A stretch of DNA of 64,000 bases from Lentisphaerota bacterium (lineage in GTDB: Bacteria; Verrucomicrobiota; Kiritimatiellia; UBA8416; VGWJ01), in the NCBI GenBank assembly GCA_016873635.1, contig VGWJ01000010.1, positions 1 to 64,000 of the forward strand, in the 5' to 3' direction. The notes beneath the pieces are model-generated. The model searched no databases. It worked only from the letters and a program-made list of their open reading frames with translations, and had not been told where the DNA came from. Shown here in pieces: positions 1 to 64,000 of the stretch (position 1 is the first letter of the stretch; the number at the start of each line of letters is the position of its first letter). The position numbers and the translations under genes were made by a program.

Positions 1-1339
1 CGAGAAACAGGTTCTTCTCGAGGATCGCCTGGGGGAGGCCGCCGGGCAGGATGTGCGCCGCGGCGCTGAGATCGTGGTGCGCCGTGTCGACGAACGGGAC
101 CGCCACGCACAGGCCGACGCCCGCCGCCCGAATGGCGATGGTGCCGGACTCGCTGTCCTCGAGCCCGATCACCTCGCCGAACCGGGCGGGCATGACGCCC
201 AGCGCGTGCAGCGCTATGGAGTACAGGTCGCGGTGCGGCTTGAGGCGGATCTCGCTCGAGTCGGAGGCCGTGATGATCGCGTCGAAGGCGTCGTCCGGCC
301 CGCCCAGGCGCGCGGCGAGCTCGCTTGCCGCGGGCCATTCCGCCATCTGTCGCGCGACGATCTTGACGACTTCGCCCAGGACGATGCGCGCTTCGTGCGC
401 GATGGACGAGGTGACCACGGCGACCCTGGCGGGGGCGCGGGCAAAGCGGCGCCCCAGGTCACGCAGCCGCGCGGCGGCCTCTTCGCCGGGCGGCGCTTCG
501 GCGCCGCGCATCTCGGCCGACAGCGCGCCGGCGAGCGCGCCGGCGCGGTCGCCGAGCCACCCGCGGACAAGGGCCAGGAACACGGCAACCCCGGGCATGG
601 GTTCGATCAGGGGGCGGCCGCCGGTCAGCCGCGCGGACAGCTCATGGCCGCGGCCGGCGGCGATGGCGTCCAGAATCTCGTGATAGCGGCGATAGTAGAT
701 TTCAATCGCGGCGCGCACGCGGAGATCGAAACCTTCGGGCCCGGGCGCGAGGTCCGGCCGGCGGGCGATGCGGTCGAGCGCCGGCGCGGCGGCCGCGAGG
801 TCCAGGCGCGGATCTGAGCGGAGCGCGTTCCAGTCCGCGTCGGCGCGCAACGCTTCCGCCCAGCCGAGCGCGGCGAGGGTGCGCCCGGCCTCGGCGCGGC
901 GCAAGGGATCGTGTCCGCGCGCGAGGGTCCACAGAACGGCTTCCAGCAGGGCGCGGCGCGTGGCGTCGAGGTCGATTCCGTCGCCGTAGGCGCGCACGAG
1001 ATACTCGACGTGCCGGGTGGTGGAATTGCCGATGATGTGCGGGTAGTCGCGCCTGCGATCCAGGCCCGGCCAGTCGTCGCCGCGCCGCGTGACGAGGCGC
1101 ACCATGGTTTCCAGGGAATGCAGACAAAGCGTCTCGGTCGTGGTCGTCGTGCCGTCCATGTCCTGCACGACCGCGGCCAGCCGCGGAATGGGGCCGGCGA
1201 TGCGCGGAGCGAGCGGCACCACGGCGAAGGGGGGATAGACGTAGGAAGGATTGGGTACCAGGCAGAACTCGCCGGAAAGCGCGGCGAGGCGTTCCGCCGC
1301 CGCGCGGGGTCCGAGCCACTTGTCGCGCGCGGGCTGCAT
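1..1339 (-). CDS. HAD-family hydrolase, partial (runs off window start)
   Basis: Reverse-strand reading from ATG at 1339: MQPARDKWLGPRAAAERL...LAAVVQDMDGTTTTTETLCLHSLE...; HAD motif I-like DMDGT and downstream GLEDSESGTIAIRAAGVGLCVAV (phosphatase motif III/IV-like). Confidence 0.8.
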   Translation of the reverse strand, partial: MQPARDKWLGPRAAAERLAALSGEFCLVPNPSYVYPPFAVVPLAPRIAGPIPRLAAVVQDMDGTTTTTETLCLHSLETMVRLVTRRGDDWPGLDRRRDYPHIIGNSTTRHVEYLVRAYGDGIDLDATRRALLEAVLWTLARGHDPLRRAEAGRTLAALGWAEALRADADWNALRSDPRLDLAAAAPALDRIARRPDLAPGPEGFDLRVRAAIEIYYRRYHEILDAIAAGRGHELSARLTGGRPLIEPMPGVAVFLALVRGWLGDRAGALAGALSAEMRGAEAPPGEEAAARLRDLGRRFARAPARVAVVTSSIAHEARIVLGEVVKIVARQMAEWPAASELAARLGGPDDAFDAIITASDSSEIRLKPHRDLYSIALHALGVMPARFGEVIGLEDSESGTIAIRAAGVGLCVAVPFVDTAHHDLSAAAHILPGGLPQAILEKNLFL

Positions 1340-1797
1340 GGGACTGAAAGCGCCGGACGCTACACCAAAGCATCTCGCAAAGCCAGTGATATCGTCGCAT
1401 CCGGAAAGCGGCCCGTTTGCGCCCACTCTGCGTCGCGTCCCGTACTGGCCGGCAACGACATCTCAACCTGGAAAGAGAAGATCAGCCTTTGGCTCGGGAC
1501 ATGGGACCGGCATCCTGCCGGTCATTCAGACCGTTGCATTGGACTACGTCGCGGTATCACGACAGACAGTTCCAGGCACGGCCAGTTCGTCTGATTTCCG
1601 GCGGACGAGAGCGCGCGACGAGAGTGGACCACGATTCCTCCGATCGTTCCTTTGTCTCTCCACTCGCCAACTTCCGCGGCACGACGGCTTGCGTCCGCGA
1701 CCCCTTTCAAGAATTTCCAGCGCCAAGCACGAAGGCCGGCAGGACGCTCCTTCGCGCGGCGCGCTTCGGAGCGCAAGCGCCGCGGCGCCGCGCCGGC

Positions 1798-2625
1798 TCA
1801 GCCCTGGCAGCGCGGGCAGAAGTGGGTGCTGCGCTGGCTGACCACGATGCGCCGGATGGGTTCGCCGCAGCGGGGGCAGGGCAGGCCCGTGCGGCGGAAG
1901 ACGCGCAGCCGCGAGCGGTTGGCGCCGGACTGGCCCCGCACGCGGCGGTAGGCGGTCAGCCCGCGCCCCAGGGTGGTGCCCATGTTGCGGACGCCGCGGC
2001 GCAGGACCCTGCGAATGGCGCGATAGAGGCGCTTGCTCTCCTCGGCCCTGAGCGTGTGGGCGTGCCGCCGCGGACCGAGGCCCGCGTCCCAGAGCGCTTC
2101 ATCCGCGTAGATATTGCCGAGCCCGGCCAGGAATGCCTGGTTGAGCAAGAGCGGCTTGAGCATGGCGCGGCGCCCGGCGAGGAGAGCCCGCAGGCGGCCG
2201 GCGGTGAACGCGCGGTCAAGCGGTTCGGGCCCGAGCGCGTCAAGCACACCTCCCGGATCGGCGGTGAGATGGAACCGGCCGAACTTGCGGGTGTCGCTGA
2301 AACGCAGCTCGCGGCCGTCGTCCAGCTCGAAGGCGGCGCGTTCGTGCGCGTCCCTGGGAGACCTCGCCGGATCAAGGCTGAAGCGCCCGGTCATGCGCAG
2401 ATGAGCCAGCAGCGCGTCGCCCGTGGAAAGGCGGAAGACGATGTACTTGGCGCGGCGGGTGACGCTCTCGATCCGCGCGCCGCGCAGGCGGCGGCGGAAC
2501 GCGCGCGCGGCGGGCCGGTCAACGACGCCCGCCCAGCTTGTGCGCGCGCGAAGTATGCGGCGGCCGGGCAGCCCGGCGGCGCGCAGCTCGCGGACGACGG
2601 TTTCGACTTCGGGAAGCTCGGGCAT
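1798..2625 (-). CDS. mutM: Formamidopyrimidine-DNA glycosylase
   Basis: N-terminal MPELPEVETVVREL; NIYADEALW; C-terminal zinc finger CPRCGEPIRRIVVSQRSTHFCPRCQ. Confidence 0.97.
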   Translation of the reverse strand: MPELPEVETVVRELRAAGLPGRRILRARTSWAGVVDRPAARAFRRRLRGARIESVTRRAKYIVFRLSTGDALLAHLRMTGRFSLDPARSPRDAHERAAFELDDGRELRFSDTRKFGRFHLTADPGGVLDALGPEPLDRAFTAGRLRALLAGRRAMLKPLLLNQAFLAGLGNIYADEALWDAGLGPRRHAHTLRAEESKRLYRAIRRVLRRGVRNMGTTLGRGLTAYRRVRGQSGANRSRLRVFRRTGLPCPRCGEPIRRIVVSQRSTHFCPRCQG

Positions 2626-2981
2626 GCGGGGAAGGTAGCAGAGCGGCGCGTCGCGGCCAAGTGCTTGATCCGCCGCGCCCGCCGCTTTCCTGCGCCGCTT
2701 TTTGCGTCGTTGACGTGCGCGGGAAGCCGGCTATCATGCGCGCGACGGTATCTTCAACAACGGGAGGTGGCGCCATGGTCCGCGGCCTGACGGCACGCAG
2801 ATGACGCGGCATGCAGCATGACCGCGCCGGGTGCGCGGTCTTGTCAGGCAGAGCCGCATGGCCGGAGCCCGCTTCGCGGCGCCTTCCTTCCGTCGGCCTC
2901 TGATTGCACGTCGCGCGCCTCGCGTTTCGCCCGTTCCGGCCCTGACCGCGCTCCGCCTCCGCAACACGAAGGAGGGGCGGG

Positions 2982-3788
2982 ATGAAGCACAAAGAGGGTA
3001 CGGGGCTGAAGGAAGTGCAGGCGGTATACAGCGGGCCGGAAGGGGACCTGTGGGAGCTGGTAATGGGCGAGCAGATCCACATTGGCGGATTCAGTTCGTC
3101 CATGGCCCTGGCCGAAAAGGCAGCGATCGGGGCCGGCATGCGGGGGGTGGACATGTGCTGCTGCAGCGGGGCGGGCATGCGGTTCCTGGTGCTCTTCCGC
3201 AAAGTGGAGAGCATGCGCGGCGTGGACGCCACGGAAAAGGTGGTCAAGAGGGGCCGCGAGCGATGCGCGGCCGCGGGCCTGGCCGGCCGCATCGAGTTCA
3301 CTCTCGCCGACGTCACGGCCAGCGGCCTGGCGGACCGCTCGGCCGATTTCGTCTGGGGGGAGGACGCCTGGTGCTACGTCGTCGACAAGCCGCGGCTGAT
3401 CCGAGAAGCGGCCCGGATCGTAAGGCCGGGGGGCACGATCGCCTTCACCGACTGGATAGAAGGGCCGTCCGGGCTCGACGCCGTCGAGGCGCAGCGGTTC
3501 ATGGCGTTCATGAAATTTCCGAGCGTCGCCGGCCTCCAGGACTACGGGCGGATGCTGGCGGAAGCCGGATGCGAGGTGCTGACGGCCGAGGACACCGGCG
3601 CCTTCGCGACGCACGTCGACCTTTACCTGGACATGCTGAACAGGCAGTTGACGTACGACGCCCTGAAGATCATCGGCTTCGATACGGAGCTGATGGGTCG
3701 GCTCGGGCAGGAGATGGTCTTCATGCAGGGCCTGGCGCACGCGGGCAAGATCGCGCAGGGGCGGTTCATCGCGCGCAGGAAGTCGTGA
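2982..3788 (+). CDS. Class I SAM-dependent methyltransferase
   Basis: SAM-binding motif region GVDMCCCSGAGMRFL, VDATEKVV, DADV-like ADVTASGL, RPGGTIAFTDW. Confidence 0.8.
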   Translation: MKHKEGTGLKEVQAVYSGPEGDLWELVMGEQIHIGGFSSSMALAEKAAIGAGMRGVDMCCCSGAGMRFLVLFRKVESMRGVDATEKVVKRGRERCAAAGLAGRIEFTLADVTASGLADRSADFVWGEDAWCYVVDKPRLIREAARIVRPGGTIAFTDWIEGPSGLDAVEAQRFMAFMKFPSVAGLQDYGRMLAEAGCEVLTAEDTGAFATHVDLYLDMLNRQLTYDALKIIGFDTELMGRLGQEMVFMQGLAHAGKIAQGRFIARRKS

Positions 3789-3882
3789 AGCGGCGCCGGC
3801 GTTGCGCCGGCAGGCCGCGCGGCCGCCGGGACGCCGGTCCGGCGGGGAGGGGGGACGGACCGGGCGGGGCCGGCATGACGCC

Positions 3883-4788
3883 GTGAAAGTCGTTTACACA
3901 TCGGCCTTCGTGCCGCCGGAGCTGATCGAGGCCTGCGGTTTCGAGGCCCATCGCCTGGCGCCGCGCGCGGACCCCCGCGCGGGGGAAGGCGCGCTCTACG
4001 CCGCGGGCGTGTGTCCCTTCGTGCGGGCCTGGATCGCGCAGGCGCCGCGGGTGGACGGCGCGGCGGCCGTGGTCGCGGGCAGCGAATGCGACCAGATGCG
4101 GCGCGGGGCCGACATCCTGGCGCGGCGCGCGCCGTTGCCGGTCTTTCTGCTCAACGTTCCGGCGACGTGGCAGACGGAGGCGGCGCGGCGCTATTACCGG
4201 GACGAGCTGCGGCGCCTGGCGGCGTTCCTGGAAGCGGCGGGCGGCGTATTTCCGTCCGGCGACGCGCTGGCCGCGCGCATGGCGGCGGCCGAACGGCGGC
4301 GCGCGCGGGAGCGCGCGGCCGCGGCCGAAGCGGCATCGCGGCCCGCGGCGGGCGTGCCCATCGCCCTCGTCGGCGGGCCCCTGCTGCAGGAGGACGCCGC
4401 GCTGTTCGGCCTCGTCGCCGCGTGCGGCGGCCGCGTGGCCGTCAACGGCCTGGACGGGGGCGAACGCACGGCGCCGCGGGCCTTTGACCCCCGGGCCGCG
4501 CGAAGGAACCCGATCGAGGAGCTGGCGGACGCCTACTTCGACGGCGTGCCGGACGCCTTCCGCCGGCCGGATGACGGCCTGCACGCGTGGATCGGGCGCG
4601 CGTTGGCGCGCCACGGCGCGCGGGGGCTGATCATGGTGCGGTACGTGTGGTGCGACACGTGGCACGCGGAGACGGGACGCCTGCGGGACGAGTTGCGCGT
4701 GCCCGTTCTGGAGCTGGATCTCAACGACGAGGTCCCTCTGGCGCGGTACGCCACGCGCGTGCAGGCTTTCCTGGAGATGCTGGCATGA
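3883..4788 (+). CDS. 2-hydroxyacyl-CoA dehydratase D-component family protein (HgdB/BcrB-like)
   Basis: GTG start; VVYTSAFVPPELIEACGFEAHRLAPR, CPFVRAW, SECDQMRR; typical family signature. Confidence 0.75.
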   Translation: MKVVYTSAFVPPELIEACGFEAHRLAPRADPRAGEGALYAAGVCPFVRAWIAQAPRVDGAAAVVAGSECDQMRRGADILARRAPLPVFLLNVPATWQTEAARRYYRDELRRLAAFLEAAGGVFPSGDALAARMAAAERRRARERAAAAEAASRPAAGVPIALVGGPLLQEDAALFGLVAACGGRVAVNGLDGGERTAPRAFDPRAARRNPIEELADAYFDGVPDAFRRPDDGLHAWIGRALARHGARGLIMVRYVWCDTWHAETGRLRDELRVPVLELDLNDEVPLARYATRVQAFLEMLA

Positions 4789-6188
4789 AAGAACCGCGCC
4801 GGAATGAAAGCGGCGTCCGCAGGCTCTCCCTGGCGGAATGGGACGCGCGCTACGACGAGTTGAAGGCCGCGGGCATGGCGGAGCCGGCCTACGGCGGGCG
4901 CTTGAGCCGGCGCCTGGCCTGCGGCGAGACCCGCCTGGCAACGCTCAAATTCGACGATTCTCCGGCGGCGCTGCGGCTGTGGAACTTTGTGCTGACCGAG
5001 TACGAGCGCCTGGAGGAGGCGCGGGCGGGCGGCGAAATCATCGTGGGCGCCATGAAGGACCTGGGCACGGTGCCGGTCATGGCCTTCGCCCTGAAGGGGG
5101 TGCGGGCGTTCTACCCCGACGGCGTGTGGTGGATGCCCTGCCTGATGCAGGGCGGGGACGGGCTGATGGAGACGGCTGACGCGCTGGGGATCGACGAGTC
5201 GTTCTGTCCGGTGCGCGCGATGCTCGGGGCATTCGTGACCGGTTCGCAGTTTCCGCGGCCGGACCTGCTCACGTGCAGCGTGGGCGCGGTGTGCGACGAT
5301 TTCTCGGCGGTGGCGCAGCGCCTGTCCGGGTTGGGGCACGCGATTCTGTGGTGGGAGATGCCGCGCCGGCGCCGGCCCGGCCCGGGCGAGGCGGCGGTCC
5401 CGCTGCCGGGCGGGATCGCGGCCCCGCGCGCGCAGGTTGACATGGTTGCCGCGGAGCTGGAGCGCGTGCGCGGGGCCATTTCCGGGGCGGCGGGACGCCG
5501 GCTTGACGATGCCGCCCTGGCCGTGGGGATCCGGCGGGCGAACGAGGTGCGCCGCCTTCTGGGGCGGCTGAGGGAAGCGGCGTTCACGGCCGCGCGGGCG
5601 CCGCTGCCGGCGCTGGAGATGTTGATCGCCGAGATGCTGGCCATTCACTTCTGCTCGGACCTTGACGAAACACGCGCCGTCCTCGCGGCGCTGCTGAAGA
5701 CCGTTGAGGAAAGGGCGGAAGCCGGGGCGGGGCATCTGGCGCCCGACGCGGTGCGCGTCTTCTGGGTCAACCCGGCGGCCGATCTGCGCGCGATGAACAT
5801 GCTCGAGGACCGCGGCGGGCGCGTCTGCGGCACGGACTATCTTTTCACGCACGCCCTGGACGCGATTCCCGAGGAGGCGCCGCCGATCGAGGCCCTGGCG
5901 CGCAGCGCTCTGTCCGATCCGATGGCGGGGCCGGCGGAGGATCGCGCCGCGCGCATCCTGGCGGACGTCAGGCGTTTCGGGGCGGAAGCGCTGGTTGTGT
6001 CGCGCATCCCGGGCGCCAGTCACTGCGCCACGGAGGGAGCGGCGATCCGGGAGGTTGTCGGGGGCGAGGCCGGAATTCCGACCGTGGAGATCGAGGTGCC
6101 GTCCGTGGCCGACGCGGCGGAGAAGAGCATCGGCGGGCGGCTGCAGGCGCTGATCGAAACCGCGCGGGAAGGGAAGTCCGCCGCCTGA
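4785..6188 (+). CDS. 2-hydroxyacyl-CoA dehydratase family protein, second subunit-like
   Basis: ATGA overlap with preceding ORF; architecture EWDARYDELKAAGM...WVNPAADLRAMNMLEDRGGRVCGTDYLF, RIPGASHCATEGAAIREVV. Confidence 0.65.
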   Translation: MKEPRRNESGVRRLSLAEWDARYDELKAAGMAEPAYGGRLSRRLACGETRLATLKFDDSPAALRLWNFVLTEYERLEEARAGGEIIVGAMKDLGTVPVMAFALKGVRAFYPDGVWWMPCLMQGGDGLMETADALGIDESFCPVRAMLGAFVTGSQFPRPDLLTCSVGAVCDDFSAVAQRLSGLGHAILWWEMPRRRRPGPGEAAVPLPGGIAAPRAQVDMVAAELERVRGAISGAAGRRLDDAALAVGIRRANEVRRLLGRLREAAFTAARAPLPALEMLIAEMLAIHFCSDLDETRAVLAALLKTVEERAEAGAGHLAPDAVRVFWVNPAADLRAMNMLEDRGGRVCGTDYLFTHALDAIPEEAPPIEALARSALSDPMAGPAEDRAARILADVRRFGAEALVVSRIPGASHCATEGAAIREVVGGEAGIPTVEIEVPSVADAAEKSIGGRLQALIETAREGKSAA

Positions 6189-6239
6189 CGGCCGCGCGCC
6201 ATGCCGGGCTGACGCGGATTATTCGTGAAATAGTCCGCG

Positions 6240-6755
6240 CTAAGGGGCGCGGCCGGCGCGGCGGTCTTTCAGATAGCCGATGGCGTTGTCGAGGCGCTGG
6301 CGCAGGCGCTGCAGGCGGTCGAGTTCCTGCCAGCCGATCAGCTCCGCCAGCCAGTCGTCAAAATGATCTTCGAGCTCGTCGGCTTCTTCGAGCAGGCGCC
6401 AGGCGCGGCCGGCCCAGTCGTAGTAGACGCGCTCGGCGCGGTAGGCGTAGGGTTTGGGCAGCCCGGAAAGCAGGCGTTTGAGCATCGTGGCGTCGCAGCC
6501 GGCCACGGCGAGCTGCCCGACGAACGTCAGTTCCGCCTCCTGGCCGGGCGACAAGGGTCCGTCGGATTTGGGGTCGAAGCTCAGGTAACCGTCGTCGTGC
6601 AGCTCGAGCGCGCTCATCCAGTTGAGTCCGATCTTGCGGCAGAGCGCTTCGGCCGTGGGGGCGGGGGGCATGTAGTCCCGCACGGCGAACAGGGTGGGGT
6701 GGTCGCGGGAGGAGTCTTCGACTCGCGCCTTCTCGATATTGTCCGTAGCGGACAT
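6240..6755 (-). CDS. Hypothetical protein
   Basis: 171-aa ORF with plausible acidic soluble composition; no recognised motif. Confidence 0.55.
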   Translation of the reverse strand: MSATDNIEKARVEDSSRDHPTLFAVRDYMPPAPTAEALCRKIGLNWMSALELHDDGYLSFDPKSDGPLSPGQEAELTFVGQLAVAGCDATMLKRLLSGLPKPYAYRAERVYYDWAGRAWRLLEEADELEDHFDDWLAELIGWQELDRLQRLRQRLDNAIGYLKDRRAGRAP

Positions 6756-6913
6756 AACTGGGCCCCGGAAACGACGTCGCTGGGATCATAACGTATGGTT
6801 TTTTCCTTTTCATCATGAAAAATGCCGGGCGAAGCCGGGTTTGCTTGAATGCGCGGGCGGGAGGGGGTAGGATTGCGTTGCCGGTGTGCCGTGCCGTCGG
6901 GAGGCGTGAAGGC

Positions 6914-7420
6914 GTGAAAGAGTACCGCTACGTATATGAAGAGGGGAAGCTCCCGACGACTTTCCGGAAGATTCCATTCATCACGGAGTTCTCACAGCGT
7001 CATCTGGGGGACATCCTGTCCACGAGCCGCATCCGGGAATATGAGCGGGGCGAGACGATCGTGGCGGAGGGCCGGATCGAGAACTGGATGTTCATCCTGC
7101 TGAGCGGACGCGCGGAAGTGATCAAGGAGGGCAAGACGCTGGCGAGCCTGGAAAGCGCGGGCGACATTTTCGGGGAGCTGGCGATGATCAACGAGGAAGC
7201 GCGAACGGCATCGGTTGTTGCCCGGCGCAGGACGGTGTGTCTCGTGGTGGACAAGGAGTCGCTGGACAGGCTGGACGAGGACGCCCGCAACGCCTGTTAC
7301 GCCACGATCTTCAGGCTTTTTGTTGACATCGTCGCCAAGCGGCTTAAAAGGGCGACGGAGGAGCTTGTGAGGGCGCAGACCGAGCTGGAAGCGGCGCGGG
7401 CGAAGGCCGCGGGCGGCTGA
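6914..7420 (+). CDS. Cyclic-nucleotide-binding (Crp-like sensor) domain protein
   Basis: GETIVAEGRIENWMFILLSGRAEVIKEGKTLASLESAGDIFGELAMINEEARTASVVA; C-terminal coiled coil, no HTH. Confidence 0.85.
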   Translation: MKEYRYVYEEGKLPTTFRKIPFITEFSQRHLGDILSTSRIREYERGETIVAEGRIENWMFILLSGRAEVIKEGKTLASLESAGDIFGELAMINEEARTASVVARRRTVCLVVDKESLDRLDEDARNACYATIFRLFVDIVAKRLKRATEELVRAQTELEAARAKAAGG

Positions 7421-7437
7421 GGGCGGGAGGACGGCCG

Positions 7438-8241
7438 ATGGCAAGAGGCTCAGCCGATGATCAGTGGTCGTCGCTTCATCTTTCGGCCTTTCTGGGGCAA
7501 CGGCAGTTGGCGCGCCTGCAGATCGCGTGGGGCCGCGCCGAGGTCAACGCGCGCGACAGGCGCTGCCGCACGCCGCTGCACCTGGCGGGGGAGAAGGGGC
7601 ACGCGGACGTCGTCGCGATGCTCCTGAATCGGAAGGCCGAGGTGGACCCGCGGGACGGCGAGGGCTGCACGCCTCTGCATCGCGCCGCGGCGAACGGGCA
7701 TGTGCGGGCGCTCAATGTGCTGGTGAAACGCAGGGCCGACGTCGAGGCGCGCGACAAGCGGGGGCGCACGCCGCTGCATCTGGCGGCGCTGAACGACAGG
7801 GGCGAATGCGTCGCGGCGCTCATGGCCGCCGGAGCCGACGCGGCGGCCGCCGACGACGACAGCCGCACGCCGCTGCACCTGGCCGTTGACCGCGGCCAGA
7901 GCGACGCGGCGCTCCGGCTCGTCGCGGGGGGCGGCGGCGTGGGCGCCCGGGACAACCGGGGCTGCACGGCGCTGCACCTGGCGGCGATCAGGAACCTGGG
8001 GTCGGTCGTGCAGGCGCTGATCGGGGCCGGCGCGGACCTGAATGTGAGCAACCGCTCGGGACGCACGGCGGTGCACCTGGCGGCGGACGTGGGCTACAAG
8101 GATATCGTGGATATGCTCATCGGGGCGGGCGCGGACATCAATGTCGAGGACGGCATCGGCGGGCAGCCTCTGCGTCTGTCGGGCATGCTGGACTCGGAGG
8201 AAGTCGAGCGGCTCATCGCGGACGCGAAACGGGAGTCTTGA
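7438..8241 (+). CDS. Ankyrin repeat protein
   Basis: About seven ~33-aa repeats of the form G.TPLHLAA..G......L...GADV...D.. Confidence 0.95.
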   Translation: MARGSADDQWSSLHLSAFLGQRQLARLQIAWGRAEVNARDRRCRTPLHLAGEKGHADVVAMLLNRKAEVDPRDGEGCTPLHRAAANGHVRALNVLVKRRADVEARDKRGRTPLHLAALNDRGECVAALMAAGADAAAADDDSRTPLHLAVDRGQSDAALRLVAGGGGVGARDNRGCTALHLAAIRNLGSVVQALIGAGADLNVSNRSGRTAVHLAADVGYKDIVDMLIGAGADINVEDGIGGQPLRLSGMLDSEEVERLIADAKRES

Positions 8242-10137
8242 GTGGAAGACATTTACAGACGGCTGCTGTCATTCACGCGGGACGGCGTGCATTGCTACCG
8301 TTTCGACGACGGCCGCGTTATCATGGCGAACCAGGGCTTCGTCGATCTTCTGGACCTGGATTGCCGGCCGGATGACGTGGTCGGCAAACCGCTCCGCGAC
8401 CTGTTCACATACACGGAACAGGAAGGCATGGTCCGGCACCTGCTCGAGAAGGCGGGGGAGATCCACGATTTCGAGTATCACTTCAAGACCCTGAAGGGCG
8501 ATGACAAGTGGGTGCTGCACGACTCTTTCATCGCGGACGATCCGGCGCAGGGCGGGCGCGTGGTGCAGGCCATCGTGCGGGACATCACCTTCCGCAAGCA
8601 GGCCGAGCAGGCGCTGCGCGAAAGCGAGGAGAAATACCGCAACCTTGTCGAGGGCGCGCGCGACGGAATCTGCATCGTGCGCGAGGGCACGCTGGTCTAC
8701 GCCAACCGGCAGTTGGCCGGCATGGCCGGATACCGCGTCGAGGACGTCGTGGGGAAGGCCTTCGTCAACTTCATCGCGCCGGAGGAGGTGGCCAAGGTGA
8801 AGGCGGCGCACGCGGCCGTGCTGGCCGGCGCGCGGGACACCGTTCCGCTGGAGACCGCGCTGCGGCGCAAGGACGGCGGACGGGCGGACGTGGAACTCAG
8901 CGCCTGCTCCGCGACGTATGAGGGGCAGCCGGCCGTCATGGCGGTGGTGCGCGACATGACCGAGCGCAAGCAGTGGGAGCGGGCGATGCGCGAGGCCGAG
9001 CGCCTGGAGGCGGTGAAGGCCCTTGCCGGCGGCATGGCCCACAACTTCACCAACTTCATCAACGTCATCCGCGGCTACGCCACGTCGATCGGCGACAACC
9101 TGCTTCCGAACACCAACGCGCACGAATATGCCGAGCGCATCGTGGACACCACGAACCATGCCCTGCACCTGACCAAGCGGATCATGAGCGTGGCCGAGGT
9201 CGCCGGCGAGACCGCGCCGGCGCGGATCGAGCGGGTGTCGCTGGACGCGATGCTGTCGGACATCACCGACCTGGTGGGGCACCAGTTCGGCGCGCGCAAC
9301 ATCCGCTTCGACCGGCGCGACAGGGGGCGCATGCCGCACGTGAAGGGCGACCCGGAACAGCTTCTGGACGCGGTAATGAGCATTCTCCTCAACGCCGTGG
9401 ATGCCATGCCGCGGGGCGGCACGATCACCATCGACAGCGTCGAGCGGCGCATACCTCGTCCGCGCATGAACCCCGCGGCGGGAGGCGGCACTTTCGTCGG
9501 GCTGCGCATTCGGGACGACGGCGTGGGCATGAGCAAGGAGGCGGCGCGGCGCGCCTTCGAGCCGTTCTTCACGACCAAGCAGGGCAACACGTCCTTCGGG
9601 CTGGGGCTGACGATCGCGCAGAGAACGATGCGGGCCATGGGCGGCTGGATCGACCTGCGCAGTCGGCCCGGGGCCGGCTGCACGGTGCGGCTTTTCCTGC
9701 CGAAGGCCGCGGAGCCGGAGGCGGCCGCGGCGCCGTCCGCCGCCGTGGGCGGGCGTGGCGAGGTTCTGCTGGTGGACGACCGGCTGGAGCTCCTGACGAT
9801 GATGAAGGAGGCGTTGGAAAAAGCGGGGTTTGCCATTCATACCGCCGGCGACGCGCGCTCGGGCATGGGCCTGCATCGTCAGCACGGCGGCAGAATCGCG
9901 GTTACCGTGATGGACCACATGCTGCCGGATGACGGGGGCAAACGCCTGCTGGAGGATATTCTGGAGCGCGATCCGGCCGCGAACGTCATCGTGACGTCCG
10001 GTTTCTCGCGCGACTACGTGCGCGGCGTCCTTCCGATGGGGGCGTGGGGCTTTCTGCAGAAACCCTTCGAGCCGCAGAGGCTTATCGGCAGCGTGCGGCG
10101 GATGCTCGGCGAAGACGCGGAGGCCGGGGACGGGTGA
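8242..10137 (+). CDS. PAS/PAS hybrid sensor histidine kinase with C-terminal receiver domain
   Basis: GTG start; two PAS domains, H-box LAGGMAHNFTNFINVIRGYA, N/G boxes, receiver VLLVDDRLELL...VTVMDHMLPD. Confidence 0.92.
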   Translation: MEDIYRRLLSFTRDGVHCYRFDDGRVIMANQGFVDLLDLDCRPDDVVGKPLRDLFTYTEQEGMVRHLLEKAGEIHDFEYHFKTLKGDDKWVLHDSFIADDPAQGGRVVQAIVRDITFRKQAEQALRESEEKYRNLVEGARDGICIVREGTLVYANRQLAGMAGYRVEDVVGKAFVNFIAPEEVAKVKAAHAAVLAGARDTVPLETALRRKDGGRADVELSACSATYEGQPAVMAVVRDMTERKQWERAMREAERLEAVKALAGGMAHNFTNFINVIRGYATSIGDNLLPNTNAHEYAERIVDTTNHALHLTKRIMSVAEVAGETAPARIERVSLDAMLSDITDLVGHQFGARNIRFDRRDRGRMPHVKGDPEQLLDAVMSILLNAVDAMPRGGTITIDSVERRIPRPRMNPAAGGGTFVGLRIRDDGVGMSKEAARRAFEPFFTTKQGNTSFGLGLTIAQRTMRAMGGWIDLRSRPGAGCTVRLFLPKAAEPEAAAAPSAAVGGRGEVLLVDDRLELLTMMKEALEKAGFAIHTAGDARSGMGLHRQHGGRIAVTVMDHMLPDDGGKRLLEDILERDPAANVIVTSGFSRDYVRGVLPMGAWGFLQKPFEPQRLIGSVRRMLGEDAEAGDG

Positions 10138-10156
10138 TTCCCGCGCCGGGCGCCTT

Positions 10157-10843
10157 ATGCGCGACGTGTACGAACTGCGCGACGAGCTCGAACGAACGGC
10201 CGCGGGCATGGGCGCGGTCGCGTTCGGGGTGGCCGACCTGAGCGGGCCGGCTCTGCGCGGGACGGGCGCGCCGTCCCCGTTTGCGGAGCGCTTCTCGCGG
10301 GGCGTGGTGCTGGGAATGCGTCTGCAGCGCGCGGTGCTGGACGACCTGGCGGAGCGTCCCACCCCGCTGTACCTTCATCACTACCGCCAGACCAACTACC
10401 AGCTTGACCGCGCGGCCTGGACGGTGGCCGACGCGCTGCAGCGGGCCGGAAGCGCGGCCCTGGCCGTGCCGGCTTCGCAACTCGTGCAGCGCGATCCCCA
10501 GCGGGGGCACCTTTCGCACCGCCGCCTGGGGTGGGCGGCGGGGATCGGCTTCATCGGCCGCAGCACGCTGCTGGTCCACCCGCGCTACGGCGCGCAGATG
10601 CGCTATGTGTCGGTGCTCACCGACGCGCCGCTTCCGGCCGGAATCCCCGTGGCCGGCGACTGCGGATCGTGCCGGGCCTGCCTGGAAGCTTGCCCGGCGC
10701 GGGCCATCGGCGAGCGCGCGGAGGATTTCAACCGGGAGGCCTGCTGCGCCCGGCTGAATGAATTCAGCCGCCTGCCTTTCATCGGCCAGCACATCTGCGG
10801 GCTGTGCGTGAAGGCATGCCTCTTTGACGGTTCGCGTCGATAG
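10157..10843 (+). CDS. 4Fe-4S reductase-like protein (epoxyqueuosine reductase QueG-like fold)
   Basis: GWAAGIGFIGRSTLLVHPRYG, CGSCRACLEACPARAI, FIGQHICGLCVKACLF. Confidence 0.75.
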   Translation: MRDVYELRDELERTAAGMGAVAFGVADLSGPALRGTGAPSPFAERFSRGVVLGMRLQRAVLDDLAERPTPLYLHHYRQTNYQLDRAAWTVADALQRAGSAALAVPASQLVQRDPQRGHLSHRRLGWAAGIGFIGRSTLLVHPRYGAQMRYVSVLTDAPLPAGIPVAGDCGSCRACLEACPARAIGERAEDFNREACCARLNEFSRLPFIGQHICGLCVKACLFDGSRR

Positions 10844-10851
10844 GGGTACCA

Positions 10852-11385
10852 GTGCACAATGATCGAGGATGGGCAGCACCTGCGGCAGCCAGGCTGATCT
10901 GCGGCATGATCGCGCGCGATGGCGAGGACCTCGCGCAAGGCGCGGCGGCCCTGGGGTCGGCGTTCGGGCCGGCTGACAGGATCAGCGCGGTCTATCCGTT
11001 CGACCTGACCGACTACTATGCCGACGAAATGGGCGCGCCGCTCCTGCGTCAGTTCGTCGCATTCGGCGGCAGCTTCGATCCGGCGGAGCTGGCGGCGGTC
11101 AAGCAGCGCACCAACGCGCTGGAGCGGAGCATGGCTGTCGTCGCCGACGGCCGCGCGCGCCGGCGCGTGAACCTTGACCCGGGGTACGTCACCGCCGCCA
11201 ACCTCGTGCTGGCCACGACCAAGAACTCCTCGCACCGCATTCTGCTCGGCGGCGGAATCTACGCCGAGGTTACCCTGACCTTCCGCAAACAGGCCGTCGT
11301 TCCGTTCCCGTGGACCTACCCGGACTTCCGTTCGGGCCGCTACGACGGTTTTCTGCTCGCGGTGCGGCGCGATGCCATGGGTTAG
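10852..11385 (+). CDS. DUF4416 family protein
   Basis: VNLDPGYVTAANLVLATTKNSSHRILLGGGIYAEVTLTFRKQAVVPFPWTYPDFRS. Confidence 0.85.
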   Translation: MHNDRGWAAPAAARLICGMIARDGEDLAQGAAALGSAFGPADRISAVYPFDLTDYYADEMGAPLLRQFVAFGGSFDPAELAAVKQRTNALERSMAVVADGRARRRVNLDPGYVTAANLVLATTKNSSHRILLGGGIYAEVTLTFRKQAVVPFPWTYPDFRSGRYDGFLLAVRRDAMG

Positions 11386-11409
11386 CGACGGGGACCGTCG
11401 GCATCGGCC

Positions 11410-12159
11410 TCAGCGGAACAGGATGTCCGCGACGTTGCGGACGTATTGTTCGTCGCTGACGCCCTCGGTCGCTTCGGGAGGGAAGCGCACCAGCTCCTGC
11501 ATGTGGGCGCGAATGGCCGCGAAGAGCCGCACGCGGTCCTCCGGGTTGAGGAGGGCGCGGCGCATGAGAGCCTGGGCCGCGACGCCGGCTTCGCGGGGCG
11601 AGACGCGGCGGCGCAGGCGGGAAGCCAGGACGGGGTAGGCCCGGAACGAGTTGTACTTGTCGGGCAGGACCTGGTCGAGGTCCGGCTCGGCGAGACGCGG
11701 ATGGCTCACCACGATCGTGTTGGCCGCGATGTCGCCCACGCGCTGGGCGCGGGGGCTGAGCAGGCAGGCGAGGCCGCCCACCAGGTAGAAGGCCGGCAGC
11801 GCGTCCACCGGCCGCAGCAGGTTGCGCACGACGATCTGGCTGAAGGTCAGGCGCAGCCCCTGCTCGTCCATGACCTGCAGGCGCAGAAGGCGCTTGCCCA
11901 CGGTCTGGCCCTGCCAGAGCCATTCCAGCGCGATGCCGTAGCCGAAAGAAAGCGCGAACGAACCGACCAGCCAGACCGCGCCGGCAAGGTCGGCGCTGAT
12001 CACGCCCAGGAAGCGCAGCGCCGCGCTGACCGCCGCGGAAAGGATCTGCACGCAGGCGCGGTCCACGGCCAGGGCCAGGAAACGCGTCACGGGCCCCGCG
12101 AGACGCAGGGGAAAGACGATGCCTTCCGGGGTCTGGATTGTCAGGTGTCGGGCGTACAT
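11410..12159 (-). CDS. RDD-family membrane protein
   Basis: GPVTRFLALAVDRA...GQTVGKRLLRLQVMDEQGLRLTFSQIVVRNLLRPVDALP. Confidence 0.85.
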   Translation of the reverse strand: MYARHLTIQTPEGIVFPLRLAGPVTRFLALAVDRACVQILSAAVSAALRFLGVISADLAGAVWLVGSFALSFGYGIALEWLWQGQTVGKRLLRLQVMDEQGLRLTFSQIVVRNLLRPVDALPAFYLVGGLACLLSPRAQRVGDIAANTIVVSHPRLAEPDLDQVLPDKYNSFRAYPVLASRLRRRVSPREAGVAAQALMRRALLNPEDRVRLFAAIRAHMQELVRFPPEATEGVSDEQYVRNVADILFR

Positions 12160-13148
12160 TCCGCTTTCCGGCCGGATCGCGCCAGGAACACGGTCAGCAG
12201 GACCAGTTCCAGGGCGCCGAACGCGATCTTGATGGCATAAGGAATCGTGGGCGCGTGGTATTGCGAGAGGAACGCTTCCACGATGCCCGCCCATACCAGC
12301 AGCAGGGCCACGCCGAAAATGAGCGTGACCACGTCCGGTCCCGCGGCGCGCAGGCGCGCCTTGAAGGACATGCGGCGGCGGCGGCCGAGCATGGCCCCGG
12401 CCAGCACAAGGCCCGCCTGTCCCGCCAGCAGGATGGCCGGGATTTCCACGGATCCGTGCGGCAGCAGCCAGCCCAGCAGGAACCTGGTCTGTCCCGCGGC
12501 GACGTAGTCCGCGGCGACGGCGCCCAGCAGCGTGCCGTTGTAGAAGAGCAGCACGCCGGTGCCGATGCCCCACGTCGCGCCCATGGCCATGGTCCCGATC
12601 GCGACGCGCGTGTTGTGGGTCATGTACCAGGCCGCGCCCTGCGCCTTGCTGCCCTCGAGCTCGTCATCAAGCGCGCTTTCCTCCCGGGCCACACGGTCGT
12701 CGGGATGCTGCAGCAGGCGCCCGAGCGGCATGAGCACCTCGCGCGCGTCGGGATCGAGCATCACGGCCAGAGCGCCGAACAGGCAGCCGGCGACGGTTAC
12801 GGCCGCCGACAGGCGAAGCGCGCCGGCATGGCGGCGCACGGTGGAGGGGAAGACCGCGAAAAACCAGTGCAGGGGGCGCAGGCGGTGTCCCGCGCGGCGG
12901 GTCTCGTGGGTCTCGCCGTAGGCGCGGGCCACGAGGGTTTCGAGATAGGTGCGGGTTTCGCGCTCGGCGCCGAACGTGGCCAGGCGCGCCAGGTCGGCGG
13001 AAACGCGCTCATACAGGTAATGGAAGCGGCGCAGCGCCGGAAGCGTCATGCGCCGCAACGGCGCGCGATCGAGGTCGCGCAGGACGCCCTCCAGCTCGGT
13101 CCAATACGGGCGTTCGCTCGCGATGAACTTCTGCAGGTCGATGATCAC
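12141..13148 (-). CDS. Stage II sporulation protein M (SpoIIM)-family membrane protein
   Basis: NTRVAIGTMAMGATWGIGTGVLLFYNGTLLGAVAADYVAAGQ...LLPHGSVEIPAILLAGQAGL. Confidence 0.85.
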   Translation of the reverse strand: MIIDLQKFIASERPYWTELEGVLRDLDRAPLRRMTLPALRRFHYLYERVSADLARLATFGAERETRTYLETLVARAYGETHETRRAGHRLRPLHWFFAVFPSTVRRHAGALRLSAAVTVAGCLFGALAVMLDPDAREVLMPLGRLLQHPDDRVAREESALDDELEGSKAQGAAWYMTHNTRVAIGTMAMGATWGIGTGVLLFYNGTLLGAVAADYVAAGQTRFLLGWLLPHGSVEIPAILLAGQAGLVLAGAMLGRRRRMSFKARLRAAGPDVVTLIFGVALLLVWAGIVEAFLSQYHAPTIPYAIKIAFGALELVLLTVFLARSGRKAECTPDT

Positions 13149-14470
13149 AGCAACTGCCTCGCTTTGACGTTCATGTACTCCGTCACCAGGCGGACGCTGA
13201 GGGCGGCCTTGTCCGTGACCGCCAGCCTGACGCCCTTGCGCCGCAGGCTTCGCTCGATTTCGCGCAGATCATGCCAGATCAGGTGTCCGGCCAGCCGGCG
13301 GTAGACGTCGGCGTCGCCGGCGTCGCCGGCGAACAGCGGCCCCGTGTCGGCCTCGCGGAGCATGCAGACCAGCACCACGTGCTGGCGGCAGACGAGGTCC
13401 ACGCGTTCCAGGAAGGTCTCGGCCAGGACGGGATCGCCCAGGTCGGTCAGGATCATCAGCAGGGCGCGGCGGCGCAGGCGCAGGCGCACGAAGCTGAAGA
13501 GCTCGTCGAAATCGGGGCTGGCCACTTCCGCGTCCAGCGCGTGCGCGGCGTCCCGGCAGGCGCTGTAATGCGCGCGTCCGCTCCCGGCGCGGATGAAACG
13601 GCGCATGCGGCTGCCGAACGCGCCCAGCCCGAAGAGGTCCCCCTGCTGCTCGGCGGCGAGTCCCATGACGAGGCTGGCCGCGATGTAGCGGTCGAGCACG
13701 GTTTGTCCGTCGGAGGTCTTGCCGCTCATGCGCGAGGTGTCCACCAGGACGTAGACCTCCTGCGTCTTCTCGATCTGGAAAAGCTTGGTCACCGGCCGCC
13801 CGCGCTTGGCGGTGGCCTTCCAATGGATGTCGTCGTAGCTGTCGCCCGGAAGATACTCCCGCAGCTTTTCGAAGTCGCGGCCCTGGCCGACCATGCGCTG
13901 CGTGTGCAGGCCGAACAGGCCGCGGTTGAGGAACAGGGCCGCGAGCCGGCGGCGGTCCTCCGCGAGGCTGGGATAGACCCGTATCTCGGACCGGCAGGCC
14001 GAGGCGCCCCGCGCGTGCCAGAAGCCCAGCGGGGACGGCACCTCGAACAGGCAGCGTTCCAGCAGGTAGCGCCCGCGCGTCCCGGGCAGGCAGGGCCATT
14101 TCACGCGGCAGCGGGCGGCGCCGCGGGGAAGGGCGACCTCCATGGCGTCATGCTCGGAGCGCACGGCCTCCGGCAGCGGCAGGCCCACGCGCAGGCGCGA
14201 GAGCCGCGGGCGCCCGCCGGCGCCGCCCGTAGCGACGAACACGGCGATGGCCCCGGGCCGGTCGAGCGTGAGGCGCACGACCGGGGGCAGCGCGACGCGC
14301 ACGCCGCGCCGCCGCAGGCGGGCCAGGCAGGCGTCGACGGCGGCGACGCCGCCCAGCGCGCCGAACAGCGCCGCCGCCAGCGGCGCGGACGACGGCACAA
14401 GTCCGGCCAGAGCCGCGAACGGCAGCAGCGCGGCCGCCCAGGCCAGGAGCCTGTTGCCGGGCACAATCAT
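13145..14470 (-). CDS. DUF58 domain protein
   Basis: LREYLPGDSYDDIHWKATAKRGRPVTKLFQIEKTQEVYVLVDTSRMSG. Confidence 0.92.
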   Translation of the reverse strand: MIVPGNRLLAWAAALLPFAALAGLVPSSAPLAAALFGALGGVAAVDACLARLRRRGVRVALPPVVRLTLDRPGAIAVFVATGGAGGRPRLSRLRVGLPLPEAVRSEHDAMEVALPRGAARCRVKWPCLPGTRGRYLLERCLFEVPSPLGFWHARGASACRSEIRVYPSLAEDRRRLAALFLNRGLFGLHTQRMVGQGRDFEKLREYLPGDSYDDIHWKATAKRGRPVTKLFQIEKTQEVYVLVDTSRMSGKTSDGQTVLDRYIAASLVMGLAAEQQGDLFGLGAFGSRMRRFIRAGSGRAHYSACRDAAHALDAEVASPDFDELFSFVRLRLRRRALLMILTDLGDPVLAETFLERVDLVCRQHVVLVCMLREADTGPLFAGDAGDADVYRRLAGHLIWHDLREIERSLRRKGVRLAVTDKAALSVRLVTEYMNVKARQLL

Positions 14471-15432
14471 CTGGGCACCGTCACCTCGCGCAGGATGTCC
14501 GCAATCACTTCGCCCACGGTGAGACCTTCGATCTCGAATTCGGGCCGCAGGATCAGGCGGTGCGACAGCACGGGCGAAGCCGTGTCCTTGACGTCGTCGG
14601 GCGTAACGAAGTCGCGGCCCGACAGGGCGGCCAGGGCGCGGGAAGCGGCGAGGATCGCCTGCGTGGCGCGCGGCCCGGCGCCCACCAGCACGTTCGCGTG
14701 CGCGCGCGTCTGCCGCACCACGTCGACGATGTAGCCCAGGATTTCGTCCCGCACCGTGACGGCCTGGAGCGTCCGCCGCAGGCGGATGAGCTCTTCGCCG
14801 TCGATCACGCTCCGGACCGCCCCGCCCGCCAGCACGGCTTCGGGCGCGTCGTCGCCGAGCATGCGCCCGGCCAGCGCGAGCTCCTCGTCGCGGGCCGGAC
14901 ACTCCATGGGAATCTTGAACATGAAGCGGTCCTTCTGCGCTTCGGGCAGCGGATACGTGCCTTCGTACTCGATGGGATTCTGCGTGGCGAAGACCGTGAA
15001 ATTCGGCGAAAGCGCATGCGTCTCGCGGTCGATCGTCACGAGGCGCTCCTGCATGGCCTGCAGCAGCGCGGACTGCGTCTTGGCCGGCGCGCGGTTGATT
15101 TCGTCGGCCAGCAGGAACGTGGTGAAAACGGGCCCCCTGATCAGCGTGAAGCGGTTCTCCCTGAGGTTGAACACGTTCGTGCCGATGATGTCCGCGGGCA
15201 TCAGGTCCGGCGTGAACTGGATGCGCTGCGCTTCGCAGCCCAGGACCCGGCCCAGGGTGCGCACGAGCAGCGTCTTGGCCACGCCGGGCACGCCTTCCAC
15301 CAGGGCGTGATTGCCGGTGAAGATGGTGATCAGCGCCATGTCCACGGCCCTGGCCTGTCCGATGATCACCTTGCCCACTTCCGCCCGCGCCCGCGAGAGG
15401 ACTTCGTTCAGTCGCTGGGTATCCGTGCTCAT
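14467..15432 (-). CDS. MoxR-family AAA ATPase
   Basis: GNHALVEGVPGVAKTLLVRTLG, LLADEINRAPAKTQSALLQAMQE, FATQNPIEYEGTYPLPEAQKDRFMFKI. Confidence 0.96.
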   Translation of the reverse strand: MSTDTQRLNEVLSRARAEVGKVIIGQARAVDMALITIFTGNHALVEGVPGVAKTLLVRTLGRVLGCEAQRIQFTPDLMPADIIGTNVFNLRENRFTLIRGPVFTTFLLADEINRAPAKTQSALLQAMQERLVTIDRETHALSPNFTVFATQNPIEYEGTYPLPEAQKDRFMFKIPMECPARDEELALAGRMLGDDAPEAVLAGGAVRSVIDGEELIRLRRTLQAVTVRDEILGYIVDVVRQTRAHANVLVGAGPRATQAILAASRALAALSGRDFVTPDDVKDTASPVLSHRLILRPEFEIEGLTVGEVIADILREVTVPR

Positions 15433-15503
15433 TTCCCGTTCTCCTTCGCTTTCGGCCCGTGGCCCGTCACTCGCCGTTTGCCGCCAGACACCGGTCCTGC
15501 CCG

Positions 15504-17594
15504 CTACCTTCGCTTCGCGATCTCACACATGCGGCTGTAGGTCGCCGCGAGATTCCGTTTGCCCGGCGGACGCCGGGCCGCTTCCCGCGCAAGCTGCTCC
15601 AGCTCGGCGCAGCGGCCGGCCTGCTTCCGGCTGAGGCTTCCGAGCGACCGGCGCCATTCGGCGACGCAGGTGGCCAGCACCGCGCCCGGGGGTATGCTTC
15701 GCCGCAGCAGGTTGGTGAGGCCGGCCTTGGAATCCTTGCCCGCGGCGACGACGGCGCGGGCGTCGCCGCCCGCCGCGGCGGGCGGGGGCACAAAAACGGT
15801 CGCGCCGCGCCACACGAACAGAAGCGCCAGCAGCAGGAGTCCGGCCGCGAACCATTGCAGGCCGTACTGCCGGGCCAGGGTGGCCACGCCGCGTTGCCTG
15901 GCCAGGCCGCGCTCGTATTCGTCGAAGACCACGCGGCGGTGGGGGCCCAGGAGCCAGGCCAGCAGGGCGGGGTGCCGTTCGCGCCGCATGGCTTCGTTGG
16001 AAACGAAATACGACATGGCCGACAGGACCACGGAGCCGCGGCCGAAATCGCGCGCGATGATCACGGGCCTGTTCCGCCGCGCGTAGACCGTGCGCCACTC
16101 CGGGGCGCCGTTGGTGAATACCAGGGAGGTATGGCATGAGACGGCGGGCGGAAGGCCGGCCGGTTCGAACCCGGGCGCCAGGAAGGCGAGCTCGGCCTGA
16201 TCCGCCGGCAGATCCTCGAATCCCACGCCCCACAGCGCCATCAGAGACACCGGTTGCGCCTCCGGCCGGTCCTCGTCCCTCTTGCGTTCTTTCGGCTCCT
16301 TCGCGTCCGCCTCATCTTCCTCCTCGCCCTTGTCCGCGTTCCCCCCGCCGTCCCCGTCCCCGCTCTTCCAGTTGCGCGGCATGAAGGTCACAACCAGTCT
16401 GCCGCCGTCCCGGATCATGCCGCCCGCGAAAGCGGCGGCATGGCGGTCGACATACAGCGGGTTCCCGGAGGGCGCGCCCAGGAAGAGCACGGTTGCCGCG
16501 GGCTCGCCGGCGCGCGCCGCCAGCGACTCGTGCAGGCGTTCGACCGCGACTCCTTCGCACAGGGACAGCGCTTCGTAGAGGATGCGCGTGCCGAGAGGAT
16601 CGCTGCGCAGCGAGGAGTAGGCGGGATAGACGTCGCCCGCGCGGAAGCGCATCGTGAACAGGCGCGCGACGCCGAAGGCGAACAGGCCCAGCAGGACCAC
16701 CATCAGCAGCGCGGCGACCGTGCCGGCTCCGGCGGCCCGCTCCGGCGGCGCGTCCTCGAAGATGGCGCGGCGGTTCGCTTCCAGGCGCGCGAGGTCGTCG
16801 GCGGTGGCCGCGCGGGTGCCGTACCAGACGTGTTCGATCGCGCTGACGCCGCCGGCGAACGCGGCCCGCAGGGCCGGGCGCCCGCGGGCGCGGCGTTCCA
16901 GTTCGCGCATGTACTCGCGGTTGGACTTGAAAGCGGCAACGGTCAGACGCTCGCAGCGCGCGAGGTGGGAGAGGCAGGCCAGAAAGACGGCCCGCATGGC
17001 CAGGCGATAGTCGCCGCGGCCGGCGTAATCGCCCGCCAGGCGCAGCCATTCGTCCGAGGGCAGGGCGTCGGCCTTCACGCCGTCGTCGCGGATGTCGGGG
17101 GTCGCGGGCACGGCCACGGCCGCGGCCGCGCGCGCCCGGGCGCGTCTCTTCCAGAGCCGCAGCAGGAGTATCGCCAGCACGCTGGCGGACGCGGCCAGGA
17201 GCGCGAACATCAGCAGTCGCACCGAGGTCTGCCAGTCGAGATCGCGCGCGGACGGCCGGGGCGCGCGGCGCCTGTCCCATTTCTCGAGCAGGTCATCGAT
17301 CCACTGCCCCCAGCGCCTGATTACGCGCCAGACGCGCCCGGCCGCCTTGCGCAGCATGTCGCCCGCGTTGCGCCAGAAAGCGGTGAAGATGCCGGTTTCT
17401 CCGGCGGCTTCCTCGGCGGCGAGGCGCTCGCGCGGCAGGCGCCAGGCAAATTCGGGGCGCGCGACCACGGTTTCGATGGCGCTGTCGAGCTCGCCCGCGG
17501 GAACGGGCGCGGCGGCGGCGGAAGGATGCGGGGTGGCGCAACGCGCGAGGGGCGCCGCCAGCATCAGCAGGACGAAAAGCACCGCGATTTTCAC
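15504..17594 (-). CDS. Membrane protein combining a DUF4129-like region and a DUF4350-like region in one ORF
   Basis: GTG start 17594; N-half LAGDYAGRGDYRLAMRAVFLACLSHLARCE..; C-half GDVYPAYSSLRSDPLGTRILYEAL...ALLAWLLGPHRRVVFDEYERG. Confidence 0.75.
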   Translation of the reverse strand: MKIAVLFVLLMLAAPLARCATPHPSAAAAPVPAGELDSAIETVVARPEFAWRLPRERLAAEEAAGETGIFTAFWRNAGDMLRKAAGRVWRVIRRWGQWIDDLLEKWDRRRAPRPSARDLDWQTSVRLLMFALLAASASVLAILLLRLWKRRARARAAAAVAVPATPDIRDDGVKADALPSDEWLRLAGDYAGRGDYRLAMRAVFLACLSHLARCERLTVAAFKSNREYMRELERRARGRPALRAAFAGGVSAIEHVWYGTRAATADDLARLEANRRAIFEDAPPERAAGAGTVAALLMVVLLGLFAFGVARLFTMRFRAGDVYPAYSSLRSDPLGTRILYEALSLCEGVAVERLHESLAARAGEPAATVLFLGAPSGNPLYVDRHAAAFAGGMIRDGGRLVVTFMPRNWKSGDGDGGGNADKGEEEDEADAKEPKERKRDEDRPEAQPVSLMALWGVGFEDLPADQAELAFLAPGFEPAGLPPAVSCHTSLVFTNGAPEWRTVYARRNRPVIIARDFGRGSVVLSAMSYFVSNEAMRRERHPALLAWLLGPHRRVVFDEYERGLARQRGVATLARQYGLQWFAAGLLLLALLFVWRGATVFVPPPAAAGGDARAVVAAGKDSKAGLTNLLRRSIPPGAVLATCVAEWRRSLGSLSRKQAGRCAELEQLAREAARRPPGKRNLAATYSRMCEIAKRR

Positions 17595-18592
17595 GCCTCC
17601 GCTCCGTACTTGCGCTCCGTTTCCCGGCGCGCCCGCTTCAGCTCCACGAGCAGATCCTCGCCCGTGCGCCGCGCTTCGCCGGCGAAACAACGCAGCACGT
17701 GCACGGCCTTCATGACGGGGTCGAGGCACAGGTAGGATATGCCGAAGACGCTCATCAGAAAAGTGGTGTTGAACACGGCGTGCCAGCCGCTGAGCGTGAA
17801 AACGGTCTGCATGCCCAGCAGGGCGTGCAGCATCCGCGGCGCGACGATCAGCAGCGCGGCGACGTTGGCCGCCACGGCGCAGCCGAACGGCGCCAGGGGC
17901 AGCACGGCCAGGAAGATCAGCATCAGCGCCGCCGCGAACCAGAGCAGGCCCTGCATGTGATGCAGCTCGGGAGTGAGCGACACGACCAGCCGCGCCGCTC
18001 CGAAGGCGGCCAGCATTCCGGCGCACAGCAGCCACGGGCTCAGGAGCCAGATCACGACGTGATTCTGCCGCGGCCAGAGGGTGGCCAGGCGCAGGGCGCG
18101 GCGCGCGACCTCGCGGACGTCGCCGCCGCTTCCGTCGCCCAGCGCGGTCACGTTCTGGTAGAACGCGTGCGCCGCGTAGAAGGGTGCCATCAGGAATAGC
18201 GCCAGCGGAATGACGAGCATGCCCGGCGGCTGAAGCGCCGTCTGCACGGCCGCGAGGCGCGCGACGCGCCGCCAGCCCCACGCGGCGCGCGCGCCGGCCA
18301 CGAGATCGCGCAGCCCCGCCGCGAACACGGCCTGCCAGATCTTCATCCACAGAAACATGAGCGCCATGCCCAGCGCGGCCGCCAGGCTGCGCCGCGCGGC
18401 GAAGGCGCTGCGGCTCATGTCGGACCAGAAGAACAGGAAAGCCAGAACGAACGGCGCGGCGCCCGCGTAGTAGGCGGCGAGAACGGCAAGCGGCGCGGAC
18501 CGCAACAGATGAAAGGCGTCGGTGATCACGTCCAGGGCGCCGGGCTCGGCCGGGCGGCGGCGGGCGCGCGCGGAAGAGGCGGCGCCGCTCAT
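17591..18592 (-). CDS. Multi-pass membrane protein
   Basis: Many hydrophobic segments; ATGA-type overlaps with neighbours in the MoxR operon. Confidence 0.7.
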   Translation of the reverse strand: MSGAASSARARRRPAEPGALDVITDAFHLLRSAPLAVLAAYYAGAAPFVLAFLFFWSDMSRSAFAARRSLAAALGMALMFLWMKIWQAVFAAGLRDLVAGARAAWGWRRVARLAAVQTALQPPGMLVIPLALFLMAPFYAAHAFYQNVTALGDGSGGDVREVARRALRLATLWPRQNHVVIWLLSPWLLCAGMLAAFGAARLVVSLTPELHHMQGLLWFAAALMLIFLAVLPLAPFGCAVAANVAALLIVAPRMLHALLGMQTVFTLSGWHAVFNTTFLMSVFGISYLCLDPVMKAVHVLRCFAGEARRTGEDLLVELKRARRETERKYGAEA

Positions 18593-18915
18593 GGCCGCTC
18601 CCACGGGATTTCGCGCCAGAGCGCGCCTTCGTGAAACGACGACGGCAGCCGCAGCAGCGCCTGGGCGACGTAGTAAAACACCAGCCAGGCCGTGAGGAAA
18701 CCGGCGGCGCAGCGCAGCGCGGCGGCCAGGAGGGCCTGCAGCCCCCCCCCGCGGCCCCGCGGCGGAACGGACCGGCGCAGGCAGGCGGCGCACATGACGC
18801 GTCCCTCGTGCTCGGTGATGCACTCGCGGCAGAAACAGCGGCCGCACGCGGGACAGCGCGCGGCGGCCTCGCGGCCCGCGTGGTTGAAGCACTTCTGTGT
18901 CGCGATCTGGCTCAT
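18589..18915 (-). CDS. B-box-type zinc-finger membrane protein
   Basis: MSQIATQKCFNHAGREAAARCPACGRCFCRECITEHEGRVMCAACL followed by a TM segment. Confidence 0.75.
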   Translation of the reverse strand: MSQIATQKCFNHAGREAAARCPACGRCFCRECITEHEGRVMCAACLRRSVPPRGRGGGLQALLAAALRCAAGFLTAWLVFYYVAQALLRLPSSFHEGALWREIPWERP

Positions 18916-20006
18916 GCGGGCGGGGGGGGCGGAAGGGGCGGGGGCGCGCCGCCCGCGGGGCGGCGCCGGTGCCCGCGCAGGCTGAGCAGTCCGCCGAAAC
19001 CGATGACCGCCGATATGATCAAAGCGGCGATGAAAACGACGGCCTGGCCGGGCGAATCCAGGGGCGAAGTCGCGGCCATGGCGCGGAGCTGGGCCCACGC
19101 GTCGCCCGCCGTTTCGGGGTTGGCGATGGAGAACACCGTCGAGTGAATCATGCCGTAGACGTAGGTGAAGACCAGGTAGCCCAGCGCGCCCCAGGTGAGC
19201 GCCCGCGTGGCGGCCGGCAGATCCGTGCGGTGCTGCCGCGCCAGCGCCGTCACGGTGGCGGCGATCATGGCCATCCCGATCGCCATGCCCAGCAGGAGCA
19301 GCGCCGCGCCGCCGGAAAAGAAGCGCAGGCATGAATGGCAGACGTCGGCGATCAGGACCGCAAAGAGCCACTCATGGGCGTGGCCGCGGTAGGGCGCGAT
19401 CTCCGGCGCGGGCAGGGCGCGCGCGCGCGCGGCGCGCGCCGGCGGGGCGGCGGGCGGGACGCCGCCGGCGGCCGGCGCGGCGGAGAGCTCCGCTTCGTGC
19501 CGGGCGGCCTCGGCGTCGGCCAGCGCGCCCTGCGCGGCCTCGATGCGCGCGCGGAGCAGGGCCGCGGCGCGCCTGGCCGACTTGAGGCGGCGCAGCGGGT
19601 AGAGGCGTTCGGTCTGCACGGCGGTGCGGATCGCGCACGCGCAGGTGGGCCCGCGGATGAAGTTGACGAGCAGGGCCAGGCCGGAGAGCGCCGCCGCCGC
19701 GCCGCAGGCGACGGCCGCGGCCGGGTGCCACGCGAACGCCAGCGCCGCCAGCGTCAGGGCCAGCATGACGGCGGCCAAGAACGCCAGCGCCAGGCTCTCG
19801 ATCATGCCGAGCGCCGTGCGCGTAAGCGTGAGCGCCTGGATGTCCGCGAAATAGAAGCGTTTGTAGGACTCGCTGAAGCTGCGGTTCACAACCAGCAGAA
19901 GGTGGTCCGGACCCAGCCAGAGGCTGTGCCGCGCCGCGTAGACCAGTCCCACCGCGGCGCGCGTCTGCCGGCCCAGCCTGCGGTACGTGCGTTCCTTGCG
20001 TCTCAT
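18912..20006 (-). CDS. Membrane protein of unknown function
   Basis: PH-like N-terminus (HSLWLGPDHLLLVVNRSFSESYKRFYFADIQALTL) and several TM segments; translational overlap with next gene. Confidence 0.65.
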   Translation of the reverse strand: MRRKERTYRRLGRQTRAAVGLVYAARHSLWLGPDHLLLVVNRSFSESYKRFYFADIQALTLTRTALGMIESLALAFLAAVMLALTLAALAFAWHPAAAVACGAAAALSGLALLVNFIRGPTCACAIRTAVQTERLYPLRRLKSARRAAALLRARIEAAQGALADAEAARHEAELSAAPAAGGVPPAAPPARAARARALPAPEIAPYRGHAHEWLFAVLIADVCHSCLRFFSGGAALLLLGMAIGMAMIAATVTALARQHRTDLPAATRALTWGALGYLVFTYVYGMIHSTVFSIANPETAGDAWAQLRAMAATSPLDSPGQAVVFIAALIISAVIGFGGLLSLRGHRRRPAGGAPPPLPPPPPA

Positions 20007-20018
20007 CTCACGGTCTTC

Positions 20019-20960
20019 CTAGCCGTCCGTAAGGCGCGCCAGGACGAAAGCGGCGCTCAGGAGGGCGCCGAACAGGAGGTCAACCTGGGCGGTCCGGGCG
20101 TCGAGCATCGCGAAAAGCTGCGGGTGCTTCGCACGGCGCGCGCGGGTCAGGCGGACGGCCGCGGGCAGGGCCAGGAAGGCGCCCAGGACCGGCAGCGGGG
20201 CTGCGACGAGCGAGGGGCGGGCGAGCCCTATCAGAACGTAAGCGCCCACGAGCGCGAACGGCCCCAGCATCAGGACGCCGTAGTAGACGGCCGATCCCCG
20301 CTCGCCGAGCGCGCCGGCGACGGTGCGACAGCCCCTCGGGCGGTCCGAGCGCAGATCGCGCCAGTTGTTGGCGTGCAGAATGCCCACCGTGTAGGAGACC
20401 AGCGGCAGGCTCCACAGCACCGGCGGCCACGCGAAGGTCCGGGCCTGCACCCAGAAGGCGCCGAACACGGGCAGCACACCGAAGGCCATGAAGATCGCAA
20501 AATCCCCCAGGCCGGCGTACTTGAAGCAGAGCCCGGCGCGGGTGTATCCCACGACAAGGACGGTCCCCAGGGCGCCGAGCGCGAGCACGGTCCATCCTGC
20601 CATTCGGACCAGAACCAGTCCGCAGAGCACGCCCGCGGCCAGAAACAGCAGCGCCGCGCGGTACACCTGGCCCGGGGTGAGCCATCCGCGGACGATGGCG
20701 CCGCTGCCGGGATTGACTTCCGTGTCGAGCCCGCGGCGATAGTCAAAGCAGTCGTTCAAGAGATTGGCGGCCGTGTGGAAGCAGAGGACGCCGACGAGCG
20801 TCAGGACAAACCCCAAACCGCGCGGGGGAAATCCGGCGTAGTACGCGACGGCCGTGCCCAGGATGACGGGCATGGCCGACCCGCTGTAGGCAAACGGGCG
20901 GACCGCGACCCGCCAGGTCTCGAGCCGCGAAACCGGTTTCCGTGTGTCGTTCGTAAGCAT
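20019..20960 (-). CDS. UbiA-superfamily prenyltransferase, MenA-like
   Basis: NLLNDCFDYRRGLDTEVNPGSGAIVRGWLT and NNWRDLRSDRPRGCRTVAGALG (two Asp-rich motifs). Confidence 0.88.
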   Translation of the reverse strand: MLTNDTRKPVSRLETWRVAVRPFAYSGSAMPVILGTAVAYYAGFPPRGLGFVLTLVGVLCFHTAANLLNDCFDYRRGLDTEVNPGSGAIVRGWLTPGQVYRAALLFLAAGVLCGLVLVRMAGWTVLALGALGTVLVVGYTRAGLCFKYAGLGDFAIFMAFGVLPVFGAFWVQARTFAWPPVLWSLPLVSYTVGILHANNWRDLRSDRPRGCRTVAGALGERGSAVYYGVLMLGPFALVGAYVLIGLARPSLVAAPLPVLGAFLALPAAVRLTRARRAKHPQLFAMLDARTAQVDLLFGALLSAAFVLARLTDG

Positions 20961-21600
20961 GGCGCTTTCTTTGGAAAGCGTGAGAGTGGCACAGACAATT
21001 ATGGAAAGCAAGCGGCTGACGGCGGATCCTCAGCCCCTTGTGCCGCGTTCCGACGGAATGTCGAAGACATTCCGCCGCGAAGAGGAGGCGGGAGGAGCGC
21101 CGGAGCGGTTCATCCGAATACCAACCGCCTCCAACGGGCGGCGCGCCCGCCCCGCCGAAAATGAGATCTCAACCTGAACGCGTGGCCTGCCTGAATGAGG
21201 GCGGAAAACGCCCCGTCATGGTGCGGCTGCCTGGCGATGATTTCGCGGCGCGTCCCGTTCGCGCGACAACTCACGGAGCATCCGTGCCGCCGATTCGGGA
21301 ACGGTCCGACACCCCGTCTGAGGCCTTACCCCGTCTTGCATCTTGACGCCTCAACCCTTTCGCCTATCATTCCGCCGATGAAGATTCGACTCCGGTCCGC
21401 TCTGCCCGGACGTCGGCCCGCGCATCCTGAAAGGAGAGCCGCCCCCCCGCGGATCCCGCGGTCTGCATAGCTGATTGCCGCCTGTAGCTATCACTGAATA
21501 CGTTGCCATGGCGAAGCCACGATAGACCTACCACGATAGACCTCTTCTTCGACCTGGCGTGATCGCCGCGTTGGCGTATTCCTGTCGGCGGAAGAGGAGG

Positions 21601-22857
21601 ATGAAGAGAATGCAACTCGGCCCAAGCGACAAAGCGACGTTAAGGCGATTGGCCGGACGATACGGCGAAATCGCGCATATGGACGTTCAGAAGGAGCGCA
21701 TGGAACGGTACTACGGGACAAATGGGCTGGAAAACGTCCGTCCCGTGGTCCTCATTGACGAGGTGCCGTGGGGCGAAATCAAGGACGACGCACTGACGAA
21801 TGTCTGCGCACCCGAACTGGGATGGATCGAGGCGCCGCTGCGATGCGCATTGTATCAGTGGGAGCATTTTCAGGTGGACCGGGTAATTCCGCCGGTATTT
21901 CAAGTCGTGAAACAGGCGCGCTGGCTTCGCGGCTTCGGCATCGAGGTGCGGGACCGGCAGATCAAAGGCGATACGGGCGCGTACATCGCTTCCCATGCCT
22001 ACAGCGATCAACTCAGTACCGGGGACGATCTGGCGAAACTGCACCCGCCGGAAGTGGTCTATGACCAGCCCTCGACCGAGGCCGCGCTTGCGGTGGCGCG
22101 AGAGGTGTTTGCCGGACTCATGGGTGTTGAGGTCGTGGGGTGGGGCGGGTTGCATTTCAGCATCTGGGATGCCGTGGCGAGGTATCGGGGCGTAGACAAC
22201 CTGCTCCTGGACCTGGCCGAGCGTCCCGACTTCATGCACCGGATCGCCCGGCGTTTCATGGAGATCGGGCAGGCCCAGTTCAAACAACTGGAGGAGCAAG
22301 GGTTCCTGGACGCGCGCCAAATCCTCGTGCACTGCACGCCGGCATGCTCGCGCGAACTCCCCGCGCCGGATTGTACCGGGCGCTTTCGGCCAAAGGACGT
22401 CTGGGGCCGTTGCGCCGCCCAAATCTTCGCGGCGGTATCCCCCGACATGCACGACGAATTCGACCTGGCCTACAATCAGCAGCTATTCAATGACTGCGGC
22501 CTCCTTTACTACGGCTGCTGTGAGCCGATGGACCGCAAGATCGACATTCTGCGCAAGCGTTTCAAGAACCTGCGCAAGATATCCATCACGCCCTGGGCGG
22601 ATGCGCGCCGGGCGGCAGAGGCGATCGGGCGCGACTACGTGATGGCGGCGAAGCCCAACCCCGCGTTTGTCGCGACGGCCACGTTCAATCCCGAACCCGT
22701 GAAACAGGAAATTGCGCGGTACTGCGAGGCCTGTCGCGCCTGCGGCACCACGGTGGAGTTTGTGCTCAAGGACATCAGCACCATCGCCAACAATCCGGGG
22801 AATCTGACGCGGTGGGCCGAGACCGTCGGCGCCACCATTGACAAGTACTACGCCTGA
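21601..22857 (+). CDS. Uroporphyrinogen decarboxylase-superfamily protein
   Basis: UroD-like barrel sequence: WGGLHFSIWDAVARYRGVDNLLLDLAERPDFMHRIA...YYGCCEPMDRKIDILRKRFKNLRKISITPWAD. Confidence 0.75.
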   Translation: MKRMQLGPSDKATLRRLAGRYGEIAHMDVQKERMERYYGTNGLENVRPVVLIDEVPWGEIKDDALTNVCAPELGWIEAPLRCALYQWEHFQVDRVIPPVFQVVKQARWLRGFGIEVRDRQIKGDTGAYIASHAYSDQLSTGDDLAKLHPPEVVYDQPSTEAALAVAREVFAGLMGVEVVGWGGLHFSIWDAVARYRGVDNLLLDLAERPDFMHRIARRFMEIGQAQFKQLEEQGFLDARQILVHCTPACSRELPAPDCTGRFRPKDVWGRCAAQIFAAVSPDMHDEFDLAYNQQLFNDCGLLYYGCCEPMDRKIDILRKRFKNLRKISITPWADARRAAEAIGRDYVMAAKPNPAFVATATFNPEPVKQEIARYCEACRACGTTVEFVLKDISTIANNPGNLTRWAETVGATIDKYYA

Positions 22858-23157
22858 TCCTGGAAAGAGCAGTTCGGTGACGAACTGGAATTCCCTGGAA
22901 GCGGCCAAGGCGGGACGCGCGGGGGCGCGTTCTGCCGGCCGCCGCAGAAAAACGCATCGCCGCGCTCGGGTCCAGCCCATCAACTTCAACGGCACTTCCG
23001 TGCCCTGCCGGCCTTCGCCCGCATCGCTCCAAGCCCCGCCCGTACGCTCCAGAAGTTCGATCTGGCCGCGAACCTTCGGGGTCTGTCGCAGTTTGAACAC
23101 ATACCCCTCAGTCACCTTTGTGAGATCATCCCCCCTGCACGCAACGTCTTCGTTCAT
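22856..23157 (-). pseudogene. Transposase fragment (IS1380/DDE-like internal segment)
   Basis: MNEDVACRGDDLTKVTEGYVFKLRQTPKVRGQIELLERTGGAWSDAGEGRQGTEVPLKLMGWTRARRCVFLRRP resembles the internal region of IS1380-like transposases; no complete ORF or ends. Confidence 0.45.
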
Positions 23158-23339
23158 CGTATGTCCTTTCGCTTGATCACGAAGAACATACCGAAGCGTT
23201 GCGTGCTTTTCACCAAAATGGTGCACGCTCCCGAAGCGGCCCCTTCAGACGCCACATGCTCGGCTATAATGACTTCAACAAGAACAGTTCGGCCGCGAAG
23301 CGGCTGAACTGCTCTCTATAGGGTAAGGGGTCAGTTACG

Positions 23340-23470
23340 CGGTGGACGGGTGGCCCGCGACCTCCGGGCGCGGGCGGACATGTACGTGCGCCTGGACCGC
23401 GTTTGCCCGCCGGTTCAAGCAGAAGGTGGGCAAGACGCCAAGCGAATGGCGAATGAGGCTGGCGCGCCAG
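23340..23470 (+). pseudogene. Remnant of AraC-type regulator C-terminal HTH
   Basis: FARRFKQKVGKTPSEWRMRL (AraC second-HTH signature) without an intact upstream frame. Confidence 0.5.
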
Positions 23471-24806
23471 GCTCCTCCACGGACGGCCTCGCGGATTCCC
23501 GCGGAACGGCCGCGCCCCCGGCTGCATGGGCGGGCCCGGCCGCGGCGGCGGCAGGCGCCGGAGCGGGTGCGGACGGGCTGCCGGACAGGAACGCGCGCAG
23601 CCGGTTGGCCCCGGAGAAGAACTCACGCATGAGGATCACGAGGCCGTATCTCCCGCCTGGCGTGAGGCAGTAGCGCGATCCGCGGCGCGAGATCACGCCG
23701 ACGAGCCGCAGAAAGAGCAGCTCCTTCCACAGTTCCCGCCCGCAGCGCGCGCCGTACTTGCTCTCCAGGTCGGAAAGATCCAGGCAGCCGCCGAAGAGCC
23801 GCATCAGGAAATCATACCGCAAGCGGGCCGCTTCGGGGAACTTGCGCACGGCCACGATGGGAAGTTCGGCGCGTGTCACCGCTTCCATGTAGCGGGCGAC
23901 ATCAAAGGAGTTCGCGTACAGCGCGCCGTTGAGATACCCGAAAGCCCCGGAGCCGAGCCCCGCGTATTCATCGTGCGCGACGATGTATTCGTCCGGCGTT
24001 CCCCGGCGGCGGGCGAAGCACCACCCCGTGACGGGCTTGTATGAATCGCCGAGGGCGCCGACGATCTCCGCGTGCAGCTTCTTTTCCCGGCGCGCGCTGG
24101 GCTTTCCGAAGACACGCCTGAAATCGCGGCCGGCCTGCATCAGGGGATAGAAAGTGACCTGGTCCATGTCGAGTTCCCGGAGGATTCTGACGTCCTCAAG
24201 CAGTTGGCGCGTGGTCTGCCCCGGGAAGTTGTAGATCATGTCCACGTTCACCGTTTCGAACTCGCCTCTCACGCCCTGCAGCCGTTGCCGCGCCTGACGG
24301 CCCGCGCCCGGGCCGTGGTGCCTCGACAGTTTCTCGAGCAGGCCGTCATCGAACGTCTGGACCCCGACGGAGAGACGTTCGACGCCGGCATCCTTGAGCA
24401 CCGCGACCGTTCCGGCGGTCAGATGGCGTGGATGGGCCTCCACCGAGACCCGCTCGATGGGCCAGAGGTCGCGTATGAAGCCGATGAGCGAAGCGAGCTG
24501 CCACGGCAGAACCGTGGGTGTCCCCCCCCCGACGTAAACGCCGTTGAAACGGAATCCCAGGTCTTTGTAGATCTTGATTTCGCGCCGGAGGGTCGTGAAA
24601 TAGCGGGCGGCCAGCCCGGGCTCAAACGCAACGCGGTGGAATGTGCAGTAGGGGCAGAGCGACTCGCAGAACGGCACGTGGACGTACAGCAGACGCTCCC
24701 GTGCGTCCTCCGGGCGGGGACAGAACGGCTTCTCGACCCACCGCATGCTCATCCGCCGGCGCACGGCGCGGCGCATGTACGCCGCAAGGAAGGAATCAAT
24801 CAGCAT
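23415..24806 (-). CDS. Radical SAM coproporphyrinogen III oxidase-family (HemN/HemW-like) protein
   Basis: YVHVPFCESLCPYCTFHRV (CX3CX2C), VYVGGGTPTVLPWQ, SVGVQTFDDGLLEKLSRHH, VNVDMIYNFPGQT. Confidence 0.88.
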   Translation of the reverse strand: MLIDSFLAAYMRRAVRRRMSMRWVEKPFCPRPEDARERLLYVHVPFCESLCPYCTFHRVAFEPGLAARYFTTLRREIKIYKDLGFRFNGVYVGGGTPTVLPWQLASLIGFIRDLWPIERVSVEAHPRHLTAGTVAVLKDAGVERLSVGVQTFDDGLLEKLSRHHGPGAGRQARQRLQGVRGEFETVNVDMIYNFPGQTTRQLLEDVRILRELDMDQVTFYPLMQAGRDFRRVFGKPSARREKKLHAEIVGALGDSYKPVTGWCFARRRGTPDEYIVAHDEYAGLGSGAFGYLNGALYANSFDVARYMEAVTRAELPIVAVRKFPEAARLRYDFLMRLFGGCLDLSDLESKYGARCGRELWKELLFLRLVGVISRRGSRYCLTPGGRYGLVILMREFFSGANRLRAFLSGSPSAPAPAPAAAAAGPAHAAGGAAVPRESARPSVEEPGAPASFAIRLASCPPSA

Positions 24807-25054
24807 GGCGCCTCACGCCGGAATTTATCGCAAACCCGGGCCGCCAAGGCATCAGGAGGTTTCCACGTTCCATGCCATGATCTTCCGGCCGGCTGCGATT
24901 CCCGGCGGAACTTGCGTCAGGTGAGGATGTTGCGGCGGACGTGCCCGGCCGCGGCCGGGTTGACACTGTGTCTTGTTCCATCATACGATGCAGCGCTGTT
25001 CCGCTGTTCCGACCCTCGACGCGAGGGACATGGTTCCTGTTTGTTCGTGATGCG

Positions 25055-25918
25055 ATGATAGACGACAAGATCACAGAGGTCCAGGAACGAATGGTCGCGT
25101 GCCTGCGGTCATCGTCGCTGCGGCGGGAGGCGCGCCGGTATCAGGCGTGGCTCGGACGCGGCAAGATGCTGCGCGCCCGTCTGCTTTTGCGCGTGGGCGC
25201 CGGCGATGTCCCGTCGGAAGACGCCCTTTGCGCGGCGACCGCGGTCGAGTTGATTCATGTGGCGAGTCTTTTGCATGACGACGTAATCGACGGCGGGCGG
25301 ACCCGACGGGGACGCCCCGCGGTATGGGTGGAAGAAGGCGTCAGGGGGGCCGTTCTTCTGGGCGACCTGCTGGTGAGCCGCGCCTTCGCGCTGGTCCTGC
25401 CGAGCCGGGACGCGTCGCTGGCGCGGGTCCTGGTGGAATCGGTCCAGGAGATGTGCGATGCGGAAGCGCTGCAGGAGCTGGTGCTGAAAGGCCGGCCAGC
25501 CGACTGGGAGACGTGCGTCAGCGTGGCGCGGGCGAAGACCGGCTCTCTCTTTGCGTTTGCCGCGTACGCGGGCGCGGCGGGCGACCCGCCGCTGCGCGCC
25601 GCCCTGCGCGAGGCCGGCTACGCCGTGGGGACGGCCTACCAGCTGGCGGATGACGTATTCGATGCGCACGGAGATCCGCTGCGTTCCGACAAGACCCTGG
25701 GAACCGATGCCGCGAACGGAAAACCGACGACGGCCTCCGCGGCCGCAGCCGCGGGCGTCGATCCAGGCGCCTATCTCAGCGGGCTCTGTGAGCGCGCCCG
25801 CGCGTCCCTGGCGCAGTGGCCGGCGGCAAGGGACGGATGGGACGCCTATATGGAGCGCGACATGAAGCCGGCACTGGCGAGATTCCTCGGACACACCTGC
25901 GCGCAGGCCCTCTCTTGA
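25055..25918 (+). CDS. Polyprenyl diphosphate synthase
   Basis: Two Asp-rich motifs LLHDDVID and LADDVFDAHGDPLRSDKTLGTDAANGKPT. Confidence 0.9.
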   Translation: MIDDKITEVQERMVACLRSSSLRREARRYQAWLGRGKMLRARLLLRVGAGDVPSEDALCAATAVELIHVASLLHDDVIDGGRTRRGRPAVWVEEGVRGAVLLGDLLVSRAFALVLPSRDASLARVLVESVQEMCDAEALQELVLKGRPADWETCVSVARAKTGSLFAFAAYAGAAGDPPLRAALREAGYAVGTAYQLADDVFDAHGDPLRSDKTLGTDAANGKPTTASAAAAAGVDPGAYLSGLCERARASLAQWPAARDGWDAYMERDMKPALARFLGHTCAQALS

Positions 25919-25965
25919 GAATCCGGGGCGGGTATACTCCCAAAACTGATCCGGCAAGAGCGCGC

Positions 25966-26523
25966 CTAATCGCGCTCCTCGATTTCGATGGTGTTGGTCG
26001 GGCAGACGTACACGCACGCGCCGCACCCAATGCATGTGGCCGCGAGCCTGCGGAAAGGCGTTCCCACCGTCCGCCGGGGCCCGCGGCCGCTGAAGCCGAT
26101 GGCGTTGCGCCGCGAGATTTCCGCGCAGGCGCGGACGCACAGGCCGCACAGGATGCAGTTCTCGGGTGCCAGATTGAACCGTGTTCCGGTCACGCCGTAC
26201 TCGGCGGCCAGCGCCCGGACTTTCTCGGATTCCGGGCTCCGCGCCAGGAGCAGTTCCAGCACCACCCGCCGCGCCCTCTCCACGCGCTGCGTATCCGTGC
26301 TGACTTCCAGCCCCGGCGCGCACTTGTACAGGCATGCGGCCTGAAGACCGGGCCGGCCGCCCGCCACGATCTCGACCAGACAGACGCGGCAGGCGCCGTA
26401 CGGCGTCAGCTCCTTGTGATAGCACAGGGTTGGAATCCTGATGCCCGCGGCCCGGGCTGCTTCCAGTATTGTCTGGTTCTCATCGGCCTGAAGTTCCCGG
26501 CCGTTCACCTTTATCGTCACCAT
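25966..26523 (-). CDS. NuoG/HydA N-terminal-like iron-sulfur protein ([2Fe-2S] plus [4Fe-4S])
   Basis: VNGRELQADENQTILEAARAAGIRIPTLCYHKELTPYGACRVCLVEI; NCILCGLCVRAC; CIGCGACVYVCPTNTIEI. No hydrogenase H-cluster domain. Confidence 0.88.
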   Translation of the reverse strand: MVTIKVNGRELQADENQTILEAARAAGIRIPTLCYHKELTPYGACRVCLVEIVAGGRPGLQAACLYKCAPGLEVSTDTQRVERARRVVLELLLARSPESEKVRALAAEYGVTGTRFNLAPENCILCGLCVRACAEISRRNAIGFSGRGPRRTVGTPFRRLAATCIGCGACVYVCPTNTIEIEERD

Positions 26524-27035
26524 GGTCGCACTCCCTCTGCCGCGCGCCGTCCCGCTTGCCCGGACGCGCGCCCGTCCGGCGCCGGCCCGGGCGGCCGCGA
26601 ATCGAACCGCGTGCGCTCCGTTCCCGTCCGGCAGTCAAACACAAACCGCACCGCCGGATGGCCGGCGATCAGCGCCGCCAGGGTTCCCGGAACGTCCCCG
26701 ATCGGCTTCATGTCCGGGTGCCCGGACTGAAACGAGGCGATCACCTCCGTGCCCGCCCCTTCGCCCGTGACAATCCGCAAGCCGCCTCCCGTGTCCTCCG
26801 CCGCCTGGCGCAGCAACGGCAGCCCGAGCCCCACGCGCGCCTTTTCCCGGGTCGTGAAAAACGGGTCCGCCGCCTTTCGCGCCGTCACCGCGTCCATTCC
26901 GCGGCCGTCATCCCGGATGCGCAGTTCCAGCGTCCCGCGCTCCGGCTGCTCTTCGATCTCTATGAAGATCTCCGAAGCGCCCGCGCGAACCGCGTTTTCA
27001 GCCACGTCCAGTATATGAAGAGAGAGGTCCTCCAT
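26517..27035 (-). CDS. HATPase_c domain protein (accessory type found beside HydABC-like clusters)
   Basis: HILDVAENAVRAGASEIFIEIEE...IRDDGRGMD...DPFFTTREKARVGLGLPLLRQAAE. Confidence 0.85.
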   Translation of the reverse strand: MEDLSLHILDVAENAVRAGASEIFIEIEEQPERGTLELRIRDDGRGMDAVTARKAADPFFTTREKARVGLGLPLLRQAAEDTGGGLRIVTGEGAGTEVIASFQSGHPDMKPIGDVPGTLAALIAGHPAVRFVFDCRTGTERTRFDSRPPGPAPDGRASGQAGRRAAEGVRPW

Positions 27036-27036
27036 G

Positions 27037-27157
27037 TTGCGTCAGACCTTCACGCGCCGGCCTTCGCTTCGTTTCAGCGCCTTCAGAAACTCCTCAAACG
27101 ATGGTACCTCTGGCAGGTGTGAATGTGCAAGTCCGCCGGGATCTCCTCCCGTATCAT
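27037..27157 (-). pseudogene. Internally deleted PHP-domain gene remnant
   Basis: ATG at 27157: MIREEIPADLHIHTC then QRYHRLRSF*; the alternative frame continues LPEVPSFEEFLKALKRSEGRRVKV*. Confidence 0.65.
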
Positions 27158-27501
27158 GCCTGCTTGCCGCCGATGCCCAGTTCGCGCAGCCGGCCGACCG
27201 CCTCGAAAGCCGTCAGCGCGGTGACCATCACGGGCACGCCCTCGGCCTCGGCTTTCCGCAGCGTTTCCGCCTCGGGCTGGCGCCCGTTGACGACAAGAAT
27301 CCCGGCAAGATCCTTCATGCCGGCCACCGCGATTGCATTCGCGTGGATCTGGATCGTCACCCAGAGGTTTCCCGGCCGGGCGTGCGCGAGCACGTCGCTG
27401 AGCAGGTCGCCCGCGTAGCCGCCCGTCACCGGGCGGTCCAGCGCCCCGGCGCCCGCCTTCAGGTCCGGCCCCAGCGCTTCGATCAGGTCGCGCAAAGTCA
27501 T
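27154..27501 (-). CDS. DRTGG-domain protein
   Basis: TGGYAGDLLSDVLAHARPGNLWVTIQIHANAIAVAGMKDLAGILVVNGRQPE. Confidence 0.8.
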   Translation of the reverse strand: MTLRDLIEALGPDLKAGAGALDRPVTGGYAGDLLSDVLAHARPGNLWVTIQIHANAIAVAGMKDLAGILVVNGRQPEAETLRKAEAEGVPVMVTALTAFEAVGRLRELGIGGKQA

Positions 27502-27575
27502 GTCGGCGCCCCCTTTTCCTCCTCGTGATGACGCCCGTCCCTTGCCGCCCTCCGGCCGCGGCGCCGTGAGGAGGG

Positions 27576-29393
27576 CTACTCGATCTTCACCGCCGAAATG
27601 CCGAAGACGCCGCATGCCTCCAGACAGACCCCGCACTTCACGCACCTGGCCTGGTCGATGACATGCGCCTTCTTGCGCTCGCCCGTAATGGCCTTGGAGG
27701 GGCAGTCGCGGGCGCACACCGTGCAGCCGCGGCAGATCTCCGGATCGATGAAGTAGCGAATCAGCGGCTTGCACACCTTGCCCGGGCACTTGCGGTCCCG
27801 GATGTGGGCTTCGTACTCGTCCCGGAAGTAGCGCAGCGTGGTGAGCACCGGATTCGGCAGCGTCTGCCCCAGCCCGCACATGGAGGCGTCCTTGATCACC
27901 TCGCACAGCTCGGCCAGCGTATCGAGGTCCTCCAGCCTGCCCTCGCCCGCGCAGATCCGGCGCAGGATCTCCAGCAGGGCGCCAGACCCGTCCCGGCAGG
28001 CGGAGCACTTGCCGCACGACTCGTCGTTGGTAAACTCGACGAAGTACTTGGCCACGTCCACCATGCAGGTGTCTTCGTCCATGACGATCATGCCGCCGGA
28101 GCCCATGATGGACCCGGCTTCCGTGAGGCTCTCGTAGTCCACGGGGAGATCCAGCAGGGAGGCGGGCAGGCATCCGCCGGACGGGCCGCCGGTCTGCACG
28201 GCCTTGAAAGCCTTGCCGTCGGGAATGCCGCCGCCGATGTCGAAGATGATTTTACGCAGCGGCGTGCCCATGAGCACCTCGATCAGGCCCGTGTTCTGGA
28301 TCTTGCCGACCAGCGAGAAGACCTTGGTGCCCTTGCTCTTCGCGGTGCCCATGGCGGCAAACCAGCCCGCGCCCCGCTCGATGATCGGCGCGACGGTTGC
28401 CCAGGTCTCGACGTTGTTGATGTTGGTGGGCTTCCCCCGGATTCCGCTCTGGGCGGGAAACGGCGGACGCTGCCGCGGCTCGGGCGGGCGCCCTTCGATC
28501 GAGGCGATGAGCGAGGTTTCCTCCCCGCAGACGAACGCGCCGGCGCCCTGCTTGATCGACACGTCGAAATCCAAATCGGATCCCAGAATGCCCTCGCCGA
28601 GCAAACCGTACTCGCGGGCCTGGTCGATGGCGATCTGGAGGCGCTTCCTGGCCAGCGGATACTCGGCGCGGATATAGACGAAGCCGTGCGCCGCCCCGAT
28701 GGCGCGGGCCCCGATGAGCATGCCTTCCAGAACGGAGTGGGGGTCCGCCTCCACGATGCTGCGGTCCATGTAGGCGCCCGGATCGCCTTCGTCCGCGTTG
28801 CACACCAGGTACTTGACGTCGCCGGCCGCCTTGCGGCACAGCTCCCACTTCAGGCCCGTGGGGAAGCCGCCGCCGCCCCGTCCCCGCAGCCCGGACGCCT
28901 TGATCGTCTCGACGATCGATTCCGGCGTCATCTCCGTGAGGGCTTTGGCCAGCGCCCGGTAGCCGTCCCGGCCGATGTACTCGTCGATCTTCTCCGGATC
29001 GATCATCCCGCGGTTGCGCAGCGCCACCAGCGTCTGGTTGGCGAAGAAGCCGATGTCCGCCAGCCGCGGGACGGCGGCCTTCTCGGCGGGGGGCGTGAAC
29101 ATCAGCTTCTCGACCGGCCGGCCCTTGAGGAAGTGCTCCTCGACCAGCTTCGGGATCACGTGCGGGGTGAGGGTGTGGTAAAAGATGCCGTCGGGCATGA
29201 CGGTCATCACGGGGCCCACGGCGCAGAATCCGTTGCAGCCGGTCAGGACGACCAGGACCTCCCCGTCCAGCCCGTGCCTGCGCAGCTCCTCCTCCAGCCG
29301 CGCCTTGATGGCGAACGACTTCATGGAGACGCACGCCGTGCCCGCGCACAGCATCAGGTTCAGCCGGTACTGCTGGTTGAGCGGTTCCGTCAT
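27576..29393 (-). CDS. NuoF/HydB-type NADH dehydrogenase subunit with N-terminal thioredoxin-like [2Fe-2S] and C-terminal 2x[4Fe-4S]
   Basis: GLRGRGGGGFPTGLKW, CNADEGDPGAYMDRS, SCGKCSACRDGSGALLEIL, CRGCTVCARDCPSKAI, CVKCGVCLEACGVFGI. Confidence 0.95.
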   Translation of the reverse strand: MTEPLNQQYRLNLMLCAGTACVSMKSFAIKARLEEELRRHGLDGEVLVVLTGCNGFCAVGPVMTVMPDGIFYHTLTPHVIPKLVEEHFLKGRPVEKLMFTPPAEKAAVPRLADIGFFANQTLVALRNRGMIDPEKIDEYIGRDGYRALAKALTEMTPESIVETIKASGLRGRGGGGFPTGLKWELCRKAAGDVKYLVCNADEGDPGAYMDRSIVEADPHSVLEGMLIGARAIGAAHGFVYIRAEYPLARKRLQIAIDQAREYGLLGEGILGSDLDFDVSIKQGAGAFVCGEETSLIASIEGRPPEPRQRPPFPAQSGIRGKPTNINNVETWATVAPIIERGAGWFAAMGTAKSKGTKVFSLVGKIQNTGLIEVLMGTPLRKIIFDIGGGIPDGKAFKAVQTGGPSGGCLPASLLDLPVDYESLTEAGSIMGSGGMIVMDEDTCMVDVAKYFVEFTNDESCGKCSACRDGSGALLEILRRICAGEGRLEDLDTLAELCEVIKDASMCGLGQTLPNPVLTTLRYFRDEYEAHIRDRKCPGKVCKPLIRYFIDPEICRGCTVCARDCPSKAITGERKKAHVIDQARCVKCGVCLEACGVFGISAVKIE

Positions 29394-29773
29394 GAAGGCC
29401 TTTCGCTCCCCCGGGCCAGGGCATATTCCCCCACGACCTGGCCGCCCTGGACGTGCTGCGCGAGAATGCGCTGGACTTTCTCCCGGGTGAGGCCGACGTA
29501 CTTCACCGGCGCCTGGTCCTTCACTTCCACGGTGATCATGGGCTCCTGGCTGCACAGCCCGGCGCAGCCGGAGCTGGTCAGCAGCACGTCCTCGATGCCC
29601 CTGCTCTCGATTTCCTCCATTAGCGCGTTCATGATCCCGCGCGCGCCGGCGGCGATGCCGCAGGTGCCCATGTGAACCGTGATCTTGGCCCGGCCGGCGC
29701 CTTCGCGCAGCAGGGTCATCTTGCGCACCCGCTGGCTGATGCGCTCCAGATCCTCAACTCGCAGCTTGGACAT
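29390..29773 (-). CDS. Thioredoxin-like [2Fe-2S] ferredoxin
   Basis: KITVHMGTCGIAAGARGIMNALMEEIESRGIEDVLLTSSGCAGLCSQEPMITVE. Confidence 0.88.
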   Translation of the reverse strand: MSKLRVEDLERISQRVRKMTLLREGAGRAKITVHMGTCGIAAGARGIMNALMEEIESRGIEDVLLTSSGCAGLCSQEPMITVEVKDQAPVKYVGLTREKVQRILAQHVQGGQVVGEYALARGSERPS

Positions 29774-30731
29774 CGACCGGCGCCTCCCTGTACTGGGTGA
29801 TCAGGCCCGTGACCTTCTTGACGGTCATGTGGCCGTGCACATCCTCGCCCACCGTCAGGACCGGGGCCAGTCCGCAGCAGCCGATGCACCGGACGGGCTC
29901 CACGGAAAACAGCATGTCCTCGGTCGTGCCTCCGGCCTTGATGCCGAGCTCCCGCTCCAGCGCCGCGAGAATGTCGCCGGCGCCCTTGACGTGGCAGGCG
30001 GTCCCCAGGCAGACGGAAACCGTGTGCCGCCCGCGCGGCTTCAGGCTGAAGGCGTTGTGAAAGGTGGCAACCCGGAAAACGGCGCTCGGGGGAACGTGGA
30101 GCCGGTCCGCGATCAGCGGGAAGACGCTTTCGGGCAGGTAGCGGAAGGAGGCGTTCATGTCCTGCAGCATCGGAACCAGCGAATGCTGCTCCGCGAGGTG
30201 GCGCTCGACGATCGCGTGGGCCCTGGCGGTCTCTGCCTCCCGGAAGGCCACCCGGCCCCGGTCGTCGAGGTCGTGATAAAGGTTGTTCTTCCTGAAGCGC
30301 CATTTCAGCTTCGGGTTGAAAAGGTTGTTGTCGACAATCCCGCGCACGGTCGTCAGGAAGTCGGGGATCATGACCTGCGCGTCTTCCCTGACTTTGACCT
30401 GGCAGGAGAGCCGCACGCCTTCCTGCCTTTCGCGGCGCGTGAGGAAGAACTCCTCCGTGGGCAGGATGGAACCCCCGCCGCTCGCCACGCGCACCTTGCA
30501 GTACCCGCAAGTCGCCTTGCCGCCGCACGACGAGGAAACGCGGAAGCCTCCCTCCTGCAGGGCCGTGTGCAGCGGGCCGCCGCCCTTCACGCGGAACGAC
30601 CGGCTCTTGTCTTCCCCGGTAACGGTGATCGTGCACTCGCCGTAAACGACCAGGAAGCGTTCGGCGACCGCGAGCAGAACCGCGATCACCAGCACGATGG
30701 CGTCCATCAGCAGTATGGGCAGCAGGATCAT
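29754..30731 (-). CDS. NqrF N-terminal (TM anchor + [2Fe-2S]) fused to NuoE/HydC-like domain
   Basis: MILLPILLMDAIVLVIAVLLAVAERFLVVYGECTITVTGED...SSCGGKATCGYCKVRVASGGGSILPTEEFFLTRRERQEGVRLSCQVKV (NqrF-like), then RYLPESVFPLIADRLHVPPSAVFRVATFHNAFSLKPRGRHTVSVCLGTACHVKGA...RCIGCCGLAPVLTVGEDVHG (NuoE). One uninterrupted frame; ATGA overlap with nqrE. Confidence 0.9.
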   Translation of the reverse strand: MILLPILLMDAIVLVIAVLLAVAERFLVVYGECTITVTGEDKSRSFRVKGGGPLHTALQEGGFRVSSSCGGKATCGYCKVRVASGGGSILPTEEFFLTRRERQEGVRLSCQVKVREDAQVMIPDFLTTVRGIVDNNLFNPKLKWRFRKNNLYHDLDDRGRVAFREAETARAHAIVERHLAEQHSLVPMLQDMNASFRYLPESVFPLIADRLHVPPSAVFRVATFHNAFSLKPRGRHTVSVCLGTACHVKGAGDILAALERELGIKAGGTTEDMLFSVEPVRCIGCCGLAPVLTVGEDVHGHMTVKKVTGLITQYREAPVDVQAAS

Positions 30732-31315
30732 TGGATGCGCAACATGCCTCCGAAACCGAGGAAGGCCAGGGCGATGATGCCCGCCGCGATCATGACGATG
30801 CCGGGCCCGCGCAGGCCCTTCGGCACGTCGCCCACCAGCCTCAGCTTCTCGTTGATGGCGGCCACGATCACGATGGCCAGCGTCCAGCCGGCCGCCGTCC
30901 CGAGCGCGAAGGCCAGCGTCTTCGCGAACGAATACGCGCGCAGAATCATGAACAGCGACGCCGCCAGCACGATGCAGTTCACCGTGATCAGCGGCAGGAA
31001 GATGCCGAAGTGCGCCTGCAGCACCGGAAAGAAGCGCTCCATGACCATCTCCAGAAGCTGAACCGTGCCGGCGATCACGAGAATGAAAACGATGAAGTGG
31101 ATCAGCTCGCCGTGCGCCGGGACCAGCACAAGGTGGTAGACGAGCCAGTTGATGGCGGCGGTCAGCACGACCACGAAGATGACGGCCACGCCCATGCCCC
31201 ATGCCGTCTTGATGCGCTGGGACATGGAGATGAACGGGCACATGCCCAGCAGGTACGTCAGGGCGATGTTGTGCGTCAGTATCGCCGCGATCACGATGGT
31301 CAGCAGCCCGCGCAT
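30728..31315 (-). CDS. nqrE: Na+-NQR/Rnf-type membrane subunit, NqrE-like
   Basis: LLGMCPFISMSQRIKTAWGMGVAV...FGIFLPLITVNCIVLAASLFM...DVPKGLRGPGIVMIAAGIIALAFLGFGGM. Confidence 0.92.
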   Translation of the reverse strand: MRGLLTIVIAAILTHNIALTYLLGMCPFISMSQRIKTAWGMGVAVIFVVVLTAAINWLVYHLVLVPAHGELIHFIVFILVIAGTVQLLEMVMERFFPVLQAHFGIFLPLITVNCIVLAASLFMILRAYSFAKTLAFALGTAAGWTLAIVIVAAINEKLRLVGDVPKGLRGPGIVMIAAGIIALAFLGFGGMLRIQ

Positions 31316-31320
31316 GGCGC

Positions 31321-31950
31321 CTATCCCTCCCTGGGCGGTTCCACGCCCGCCAGCGTACGGGTGATCCACAGAAACAGGCCCAGCAGGAAGAAGGCGCCGG
31401 GCGCCAGCGAGAGGACCACCCAGTTCTCCCAGCCCGCGGGCATGACTCTCATCCCCAGGAGCGTCCCGAACCCGAGCACTTCGCGGACAACGGCAATGCC
31501 GGTCAGCGTGTAGGAGTAGGCGATGCCGTTGGCGACCGCGTCCACCAGCGACAGGCCCAGGGGGTTCCGCGCGTAAAACGCCTCGGCGCGCCCCATGAGA
31601 ATGCAGTTGGTGATGATCAGGCCCACGTACGGCCCCATCGTCTCGCTGATGACGGGGAAGTACGCCTTCAGGAACTTGTCCACGACGATCACGAACGACG
31701 CGATCGTGACCATGTAAGTGATCATGCGCCCGCGCGCCGGTATCATCTTGCGGAGCGATGAGACCATGACCGCCGTCGCGATCAGCACGAAGGTCACCCC
31801 CGCGCCCATGGCAATGGCGTTCTCAACCTTGTTGCTGACGGCCAGGGCCGAGCAGATGCCGAGGCACATCGACGAGATGGGGTGCTCCGTCCAGACCCCC
31901 TTGAGCAAAGTCTTGTACCTCTCCTTGCCGAGCAACCGGCGCAGGTTCAC
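31321..31950 (-). CDS. nqrD: Na+-NQR/Rnf-type membrane subunit, NqrD-like
   Basis: GTG start; LGICSALAVSNKVENA, ASFVIVVDKFLKAYFPVISETMGPYVGLIITNCILMGRAEAF. Confidence 0.93.
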   Translation of the reverse strand: MNLRRLLGKERYKTLLKGVWTEHPISSMCLGICSALAVSNKVENAIAMGAGVTFVLIATAVMVSSLRKMIPARGRMITYMVTIASFVIVVDKFLKAYFPVISETMGPYVGLIITNCILMGRAEAFYARNPLGLSLVDAVANGIAYSYTLTGIAVVREVLGFGTLLGMRVMPAGWENWVVLSLAPGAFFLLGLFLWITRTLAGVEPPREG

Positions 31951-32528
31951 TGCTGCACCTCCTTCACCATGGGCAGGCAGGCCGCCGCCTCGCTGTTGAG
32001 GATCCTGCCGAACGCCTGGCAACTCAGCGTCGCTCCCGTGATCCCGTCCACCTCGGTGTCCGTGGCGGCCGCGCCCTCCGCGGTAATCACAATCCGGGGC
32101 AGCAGGCGCTTGCCCTGGAACCCGGCAAGATACGCCGCTTCGGCAATGCGCGAGCCGAGGCCCGGCGTCTCTTCCTGGTGTACGATCGTGATGCCCTTCA
32201 CCGCGGCCCCGTCCGGCGCAACGGCCAGGATGCCCTGGATGGGACCCCACAGGCCGGCGCCCTGAATCGAAAACGCCACGGTCTTGTCGGCAGTCACGTA
32301 GAACTTCCGCCCGCCCTTCTCCACGACCCTGACCGTCGCATCGAACGTGGACTCCCGCGCCGCCTCGTCGCAGGCCACGCCGAGCGCGGCCAGGACGTTG
32401 CGCTTGATCTTCAGCTCCTCGTTGCGGGTAATGCGGGGTTTCGTGACCGCCTCCACCGCGGTCAGCGCCGCGGCAAGGATCGAAGACAGGATCAGCAGGA
32501 AGGCGATCATCTTGACGCTGTCTTTCAC
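31947..32528 (-). CDS. nqrC: Na+-NQR subunit C-like flavoprotein
   Basis: GTG start; GLWGPIQGILAVAPDGAAVKGITIVHQEETPGLGSRI; flavinylation motif DGITGAT. Confidence 0.92.
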   Translation of the reverse strand: MKDSVKMIAFLLILSSILAAALTAVEAVTKPRITRNEELKIKRNVLAALGVACDEAARESTFDATVRVVEKGGRKFYVTADKTVAFSIQGAGLWGPIQGILAVAPDGAAVKGITIVHQEETPGLGSRIAEAAYLAGFQGKRLLPRIVITAEGAAATDTEVDGITGATLSCQAFGRILNSEAAACLPMVKEVQQ

Positions 32529-33628
32529 CGTTCGCCTCCCCTCCCGCCGTCGCGTCCGCACGCGCAGCTGCCGCAGTGCGCCGGAGCCGGAGCGGGCGCG
32601 CCCGCCTTCGCGCGCGGCCGGGGGCGGAAGGTCGCCTTCAGCACGATGTGGTCGATCAGCGGAGCAAGGCCGTTCATGATCACGATGCTGAACATCACGC
32701 CTTCAACGTACCCCGAGAAGCCGCGGATCAGCACCGTCAGCAGCCCGCACATCGTCCCGAAGACCCACTTGCCCGCCTTGGTGAACGGCGACGTCACCGG
32801 GTCCGTGGCCATGAAGAACGCGCCCAGCATCAGCCCGCCGGCGAAGAGCTGGAACAGCGGCGGCGCCACGCGCGCCGGCGCGAAGCGGTGGCCGGCCGCG
32901 CTCAGAATCGCCACGGATCCGAGATACGAGAGCGGAATCCGCCACTCGCTCACGCGGGTCCATATGACGAAGAGCCCGCCCGCGATCAGCCCGACGCGGA
33001 AGACCTCGCCCATGCTGCCGGTCGCCCGGCCCACGAGCAGGTCGGTCAGCGCGGTCACGGCCTGGCTCGTCTTGTACATCCCCAGCGGCGTGGCCGTCGT
33101 TATGGCGTCGCTGCCCGGGATCTGCCAGGCCGTCGACATGATCGAAGGGAAGGCGATGGTCACGAACAGCCGCCCGACCAGCGCCGGGTTGAAAATGTTG
33201 CGTCCCGTGCCCCCGAACATTTCCTTGCCGAACAGCGTGCCGACGACCACGCCGACCGCGACGACCCACAGCGGAACGGTCGGCGGCAGGGTCAGCGGAA
33301 AGATGAGGCCGGTCACGAGGAACCCCTCGTGAATGTGCTTCTTGCGGGCCATGGCGAAGCCCACCTCGACCAGCCCGCCGAACAGGTACGAGACCACAAT
33401 CATCGCCAGCGAGCGGACCCCGAAGGCCCAGACGGCCGCCAGCACCGCCGGCGTCAGGCCCGCGATGACCACCGTCATGTAGCGCTTGATGTCCAGCCCG
33501 TCCACGCAGTGCGGCCCGCCGGCGGTGGTCGCGTCCGAGCCGAAGACGGCCGCCTCCAGGGCGTCGAACACAGGCTCCATGGGCTTCAGGAACCTGTTGC
33601 GGCGGGCTTTTTCAAGCAGCGGTTTCAT
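32525..33628 (-). CDS. nqrB: Na+-NQR subunit B-like
   Basis: EGFLVTGLIFPLTLPPTVPLWVVAVGVVVGTLFGKEMFGGTGRNIFNPALVGR; HCVDGLDIKRYM. Confidence 0.92.
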   Translation of the reverse strand: MKPLLEKARRNRFLKPMEPVFDALEAAVFGSDATTAGGPHCVDGLDIKRYMTVVIAGLTPAVLAAVWAFGVRSLAMIVVSYLFGGLVEVGFAMARKKHIHEGFLVTGLIFPLTLPPTVPLWVVAVGVVVGTLFGKEMFGGTGRNIFNPALVGRLFVTIAFPSIMSTAWQIPGSDAITTATPLGMYKTSQAVTALTDLLVGRATGSMGEVFRVGLIAGGLFVIWTRVSEWRIPLSYLGSVAILSAAGHRFAPARVAPPLFQLFAGGLMLGAFFMATDPVTSPFTKAGKWVFGTMCGLLTVLIRGFSGYVEGVMFSIVIMNGLAPLIDHIVLKATFRPRPRAKAGAPAPAPAHCGSCACGRDGGRGGER

Positions 33629-33632
33629 GGCG

Positions 33633-35117
33633 TCACGCGGCCGACGGCCGGGAAGAGTCGAGTCCTTTGAGAACAAACGAGGAAAGGATGTCGGCCGAGT
33701 TGTCGACGCCTTCTTTCAGAAGCCGGTCCTGGCCGATCCGGACGTGTTCCGCGACCCCGATCTTCGAGGGACAGACGTAGCTGCACAGGTTGCAGCCGAT
33801 GCAGTCGAAGATGCGCAGTTCGGTCGCCAGGAGATCCTCGAAATATCCCTTGGCAACGTACTTGTAGAGCAGGTGCGGAATAATGCCTGCCGGGCAGACG
33901 TCCTGGCAGTAGCCGCAGGAGACGCACGGCCGCGGCTCGCCTTTCAGGCTCGCGCTGGCCGCGCGCGCCGTCGGCAGCAGGCAGGACAGGAACGTGCGCG
34001 AGTGGGCGTCCTCGCGGAATCCGGGCCGGGCGAACGGCAGCAGGCCGGCAGGGCCGCGCTCCGGCAGCGCCACGACGGCCGCAAACGTGCGGTCGATCGG
34101 AACCTGCGGATCCGCCAGCTTCGGCCCGGTGAGCGTGCTGTTCTTGACGAAGCGAACCCCCTCGCCGGCTCCCGCCAGCCGGGCGGCGTCGGCAAGCGGC
34201 GCGCCGACCGGCACCCGCGCGTGCACCGGTCGCCGGCAGCCCGGGCCGCAGAGCGCCACGATCCGCTCGATGAGCGGCTTGCCCTCGGCCACGGCCTCAT
34301 AGGCGTGAACAACGGCCTGGCAGTCCAGGGTCACAACGCCGATGTTGGCGGCCGCGTAGCCGTGCGGGAAGGGCCGTCCGAGCAGCGCCGGAACCAGAAC
34401 GGCGTCGAAGTCCTGCGGATACCGCGGCTCCAGCGGATGAAGCGCCACGCCCGCGCGGCCGGACAGCGCCCGCGAAAGGCGGCCGACGAGAACGGATTCG
34501 CGGCGGTCGATCGCCACGTGGACGGGCGCGCCCCGCAAGGCCTTCTGGAGGATCAGCAGGCCCTCGACGAAAGCCCGCAGGCGCTCCTCGCCGAGCACGA
34601 CGGAGAGCGAGGGGCAGTACATTTCGCTTCCCGTGTCGCGAACCAGGATCGCCTCCACCTCGCCGGGCTCGATGAGCGCGCTGCGGTGACGCGTGGGAAT
34701 GCCGCCGCCCAACGCGGCGACGCCGGCACGGTACAGGAGGTCGCCGATCGCTTCGCCGGAAAGATCAGCCCAACGCGGCGAGTGTCCCGGGAGCTTCTTC
34801 AGGGGCCCGGAAGGGGCCGTTCGGATCACAATCGTGCCCCCCGCGTCCCCCGCATCGGAGGCCCGGACCTCCTCGACTACGCCCGCCACGCTGGCGTGCA
34901 CCGGACTGCAGAGGCGCGCCTCGTCGGCGCCCACCACCTGACCGGCGGCCACGGCGTCTCCGGGACCCACCAGGGACTTCGCCGCATCCCGGAAGCCCTG
35001 GCGGAGGGGGATGATGACCCGCCGGGGCGCGTCCAGGGCGACGAGGGATGCCGCGGGCTGCCCCTGGAAACGGCTGAATCGGTAGCCGCCGGAGAATGGT
35101 CTCCGCCCTCTGATCAT
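33633..35117 (-). CDS. NqrA/RnfC-family subunit carrying two C-terminal [4Fe-4S] motifs
   Basis: N-terminal RnfC/NqrA-like GQPAASLVALDAPRRVIIPLRQ...VGPGDAVAAGQVVG; KPLIERIVALCGPGCRRPVHARVPVGAPL; CVSCGYCQDVCP and CIGCNLCSYVCP. Confidence 0.88.
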   Translation of the reverse strand: MIRGRRPFSGGYRFSRFQGQPAASLVALDAPRRVIIPLRQGFRDAAKSLVGPGDAVAAGQVVGADEARLCSPVHASVAGVVEEVRASDAGDAGGTIVIRTAPSGPLKKLPGHSPRWADLSGEAIGDLLYRAGVAALGGGIPTRHRSALIEPGEVEAILVRDTGSEMYCPSLSVVLGEERLRAFVEGLLILQKALRGAPVHVAIDRRESVLVGRLSRALSGRAGVALHPLEPRYPQDFDAVLVPALLGRPFPHGYAAANIGVVTLDCQAVVHAYEAVAEGKPLIERIVALCGPGCRRPVHARVPVGAPLADAARLAGAGEGVRFVKNSTLTGPKLADPQVPIDRTFAAVVALPERGPAGLLPFARPGFREDAHSRTFLSCLLPTARAASASLKGEPRPCVSCGYCQDVCPAGIIPHLLYKYVAKGYFEDLLATELRIFDCIGCNLCSYVCPSKIGVAEHVRIGQDRLLKEGVDNSADILSSFVLKGLDSSRPSAA

Positions 35118-35250
35118 TCCGCTATCCCCGGACTCGTCTGTCCGCTGTCGCCCCGAGTCGGCGCCCTTCGCGCGCCGCGCCGCAGCGAGCAACGGGGCGG
35201 CATTATGTATTGTGCCGCAAAGTTGCTCAAACGAAAAAGAGCATCTCTTT

Positions 35251-35278
35251 AAGGGCCCTTCCGAGTTCAGTGTGGGTA
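35251..35278. repeat. 28-bp direct repeat, left copy (26/28 identical to 40882-40909)
   Basis: aagggcccttccgagttcagtgtgggta. Confidence 0.9.
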
Positions 35279-35421
35279 CCGGTTAAGATGAACATCGGGC
35301 GGAATAGCGAGAAACAGCGACCAGAAACGCAATGCTCTCTAGCGAAGGCACGCAAAGGCCCTCTTGACGGCGTGGCCGTTTGGGCTATCGTCGTTTCGTT
35401 TTGCAGTCATGGAGGAACGAC

Positions 35422-35685
35422 ATGATCAGAACCGCCACAGTCAGAGCACGAGTCGAGCCGGATCTCAAGGCTGATGTGGAGAGGTTGCTTGGCCGTCTAG
35501 GCCTGAGCACAACGGAAGCGATCAACCTGTTCTACCGCCAAATCCGGCTCCGGCGCGGCCTACCCTTTCCCGTCGAGGTCCCGAACACGACCACGCGACG
35601 GACCTTTGAAGCGACCGATCGCGGCGAGGATCTTCAGGCGTATGAGAGTCTTGACGAGATGTTCGAGGCGCTCGACAAATGCTGA
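35422..35685 (+). CDS. RelB/DinJ-family antitoxin
   Basis: MIRTATVRARVEPDLKADVERLLGRLGLSTTEAINLFYRQIRLRRGLPFPVEVPN. Confidence 0.92.
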   Translation: MIRTATVRARVEPDLKADVERLLGRLGLSTTEAINLFYRQIRLRRGLPFPVEVPNTTTRRTFEATDRGEDLQAYESLDEMFEALDKC

Positions 35686-36278
35686 AACTCAATCTCTGTC
35701 TGGCGGTACTCACCGCGACCTGCAAGGCGGCCGATCCCGTGAGAGCTACACTGACGCCAGACCCCAGTAGACCTGGCGCCGTCTGTGTGCGCTTCGGAAT
35801 CGGGCCCCCCGTCACGAACCTCATGTTCTTCGGCGGGTTCATCCTGCACGTGGCGAACGTATCAACGAATACCATCGTGTTTCTCGACCCGGGTCCCTCG
35901 GCCTCGGGCTGGAGCGGCGATTTCTTTGAAGTCGCTGTTGACAAGAAAGGAACGAATTACACGTCCAGGGGATTCTGTGGTTACGCTTCGATGGGAATGC
36001 CGAGGATTGTCGAACTGCCCCCCCGGCAGACCTACGAAAGGTCGTTCGACGCGGTCGCCCATATCGCGCCCAGCGAATTCCACATGCCGCCGTGTTCAGT
36101 CTCCGTAACGTACCGAGTCAGCGAGAAGATGAAGAAGCGATTGAGGACCGACTGGGCATGGTTGGCCGGCAAGGCCGATCTGGATTTCACGTTCCGCACT
36201 GACACGATCGCCGTCTCGGAGAGAATCGAGGCATCGCACACGGCGTCCCACGGTACGGCGCTTCCGCGACGCCCGTGA
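35679..36278 (+). CDS. Hypothetical protein, possible exported
   Basis: ORF overlaps antitoxin stop; N-terminus MLKLNLCLAVLTATCKA; no toxin motif. Confidence 0.5.
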   Translation: MLKLNLCLAVLTATCKAADPVRATLTPDPSRPGAVCVRFGIGPPVTNLMFFGGFILHVANVSTNTIVFLDPGPSASGWSGDFFEVAVDKKGTNYTSRGFCGYASMGMPRIVELPPRQTYERSFDAVAHIAPSEFHMPPCSVSVTYRVSEKMKKRLRTDWAWLAGKADLDFTFRTDTIAVSERIEASHTASHGTALPRRP

Positions 36279-36293
36279 ACGCCAACGTTCGCC
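36233..36293 (+). repeat. attC-like imperfect hairpin (weakest of the set)
   Basis: atcgcacacGGCGTccCACGG...CCGTGaACGCCaacGTTCGCC. Confidence 0.3.
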
Positions 36294-36357
36294 TGAAGAC
36301 CATGCGGGGAAAGGACTCGTTGTCTGCACCCCGCAAGGATGGTACTCTGATGCCGTG

Positions 36358-36678
36358 AGCAAGACATTGGAACAGATCAAGGTCCTTGTCGCCGCGGGTG
36401 ATGTGCGCATTTCGGACCACGGGTACGACGAACTCGCCGCGGACGGCATCTTGGTGCGGGATGTGGTCGCTGGGCTGGAGACGGCCGAGGTAGTTGAAGA
36501 CTACCCTGAGTTCCCGAAAGGGCCTTGCGTACTGGTTCTTGAACAGGACCGGAACGACGAACCGATCCACGCCGTGTGGGGCATGCCGAAGGGCGAACCA
36601 TCACCCGCCGTGCTTGTGACAGCCTACCGGCCCTCGGCCGCTCGCTGGACTGCTGATTTCAGGAGGAGAAGGAAATGA
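36358..36678 (+). CDS. DUF4258 domain protein (toxin-like)
   Basis: ISDHGYDELAADGILVRDVVAGLETAEVVEDYPEFPKGPCVLVLEQDRNDEPIHAVWG. Confidence 0.8.
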   Translation, partial: SKTLEQIKVLVAAGDVRISDHGYDELAADGILVRDVVAGLETAEVVEDYPEFPKGPCVLVLEQDRNDEPIHAVWGMPKGEPSPAVLVTAYRPSAARWTADFRRRRK

Positions 36679-36890
36679 GTACCAGACAGTACACCAAGTT
36701 GGTGCATGAGGGGGAGTACGTTGCAGAGGTTGACGTGGAACTGACCGAGACCGACTCCGGTTGGTCTCCGTACCTGTCACTCGACGACGCATTCAAGCTC
36801 GACGACGTTCGCGAGGCGCTCCGGCGGGGCGATGTCAGAGCCGCATCGCGCCGTGCGCGGCTCTTCACGCTCACTCCTGTGGCCGTATAG
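36675..36890 (+). CDS. Small DUF4258-partner protein (putative antitoxin)
   Basis: ATGA overlap with DUF4258 gene; YTKLVHEGEYVAEVDVELTETDSGWSPYLSLDDAFKLDDVREALRRGDVRAASRRARLFTLTPV. Confidence 0.7.
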   Translation: MSTRQYTKLVHEGEYVAEVDVELTETDSGWSPYLSLDDAFKLDDVREALRRGDVRAASRRARLFTLTPVAV

Positions 36891-36894
36891 AATC

Positions 36895-36953
36895 GGCGAA
36901 CCCGCCGGTGGTGGTTACGTCGCTTCGCGCCGAACCACACCGGCGGGTTCGCT
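36895..36953 (+). repeat. attC-like imperfect hairpin
   Basis: GCGAACCCGCCGGTgGTGGTT-loop-AACCACACCGGCGGGTTCGC with one extrahelical base. Confidence 0.45.
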
Positions 36954-37005
36954 TCTGAAGATATGACTTGCGCATCGGACGGACGGCGGTTATATTATCT
37001 CCATC

Positions 37006-37272
37006 ATGAAATACGAGGTCCGGATCAGGAGGAAGATCGGGCGTGGTCTGCGAAGGCTGCCTCCAGATGTTCAGAAGCTCTTCTTCCTTCTCGTTGCCGA
37101 CCTCCAGGTGGATGGTCCTATCCAGAAGAGTTGGCACAACTTCTCGCCCCTCGGGGATGATCGATACCACTGCCACCTGAATTACCGATATGTGGCATGC
37201 TGGACATGCCGGAAGAACGAAATAGTAATCGAGGTGTACTATGTTGGCTCTCGTGAAAAAGCCCCATATTGA
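37006..37272 (+). CDS. RelE/HigB-like toxin
   Basis: MKYEVRIRRKIGRGLRRLPPDVQKLFFLLVADL...NFSPLGDDRYHCHLNYRYVACWTCRKNEIVIEVYYVGSREKAPY. Confidence 0.85.
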   Translation: MKYEVRIRRKIGRGLRRLPPDVQKLFFLLVADLQVDGPIQKSWHNFSPLGDDRYHCHLNYRYVACWTCRKNEIVIEVYYVGSREKAPY

Positions 37273-37621
37273 GATTTCGCTCCACGGCGAGCACGTGGCT
37301 GAGCTTGTTGACTGGATCAAGAAGAGGTTCGAGGTCACGGTGCTCGCAGAGGAACCGGAGGACGAGTTTGTCTCCATCGAGAGCACGAAGTACTGGAAGG
37401 AGATGGAGAAGAACCGTGTCGGCAACATCCTGGTTGGCGCCCGTCTGAAGGCCGGCCTGACACAGGCCCAACTCGCCGACAAGCTCGGAGTTCGGCAGAA
37501 CATGGTCAGCGACTACGAGCGTGGGCGTCGCACCTATTCCGATGCGATGGCCAAGCGGATCAGCCAGACGCTCCAGGTCAAGGAAGAGCACATCAAGTAC
37601 GGAAGCGAACAAGCGCATTGA
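37241..37621 (+). CDS. XRE-family HTH antitoxin
   Basis: Overlaps toxin; VGNILVGARLKAGLTQAQLADKLGVRQNMVSDYERGRRTYSDAMAKRISQTL. Confidence 0.88.
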   Translation: MLALVKKPHIEISLHGEHVAELVDWIKKRFEVTVLAEEPEDEFVSIESTKYWKEMEKNRVGNILVGARLKAGLTQAQLADKLGVRQNMVSDYERGRRTYSDAMAKRISQTLQVKEEHIKYGSEQAH

Positions 37622-37681
37622 CAGATACGGGTCACACCGCGCGGACGCGGTTTGACCCGATCGTCATGCTCGCCGTTCGGG
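37604..37681 (+). repeat. attC-like imperfect hairpin
   Basis: GCGAACaaGCGCATtGACagatacGGGTCAcACCGCG/CGCGGTtTGACCCgatcGTCATGCtcgccGTTCGGG. Confidence 0.5.
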
Positions 37682-37687
37682 AACACA

Positions 37688-38825
37688 ATGAAGAGATTGA
37701 TCACATGCCTGATGCTGGTCGCTCTCGGAGCGGCATATGCGGGTGAGGATCTGGTGGCCCGATTAGATGTTGCCTGGAACCGGCACGACTACGCTGGCTG
37801 CCGCAAACTCATAAATGAGGCTTTGCAGGAGAACCCAAGCAACCTGACGGCACAAGTCGCGTGCGCTGCGTACCACGGCTGGGTTGAGTTCGATCTTGTG
37901 GCCGCAACCAACGCGATGCCGCGTGCCGTAATGAATTCACCGACTACCGGGAAGACGGCATCCGAGATTGTGGACGTGTGGAAGGCTGCTCTCACCGTTC
38001 CGATGGAGAAGCCCCCTACAGAGGAGCAGAAGGAGTTCGTCCGGCGGGACCTGTGGCCCACGAATTTCCCTGAACGGCAACTCCTGTTGCTGTTGGAGAA
38101 AGAGAAGACGGAACTGCGAACAACCGGCAGAACAATATCGTGCGAACAGTTGCCTCCGGCGAATGATCGCGGAATTGTCCAAAGACGACATCAAGGACTG
38201 CCTCTCGAACTACACCGTCAGATACGTTACCGCCTACCTTGAAGCGAGAGGGCAGATGAAGGGCATTCCCGAGGAATACAGACCTTCCGAAAAGAGTCCC
38301 GCAATCAAGGACACCGGCTGGTGGATGGATGAGGAACTTGACGCCATATACGGGCCCCCTTCAGAGGCGGAGAAGCAGAAGCGACAAGATAGAGACAGCC
38401 AACGCAAGGCGCAGAGAGAAGCGCTCGCACATAGGTTGGTATTCCAAGTGAGGTTCTCCAAGGAGTCCGCGAAGCGATATCGATCCTATGATGTCATTAC
38501 GGATGAAGGCATGGGAGGCGGTCGCATTGCCGAGAAGCAGTTGCATGCGCAGGATAACTACCTCGTCTTCGACGGCGATACGCCGATCTCCGCAAACCAG
38601 CACCGATACGTGACGGTTGAGACCGAGAAGGATGAGACGTTGGTCTTCACGATCACACACCCTGTCACGCCGTCTCCATCTGACTGGAGTGGATGGCAGA
38701 AGGCGGATTACGTCTTGAAGGACGCGATGGACAAATTCGCTCTGTTGCAGGGGGGGAAGCCAAAAAGTGTGGTCCCGAACGTATCAGATGTGCCGGAACT
38801 CCGGTTCAAAGTCGTGAAGGAATAA
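37688..38825 (+). pseudogene. Secreted TPR-like hypothetical protein split by an apparent frameshift near 38160
   Basis: Frame 1 MKRLITCLMLVALGAAYAGEDLVARLDVAWNRHDYAGCRKLINEALQ...CEQLPP, then another frame MIAELSKDDIKDCLSNYTVRYVTAYLEARG...VPELRFKVVKE. Confidence 0.6.
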
Positions 38826-38826
38826 C

Positions 38827-38898
38827 GGCGAACAAAGCGCCGCTACGTTTCACCCGGCGCGGACGCCGGGTGAAACGAGGATCACGCTCGCGTTGGGG
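38827..38898 (+). repeat. attC-like imperfect hairpin
   Basis: GGCGAACaaaGCG...CGTTTCACCCGGCG-CGGA-CGCCGGGTGAAACG...CGCtcgcGTTGGGG. Confidence 0.55.
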
Positions 38899-38957
38899 TG
38901 CGGAGAAGATGAAAGCCCGTCGCCAGAGCGTTGACATGAGGCAGGGCATCCGGTAGC

Positions 38958-39578
38958 GTGCCTGACATTCCTATGGCCATTGCTCGCAATACAGTTAATG
39001 TCAGCAGGTTCAACCCGGACGCGGTACTGCCGTTTGAGTTGAGGCCGCAGGACTTCCAGATGGCCATGCAGGATGTCTACGACTTCTTCTGCGACGTGAA
39101 CGGCCATCTTTCAGCCAAAAGACTTCAGCGATTGGACGACATGCTACGCCCCGCGATCATGTCCGGTGTCCTTTCCGACATGCTCACGGCCAGCCTTGCC
39201 AAACACTCCAGGGTGTTGCGAGAGAACCGCTATTTCAACGGTCATCCCGACCTGATCGTCCAAGGAATCTACGCGGGCAACGCCGTGAAAGCCGGCAAAG
39301 AAGGGGTGGAAATCAAGACCACGCGCAAGACCGGCGGCGCTGTGGATACACACGGGGCCAGGGAACAGTGGATGTGCGTGTTTGTCTGCGACGTGGACAC
39401 CGAGACCGAACCGGCAACCAACAGACGGCCCATGACGTTCACGGAGGTCTATCTCGGTCATGTAACCCCCGATGACTTCCGGCGGAATCCTCGTGGTGAA
39501 CTTGGCACCCGGACAGCCACCCTGCACAAAGACGGCATAGCAAAACTCAGAGAGAGTTGGGTCTACAGACTCGGATGA
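38958..39578 (+). CDS. Putative type II restriction endonuclease
   Basis: HPDLIVQGIYAGNAVKAGKEGVEIKTTRKTGGAVDTHGAREQWMCVFVCDVD (D...E-X-K nuclease-like core), convergent with a DNA methyltransferase. Confidence 0.7.
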   Translation: MPDIPMAIARNTVNVSRFNPDAVLPFELRPQDFQMAMQDVYDFFCDVNGHLSAKRLQRLDDMLRPAIMSGVLSDMLTASLAKHSRVLRENRYFNGHPDLIVQGIYAGNAVKAGKEGVEIKTTRKTGGAVDTHGAREQWMCVFVCDVDTETEPATNRRPMTFTEVYLGHVTPDDFRRNPRGELGTRTATLHKDGIAKLRESWVYRLG

Positions 39579-40729
39579 TCCCCATTGGGGTGGAACCTCG
39601 TCAACTTCGGTATTGCATCGCTGGCCATCTCGAAGTAGTGCTCGTCTTTCTCGATGCCGATACTCTCGTAACCCACCGCTTCGGCGGCCGCCAGCGTCGA
39701 TCCCGCACCGGCGAAGGGGTCTAGAATCAACCCCTTCCCGAGGGGCAGAACGGCGCGAACGATCTGGCGAAGAAACGCTTGCGGTTTTAGGCTCGGATGT
39801 GGGGCCAGGGCGCGCTCTGCGCTGCGAGTCGGAGCGGACGGGATTACATCGCCAAAAGGACGGTCCGCGCACGGTCGCCGAAATCCTCCCGTGCCCCACC
39901 GCCTCAGATTATCCTGAACCCTGCCTTCGATCGGCTTGCGATAGACAAGCCACGGCTCCCACATTGAGCGGGGCATAACGCTCACGTCAGGGAACTCATC
40001 ATGCGCCGCCTTTGGACGGTCTCCGCCCCGCATCGTCATGGTCAACCGTATCACTTCACCGCGACGCTCGAATCCAGCGTCCGCCAGCGCTCCCGACACG
40101 ATGTAGGACAGCAGAGGATTGGACGCCAGCACGACTTGTGCGCCAGGGACCAGTTTCGGCAACAGCAACCGAGCCCAGACGAAGAAGAACGTCCGCAACT
40201 CCTCAAGTTGTTCCGTTGTCAAGGTCGTGAACCTCGGCAACGGCGACCTCACGTGGCCGTCGAAGGACGGCGGAATGCGCCACACGCCACCTTTGCCGTT
40301 GCGCAGTTTCGCCTGTTGCTCAGGCGTGTACTCGTGCAGACCGTATGGCGGATCGGTCACGACCGCATGGATGCTGTCGTCGTCCTGCTGTTCGAGCCAG
40401 TCAAAGCAGTCGGCATGAAAGAGCGTAGACCGACCGAAACGGACGGGTTCCCGCCATTCCTGCGTGTCGAGGAACTCCTTCTGAACGCCGCCGTACGCTC
40501 GCCCTTGGACGGCGTACAAACCGCGACTTTCTCGAACGAAACAATCGGGCGTGTTCAGACGCAAATACGAACGCACAGAGGAAGTCGGGGTCGGTCCGAT
40601 GACCTGGCACACCCGCTCTTCTATCTCCTTGACGGAGAGCGGACGTGAGGTTAGAGACATGACCTGAAGTATTGCATCCCGGACATGGCCGGGGCGGTAT
40701 CTGGTCTGTTCGGTCTTCATGGGCAGCAC
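39563..40729 (-). CDS. DNA methyltransferase (DPPY class)
   Basis: AVVTDPPYGLHEY, HPSLKPQAFLRQIVRAVLPLGKGLILDPFAGAGSTLAAAEAVGYESIGIEKDEHYFEMA; N-terminal winged-helix-like region. Confidence 0.92.
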   Translation of the reverse strand: MLPMKTEQTRYRPGHVRDAILQVMSLTSRPLSVKEIEERVCQVIGPTPTSSVRSYLRLNTPDCFVRESRGLYAVQGRAYGGVQKEFLDTQEWREPVRFGRSTLFHADCFDWLEQQDDDSIHAVVTDPPYGLHEYTPEQQAKLRNGKGGVWRIPPSFDGHVRSPLPRFTTLTTEQLEELRTFFFVWARLLLPKLVPGAQVVLASNPLLSYIVSGALADAGFERRGEVIRLTMTMRGGDRPKAAHDEFPDVSVMPRSMWEPWLVYRKPIEGRVQDNLRRWGTGGFRRPCADRPFGDVIPSAPTRSAERALAPHPSLKPQAFLRQIVRAVLPLGKGLILDPFAGAGSTLAAAEAVGYESIGIEKDEHYFEMASDAIPKLTRFHPNGDHPSL

Positions 40730-40780
40730 AATAAGACGTCTGGACGTCTTCTGTCAAGCGGAAAGAACGGGGAAAAGGAA

Positions 40781-40851
40781 CCCCAACAACGGCGTGGTGC
40801 GCTACCTCGCGCCCGTGGCGGGCGCTCGGAGGCACACGCCGGGCGTTGAAC
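40781..40851. repeat. attC-like imperfect hairpin ending in GTTGAAC
   Basis: CAACaaCGGCGTGgTGCgctaCCTCGCGCCCG-TGG-CGGGCGCtcggAGGcaCACGCCGggCGTTG; terminal GTTGAAC fits GTTRRRY. Confidence 0.6.
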
Positions 40852-40881
40852 GGAACCGCTTCGCGGATGCGGAGATTCGGA

Positions 40882-40909
40882 AAAGGCCCTTCCGGGTTCA
40901 GTGTGGGTA
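40882..40909. repeat. 28-bp direct repeat, right copy
   Basis: aaaggcccttccgggttcagtgtgggta. Confidence 0.9.
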
Positions 40910-41158
40910 GCCCCGACATATTGTGGTGCTCCCGCTGCGATCCTGTCGATTAAGCGAATCGGTTAATGGTATCCGCGTAAGGGGGTGGCCTTAATCAACT
41001 TGCCACGAACTCCCCCGACGTCTAGTCTTCCACTCGACTCTGGGCCTTGCCATGACACACCTCACATCGGTTTATCCGCTACAGACAGAGTGACAAGGGC
41101 GCGACACGTTTGCATGGCATATTTGACGAGAGTTGTAAGTGATTACGCAGCAATGTCT

Positions 41159-41235
41159 ACCCCGGTAGCTCAGCAGGACAGAGCAGCGGTTTCCTAAACC
41201 GCAGGTCGCGCGTTCGAGTCGCGCCCGGGGTACCA
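41159..41235 (+). tRNA. tRNA-Arg(CCU), CCA encoded
   Basis: Acceptor ACCCCGG/CCGGGGT, anticodon stem GCGGT-TTCCTAA-ACCGC, T-arm GCGCG-TTCGAGT-CGCGC, A-CCA. Confidence 0.95.
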
Positions 41236-41237
41236 CT

Positions 41238-42452
41238 CTATTCCGACGCGCATACGCCGATCAGGGCGTTGAGGGAATGACAGACGGCGTCGATGCGGAT
41301 CCAGGGGTTCGCGTTGTTCCACTTCAGCCCGCCCATCGCCCGCCGCGGGTTGGGCAGGTGCGAAGAGTTATCGGCCGTGTAGGCGTGGGACAGCACCCAC
41401 TGCATGCCGTCCGCGATGGCCCGGCGGCAGTCTTCCGCCTCCGGAGCTTCCCGCTGCCGCATGAGGGCCAGCGCCTCAACCAGCACTTCCGCGATCCAGC
41501 CGGTGCCGCTGGTGGAAAACGCGCCGGACCAGCGGCCATGGTTAAGCGCATCGGAAGGGTCGCGCGCCTGGCGGGGCAGCAGGTCGCGCGCGCCGTCGAG
41601 CGCCAGGTCGGAGGCCCACTTCTCGCCGGTCGCGCGCCCGAAGTCCAAGAGCGAAAGCAGGACCCATGAGGAGGAAATCGGGTTCGGAGCGCGGTAGTCG
41701 TCGCCGAGGTGGAATCCGCCGGCGGCGACGGACGACCGCATGTGGCGCGCGATACGGGAGGCCGCGACGCGGTATTTCGGATCGCGCGTAGCGGCGTAAA
41801 CGCGCGAGAGGGCCGACAGCGCCTGGCCGCTGTACAGGAAAGAGCGCTTCGTCGAGCGGCTCCACTCGCCATCCTCAAACTCAAGATGCGGTATCACGCT
41901 GCCGTCGGAGCGGATCATGCCGATAAGCCAGTCGGCGGCGGCCGTGGCCGCCGGCATCAGGCGCGGATCGGCGGCGTCGCCGCCCGCGTCGCGGGCGGCA
42001 AGCGCCAGGAGCGTGAAGATGGCCTTGGACGCCGTGCCCGACACGAAACGCTCCTCCTTTGACTGCGTCGCCAGGTCATACGAATAGTGAAAGGCGCCCC
42101 GGCAGCGGCTCTCGGCGTCGCTCACCTGCATCGCGAGCAGGAACCCGAGCGCGCGCCGGGTCTGCTCCGGGACGCGCGGATCCGGGAACAGATCCTGCGA
42201 TTTGAGCAAGGTCAGGATTGCCGATGCCGTGTAGGTCGTGTGCAGGCGGGATCCGGAATCGTCGGTCAGCGGGTCGTAGCGCTTGGGCACGCCGTGTTTG
42301 TCCGGATCGAAGGAGCGCAGGATGTATTCGCGCCCGGCCAGGACGGCGGCGCGATCGTCCGGCGGCGCGTTCGTCCCGGGCAGGGCGGGGGCCGGCCGGA
42401 GGGAAAGAGCAATAATGCCGGCCAGCGTCAGGCCTCTGTCAATCGGAAGCAC
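41238..42452 (-). CDS. Exported alpha/alpha-toroid-like protein of unknown function
   Basis: Signal-like N-terminus; helical repeats (YTASAILTLLKS, GTASKAIFTLLALA, YSGQALSALSRVYAAT, TGWIAEVLVEALALM). Confidence 0.55.
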   Translation of the reverse strand: MLPIDRGLTLAGIIALSLRPAPALPGTNAPPDDRAAVLAGREYILRSFDPDKHGVPKRYDPLTDDSGSRLHTTYTASAILTLLKSQDLFPDPRVPEQTRRALGFLLAMQVSDAESRCRGAFHYSYDLATQSKEERFVSGTASKAIFTLLALAARDAGGDAADPRLMPAATAAADWLIGMIRSDGSVIPHLEFEDGEWSRSTKRSFLYSGQALSALSRVYAATRDPKYRVAASRIARHMRSSVAAGGFHLGDDYRAPNPISSSWVLLSLLDFGRATGEKWASDLALDGARDLLPRQARDPSDALNHGRWSGAFSTSGTGWIAEVLVEALALMRQREAPEAEDCRRAIADGMQWVLSHAYTADNSSHLPNPRRAMGGLKWNNANPWIRIDAVCHSLNALIGVCASE

Positions 42453-42711
42453 CGCTCACCGTCCTCGACATGAACAATCCGCTGACGGAACACTAGCCTT
42501 GCCGCGATGCGGGGTCAACGCCGATCCATGACTGATTCTCCCGAGGTCACGACATCTTTCGGACGTGGGTATTTCGTCATTCGTCATTTGAATCCGCAAC
42601 GACATATGCAGATAGACGAATCAGCCCTAACGCCGATCCGGGCGGCGCAGCCGGCTCTGGACAGCTTCTCTTCCGTCTGTTATGGTCCGACAATCAAAGG
42701 AAGGAGGACCC

Positions 42712-43299
42712 ATGATTCCGGGAATCGTCATTGCCGTTGTGATCGTCGCAGGGATTCTGCTGGTCGTTGGAATCTACAACCGGCTGGTCACGTTGCGGAA
42801 TCGCTACAAGAACGCGTTCGCGCAGATCGACGTGCAGCTCAAGCGCCGCTATGACCTGATACCCAACCTGGTGGACACGGCCAAGGGCTACATCCGGCAC
42901 GAACGCGAGACGCTCGAAGCCGTGATCCAGGCCCGGAACGTGGCTTCGGACGCGAACCGGAAGGCGGCGGCGAATCCGGCGGACGCTTCCGCCATGCAGG
43001 GCCTGCTGGGCGCCGAGTCGGCCCTTACCGGCGCGCTGGGCAGGCTGCTGGTCACGGTGGAGCGCTATCCGGACCTGAAAGCCAACCAGACCATGGCGCA
43101 GCTCATGGAAGAGCTCACGTCCACCGAGAACAAGATCGCCTTCGCGCGGCAGGCCTACAACGACGCCGTCACGTTCTACAACACCGCCCGCGAGACGTTC
43201 CCGAACGTGCTCATCGCGAATCCCTTCGGATTCCAGCCGGCGGTTCTGTTCGAGGTCAAAGTCGAGGCCGAGCGGGAGGCGCCCAAGGTCAGCTTCTGA
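42712..43299 (+). CDS. LemA family protein
   Basis: Strong RBS; VGIYNRLVTLRNRYKNAFAQIDVQLKRRYDLIPNLVDTAKGYIRHERETLEAV. Confidence 0.95.
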   Translation: MIPGIVIAVVIVAGILLVVGIYNRLVTLRNRYKNAFAQIDVQLKRRYDLIPNLVDTAKGYIRHERETLEAVIQARNVASDANRKAAANPADASAMQGLLGAESALTGALGRLLVTVERYPDLKANQTMAQLMEELTSTENKIAFARQAYNDAVTFYNTARETFPNVLIANPFGFQPAVLFEVKVEAEREAPKVSF

Positions 43300-43307
43300 T
43301 ACCGTCC

Positions 43308-45263
43308 ATGGACTTTTTCGCCCACCAGGACGTCGCGCGGCGGAAGACGACGCTGCTTATCGGCTACTACACGATTGCCGTGGTCCTGATCGTGCTCGGC
43401 GTGTACCTGGCCTTCGCCGCGACGTTTGCGGGCGCGATGGCCAGGCAGACGGGACGCGTCGAGGCCACGCGCTTCTGGAACCCGGACCTGTTCGTGTGGG
43501 TCACCGGAGGCACCCTGATCGTGGTGGCGCTCGGCACGATCTACAAGGTCAGCCAGCTCGCTTCCGGCGGGGCGGCGGTGGCGCGACTGCTGGGCGGCCG
43601 TCCCGTCAACGCCAATGCGTCCGACCCGGACGAGCGCAAGATCCTGAACGTCGTCGAAGAGATGGCCATCGCCTCGGGCGCGCCGGTGCCCGGCGTATAC
43701 ATCCTGGAAGACGAACGCGGAATCAATGCGTTCGCGGCGGGATTCTCGCCCGCCGACGCCGTCGTCGCCGTTACCCGGGGCTGCGTGCAGCGGCTCACGC
43801 GCGACGAACTGCAGGGCGTCGTGGCGCACGAGTTCAGTCACATCTTCAACGGCGACATGCGGCTGAACGTCCGGCTGATGGGCGTGCTGCACGGCATTCT
43901 GGTGATTGCCATGGCGGGCTACTGGATCATGCGCTCGACCATGCACACGCGGCGGTCCGGCTCGCGCGACAAGGGCGGCAGCGCGCCGATTGCGCTGCTC
44001 GGGCTGGCGCTGATGATCATCGGGTACGTCGGCGTTTTCTTCGCCAAGCTGATCAAGAGCGCCGTCTCGCGCCAGCGCGAGTTCCTGGCTGACGCATCGG
44101 CCGTGCAGTTCACGCGCAATCCGCTGGGGATTGCCGGCGCGCTGAAGAAGATCGCGGGGTTTGCCGGCGGTTCGCGCATCCGGTCGCCCAATGCCGAGGA
44201 AGCCAGCCATTTCTTCTTCTGCAACGGCCTGTCGAGTTCGCTGCTCGGGCTCATGGCGACGCATCCGCCGATCGAGGAGCGCATCCGGCGGCTGGATTCG
44301 TCGTTCCAGCCCGGCGGGCAGGCGGCGGCGTCCGCGAGCGCGGGCGGGGGATCGGCGGCGGCCCTGGCGGGGATTGAGGCCGGGCGGGGCCTGGCTGAGC
44401 CGCCGCCCCTGCCGGAAGGCGCGGCGCGGCTTGCGGCCGACCCGGACGAGATTGTCGCGCGCGTCGGGGCCCCGGGGCCGCGGCACCTGGCTTATGCGCG
44501 GCAGGTCCTGGAGCGCATACCGGCGGCGGCGGCGGATGCCGCGCGCGAGCCCTTCGGCGCGCGGGCGATCGTCTACGGGCTGCTGCTGTCGCGCGACGGG
44601 GCGGTGCGCGCGTCGCAGTGGGCGCGATTGGAAGGCGGGGCGGACGCCGCCGTGCTGGCGGAGATGCGCAGGCTCGCGCCGGTCATGGCGGGGATCGAGG
44701 ATGCCCTGCGCCTTCCGCTTCTGGACCTGGCCGTGCCCGCGCTGCGGGATCTGTCGCCGGCGCAGTATCAAGCCTTCATGTCCAACGTGGATCATTTGGT
44801 CCGGGCGGATGAAGAGGTGGATCTGTTCGAGTACGCGCTGCGGCTGGTGTTGCGGCGCCAGCTCGAGCCCGCGTTCGGCGGGGCGAGGCGTCACGTGATC
44901 CAGTACTACGACGTGACTCCGCTGCTGCGGCCGGCGGCGGACCTCCTGACGGCGCTGGCGGCGTGGGGCGCCGACGACGTGACCGGAGCGCGCCGCGCTT
45001 TTGCCGCCGGCGCGTCGCGGCTCGGGGCGCGGCAGGCGCCGGAGATCGGCGATATCGCGGGCGCCGGTTTGGGCAGCGTGGACGCCGCGCTGGGCCGTCT
45101 GGCCGAGGCCGGTCCCGCCGTGAAACGTCGCGTGGTCGCCGCCTGCGCCGCCAGCGTCGGAGCCGACGGGAAGGTCACGGTCGAGGAGGCCGAACTCCTG
45201 CGCGCCGTATCGGACGCCCTCGACTGTCCGCTTCCGCCGTTTACGGCGGACATGGCCGCGTAG
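43308..45263 (+). CDS. M48-family membrane metalloprotease with C-terminal extension
   Basis: [22 protein letters not shown] (HExxH), [20 protein letters not shown]; tellurite-resistance-like C-terminal helical region. Confidence 0.92.
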
Positions 45264-45349
45264 CCGTTCGGGCCTTCCGGGCGACCGCCACCTGCGCTAG
45301 CCGGCTTTGCAGACGGTTTCGGATATCATATAATGCCCGCCTTTCTTCT

Positions 45350-45437
45350 GGAGGGATGGCTGAGCGGACGAAAGCGCCGGTCTTGAAAACCGGAGTGCCT
45401 TCGGGCACCGTGGGTTCGAATCCCACTCCCTCCGCCA
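45350..45437 (+). tRNA. tRNA-Ser(UGA), CCA encoded
   Basis: GGAGGGA/TCCCTCC acceptor, CCGGT-CTTGAAA-ACCGG anticodon arm, long variable arm, T-loop TTCGAAT. Confidence 0.95.
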
Positions 45438-45499
45438 GCCTTCGCTCTGCGCTGCGCTTGAACGGCGAGCGGTAGCCGGTCGGTTATGCAGGGAGGCGA

Positions 45500-45620
45500 G
45501 GTAGGGCGGACCGTCCCGCCGTCGCCCTGCGGGCTATGGGCGCGCCAGCCCGGTCCGCCGCGGCGCGGCCGGCTTGGCGCGCCGGAGCCTCCGGGCGAAG
45601 GCGGCACGCCGCGCCCTACC
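45500..45620. repeat. MITE-like intergenic element with imperfect 21-bp terminal inverted repeats
   Basis: Left ggtagggcggaccgtcccgcc; right reverse-complement ggtagggcgcggcgtgccgcc. Confidence 0.6.
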
Positions 45621-45771
45621 GGCGTGTCTCCACCGCCTGACTGACCCGCTACGGCGAGCGCAGGAAAGTGCTGGAGAAGGGCAGGGGGAAGGGGTAGATT
45701 CTGGGGGTCGTTTGGCTGGAGGTGCCCGCGTGCTTTCCTCTTCAAATGTTCTGCGCCTGCCCGGGATTTTC

Positions 45772-46755
45772 ATGGACTACAGGCGCCGGGCGGAGGTCGT
45801 GCGCTCGATGCCGATCCGCATGTGGATCGAGTCTTCGAGCTTCTGCAACCTCGCCTGCCCGATGTGCCCCAATTCGCGCATGCCGGCCGACCGCAAGGGG
45901 CTCATGGACGTGGACCTCTTCCGGAAGATCGTCGACGAGGCCAGGGACTTCGCAAGCGACGTGAACCTGCACCACCGCGGCGAGCCGTTCATGAACCCGG
46001 CGCTGTTCGACATGATCGCCTATGCCCGCGGCGCAGGGCTCAACGCGCGTTTTCATTCCAACGGCAGCCTGATGAACGAGGAGCGGGCCGGCCGGCTGCT
46101 CGACGCCGGTCCGGACCTCGTGTCGTTCTCGGTGGACGGGTTCGAGAAGGCTTCGTACGAGAGGATCCGCGTTAACGCCCGTTTCGAAACCACGGTGGAG
46201 AATATTGTCCGCCTGGTCGAGATGCGGCGCCGCCGGGGCCTGAAGAAGCCTTACGTGGTCGTGGAGAAGATCCGCTTCCGGAGCCCGGATCCCGCCGAAA
46301 ACCGCGACCGGGTGCGCGCGCTGTGGCGCCGCTTTCTCGATGCGGGCGTCAACGAAGTGATCGAGAAGGAGGAATACACCTGGGCCGAGGAAAGCGCGCC
46401 GGAAGCCGCCCGTCAGCGCCGCTTCGCGGTGTGCACTTTCCCCTGGTACGCCATGGTGATATGCGCGGACGGCACGGTCACGCCCTGCCCGCAGGACTTC
46501 TGGGCCGCGATGAACATGGGCAACCTGAGCCGGCAGTCCATCCGCGAGGTGTGGAACGGAGAGGCCTACCGCCGGCTGCGCCGCGATTTCCGAACCGACA
46601 TCAACCGGCTGGCCCTCTGCCGCAAGTGCGATCGGCTGCACCGCCGCACCGTGGCCGGCGTTCCGTTCCAGTACATGATCACCTTTCTCGTCGACCAGCT
46701 CGTGGGCTACAACCGGATGCGCAAGTGGCTGGGAACGTCCGAACGGAACGTCTGA
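45772..46755 (+). CDS. Radical SAM/SPASM protein
   Basis: SSFCNLACPMCPNSRMP (CX3CX2C), SFSVDGFEKASYERIRVNA, CPQDFWAAMNMGNLSRQSIREVWNGEAYRRLR. Confidence 0.9.
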   Translation: MDYRRRAEVVRSMPIRMWIESSSFCNLACPMCPNSRMPADRKGLMDVDLFRKIVDEARDFASDVNLHHRGEPFMNPALFDMIAYARGAGLNARFHSNGSLMNEERAGRLLDAGPDLVSFSVDGFEKASYERIRVNARFETTVENIVRLVEMRRRRGLKKPYVVVEKIRFRSPDPAENRDRVRALWRRFLDAGVNEVIEKEEYTWAEESAPEAARQRRFAVCTFPWYAMVICADGTVTPCPQDFWAAMNMGNLSRQSIREVWNGEAYRRLRRDFRTDINRLALCRKCDRLHRRTVAGVPFQYMITFLVDQLVGYNRMRKWLGTSERNV

Positions 46756-46852
46756 GGACGGTCTCGCCGCGGCGCGCCGGGCGCGTTGCCCGTTCCGCGC
46801 GCGTTCCGGCGGGCTTCAGGACATCGGCGGCCGTTCCCGGCGGCGCGGCGGA

Positions 46853-48034
46853 TCACTGCCCGCGCACTTTGTGCTCCAGCGCCTCGTACAGGCCCGCGAC
46901 CTTGCCGTAGAAGTCGGCCAGGCTGTAGTGCGCCTGAAGCCTGCGCCGCGCCTCGTCGGCGCGACGCGCGGATTCCTGCGCGTCGCCGAACGCGCGCAGA
47001 ATCTCACGGGCGAACGCTTCGGGCTCGGGGTCCGCGAGGAATGCGCATGAGTCGTCCAGGATCTGCGTGTTGCTGGGCACGCGCGTGGCGACGATCGGCC
47101 GGCCGCTCTGCATCGCGGGATAGAGCTTCAGCGGCGGGTTCGTGCCCCTCGAGCGCGGAACGAGAAACACCCGCGCCATCGAAGTGAAGGCCGCCATCTC
47201 GGATGCCGGCCGCCGCCCGGCGAACACGCAGGTCCGCGCCGCGCCGACCTCGTCCGTCAGGGCGCGGATGCGGGCGACGTCCCTGGGGGCGCCTCCGGCC
47301 AGCACAATCCGGATGTCCGGCCGCTGGCGGGCGACGACCCCGGCCGCGTACGCGAGTATGTCCAGCCCCTGGTAGCCCTTGAAATTGCCGGCGTACAACG
47401 CCACGGGGGCGTCGCCGATCGCCAGTTCGTCGCGCAGGCGCGCGGCGCCTTCACGGTCTTCCTCGAAGCGCTCGTTGAACGGCGCGTCCTCGAGCTGGAT
47501 CACGGCCGTGCTCGGCGCCAGGGCGCGCACGAGGCCCGAGATCATGGGGCCCACCGTGACCGCATAGTCGGCCCTGCGCAGCGTGCGGCGCTCCATCCGC
47601 TCGACGATCCGCAGAATCACGCCTTCGGTCAGAAAGCCGGTGAAAAGCAGTTGGTCCGAAAGATGCGAGTCGAGGTTGTATACGAAACGGCAGCCGAACC
47701 TGCGCGCCAGGATGGCGCCGAAAAACGCCGCTTCCTCCACGGCCTGGATGACGTCGTAGCGCTCCTTCCGGCAAAGCCGCCAGGCGCGCCAGAGCATGAG
47801 GATATCCATCGGCACCTTGGCCATCGAGGGGCCGATCGCCACGTCGCGTATTCCGGGCGCCCGCGGCGAACGGATGATGCGCAGGCCGGGCATCTCGACG
47901 TGCGTGCCGAACGGGTAGCACAACAGGTCCACGCGATGGCCCATGGCCGTGATCTTTTCGAGCTGGCGCAGAGTCCGAATGGGGGTGCCGCGGTCCCGGA
48001 AGAACGGCTGCGGCGCAAGAAACAGTGCTTTCAC
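46853..48034 (-). CDS. Group 1/family 4 glycosyltransferase
   Basis: KALFLAPQPFFRDRGTPIRTLRQLEKITAMGHRVDLLCYPFG; VFLVPRSRGTNPPLKLYPAMQSGRPIVATRVPSN. Confidence 0.88.
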   Translation of the reverse strand: MKALFLAPQPFFRDRGTPIRTLRQLEKITAMGHRVDLLCYPFGTHVEMPGLRIIRSPRAPGIRDVAIGPSMAKVPMDILMLWRAWRLCRKERYDVIQAVEEAAFFGAILARRFGCRFVYNLDSHLSDQLLFTGFLTEGVILRIVERMERRTLRRADYAVTVGPMISGLVRALAPSTAVIQLEDAPFNERFEEDREGAARLRDELAIGDAPVALYAGNFKGYQGLDILAYAAGVVARQRPDIRIVLAGGAPRDVARIRALTDEVGAARTCVFAGRRPASEMAAFTSMARVFLVPRSRGTNPPLKLYPAMQSGRPIVATRVPSNTQILDDSCAFLADPEPEAFAREILRAFGDAQESARRADEARRRLQAHYSLADFYGKVAGLYEALEHKVRGQ

Positions 48035-48182
48035 GACCGGCCTGTCGGTGTTATGAGGCGGAAATGTCCTTGCCTCTTGCGGGATCAGATGCGATAGGTT
48101 CCACTTTTTCACGCAATACTAGCAACGGCCGCGCGCCGCATAAAGCGTTATTTCGCGGCCGGATGCCGGATGGGGGCGGCGG

Positions 48183-49223
48183 ATGAAGGAACAGAAGTCG
48201 CATCCCCTGGCCGGGGCGAAGGTCCTGGTGACGGGGGCCAGCGGTTTCACCGGTTCCGTGCTGACCGGAAAGCTGGCGGCCGCCGGGGCCCGGCTGCGCG
48301 CCATTGCGCGGCCGACCTCCCGGATCGAGGCGCTGGCCGGCCTGCCGGTCGAATGGTTCCGGGGCCAGGTCTTCGATCCCGGGCTGGTGGCGCGGGCGGC
48401 GGAGGGCGTGGAATACGTTTTTCACGTGGCCGCGGCGTTCCGCGAGGCAAAGAACCCCGACGACTACTACCGTGAAGTCCACGTGGACAGCACGCAGTTG
48501 CTCGCCCGCGCCGTTGTGGGCAAACCTCAATTCAGGCGTTTCGTGCACGTTTCCACGATCGGGGTGCACGGGCACATCGAGAACCCGCCCGCGGACGAGG
48601 AAAGCCCGTTCCGCCCCGGCGACGTCTACCAGCGCACCAAGGCCGAAGCGGAACTGTGGATCCGCGATTTCGCGCGCGCGTCGGGCCTGCCCCTGGCCGT
48701 GATCCGTCCGGCCGCCATCTACGGCCCGGGCGACCGCCGTCTGCTCAAACTTTTCAAGATGGCGTGCTGGCCCGTCTTCCCGCTTCTGGGCAGCGGGAAA
48801 TGCCTCTACCACCTGGTCCACGTTGAAGACCTGGCCGAGGCCCTGATTCTGGCGGCGACGCACCCCGCCGCGCTGGGCGACGTGTTCATCGCGGGAAGCA
48901 GGGAGCCGATTGCCATGGCGGACATGGCGCGGATCGTTGCCGGCGAACTCGGCAGGCGGGCCCGGATCGTGCGGATTCCGGTCGGCCCGTTCTTTGCCGC
49001 GGCGGCGGTGTGCGAGGCGGTGTGCAAGCCGCTGGGCATCGAGCCGCCGCTGTACCGCAGGCGCGTGGCGTTCTATACCAAGGACCGGGCCTTTCGCACC
49101 GACAAGATCCGCGACAGACTCGGATTCGAATGCCGCTACTCCAACGAGGAAGGCATTCGCATGACCGCGCGCTGGTACCGCGACGCGGGTTGGCTCCGGT
49201 CCGGCGGACGCCGGAAGACCTGA
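48183..49223 (+). CDS. NAD-dependent epimerase/dehydratase (SDR)
   Basis: KVLVTGASGFTGSVL, YQRTKAEAELW, RPAAIYGPGDRRLLKLFK. Confidence 0.92.
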   Translation: MKEQKSHPLAGAKVLVTGASGFTGSVLTGKLAAAGARLRAIARPTSRIEALAGLPVEWFRGQVFDPGLVARAAEGVEYVFHVAAAFREAKNPDDYYREVHVDSTQLLARAVVGKPQFRRFVHVSTIGVHGHIENPPADEESPFRPGDVYQRTKAEAELWIRDFARASGLPLAVIRPAAIYGPGDRRLLKLFKMACWPVFPLLGSGKCLYHLVHVEDLAEALILAATHPAALGDVFIAGSREPIAMADMARIVAGELGRRARIVRIPVGPFFAAAAVCEAVCKPLGIEPPLYRRRVAFYTKDRAFRTDKIRDRLGFECRYSNEEGIRMTARWYRDAGWLRSGGRRKT

Positions 49224-49229
49224 GGGACT

Positions 49230-50669
49230 TCAGGCCGACGGCCGCGGCGGGCCGACCGGCGTGCCGGCGGGCCGTCCACGGCCGCGCCCGCCTCTGCGCC
49301 TTCGCCTGCGTTTCGGGGCCCCGGCCGGAACCGTGCGCCCGGCCTCATCGCCCGGCGGGTGCGCGGCATCGCGGGCGGGAGCGCGCCCGGCCGCGTGGCG
49401 GGGAGCGTGCGCGGGAGGGCGCGGCTGCGGTTTGCGCGCAATCGGGGGCGGGGGTTCCGCCAGCAGCGCGTCGTCCGGATACGTGCAGCGCAGTTCCCGG
49501 CCCATGTACGCCTCGATGTCCGGGATCATGAACGAATCGTCTTCGCAGGCGAAACTGACCGAGGTCCCGGTGGCCCCGGCCCGGCCCGTGCGCCCGATGC
49601 GGTGGACGTAGTCCTCGGGATCGTGCGGCAGGTTGTAGTTGATTACGTGGCTGATGCCCTCGACGTGCAGGCCGCGGCCGGCGACGTCGGTGGCCACCAG
49701 CACGCGCAACCGGCCGCCGCGGAAATCCTCCAGCGTCTTCTGCCGCGTGACCTGGCTCACCTCGCCCGAAAGCAGCGCGCAGTGTATGCCGTGGTCGCGC
49801 AGGCGGTCGGTGAGGCGGCGCGTGATGTCGCGGCGGTTGCCGAAAACGAGCACCGGCCCCTCGCTTTCGCGCAGCAGCAGGTTGAGCAGCAGCTTGAACT
49901 TGTCGCGGGCGGTCGTGATGTAGACGACCTGGTTGACGGAGCTCACGGCGACCTGTTCGCGGTCGATCTCAACCGCGACCGGCTCGCGCGTCCACTGGGA
50001 GGCCAGGCGCGCCACCTCCGGCGTGAGCGTGGCGCTGAACATCAGCGTCTGGCGGCGGTCGCGGGGCGGCAGGCTGTGGACGATGCGCCGTATGTCGGGA
50101 ATGAACCCCATGTCCAGCATGCGGTCGGCTTCGTCGATGACGAGGATCTCCACGTGGCCGAGGTGCAGGCTGCCGCGTTTCAGGTCCAGGAGTCGGCCGG
50201 GCGTGGCGACCAGGATATCAACCGGCCGGGACAGGGCGTGGCGCTGCTCTTCGTAAGGAACGCCGCCGATGACGGCCATCACGTGGCAGCCGCAGTGTTT
50301 GCCGAGGGCATGCGCTTCCTTCTCGATCTGCAGGACCAGCTCCCTGGTTGGCGCGAGCACGAGGACCCGCGGCGCGCCGGGGCGGCGGCCGTCGAGGGGC
50401 TTGCGGAGAATGTGGGTGAAGGCGGCGATCAGGAACGCCGCGGTCTTGCCCGTGCCGGTCTGAGCGCGGCCGGTTGCGTCCGATCCCCGCAGCAATGACG
50501 GCAGGATCTCGGCCTGGATCGGAGTGCAGTGCGTGAAGCCGAGATCTTCCACGCCGCGCAGGATCTCCTTCGGCAGGTCAAGCTCCGGAAAACGCCTGCG
50601 CGGCGGATCGGCGGGCGCATCTTTGCCCAGGAGCCTTTGCCGGAGCGTGTTCAGCAGTCTGCGGACCAT
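49230..50669 (-). CDS. DEAD-box RNA helicase
   Basis: ATGRAQTGTGKTAAFLI, VIDEADRMLDMGF, SATLTPE, HRIGRTGRAGATG. Confidence 0.95.
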   Translation of the reverse strand: MVRRLLNTLRQRLLGKDAPADPPRRRFPELDLPKEILRGVEDLGFTHCTPIQAEILPSLLRGSDATGRAQTGTGKTAAFLIAAFTHILRKPLDGRRPGAPRVLVLAPTRELVLQIEKEAHALGKHCGCHVMAVIGGVPYEEQRHALSRPVDILVATPGRLLDLKRGSLHLGHVEILVIDEADRMLDMGFIPDIRRIVHSLPPRDRRQTLMFSATLTPEVARLASQWTREPVAVEIDREQVAVSSVNQVVYITTARDKFKLLLNLLLRESEGPVLVFGNRRDITRRLTDRLRDHGIHCALLSGEVSQVTRQKTLEDFRGGRLRVLVATDVAGRGLHVEGISHVINYNLPHDPEDYVHRIGRTGRAGATGTSVSFACEDDSFMIPDIEAYMGRELRCTYPDDALLAEPPPPIARKPQPRPPAHAPRHAAGRAPARDAAHPPGDEAGRTVPAGAPKRRRRRRGGRGRGRPAGTPVGPPRPSA

Positions 50670-50866
50670 ATGTTTCTCGGGGTATCGGAGCGCGAGGATG
50701 CCGCGGGAAAGCCTGATCCGCCGATCCAGTTGCACTTCGAAAACAACGGAATAGTAGCACGTACGGTGACGGCGTCAAGGCATGGCACCTGATACTGAAA
50801 AACATATTGCACTCATCTGATGAGGCTGCTATATGAACAGCCCATTGTTCTTCAGGAGAATTCAGA

Positions 50867-51625
50867 GTGATCAGAATCGATTCCAGCAACTCAGGCCCGG
50901 CGGATAATGCCAGGCCGGTCGTTTTGCGGAAAGTCAGCGCGGCGGATGCCGTTGTCGCGCACCTGAAGGATCGCATCCGCGGCGGCGAGTTTGCGCCGGG
51001 CCGGCCGCTGCCCAGCGAACGGGAGCTCCTGGGGCAGATCGGGGTCAGCCGCCTGACGCTGCGTGAAGGTCTGGCGCGGCTGACGGCGCTCGGCATCATC
51101 CGCGTTCGCCACGGTAAGGGCGCCTTCGTGGCGGACACCGTGAAGAGCAGTGCCCTGGGCGATGTGCTGTTGCCCTTCTGCTCCCAGGGAGACGCCGGGC
51201 GAATGCAGGACCTCGTCGAGGCGCGCGGCCTCATCGAAGGCGAACTCGCGGCCCGCGCCGCGGTGCGGCGAGGAAAGGCGGACCTGGATCGGCTTGCCGA
51301 ACTGCTGGTCCTTACTCCCGAGGAACTGGAGGATACCGCGACCTTCGCGAGTCGCGACCTGGCCTTCCATCGCGAAGTGGCGCGTATCGCGGGCAACGCG
51401 TTCCTGACGCTGATGCACGAGGCCATCTGCGGCCACGTCGAAGCGTTCCTCGTCCGGTATGGCCGCTCCCGTCGCGCCCGCGCGGCCGCCATGGAACGGC
51501 ACCGTCCGATTCTCGATGCGATTGCGGCCGGCGCCGTGGAACAGGCGCGGGAGACCGCACGTACACACACGCTCGCCTGCCTGTCCGCCGTCCAATCCGC
51601 CCGCAAGCAGAAGGCGCGTTCATGA
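50867..51625 (+). CDS. GntR-family (FadR-type) transcriptional regulator
   Basis: LKDRIRGGEFAPGRPLPSERELLGQIGVSRLTLREGLARLTALGIIRVRHGKGAFVA plus FCD-like C-terminus. Confidence 0.93.
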   Translation: MIRIDSSNSGPADNARPVVLRKVSAADAVVAHLKDRIRGGEFAPGRPLPSERELLGQIGVSRLTLREGLARLTALGIIRVRHGKGAFVADTVKSSALGDVLLPFCSQGDAGRMQDLVEARGLIEGELAARAAVRRGKADLDRLAELLVLTPEELEDTATFASRDLAFHREVARIAGNAFLTLMHEAICGHVEAFLVRYGRSRRARAAAMERHRPILDAIAAGAVEQARETARTHTLACLSAVQSARKQKARS

Positions 51626-52314
51626 ACAATACGCAAACCCTCGCCTTGATTCACACCAGTCTGGTCTTCCTCACCGTCGAGACGATGATGAAGGACCTGT
51701 TCGCGGAAATCCTGCCCGGCGTCCGGCTCATCAATATCGTGGACGATTCGCTGCTGCCGGACGTCATGCGGGTGGGGCACATTCCGCCCGCGGTCTCCTC
51801 CCGCATGACCGACTATGTCGTCGCGGCGGAGAAGACCGGCGCGGATGCCATCCTCTCGCTCTGTTCGTCGCTGGGGCCGGCCGTTGACGCCGCCAGGCCG
51901 CGCGTGCGTATTCCGGTCCTCAAGATTGACGAGGCCATGGCCGCCAAGGCCGCGGCCGACGGGCAGCGCATAGGCGTCATGGCGACGGTTCCGACGACGC
52001 TCGGGCCCACCTGCGACCTGATCCAGGCGCAGGCGGATCGCATCCGAAAGACCATCCGGATCGAGCGCAGCCTGGTTGCGGGCGCGTTCGAGGCCCTGAT
52101 GGCCGGGAACAAGGGGGTGCACGACGAAAAGGTATTCGATGCCGGCCGCGCGCTGGCGGACAAGGTGGACCTGATCGCCTTCGCGCAGGCCTCCATGACG
52201 CGTCTGGCGCCGCGTATGGGCGAGTTGACCGGACGTCCTGTGCTAACGAGTCCCAGACTGGGTATCGAGAATGCGCGGGACGTTCTGCAGAGCCTGCGAC
52301 AAAAAGCAAGCTGA
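51622..52314 (+). CDS. Aspartate/glutamate racemase-family protein
   Basis: ADAILSLCSSLGPAVDAARPRVRIPVLKIDEAMAAKAA...IGVMATVPTTLGPT. Confidence 0.75.
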   Translation: MNNTQTLALIHTSLVFLTVETMMKDLFAEILPGVRLINIVDDSLLPDVMRVGHIPPAVSSRMTDYVVAAEKTGADAILSLCSSLGPAVDAARPRVRIPVLKIDEAMAAKAAADGQRIGVMATVPTTLGPTCDLIQAQADRIRKTIRIERSLVAGAFEALMAGNKGVHDEKVFDAGRALADKVDLIAFAQASMTRLAPRMGELTGRPVLTSPRLGIENARDVLQSLRQKAS

Positions 52315-52359
52315 AGAATGGAAGTGACGGCTCGTGACGCGTCTCGCGATAGAAGAGAC

Positions 52360-52445
52360 CGGTTGACGACTACGGCGACGACTACGGATAACGAGAGGCC
52401 TCCCTCATTTTCGTCCACCGTAGTCGTCGCCGTAGTCGTCAACCG
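52360..52445. repeat. ~86-bp inverted-repeat element, copy 1 (27-bp perfect arms)
   Basis: ggttgacgactacggcgacgactacgg ... ccgtagtcgtcgccgtagtcgtcaacc. Confidence 0.92.
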
Positions 52446-52508
52446 ATCCGCAACACCTGAGTACTTGCAGATGAAGATGCAGATTCCCGTTGCCATGAAG
52501 GAGCAGGA

Positions 52509-53873
52509 TTGAGCGACCTTCCCGCCATCGTGGTCCTCGACGATGATCCCACCGGAACCCAGACCGTGCATGGCGTCAGCGTGCTCACGACGTGGGACGC
52601 CGCGGATCTGGAGGCGGTGTTGCGAACAGAGCGGGTGTTCTACCTGCTCACCAACTCCCGCGCCCTGACGGCGCGGGCGTCCGAGGACTTGCACCGGGAT
52701 CTGATGCGCCACCTCCTCGCGGCTGCCCGGACGACGGGCCGCGAGATCGAGATCGTGAGCCGCTCCGATTCCACGCTGCGCGGCCACTACCCCCTGGAGC
52801 CCGACATCATCCGGGAGGAACTGGCGCGGGCCGGTCAGCCGGTAGACGCCGAATTGCTGATTCCTTTCTTCGGGGAAGGCGGCCGCGTAACGTTCAACGA
52901 CGTGCATCACGTTGTTCATGCCAGGCGGCCCGTGCCCGTCGCGGAGACCGAATTCGCCCGCGACGCCACGTTCGGTTTTCATAGCTCCAACCTGCGCGAC
53001 TGGATCGAGGAAAAGACCGGCGGCCGGGTGCGAGCCGCGGACGTGGGCGCGGTGAGTCTCGCCGATGTTGCGGCGGGAAGCGCCGCCGTGGCGGACCGGC
53101 TGGTTGCGGGGGTGCCGTCTGGCCGGATGATTGTGAATGCCCGGGATTACGCGGATCTGGAAGTGGCGGTGGCCGGCATTCGCGAGGCGCGACGACGGGG
53201 GCGGCGCTTCGTATTCCGGACGGCCGCTTCCTTCGTGCGCGTCTACGGCGGCATTCCCGAGAGACCGCTGCTGACCGGCGCGGAAATCGTTGATCCGGCT
53301 GGAGCGGGAGGCCTGGTGATTGTGGGATCGCATGTGCCGAAGACCACGGCGCAACTGGAGCGCCTGCTGGCCGGCAACGCCTGCGAAGCGATTGAAGTTG
53401 ACGTTACTGCGGTGGCGGACGGCCGTGGCGATGTCGAGATGGAGCGAACGCGGATGCTCGCCGAGACCGCCCTGCGCGCCCGGCGCACGGCGGTGGTCTT
53501 CACCTCGCGGCAACTGTTGCGGGCCAGGGCGGAGATGTCGGAGCGCAACCTGGAACCGGCGGCCGCGATTTCCGCGGCACTGGCATCGCTGGTCCGGCGT
53601 TTACAGACGCGGCCGCGATTCCTGATCGCCAAGGGCGGTATTACATCGAGCGATGTGGCCACGCGGGGGCTTGGCATCCGCCGCGCCGAAGTGCTGGGGC
53701 AGATTCTGCCCGGCGTCCCGGTCTGGCGCCAGGGCGCTGAAGCCAGGTGGCCGGGTGGCTGTCTGATCGTGTTCCCGGGGAATGTGGGCGGGGATGAGGC
53801 GTTGCGGGAGGTGGTTGAGGAGTTCAGATCGTGTGAGGATCCGAGCGAGAGCATGGGAAAGGGCATCGGTTGA
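52509..53873 (+). CDS. Four-carbon acid sugar kinase family protein (formerly DUF1537)
   Basis: TTG start; IVVLDDDPTGTQTVHG, RSDSTLRGHYPLE, PFFGEGGRVTFNDVHHV, AKGGITSSDVATRGLG, FPGNVGG. Confidence 0.9.
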   Translation: MSDLPAIVVLDDDPTGTQTVHGVSVLTTWDAADLEAVLRTERVFYLLTNSRALTARASEDLHRDLMRHLLAAARTTGREIEIVSRSDSTLRGHYPLEPDIIREELARAGQPVDAELLIPFFGEGGRVTFNDVHHVVHARRPVPVAETEFARDATFGFHSSNLRDWIEEKTGGRVRAADVGAVSLADVAAGSAAVADRLVAGVPSGRMIVNARDYADLEVAVAGIREARRRGRRFVFRTAASFVRVYGGIPERPLLTGAEIVDPAGAGGLVIVGSHVPKTTAQLERLLAGNACEAIEVDVTAVADGRGDVEMERTRMLAETALRARRTAVVFTSRQLLRARAEMSERNLEPAAAISAALASLVRRLQTRPRFLIAKGGITSSDVATRGLGIRRAEVLGQILPGVPVWRQGAEARWPGGCLIVFPGNVGGDEALREVVEEFRSCEDPSESMGKGIG

Positions 53874-53951
53874 TGACTACGGCGACGACTACGGTGGACG
53901 GGGTGATATACTCCACTCGTCATCCGTAGTCGTCGCCGTAGTCGTCAACCG
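53867..53951. repeat. ~85-bp inverted-repeat element, copy 2
   Basis: ggttgatgactacggcgacgactacgg ... ccgtagtcgtcgccgtagtcgtcaacc; supplies the TGA of the preceding CDS. Confidence 0.92.
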
Positions 53952-54041
53952 AAACGGACAGAAAAAGCAAGGGATACAGAACCGCAGTTTAGATTGTTCC
54001 GTCACGATATGCGATGCAAATGCGTCGCATCTTTGTCGTGA

Positions 54042-54093
54042 GCTTTGTCGCGAGCTTTGTCGACAAAGTTTCCGACAAAGCTCGCGACAAAGC
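54042..54093. repeat. Perfect 21-bp inverted repeat built of ctttgtcg-type units
   Basis: gctttgtcgcgagctttgtcg-acaaagtttc-cgacaaagctcgcgacaaagc. Confidence 0.9.
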
Positions 54094-54137
54094 TTGGGTT
54101 GCGGGCGTTAGCCCGCCTTAAAAACAGGAGACACCGT

Positions 54138-55244
54138 ATGAATGCACTGAAAGACGTGAAGGAAACGCTGCTGATGGGGCCGGGTCCGTCCTGTGTGCCG
54201 CCCGCGGTCTATGCGGCGCTGGGGCTGCCGACGATCGGGCATCTGGACCCTCGTTTCATCGCCGTGATGAACGAGATCAAGAGCATGCTACAGCAGGTGA
54301 TGCAGACAAAGAACGAGGTCACCCTGCCGATGTCCGGCACGGGATCCGCCGGCATGGAGACCTGCTTCGTCAACATGATCGAGCCCGGCGATCGCGTGCT
54401 GGTGCTCATCAACGGCGTGTTCGGCCAGCGCATGCAGGATGTGGCCACACGGCTCGGCGCGCAGGTTGACACGCTCGAGTTCGAGTGGGGGACGCCGGTG
54501 CAGGTCGGTGCCGTGCGCGCGAAACTGGCGAACAACCGCTACCGGATCGTGGCCGTGGTGCACGCGGAGACGTCCACCGGTGTGCGCAGTCCCGTGGCCG
54601 AGATCGGCGCGCTGGTCAGGAGCGCCGGCGCCCTCTACATGGTGGACGGCGTGACCAGCCTGGGCGGCATTCCGGTGACGCTCGATGCCTGGGGCGTGGA
54701 CATCTTCTATAGCGGCACACAGAAATGCCTGTCGTGTCCGCCCGGGCTGGCACCCGTGAGTTTCTCGCCGCGGGCGGTAGAGAAGCTTCGCAATCGCAAG
54801 ACCAAGGTGCCCAACTGGTACCTGGACGTCAGCATGATCATCAACTACTGGCAGGGCGCGAAGCGCGCGTACCACCACACGGCGCCCATTAACATGCTCT
54901 ATGGCCTGCACGCCGCGCTGGATACGATCCTGCAGGAGGGCCTGGAGCCGGTCTTTGCCCGGCATCGCGCGGCGCACGAGCAACTGGTCGCCGGTCTCGA
55001 AGCTATGGGGATGCAGATGCTGGTGGCGCCGGAGTATCGCCTGCCGATGCTCAATGCGGTGAAGATTCCCGCCGGCGTGGACGAGGCGGCTGTGCGCAGC
55101 CGCCTGCTGACGGAGCACGGTATCGAGATCGGCGCTGGCCTGGGCCCGCTCGCCGGCAAGATCTGGCGCTTCGGCCTGATGGGCCACACCGCCCGGCCGG
55201 AAAACGTGGAACGGGTGCTGCGGAGCCTGGAGAGCGTTCTGTGA
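54138..55244 (+). CDS. Alanine-glyoxylate/serine-pyruvate-type PLP aminotransferase
   Basis: LLMGPGPSCVPPAVYAAL, PMSGTGSAGMETC, VDGVTSLGGIPVTLDAWGVDIFYSGTQKCLSCPPGLAPVSFS. Confidence 0.92.
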   Translation: MNALKDVKETLLMGPGPSCVPPAVYAALGLPTIGHLDPRFIAVMNEIKSMLQQVMQTKNEVTLPMSGTGSAGMETCFVNMIEPGDRVLVLINGVFGQRMQDVATRLGAQVDTLEFEWGTPVQVGAVRAKLANNRYRIVAVVHAETSTGVRSPVAEIGALVRSAGALYMVDGVTSLGGIPVTLDAWGVDIFYSGTQKCLSCPPGLAPVSFSPRAVEKLRNRKTKVPNWYLDVSMIINYWQGAKRAYHHTAPINMLYGLHAALDTILQEGLEPVFARHRAAHEQLVAGLEAMGMQMLVAPEYRLPMLNAVKIPAGVDEAAVRSRLLTEHGIEIGAGLGPLAGKIWRFGLMGHTARPENVERVLRSLESVL

Positions 55245-55298
55245 GATGAAAATGGTTGATGGCAAATGGCTAATGGCTGATGGCTGATGGAGAGAGCC

Positions 55299-56648
55299 AT
55301 GACAACGTATCACGAACCTGCAAAAGAACTTCCGATTGTCGGAACGTACGATGTGCTGGTCTGCGGCGGAGGCACCTCCGGCATACCGGCGGCCATCAGT
55401 GCGGCGCGGGCCGGCGCGCGGGTGGCGCTGATCGAGCGCTACGGCTTCCTGGGCGGTGTGCCGGCCATGTGCATCATGCCCTGCTGGCATGGGCTCAACC
55501 GGCATCACTCCGGGCTGCTCACCGAGTGGGCTCGGCGCGTCTCCGGCGTCACACCCGGCCCGGACCCGCTACGGGCGAACCACATGGAGCCCGAAGCCGT
55601 GAAGCTCCTGGCGCTCGAAATGCTGGACGAAGCGAAGGTCGAAATCCATCTGCACACCTGGATTGCCGGAACCGTCAAGGAAGGCAACGTCGTGCGGGGG
55701 GTGATCACCGAAAGCAAGTCCGGCCGGCGCGTCTTCCTGGCCAAGGTTGTTATTGACGCCACGGGTGATGGCGACGTGGCGTTTCATGCCGGCGCCGAGT
55801 TCCGCAAGGGCGATGACCAGGGCCGGGTCCAGGGGATGACCGTCCGGTTCCGCATCGGGGGAATCAATTTCGCCCGGTATTTCGACTGGATGGTGAAGCC
55901 GGAAAATCGCCCCTATTTCACGACGACGCACGAGAACATCGCCGAGGCGCGCACGCGGGCGCTGGCGGGGCAGGACTGGTTCCTGACCGCCGATCTGTCG
56001 CCGCTCTACCGCCAGGAGAAAAACGGCAAGGATTTGCCCATCGCCAGCTACTTCAACTGCAGCAGCATCCGGCCGGGTGAACTGAGCTGCAACGCCACGC
56101 GGGTCGAGTGGCTCGACGGCACGGTGGAGGAGGATCTGACGAAGGCCGAGATCGTCTGCCGCCGGCAGGTGCGCGCACTGCACGAGTTCCTGCGCCGGCG
56201 CGTGGACGGGTTCGAGAACTCACGGCTGATCGAAACCGCGCCCCAGATCGGCGTGCGCGAATCGCGCGTCATCGTGGGCGACCACGTGGTCACGGAAGAG
56301 GACTGCCGCAAGGCCGAGAAGTGCGAGGACCCGATCTTCCGCGCGCAGGTCGCCTTCGATCTGCACAATCCCGGCAATTACTCCTGCGAAGTGCTCAAAG
56401 ACGACCATTTCACGCCGTATCGCGCCCTGCTGACCAAGGGACTGGAGAACCTGATGACGATCGGCCGTGCCATGTCGTCCGACCACGTGGCCAACTCCTC
56501 CACGCGGCAGATGTTCCGGGTCTTCACCGTCGGCGAGGTCGCCGGCCTGGCGGCCGCGATGGCGGTGCGGAAGAACGTGACCCCGCGCGCTCTCCCCTAC
56601 GCCGAGTTGAAGGCCGGCATGATCGAGAGGGGAATCCGGTTTGAGTGA
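55299..56648 (+). CDS. FAD-dependent oxidoreductase
   Basis: YDVLVCGGGTSGIPAAISAARAGARVALIERYGFLGG; VVIDATGDGDVAFHAGAEF; TIGRAMSSDHVANSSTRQM. Confidence 0.92.
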   Translation: MTTYHEPAKELPIVGTYDVLVCGGGTSGIPAAISAARAGARVALIERYGFLGGVPAMCIMPCWHGLNRHHSGLLTEWARRVSGVTPGPDPLRANHMEPEAVKLLALEMLDEAKVEIHLHTWIAGTVKEGNVVRGVITESKSGRRVFLAKVVIDATGDGDVAFHAGAEFRKGDDQGRVQGMTVRFRIGGINFARYFDWMVKPENRPYFTTTHENIAEARTRALAGQDWFLTADLSPLYRQEKNGKDLPIASYFNCSSIRPGELSCNATRVEWLDGTVEEDLTKAEIVCRRQVRALHEFLRRRVDGFENSRLIETAPQIGVRESRVIVGDHVVTEEDCRKAEKCEDPIFRAQVAFDLHNPGNYSCEVLKDDHFTPYRALLTKGLENLMTIGRAMSSDHVANSSTRQMFRVFTVGEVAGLAAAMAVRKNVTPRALPYAELKAGMIERGIRFE

Positions 56649-56719
56649 ACCGGTGGTGTCAGGAGAAATTGACTCGTCGGAAACAGGGAATGGGAGGAAG
56701 GTGTCAACCGGGTCTGGAC

Positions 56720-56734
56720 TGGCACGGTAGTTGC
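56720..56734 (+). promoter_or_regulatory. Candidate sigma-54 (-24/-12) promoter
   Basis: TGGCAC-GGTAG-TTGC matches the TGGCAC-N5-TTGC consensus. Confidence 0.6.
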
Positions 56735-57036
56735 AAGAGCACTGTTGCTCCGATTGTTTCACTGGTGAGTCTCGGCGTGGGTGTCGCCATCCGAAGTAAT
56801 TGGTGACCCGTTGGTTAGGTTGATCGGCCAGCCATCGGTGATCGAAGGCGGTGCATACGCGAGTACCCTTCAGGATTGAGGAGTGGATACGCGAGTGACC
56901 TGTGGGGATGAGGCCCCCGACGAAAGGAGGAACGAAGAGAAGAGTTCAGGACCGGCTATCCGAAGTGAGCGGACGGCTCGGGAGAGAAGTCCGACCGGGA
57001 AGAAGGCAGCAACAGCGAAGCAGTGAGGAACAAGAG

Positions 57037-57759
57037 ATGAAGAACGTAATGATGGCGGCAGGATGTGCGGCGGTGGTGTTATCGCTCGGGACCATGGCGG
57101 TCCGGGCCCAGGACGACGTGGCGGCGCTGAAGGCGCAAGTGCAGGAACTTCAGCAGAAGGTGGGTGATCGCAACAAGGCGATCGAGGCCCTTCCGGCTGT
57201 GGTCGCAGCCAAGCAGGCGGTCGATGCCGCCTCCGCCGCTCGCAAGCAGTTCGAAACCAGCAACACGGCATACGCGGAACTCGTCAAGGCTCGGGAAGAC
57301 GCGAAGGCCGCATACGGCAAGGCTGTTGAGACCGCCGCGGCGAATGACGAGCAGTATACCACAGCCAAAAGACAGGCCGATGAACTCGAAGCGAAGGATA
57401 ACGTACCCCGGGACAAGTTGAAGACCGCCACACCCGAGGAGCGTCCGGCGCTGGAGGCGGAGATCGCCTCGCTAAAGGCGCAGCAGCAACCGCTCAGGAA
57501 CACGATGGCCGAGCGCATGAAGGCCATGGAGGCGCTGCCGGAAGTGGTGGCGGCGAAGAAGGCCTCGGACGATGCGAAAGCGGCGAGAGACGGATTCGCG
57601 ACGGTCAATCCCGAGTACGCCAAGCTGCTCTCGGACGTGAAGGCCGCCCAGGAAGCGTATAGGAAGGCGCAGAACGACGCACAGGCGGCTGACGCTGAGC
57701 GCACCGCGCTTCAGACGCAGATCAGCGAACTTCAGAAGAAGATCGACGCGGCCAAGTAG
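57037..57759 (+). CDS. Exported coiled-coil protein with internal duplication
   Basis: Signal peptide MKNVMMAAGCAAVVLSLGTMAVRAQ; repeats EALPAVVAAKQAVDAASAARKQFETSNTAYAEL / EALPEVVAAKKASDDAKAARDGFATVNPEYAKL. Confidence 0.75.
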   Translation: MKNVMMAAGCAAVVLSLGTMAVRAQDDVAALKAQVQELQQKVGDRNKAIEALPAVVAAKQAVDAASAARKQFETSNTAYAELVKAREDAKAAYGKAVETAAANDEQYTTAKRQADELEAKDNVPRDKLKTATPEERPALEAEIASLKAQQQPLRNTMAERMKAMEALPEVVAAKKASDDAKAARDGFATVNPEYAKLLSDVKAAQEAYRKAQNDAQAADAERTALQTQISELQKKIDAAK

Positions 57760-57778
57760 AGCAGTCGCCTGACCCGGA

Positions 57779-57801
57779 CACCCGCCCGAAGCGGGCGGGT
57801 G
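57779..57801 (+). terminator. Strong GC hairpin just after the coiled-coil gene
   Basis: CACCCGCCCG-AAG-CGGGCGGGTG; no U-tract, so terminator function is tentative. Confidence 0.5.
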
Positions 57802-57883
57802 CCCGGGGGCTGCAAGAGAATTGACGCGGTCGGTCTTGAGGGGGGGGCCACGGCAGAGCGTGGCCTTCCCTTCTTTGCACACC

Positions 57884-58837
57884 TCATCGTTCCGCCCGAA
57901 GCACCACCCGGTGATCAGGAAGCATGTTGGGTTTCCACGGAGTTGTCGGATGAGGCGGCGTAGGATAACCGGGTGAAAAACGGTTCGCGTCCTCACTTGC
58001 CCGGCGGTCTCCGGTGTGGCAGGGCCTATTTCCGGGCGAACCGCGAAGACTGGTGGAGCCGATCGAAGCTTTGTTCCCTCGCTGAAGGTCTTCCGCGACG
58101 CAAGCAGCGGAGATGTCGCTCTCGCTGATCCGCGGGACTATTCGCCTGGCACCGATCCCCGGTCGGCCGTGATCGCCGACACGGTGATCGAGCCGGAAAG
58201 AGACCGGGATTTCGAGCGTCACGGGAACCGGCACGCCGGCGGGCGGCGCGGGATAGGGCGCCCCGCCGTGAACCGCGCTCAGAACGGCGCGTCCGAAGAT
58301 ATCGTCCGTCGGATCGCACGCCCGAGCCTCGTGGAGCTCACCCGTGCGACCGATACTGAGCCGGGCCAGGACATGACCCTCGATGCCTTGTCTGCGTGCC
58401 GCCGCCGGATAGCGCAGTCGGGCCGTCAGCGCCGCGTAGACTTCCGACCAGTAGTTCGAGTGGAGGCCGTCGATTTCGAGCGACCATGCGTCGTTCGCGT
58501 CGTGCGCCAGATCCGTCCCGGCGCCGGCCGGCTCCGTTTCGCAGTCTGCTTCCCGGGCCGCCGGGCGAGCCGGCTCCGGCAGCGGCGCCAGAGCCACTTC
58601 AACAGACTCGGGCGGGCCATGGCGGGTGCCGCCCGCGGTCACCGCCATGACAAGCGCCGTCGCCGCGTAAAACGCGAGGGCGGCCGCCAAGCCGGGCCAG
58701 GAAGGGGCCGACGCCGACAGGGGCAATCGCGCGCACCTGTCGCGCAGGCGAAGGAGGTCGGCGCGGTTGAGCGCAAGAGTCCTCCTGGGCTTGCGGGCGG
58801 ACACGCGTATCGCCGGCTTGCCGGTCATTGCGGCCAT
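57884..58837 (-). CDS. TonB-family protein
   Basis: N-terminal TM; YPAAARRQGIEGHVLARLSIGRTGELHEARACDPTDDIFGRAVLSAVHGGAPYPAPPAGV (TonB C-terminal domain). Confidence 0.8.
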   Translation of the reverse strand: MAAMTGKPAIRVSARKPRRTLALNRADLLRLRDRCARLPLSASAPSWPGLAAALAFYAATALVMAVTAGGTRHGPPESVEVALAPLPEPARPAAREADCETEPAGAGTDLAHDANDAWSLEIDGLHSNYWSEVYAALTARLRYPAAARRQGIEGHVLARLSIGRTGELHEARACDPTDDIFGRAVLSAVHGGAPYPAPPAGVPVPVTLEIPVSFRLDHRVGDHGRPGIGARRIVPRISESDISAACVAEDLQRGNKASIGSTSLRGSPGNRPCHTGDRRASEDANRFSPGYPTPPHPTTPWKPNMLPDHRVVLRAER

Positions 58838-58840
58838 TGC

Positions 58841-60988
58841 TCAGAACGTTGACTGCATGGCTGCGACGAAGTTGCGTCCCGGCTCGTTCACGCCGGAGCC
58901 ATGGATGCGGTAGTCCTCGTCGGTCAGGTTCTCCACGGCCAGCGAGAGGCTGAGGCCTTCCTTGAGGTTCCATCCTCCCCGCAGATCGTAGACCGTGTAG
59001 GCCGGCGTGCCGCCCGGAGGTATGCGGCTGCTGTCGGACCGGTCCTGCGTGGAGAGACGATCGGCCCTGGACGCGGCCGTGCAGGCGCCTTCGATCCAGT
59101 ACCTGCCGTCGCCATCCCATCGCAGTCCGACGCGGCCGGTGGGGGGCATCAGCCGGTCGATGTATTCCGTGACGGGTTCGACGCCCGACGTCGGATAAGC
59201 CTCGACCCGGCCGTCCATGTACGTGAACGCGCCAAACGCGGAAAGACCGCGCCGGACGCGGTAGCGCGCATCGATCTCCACGCCCTGAACGTAGCCGTCG
59301 CCGGAGTTCCGCTTGGTCACTTCGTGGTTGCCGTCGATTACGCGCCCCGTCGGCGTGCGCGCGATCATTCCCGCGACGTCGGTGTGGAAGCAGGCAAGCT
59401 GCGCCGACAGCTCCGGCGTGGCGGCCTTGAGCCCGGCTTCGCAGGAAACGTAGTGTTCGGGATCGAGATCGGGCGAAGGCGTTTCGATCTCGTCGGTGCG
59501 TGCGGTGTCGAATCGCGTCAGGTCGGAGAGGTTGGGCGCCCGGAAGCCCTGCGACACTCCGGCAAAGGCGCTCCAGGTCCGTTGCTCGTTCAGGTGGCAG
59601 AGCATGCGCGCGCTGCCGGCAAGATCGTCCCAGGCGCCGGCAACCGCGATGCGTTCTCCCGTGGCGGGATCCTGTACGGCCCCGGCGGCGGCTCGCGCAA
59701 GCTCGTAGCGGGCGCCAAGGATCATGACGAGCCGCGAGGCCAGCGGGATCTCGTCCTGGAGATACGTTCCCAGGAGATCGTAGGCGGCGTTGTCGCCCAC
59801 CGGACCCTGAATGGCCGTCGCGCGCACCGTACCGTCGGAGTTCAAGGTGCGCAGGTAGGAAGCCACGTCATCGCGGTAGAACTCGGCGCCGTAGATCAGC
59901 CTGCCGGCGGGCGAAGGGGACTTCAGCGTGAAGAAGGCGCCGGCGGTTTCGACGTCGAATCCCTGCACGTCATGACGGTCGCCCGTTCGCAGACGGTCCT
60001 GCGTTTCCGACTGCAGGTGGCGCGAGACACCGGCGTGGATTTCCTCAACGGGGCCGTGGAGATCAAGGTGATGATACTGCAGATAGGTCAGGTCACGGTT
60101 CTGATCGAGCGCGCGGCGCAGTTCTTCCCCGACGGTGAGGCCGGCCCAGTCGATGCCGTGGACGGTCTTGTGCGTGCGCCAGGCGTCGTCGATGTCCACG
60201 CTCTGGTGCGCCAGAACGAGCCAGGCGTTGTCCCCGACGAAATACTCGGCCTTGGCGTCCCAGTCGCGCTCGCCATAGCCGGTCCTGGGCTGGACGCCGA
60301 CGCTTTTCCCGCCCCTGACGTCGCCGAAGTCCTTGTAGGAGTAGCCGGCCGTCAGGACCAGGTTTGCGGTTGCCCGGCCGATGGTTTCCAGGCGCGCCAC
60401 GTGCGCGTTCTCGGCATCCGCGTAGCGGTAGTACAGGCTGCGATCCCAGCCGCTTCCCGGGCGGAGGTCCTGCGCCCCGCGGGTGACGGCGTTGACGGTT
60501 CCGCCGATCGCATCGCTGCCGTACAGCACCGAAAACGGCCCCCGCACGACTTCCAGACGGCTGAGACCGAGCGGATCGACCGTGCTCCAGTACTGGTTGG
60601 GTCCGTCGCGGAACACGGAGTTGTTGAGCCGCACGCCATCGATCAGGAAAAGATTGCGGTAGCCGGTGAAGCCCCGGATGTAGGGGGAGCCCTGCGCGTG
60701 CGCCGTCTTCTGCGCCATTATTCCGGGCTCGGCGCGCAGCGCATCCGGGACGGTCCGGGCGGCCTTGTCCTCACGCAACACGCCCGCCGACAGGACCGAC
60801 ATCGCGCAGGGCGTTTCCCGGGCAGGCCGGGCTTCGCGCGTGGCGGTGACCACGATGGCGGGCATCACGGTCTCGGCGGCGGGAACGGCATTCGTCGCTT
60901 CCGCGCCGGGCGCGCGGGAGAAGGCGGAGAGAAGAACGAACACGGTCGGCGGCACGGCGCGGGGCGCCCGGACACGATACGTGAGCAC
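58841..60988 (-). CDS. TonB-dependent outer-membrane receptor
   Basis: Plug domain VPDALRAEPGIMAQKTAHAQGSPYIRGFTGYRNLFLIDGVRLNNSVFRDGPNQ; C-terminal VENLTDEDYRIHGSGVNEPGRNFVAAMQSTF. Confidence 0.95.
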   Translation of the reverse strand: MLTYRVRAPRAVPPTVFVLLSAFSRAPGAEATNAVPAAETVMPAIVVTATREARPARETPCAMSVLSAGVLREDKAARTVPDALRAEPGIMAQKTAHAQGSPYIRGFTGYRNLFLIDGVRLNNSVFRDGPNQYWSTVDPLGLSRLEVVRGPFSVLYGSDAIGGTVNAVTRGAQDLRPGSGWDRSLYYRYADAENAHVARLETIGRATANLVLTAGYSYKDFGDVRGGKSVGVQPRTGYGERDWDAKAEYFVGDNAWLVLAHQSVDIDDAWRTHKTVHGIDWAGLTVGEELRRALDQNRDLTYLQYHHLDLHGPVEEIHAGVSRHLQSETQDRLRTGDRHDVQGFDVETAGAFFTLKSPSPAGRLIYGAEFYRDDVASYLRTLNSDGTVRATAIQGPVGDNAAYDLLGTYLQDEIPLASRLVMILGARYELARAAAGAVQDPATGERIAVAGAWDDLAGSARMLCHLNEQRTWSAFAGVSQGFRAPNLSDLTRFDTARTDEIETPSPDLDPEHYVSCEAGLKAATPELSAQLACFHTDVAGMIARTPTGRVIDGNHEVTKRNSGDGYVQGVEIDARYRVRRGLSAFGAFTYMDGRVEAYPTSGVEPVTEYIDRLMPPTGRVGLRWDGDGRYWIEGACTAASRADRLSTQDRSDSSRIPPGGTPAYTVYDLRGGWNLKEGLSLSLAVENLTDEDYRIHGSGVNEPGRNFVAAMQSTF

Positions 60989-61119
60989 GGTACCTCCTTG
61001 CTTGCTGCCGCTCCCGGATCCGCGCCGGGCGCACGCGCGCCCCGGCCGCCGCGGTCCGCGGAACGGCTTCCGCTGGTGTAATCGCCGGCGCGAGGCGCAA
61101 GGTTCAATCGGCCCGGCGC

Positions 61120-61383
61120 ATGCTGGCCGCCACTGGCAACCCCATCAGACGCCCGAACTCAGACGACAAGAAACCCCGCACGTTGACCCGGCTCTACAAC
61201 GACCGCCCCACATGGCTTGACCTGGCCCACCGGACCCTTGACGCCGCCGTCTGCGCCGCCTACGGCTGGCCCATCCGACAGGCTCAGGGCGAGCCGGCGG
61301 ATATGACAGACGAGCAAACGCTTGAGAGGTTGCTTACGCTGAACGTCTCCCGGTCAACCGCGTCCGCCGTCGCGCCCCTCTGA
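61120..61383 (+). pseudogene. C-terminal fragment of MmeI-like/type IIG DNA methyltransferase
   Basis: RTLTRLYNDRPTWLDLAHRTLDAAVCAAYGWP...MTDEQTLERLLTLN, with no upstream catalytic domain. Confidence 0.65.
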
Positions 61384-61401
61384 GGCTGAGCGCGCTTGCC
61401 T

Positions 61402-61422
61402 GCCCTGAGCGCAGTCGAAGGG
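61402..61422. repeat. Interspersed repeat-like motif gccctgagcgcagtcgaaggg
   Basis: Imperfect palindrome; related ccgacaggctcagggcgagcc lies at 61275-61295. Confidence 0.5.
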
Positions 61423-61610
61423 CGGCGGGCGCTGAGTTCCCTCTCGACGCCGCGAAGGAGGGGCAGTTCCGGCCTGTCCGCCATAGCCCGCCAGGGCGAC
61501 GGCGGAGGCATCACCGGCTCCGTTGAACCCGAATCTGTCCTTGTGTCTTGATATGACACCTGTTACGTTCTCCCCGTCGTGTGCGCGATTGCTGTCTGTG
61601 AGCGAACACC

Positions 61611-61802
61611 ATGAATGTTGAACGCTGGCTGTCGGTGCAGGAGATTGCGGCCCATCTGGGCGTGAAGACGGAGACCGTCTACGTCTGGGTCGCGAGGAAA
61701 CACATGCCCGCCCACAAGGTCGGGCGTCTCTGGAAGTTCAAGGTCAGCGAGGTGGATGCCTGGGTGCAATCGGGCAAGGCCGCCCAGAAGGATGAAGGCT
61801 GA
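61611..61802 (+). CDS. Excisionase-family (MerR-like) HTH protein
   Basis: WLSVQEIAAHLGVKTETVYVWVARKHMPAHKVGRLWKFKVSEVDAWV. Confidence 0.9.
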   Translation: MNVERWLSVQEIAAHLGVKTETVYVWVARKHMPAHKVGRLWKFKVSEVDAWVQSGKAAQKDEG

Positions 61803-61807
61803 GCAGC

Positions 61808-64000
61808 ATGTCTTTCGGATACAATGAAGCGGACACTCGGGCGAAGTTGATCGACCCCGTCATTCACAAATGTGGATGGACGGAGGACCTTATTCGTCGC
61901 GAGGAAACGGCTGGCGCCGTGGAGATCATCGGCGGCAAGGCCCGTCGCCGTTCGCGCGGGAAGGTCGACTACATTCTCCGCGTAAAGATCAACCCCGAGA
62001 CGCAGCCCGTCGCTGTCGCGCTCATTGAAGCCAAGAAGGACACGCTTCCTCCGGGCCATGGACTCGACCAGGCCAAAGGGTATGCGGCCTGCAAACGCCT
62101 TAACGTGCCGTTCGTGTTTTCCTCCAACGGGCACATGTTCGTCGAGTTCGACAATCTCACGGGTCTGACAAGCGCTCCACGACCCCTGTCAGAGTTCCCG
62201 ACGCCAGACCAGCTTCGCGCCCGCTACGAAGAGAAAATGGGCTTCTCCCTCTCAACGCCGCAGGCGAAGCCGCTCCTGCAACCATACACAGGCGGCGAAG
62301 GCACACGACGCTACTACCAAGACGCCGCAATCCGCGCCGTGTTCGAGAAGTTCGCGCGGTGCGCCTTGGCCAGACAGCCCCAGCGCGCCTTGCTGTCCCT
62401 CGCCACCGGTTCCGGCAAGACGTTTATCGCGGTGAATCTTCTGAAGCGTGCCGCCGACGCCGGGCAACTGAAGCGCGCGCTCTTTGTCTGCGACCGGGAT
62501 GAGTTGCGCTCTCAAGCACTCAGGGCGTTTCAGAATGTCTTCGGGGCCGATGCCGCCGAGGTATTCCGGAAACCGGACGGAACGAACAATGCGAAGAACG
62601 CCCGGGTCCATATCGCTACGTACCAGACCCTCGGCATTGATACCGAAGACGGCGACCCGCCTTCGCCTGGCTCCGGCGAGGCAGGCGCCAGTTTCCTCAC
62701 CACATTCTATCCGGAGAACTACTTCACTCATGTCGTGATCGACGAGTGTCACCGCTCCGCGTGGGGGAAATGGTCACAGGTACTCACTCGAAACGCCGCC
62801 GCTGCTCAGATTGGTTTGACCGCTACGCCGCGCCGCCTGAAATGCAGCGAGAAGACCAAGGAGGCGCAGACAGACGCTGAGATCACGGCCAACAACATGG
62901 AGTATTTCGGAGAGCCCGTTTACGAATACGACATGGCCCAGGCCATCGAGGATGGCTATCTCGCCGCCTGCGACATTGAGACCTTCGATCTTTTTCACGA
63001 CAACAAGAAGATCAACGAGCGCGACAGCGGCGTTTCCCGCGAAGACCTGAAGGACAAGAAGCTAACGGACGCGACCACAGGCCGCGTCATGATGGTTTCC
63101 GAAGCCAAGGAACACTACGGCGCGGACCGGATTGAAGATCGCATACTCATCCCGGAGCGGGTGGCCGCGATGTGCAAGGACCTGTTCACGCATCTCCTGG
63201 CAACCGGCGGCCCTGAACAGAAGACCATCATATTCTGTGCCCGAGACCGCCATGCCGACGACGTAGCCGTCTGCATGAACAACCTTTACGCCCAGTGGTG
63301 CGTGGCGAACGGCAAGGAGCGGCTGGACTACTACGCCTTCAAGTGTACGGCGGCGAGTAGCGGCAACGACCAACTCCCGGACCTTCGCGCCTCATCGCGG
63401 AGCCACTTCATTGCCACGACGGTTGACCTTCTCACCACGGGCGTGGACGTGCCGTGCGTGAAGAACATCGTCTTCTTCAAGTATCTGAAATCGCCCATCA
63501 GCTTCTACCAGATGGTCGGACGCGGGACACGGATTGACGAAGTAACCGGGAAACTCATGTTCCGCGTGTACGACTACACCGACGCCACGCGGCTATTCGG
63601 GGAGGAATTCATCACGAAGCCGCCGACGGGTGGAGGAGGCGGACCTGGACCGGAACCGCCCCTGGAACCGACGATCAGCGTCGAAGGCTTTGATGTGCAT
63701 GTGACCCACGCGGGAAGCTTCATTGTCACCGACGTAGACGGGAAAGCGATGCCCGTCCCCATTGCCGAGTACAAGGCGCGGCTGGCGGCCCGGCTCGTGC
63801 AGGAAGCGCACACGTTGGACGAATTCCGCAGACTGTGGGTGAACCCGCCATCTCGAAAGGAATTGATCGACACCCTCGTGACAGCCGGTTATTCCCCGTC
63901 CGTCGTCCGCATGGTAGACGACAAGCAGGATTACGATCTCTACGACGTCCTGGCCGAACTCGGCTGGGGCATGAGCCCGCGCACCCGGCACGACCGGACA
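61808..64000 (+). CDS. hsdR: Type I restriction endonuclease R subunit (EcoEI-type), partial at window end
   Basis: IEAKKD nuclease motif, LLSLATGSGKTFIAV, VIDECHRSAWGKW, IGLTATPRR, MVGRGTRID; EcoEI_R-like C-terminus. Confidence 0.95.
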   Translation, partial: MSFGYNEADTRAKLIDPVIHKCGWTEDLIRREETAGAVEIIGGKARRRSRGKVDYILRVKINPETQPVAVALIEAKKDTLPPGHGLDQAKGYAACKRLNVPFVFSSNGHMFVEFDNLTGLTSAPRPLSEFPTPDQLRARYEEKMGFSLSTPQAKPLLQPYTGGEGTRRYYQDAAIRAVFEKFARCALARQPQRALLSLATGSGKTFIAVNLLKRAADAGQLKRALFVCDRDELRSQALRAFQNVFGADAAEVFRKPDGTNNAKNARVHIATYQTLGIDTEDGDPPSPGSGEAGASFLTTFYPENYFTHVVIDECHRSAWGKWSQVLTRNAAAAQIGLTATPRRLKCSEKTKEAQTDAEITANNMEYFGEPVYEYDMAQAIEDGYLAACDIETFDLFHDNKKINERDSGVSREDLKDKKLTDATTGRVMMVSEAKEHYGADRIEDRILIPERVAAMCKDLFTHLLATGGPEQKTIIFCARDRHADDVAVCMNNLYAQWCVANGKERLDYYAFKCTAASSGNDQLPDLRASSRSHFIATTVDLLTTGVDVPCVKNIVFFKYLKSPISFYQMVGRGTRIDEVTGKLMFRVYDYTDATRLFGEEFITKPPTGGGGGPGPEPPLEPTISVEGFDVHVTHAGSFIVTDVDGKAMPVPIAEYKARLAARLVQEAHTLDEFRRLWVNPPSRKELIDTLVTAGYSPSVVRMVDDKQDYDLYDVLAELGWGMSPRTRHDRT

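Follow-up and report, generated by a model that had tools for sequence, protein, structure and literature searches.

A palindromic repeat family, probably REPIN/MITE-like and mobile, flanks a sugar-acid kinase-type gene in a Kiritimatiellia genome

Two palindromes on either side of a sugar-acid kinase-type gene, in the 64,000-nucleotide stretch of contig VGWJ01000010.1 analyzed here (the window), probably belong to a REPIN/MITE-like family of non-autonomous mobile repeats, each ~85 bp long and spreading as one intact element of fixed polarity within Kiritimatiellia and their PVC relatives. We put the probability of this reading at roughly 0.6; it is drawn from family membership, from the polarity of the element, and from dispersed and mostly intergenic copies, patchy expansion, solo halves and a tandem array.

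Arm, polarity and fold analysis identifies both palindromes as complete elements. Copy a (positions 52,360–52,445) lies in forward polarity on the plus strand, with its ATN-word side first. Its left arm (52,360–52,387, plus strand) is built of two 12-mers with the slot words CTA/CTA, its centre (52,388–52,417) contains inner ACGA/TCGT pairs and a 3 × 3 mismatch in which ATA faces CCA, and its right arm (52,418–52,445) reads on the minus strand. Copy b (53,867–53,951) has the reverse polarity, on the minus strand, with a left arm at 53,867–53,894 (plus) and a right arm at 53,924–53,951 (minus). The sequence-only reading had proposed arms of ~27 bp around a centre of ~30 bp; the centres are of that size (30 nt in copy a and 29 nt in copy b, part of which also pairs), and the arms are slightly longer, with stems of 28 bp in each copy and one T-G wobble in copy b. 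The hairpins themselves were borne out by near-perfect arms and by predicted folds of −68.0 kcal/mol for copy a (z = −12.1) and −70.1 kcal/mol for copy b (z = −11.9), neither of which was equaled by any of 200 dinucleotide shuffles, and such energies make the large RNA hairpins proposed earlier plausible. That the copies face opposite ways is confirmed by two arm pairs, one of 39 nt (52,360–52,398 versus 53,913–53,951; 95% complementary) and one of 36 nt (52,412–52,447 versus 53,865–53,900; 97% complementary). The two repeat units described in each arm are likewise present, the unit being the 12-mer ACGACTACGGCG, and the TGA stop codon of the kinase gene (53,871–53,873) is indeed supplied by the left arm of copy b. 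Allowing ≤2 mismatches, the window contains 11 occurrences of the core word GGCGACGACTACGG where 1.2 are expected, and an Rfam scan of the window returned two tRNAs only.

Both copies occupy spacers of an apparent operon transcribed in one direction, in the order Asp/Glu/hydantoin racemase family gene (51,622–52,314, plus strand), kinase-type gene with SBD_N and NBD_C domains (PF07005/PF17042; 52,509–53,873, plus strand), class-V aminotransferase gene (54,138–55,244, plus strand) and FAD oxidoreductase gene. Copy a begins 45 nt past the racemase stop and ends 63 nt ahead of the kinase start. The Pfam NBD_C domain of the kinase is complete, although copy b may have altered the C-terminus of the protein, and a comparison with solved structures gave no hit. 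None of the 56 other relatives searched has a kinase homologue at E ≤ 1e-20 that could display the gene in a different orientation, and for lack of such homologues we suppose that the operon holding the two copies may have been acquired. The inverted arms of 36 to 39 nt on both sides of the kinase gene could in principle form an inversion switch that lets the gene flip, as the sequence-only reading suggested. We consider this very improbable: no recombinase gene is present among the neighboring operon genes, the kinase gene is oriented like the rest of the operon and has an AAGGAG ribosome-binding site, and the pair needs no special purpose because its members belong to a dispersed family. Reading the hairpins as intrinsic terminators is ruled out by the sequence, as no T run follows either stem, and no terminator-like signal coincides with either hairpin.

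The same operon carries other repeats. The spacer of copy b also contains an unrelated palindrome built of CTTTGTCGCGAG units (54,031–54,092; −45 kcal/mol, z = −9.0), and GACAAAG words like those in it recur on contig C92 of the same assembly. Between the aminotransferase and oxidoreductase genes, positions 55,245–55,290 hold a near-identical word run (ATGGTTGATGGCAAATGGCTAATGGCTGATGG), and comparable degenerate word runs adjoin copies in other genomes of the group.

The genome assembly to which the window belongs (G000; 3.24 Mb, 145 contigs) contains further copies. A 23-base arm pattern with ≤3 mismatches gave 17 matches against one in the reversed control, and a DNA search with copy a gave 47 matches at about 20 sites; together with hundreds of arm matches in relatives, these counts uphold the earlier view of the elements as REP/MITE-like and dispose of the case in which no other copies exist. 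On some contigs, above all C92, alternating half units are separated by a pyrimidine tract (TTTCTCTTCTCTTT), and other palindromes are nested inside the arms and centres of family copies. Contig C92 itself (L063, 7.9 kb) is dense with several palindrome families and carries small gene pairs that resemble nucleotidyltransferase/HEPN toxin–antitoxin pairs by sequence appearance.

Beyond this genome, arm matches were found in 29 of the 57 genomes of the relatives search (G000 included) and, with ≤2 mismatches, in 31 of 388 genomes of the phylum, at 1 to 122 matches per genome and with three reversed-control hits overall. Several of the single-hit genomes probably reflect chance matches in coding sequence. 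The distribution is patchy and its expansions are genome-specific; most genomes have no match, and a few have dozens to more than 100 (122 in G275, 71 in G365 and 53 in G037). Counts of 80–120 arm matches are reached in some genomes. Among the matches listed in a named GTDB scan are Kiritimatiellae, Lentisphaerae, Verrucomicrobia and PVC metagenome-assembled genomes (MAGs), as well as records labeled Akkermansia muciniphila, which we suspect are misnamed, and Klenkia, which looks like a false positive in a GAC-rich stretch; nearly all matches fall in PVC MAGs. The viral contigs, phages and plasmids searched held no family match.

Each complete copy (79 in the loci read) has two 35-nt units, inverted relative to each other on either side of a short centre, with the consensus CGGTTGACGANNACGG(G)CGACGANNACGG-ATTACGA-centre-TCGTCCACCG... 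and back, and the gap separating the two units is concentrated at 14 to 16 nt. The element ends in CGG/CCG. One copy lacks the outer left arm and is apparently joined to coding sequence at TACGGCGACGA (L068, 3223–3308). Polarity was read from the inner words, ATN on one side and T-N-G/A on the other, in the 67 complete copies of the first collection; these words are opposed in 46 copies, alike in three and unclassified in the rest, from which we conclude that it is the complete element that spreads and that polarity belongs to the element in its entirety. Pairing between the inner words is infrequent (about 15% of cells), and this produces the 3 × 3 internal mismatch; the lower inner-word pairing figure in the permutation set is partly built in, as only copies with opposed words entered that set.

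The slot words CTA, GAA, TTA, TAA, TAG and GAG vary between genomes, and their agreement is highest within one arm (0.55 and 0.64), compared with 0.45 and 0.43 between paired arms and 0.42 and 0.49 in unpaired cross comparisons. The complementarity of the slot words, which at first resembled compensatory, covarying change, thus stems in part from duplicated words, or from words favored by particular genomes, rather than from pairing. Cross-arm slot pairing is nonetheless 0.825 against 0.760 expected, with 39 of 5000 within-genome permutations as high (39 copies), which lends modest support to a maintained hairpin. We read the slot-word pattern as word duplication plus some hairpin maintenance.

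A structured element with a host function, an RNA hairpin maintained between cistrons because it stabilizes mRNA or sets operon polarity, would account for the strong folds and for this modest pairing excess. It would also fit the orientation of copies in tandem spacers with defined polarity, where 14 lie along transcription and three against it. Several observations make us think it unlikely: the family is patchy and expands in bursts in single genomes, copies a and b have opposite polarities within one operon, and pairing between the two halves of the centre does not exceed that of permuted halves (as good in 284 of 500 permutations, a test blunted by the shared consensus). Furthermore, all three types of spacer contain intergenic copies, with 25 between tandem genes, 13 between convergent genes and 13 between divergent genes (by a crude ORF call rather than a trained gene finder). 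By the same crude call, 17 of the 79 copies lie mostly inside an ORF of ≥120 codons, and some of these ORFs are expected to be spurious in G+C-rich DNA.

Other features of the loci bear on the preferred reading of a mobile repeat. Solo half copies are present in the family, and in a MAG whose title is Puniceicoccaceae four or more copies stand in a tandem array at a 106-bp period (L162, 6396–6798), which shows that local duplication of copies also occurs. One gene in G019 is directly preceded by a copy, and its homologue in the congeneric G026 is not; this is a presence/absence difference, and because the two genomes diverge farther upstream, the pair does not provide a clean empty site. No such site emerged from either of two congeneric comparisons, in both of which the neighborhoods had changed. 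Inspection of the flanks by eye revealed no target-site duplication and a weak shared flank consensus, GGGAAAT / AAATG.

The most serious competitor on the side of mobility is a classical REP/BIME (REPIN) family mobilized by RAYTs, with resident Y1 transposases acting in trans. The enzymes are at hand: four Y1 (PF01797) genes occur in G000, and matches to the same family occur in all 12 element-bearing relatives tested, above the cut-off in 11 of them. The doublets, singlets and tandem clusters of the family also match REPINs (PMC3116915). REPs, however, adjoin their RAYT, and just one of 34 Y1 loci in these 13 genomes has a copy within 1.5 kb, which by rough estimate is about the chance level for the density of copies; the RAYT-like genes of G000 have their own, different ends. 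Linkage to a RAYT is accordingly not supported. A single 35-nt unit, moreover, is not palindromic, folds no better than shuffles (z from −1.4 to +1.6) and carries no terminal GTAG/CGTC tag. We regard a classical RAYT-mobilized family as improbable, though somewhat less so than a host-functional hairpin. In two loci (L059 and L061), RAYT-like genes were seen between inverted ends of their own, of GGTCAGACCGAGAAAATAG type and GGGTCAACCCTGAAAATAG type.

Nor does another candidate for the mover stand out beside the copies. No recurring gene family is distinguished by its proximity to them (multi-genome clusters: 14 near, 28 far), and no autonomous parent element came to light in the loci read, where the ORFs between neighboring copies differed in every case inspected and yielded no recurrent candidate. 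Similar small proteins, four-helix-bundle-like by eye, adjoin copies in two genomes (L099, 7086–7919; L118, 3995–4873).

An integron integrase gene (TIGR02249, 464 bits against a cut-off of 265; L262, 3576–4520) lies on contig C15 of G000 with a second tyrosine recombinase alongside. The element resembles an integron attC site in being an imperfect palindrome of similar length, and contig C92 looks cassette-like. We nevertheless hold an attC identity to be extremely unlikely, since the core boxes stand in the opposite arrangement, the ends GTTGACG...CGTCAAC being the reverse of RYYYAAC...GTTRRRY, and neither the element nor the C15, C92, C96 and C8 stretches gave an attC-like site in a simple regular-expression scan.

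Comparison with described repeats places the family closest to REPINs, in which REP doublets form hairpins and the doublet is the replicative unit, extragenic in location and accompanied by solo remnants and tandem clusters (PMC3116915). The family shares with them, and with REP/BIMEs, an inverted unit pair around a spacer, conserved spacing and many dispersed copies, and likewise spreads as a whole unit, is extragenic and leaves solo halves and tandem clusters that include flanks. It differs in the inner 3 × 3 mismatch, in its polarity and in arms of two 12-mers with exchangeable words; because the RAYT link and a self-folding, tagged unit are both missing, we call the family REPIN-like rather than REPIN. 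The GTAG/CGTC-tagged REPs are units of 20 to 40 bp that carry a terminal tag and have their own stem, which measures 8–9 bp in CGTC repeats; GTAG repeats are known in PVC bacteria (Opitutus terrae), and CGTC repeats have no dedicated transposase (PMC3733652). These REPs are similarly short stem-loop repeats that form head–head dimers, whereas in our family it takes two units to form the 28-bp stem, and the ends are untagged; the CGTC type sets a precedent for an unlinked mover. Bacterial MITEs are comparably short, non-autonomous and intergenic, with inverted-repeat ends; here, in contrast, neither a parent transposase nor a target-site duplication was found in the loci read.

Under the preferred mobile-repeat reading, copies would be made by a trans-acting enzyme that recognizes the folded single strand, our first guess being a Y1/HUH-type transposase encoded away from the repeat. 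Copies a and b would then be by-products of insertion into operon spacers, and the hairpins they form in RNA may have a local effect on mRNA decay. More tentatively, the fixed polarity, inner 3 × 3 mismatch and exchangeable 12-mers might mark a PVC-specific class of mobile palindromes moved by some enzyme other than a linked RAYT or a known MITE transposase, a possibility we would not favor at present.

Among open-license PMC texts, no paper was found that joins Kiritimatiellota, Kiritimatiellae or Kiritimatiellia with palindromic, REP or MITE terms. The repeats described here form a family that apparently has no name and that is abundant in some genomes of a bacterial group little studied so far. 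In resembling REPINs without their hallmark RAYT link, the family would allow a clear test of whether palindromes can spread with an unlinked enzyme, and it may help explain the fragmented assemblies of Kiritimatiellia MAGs and repeat-filled operon spacers.
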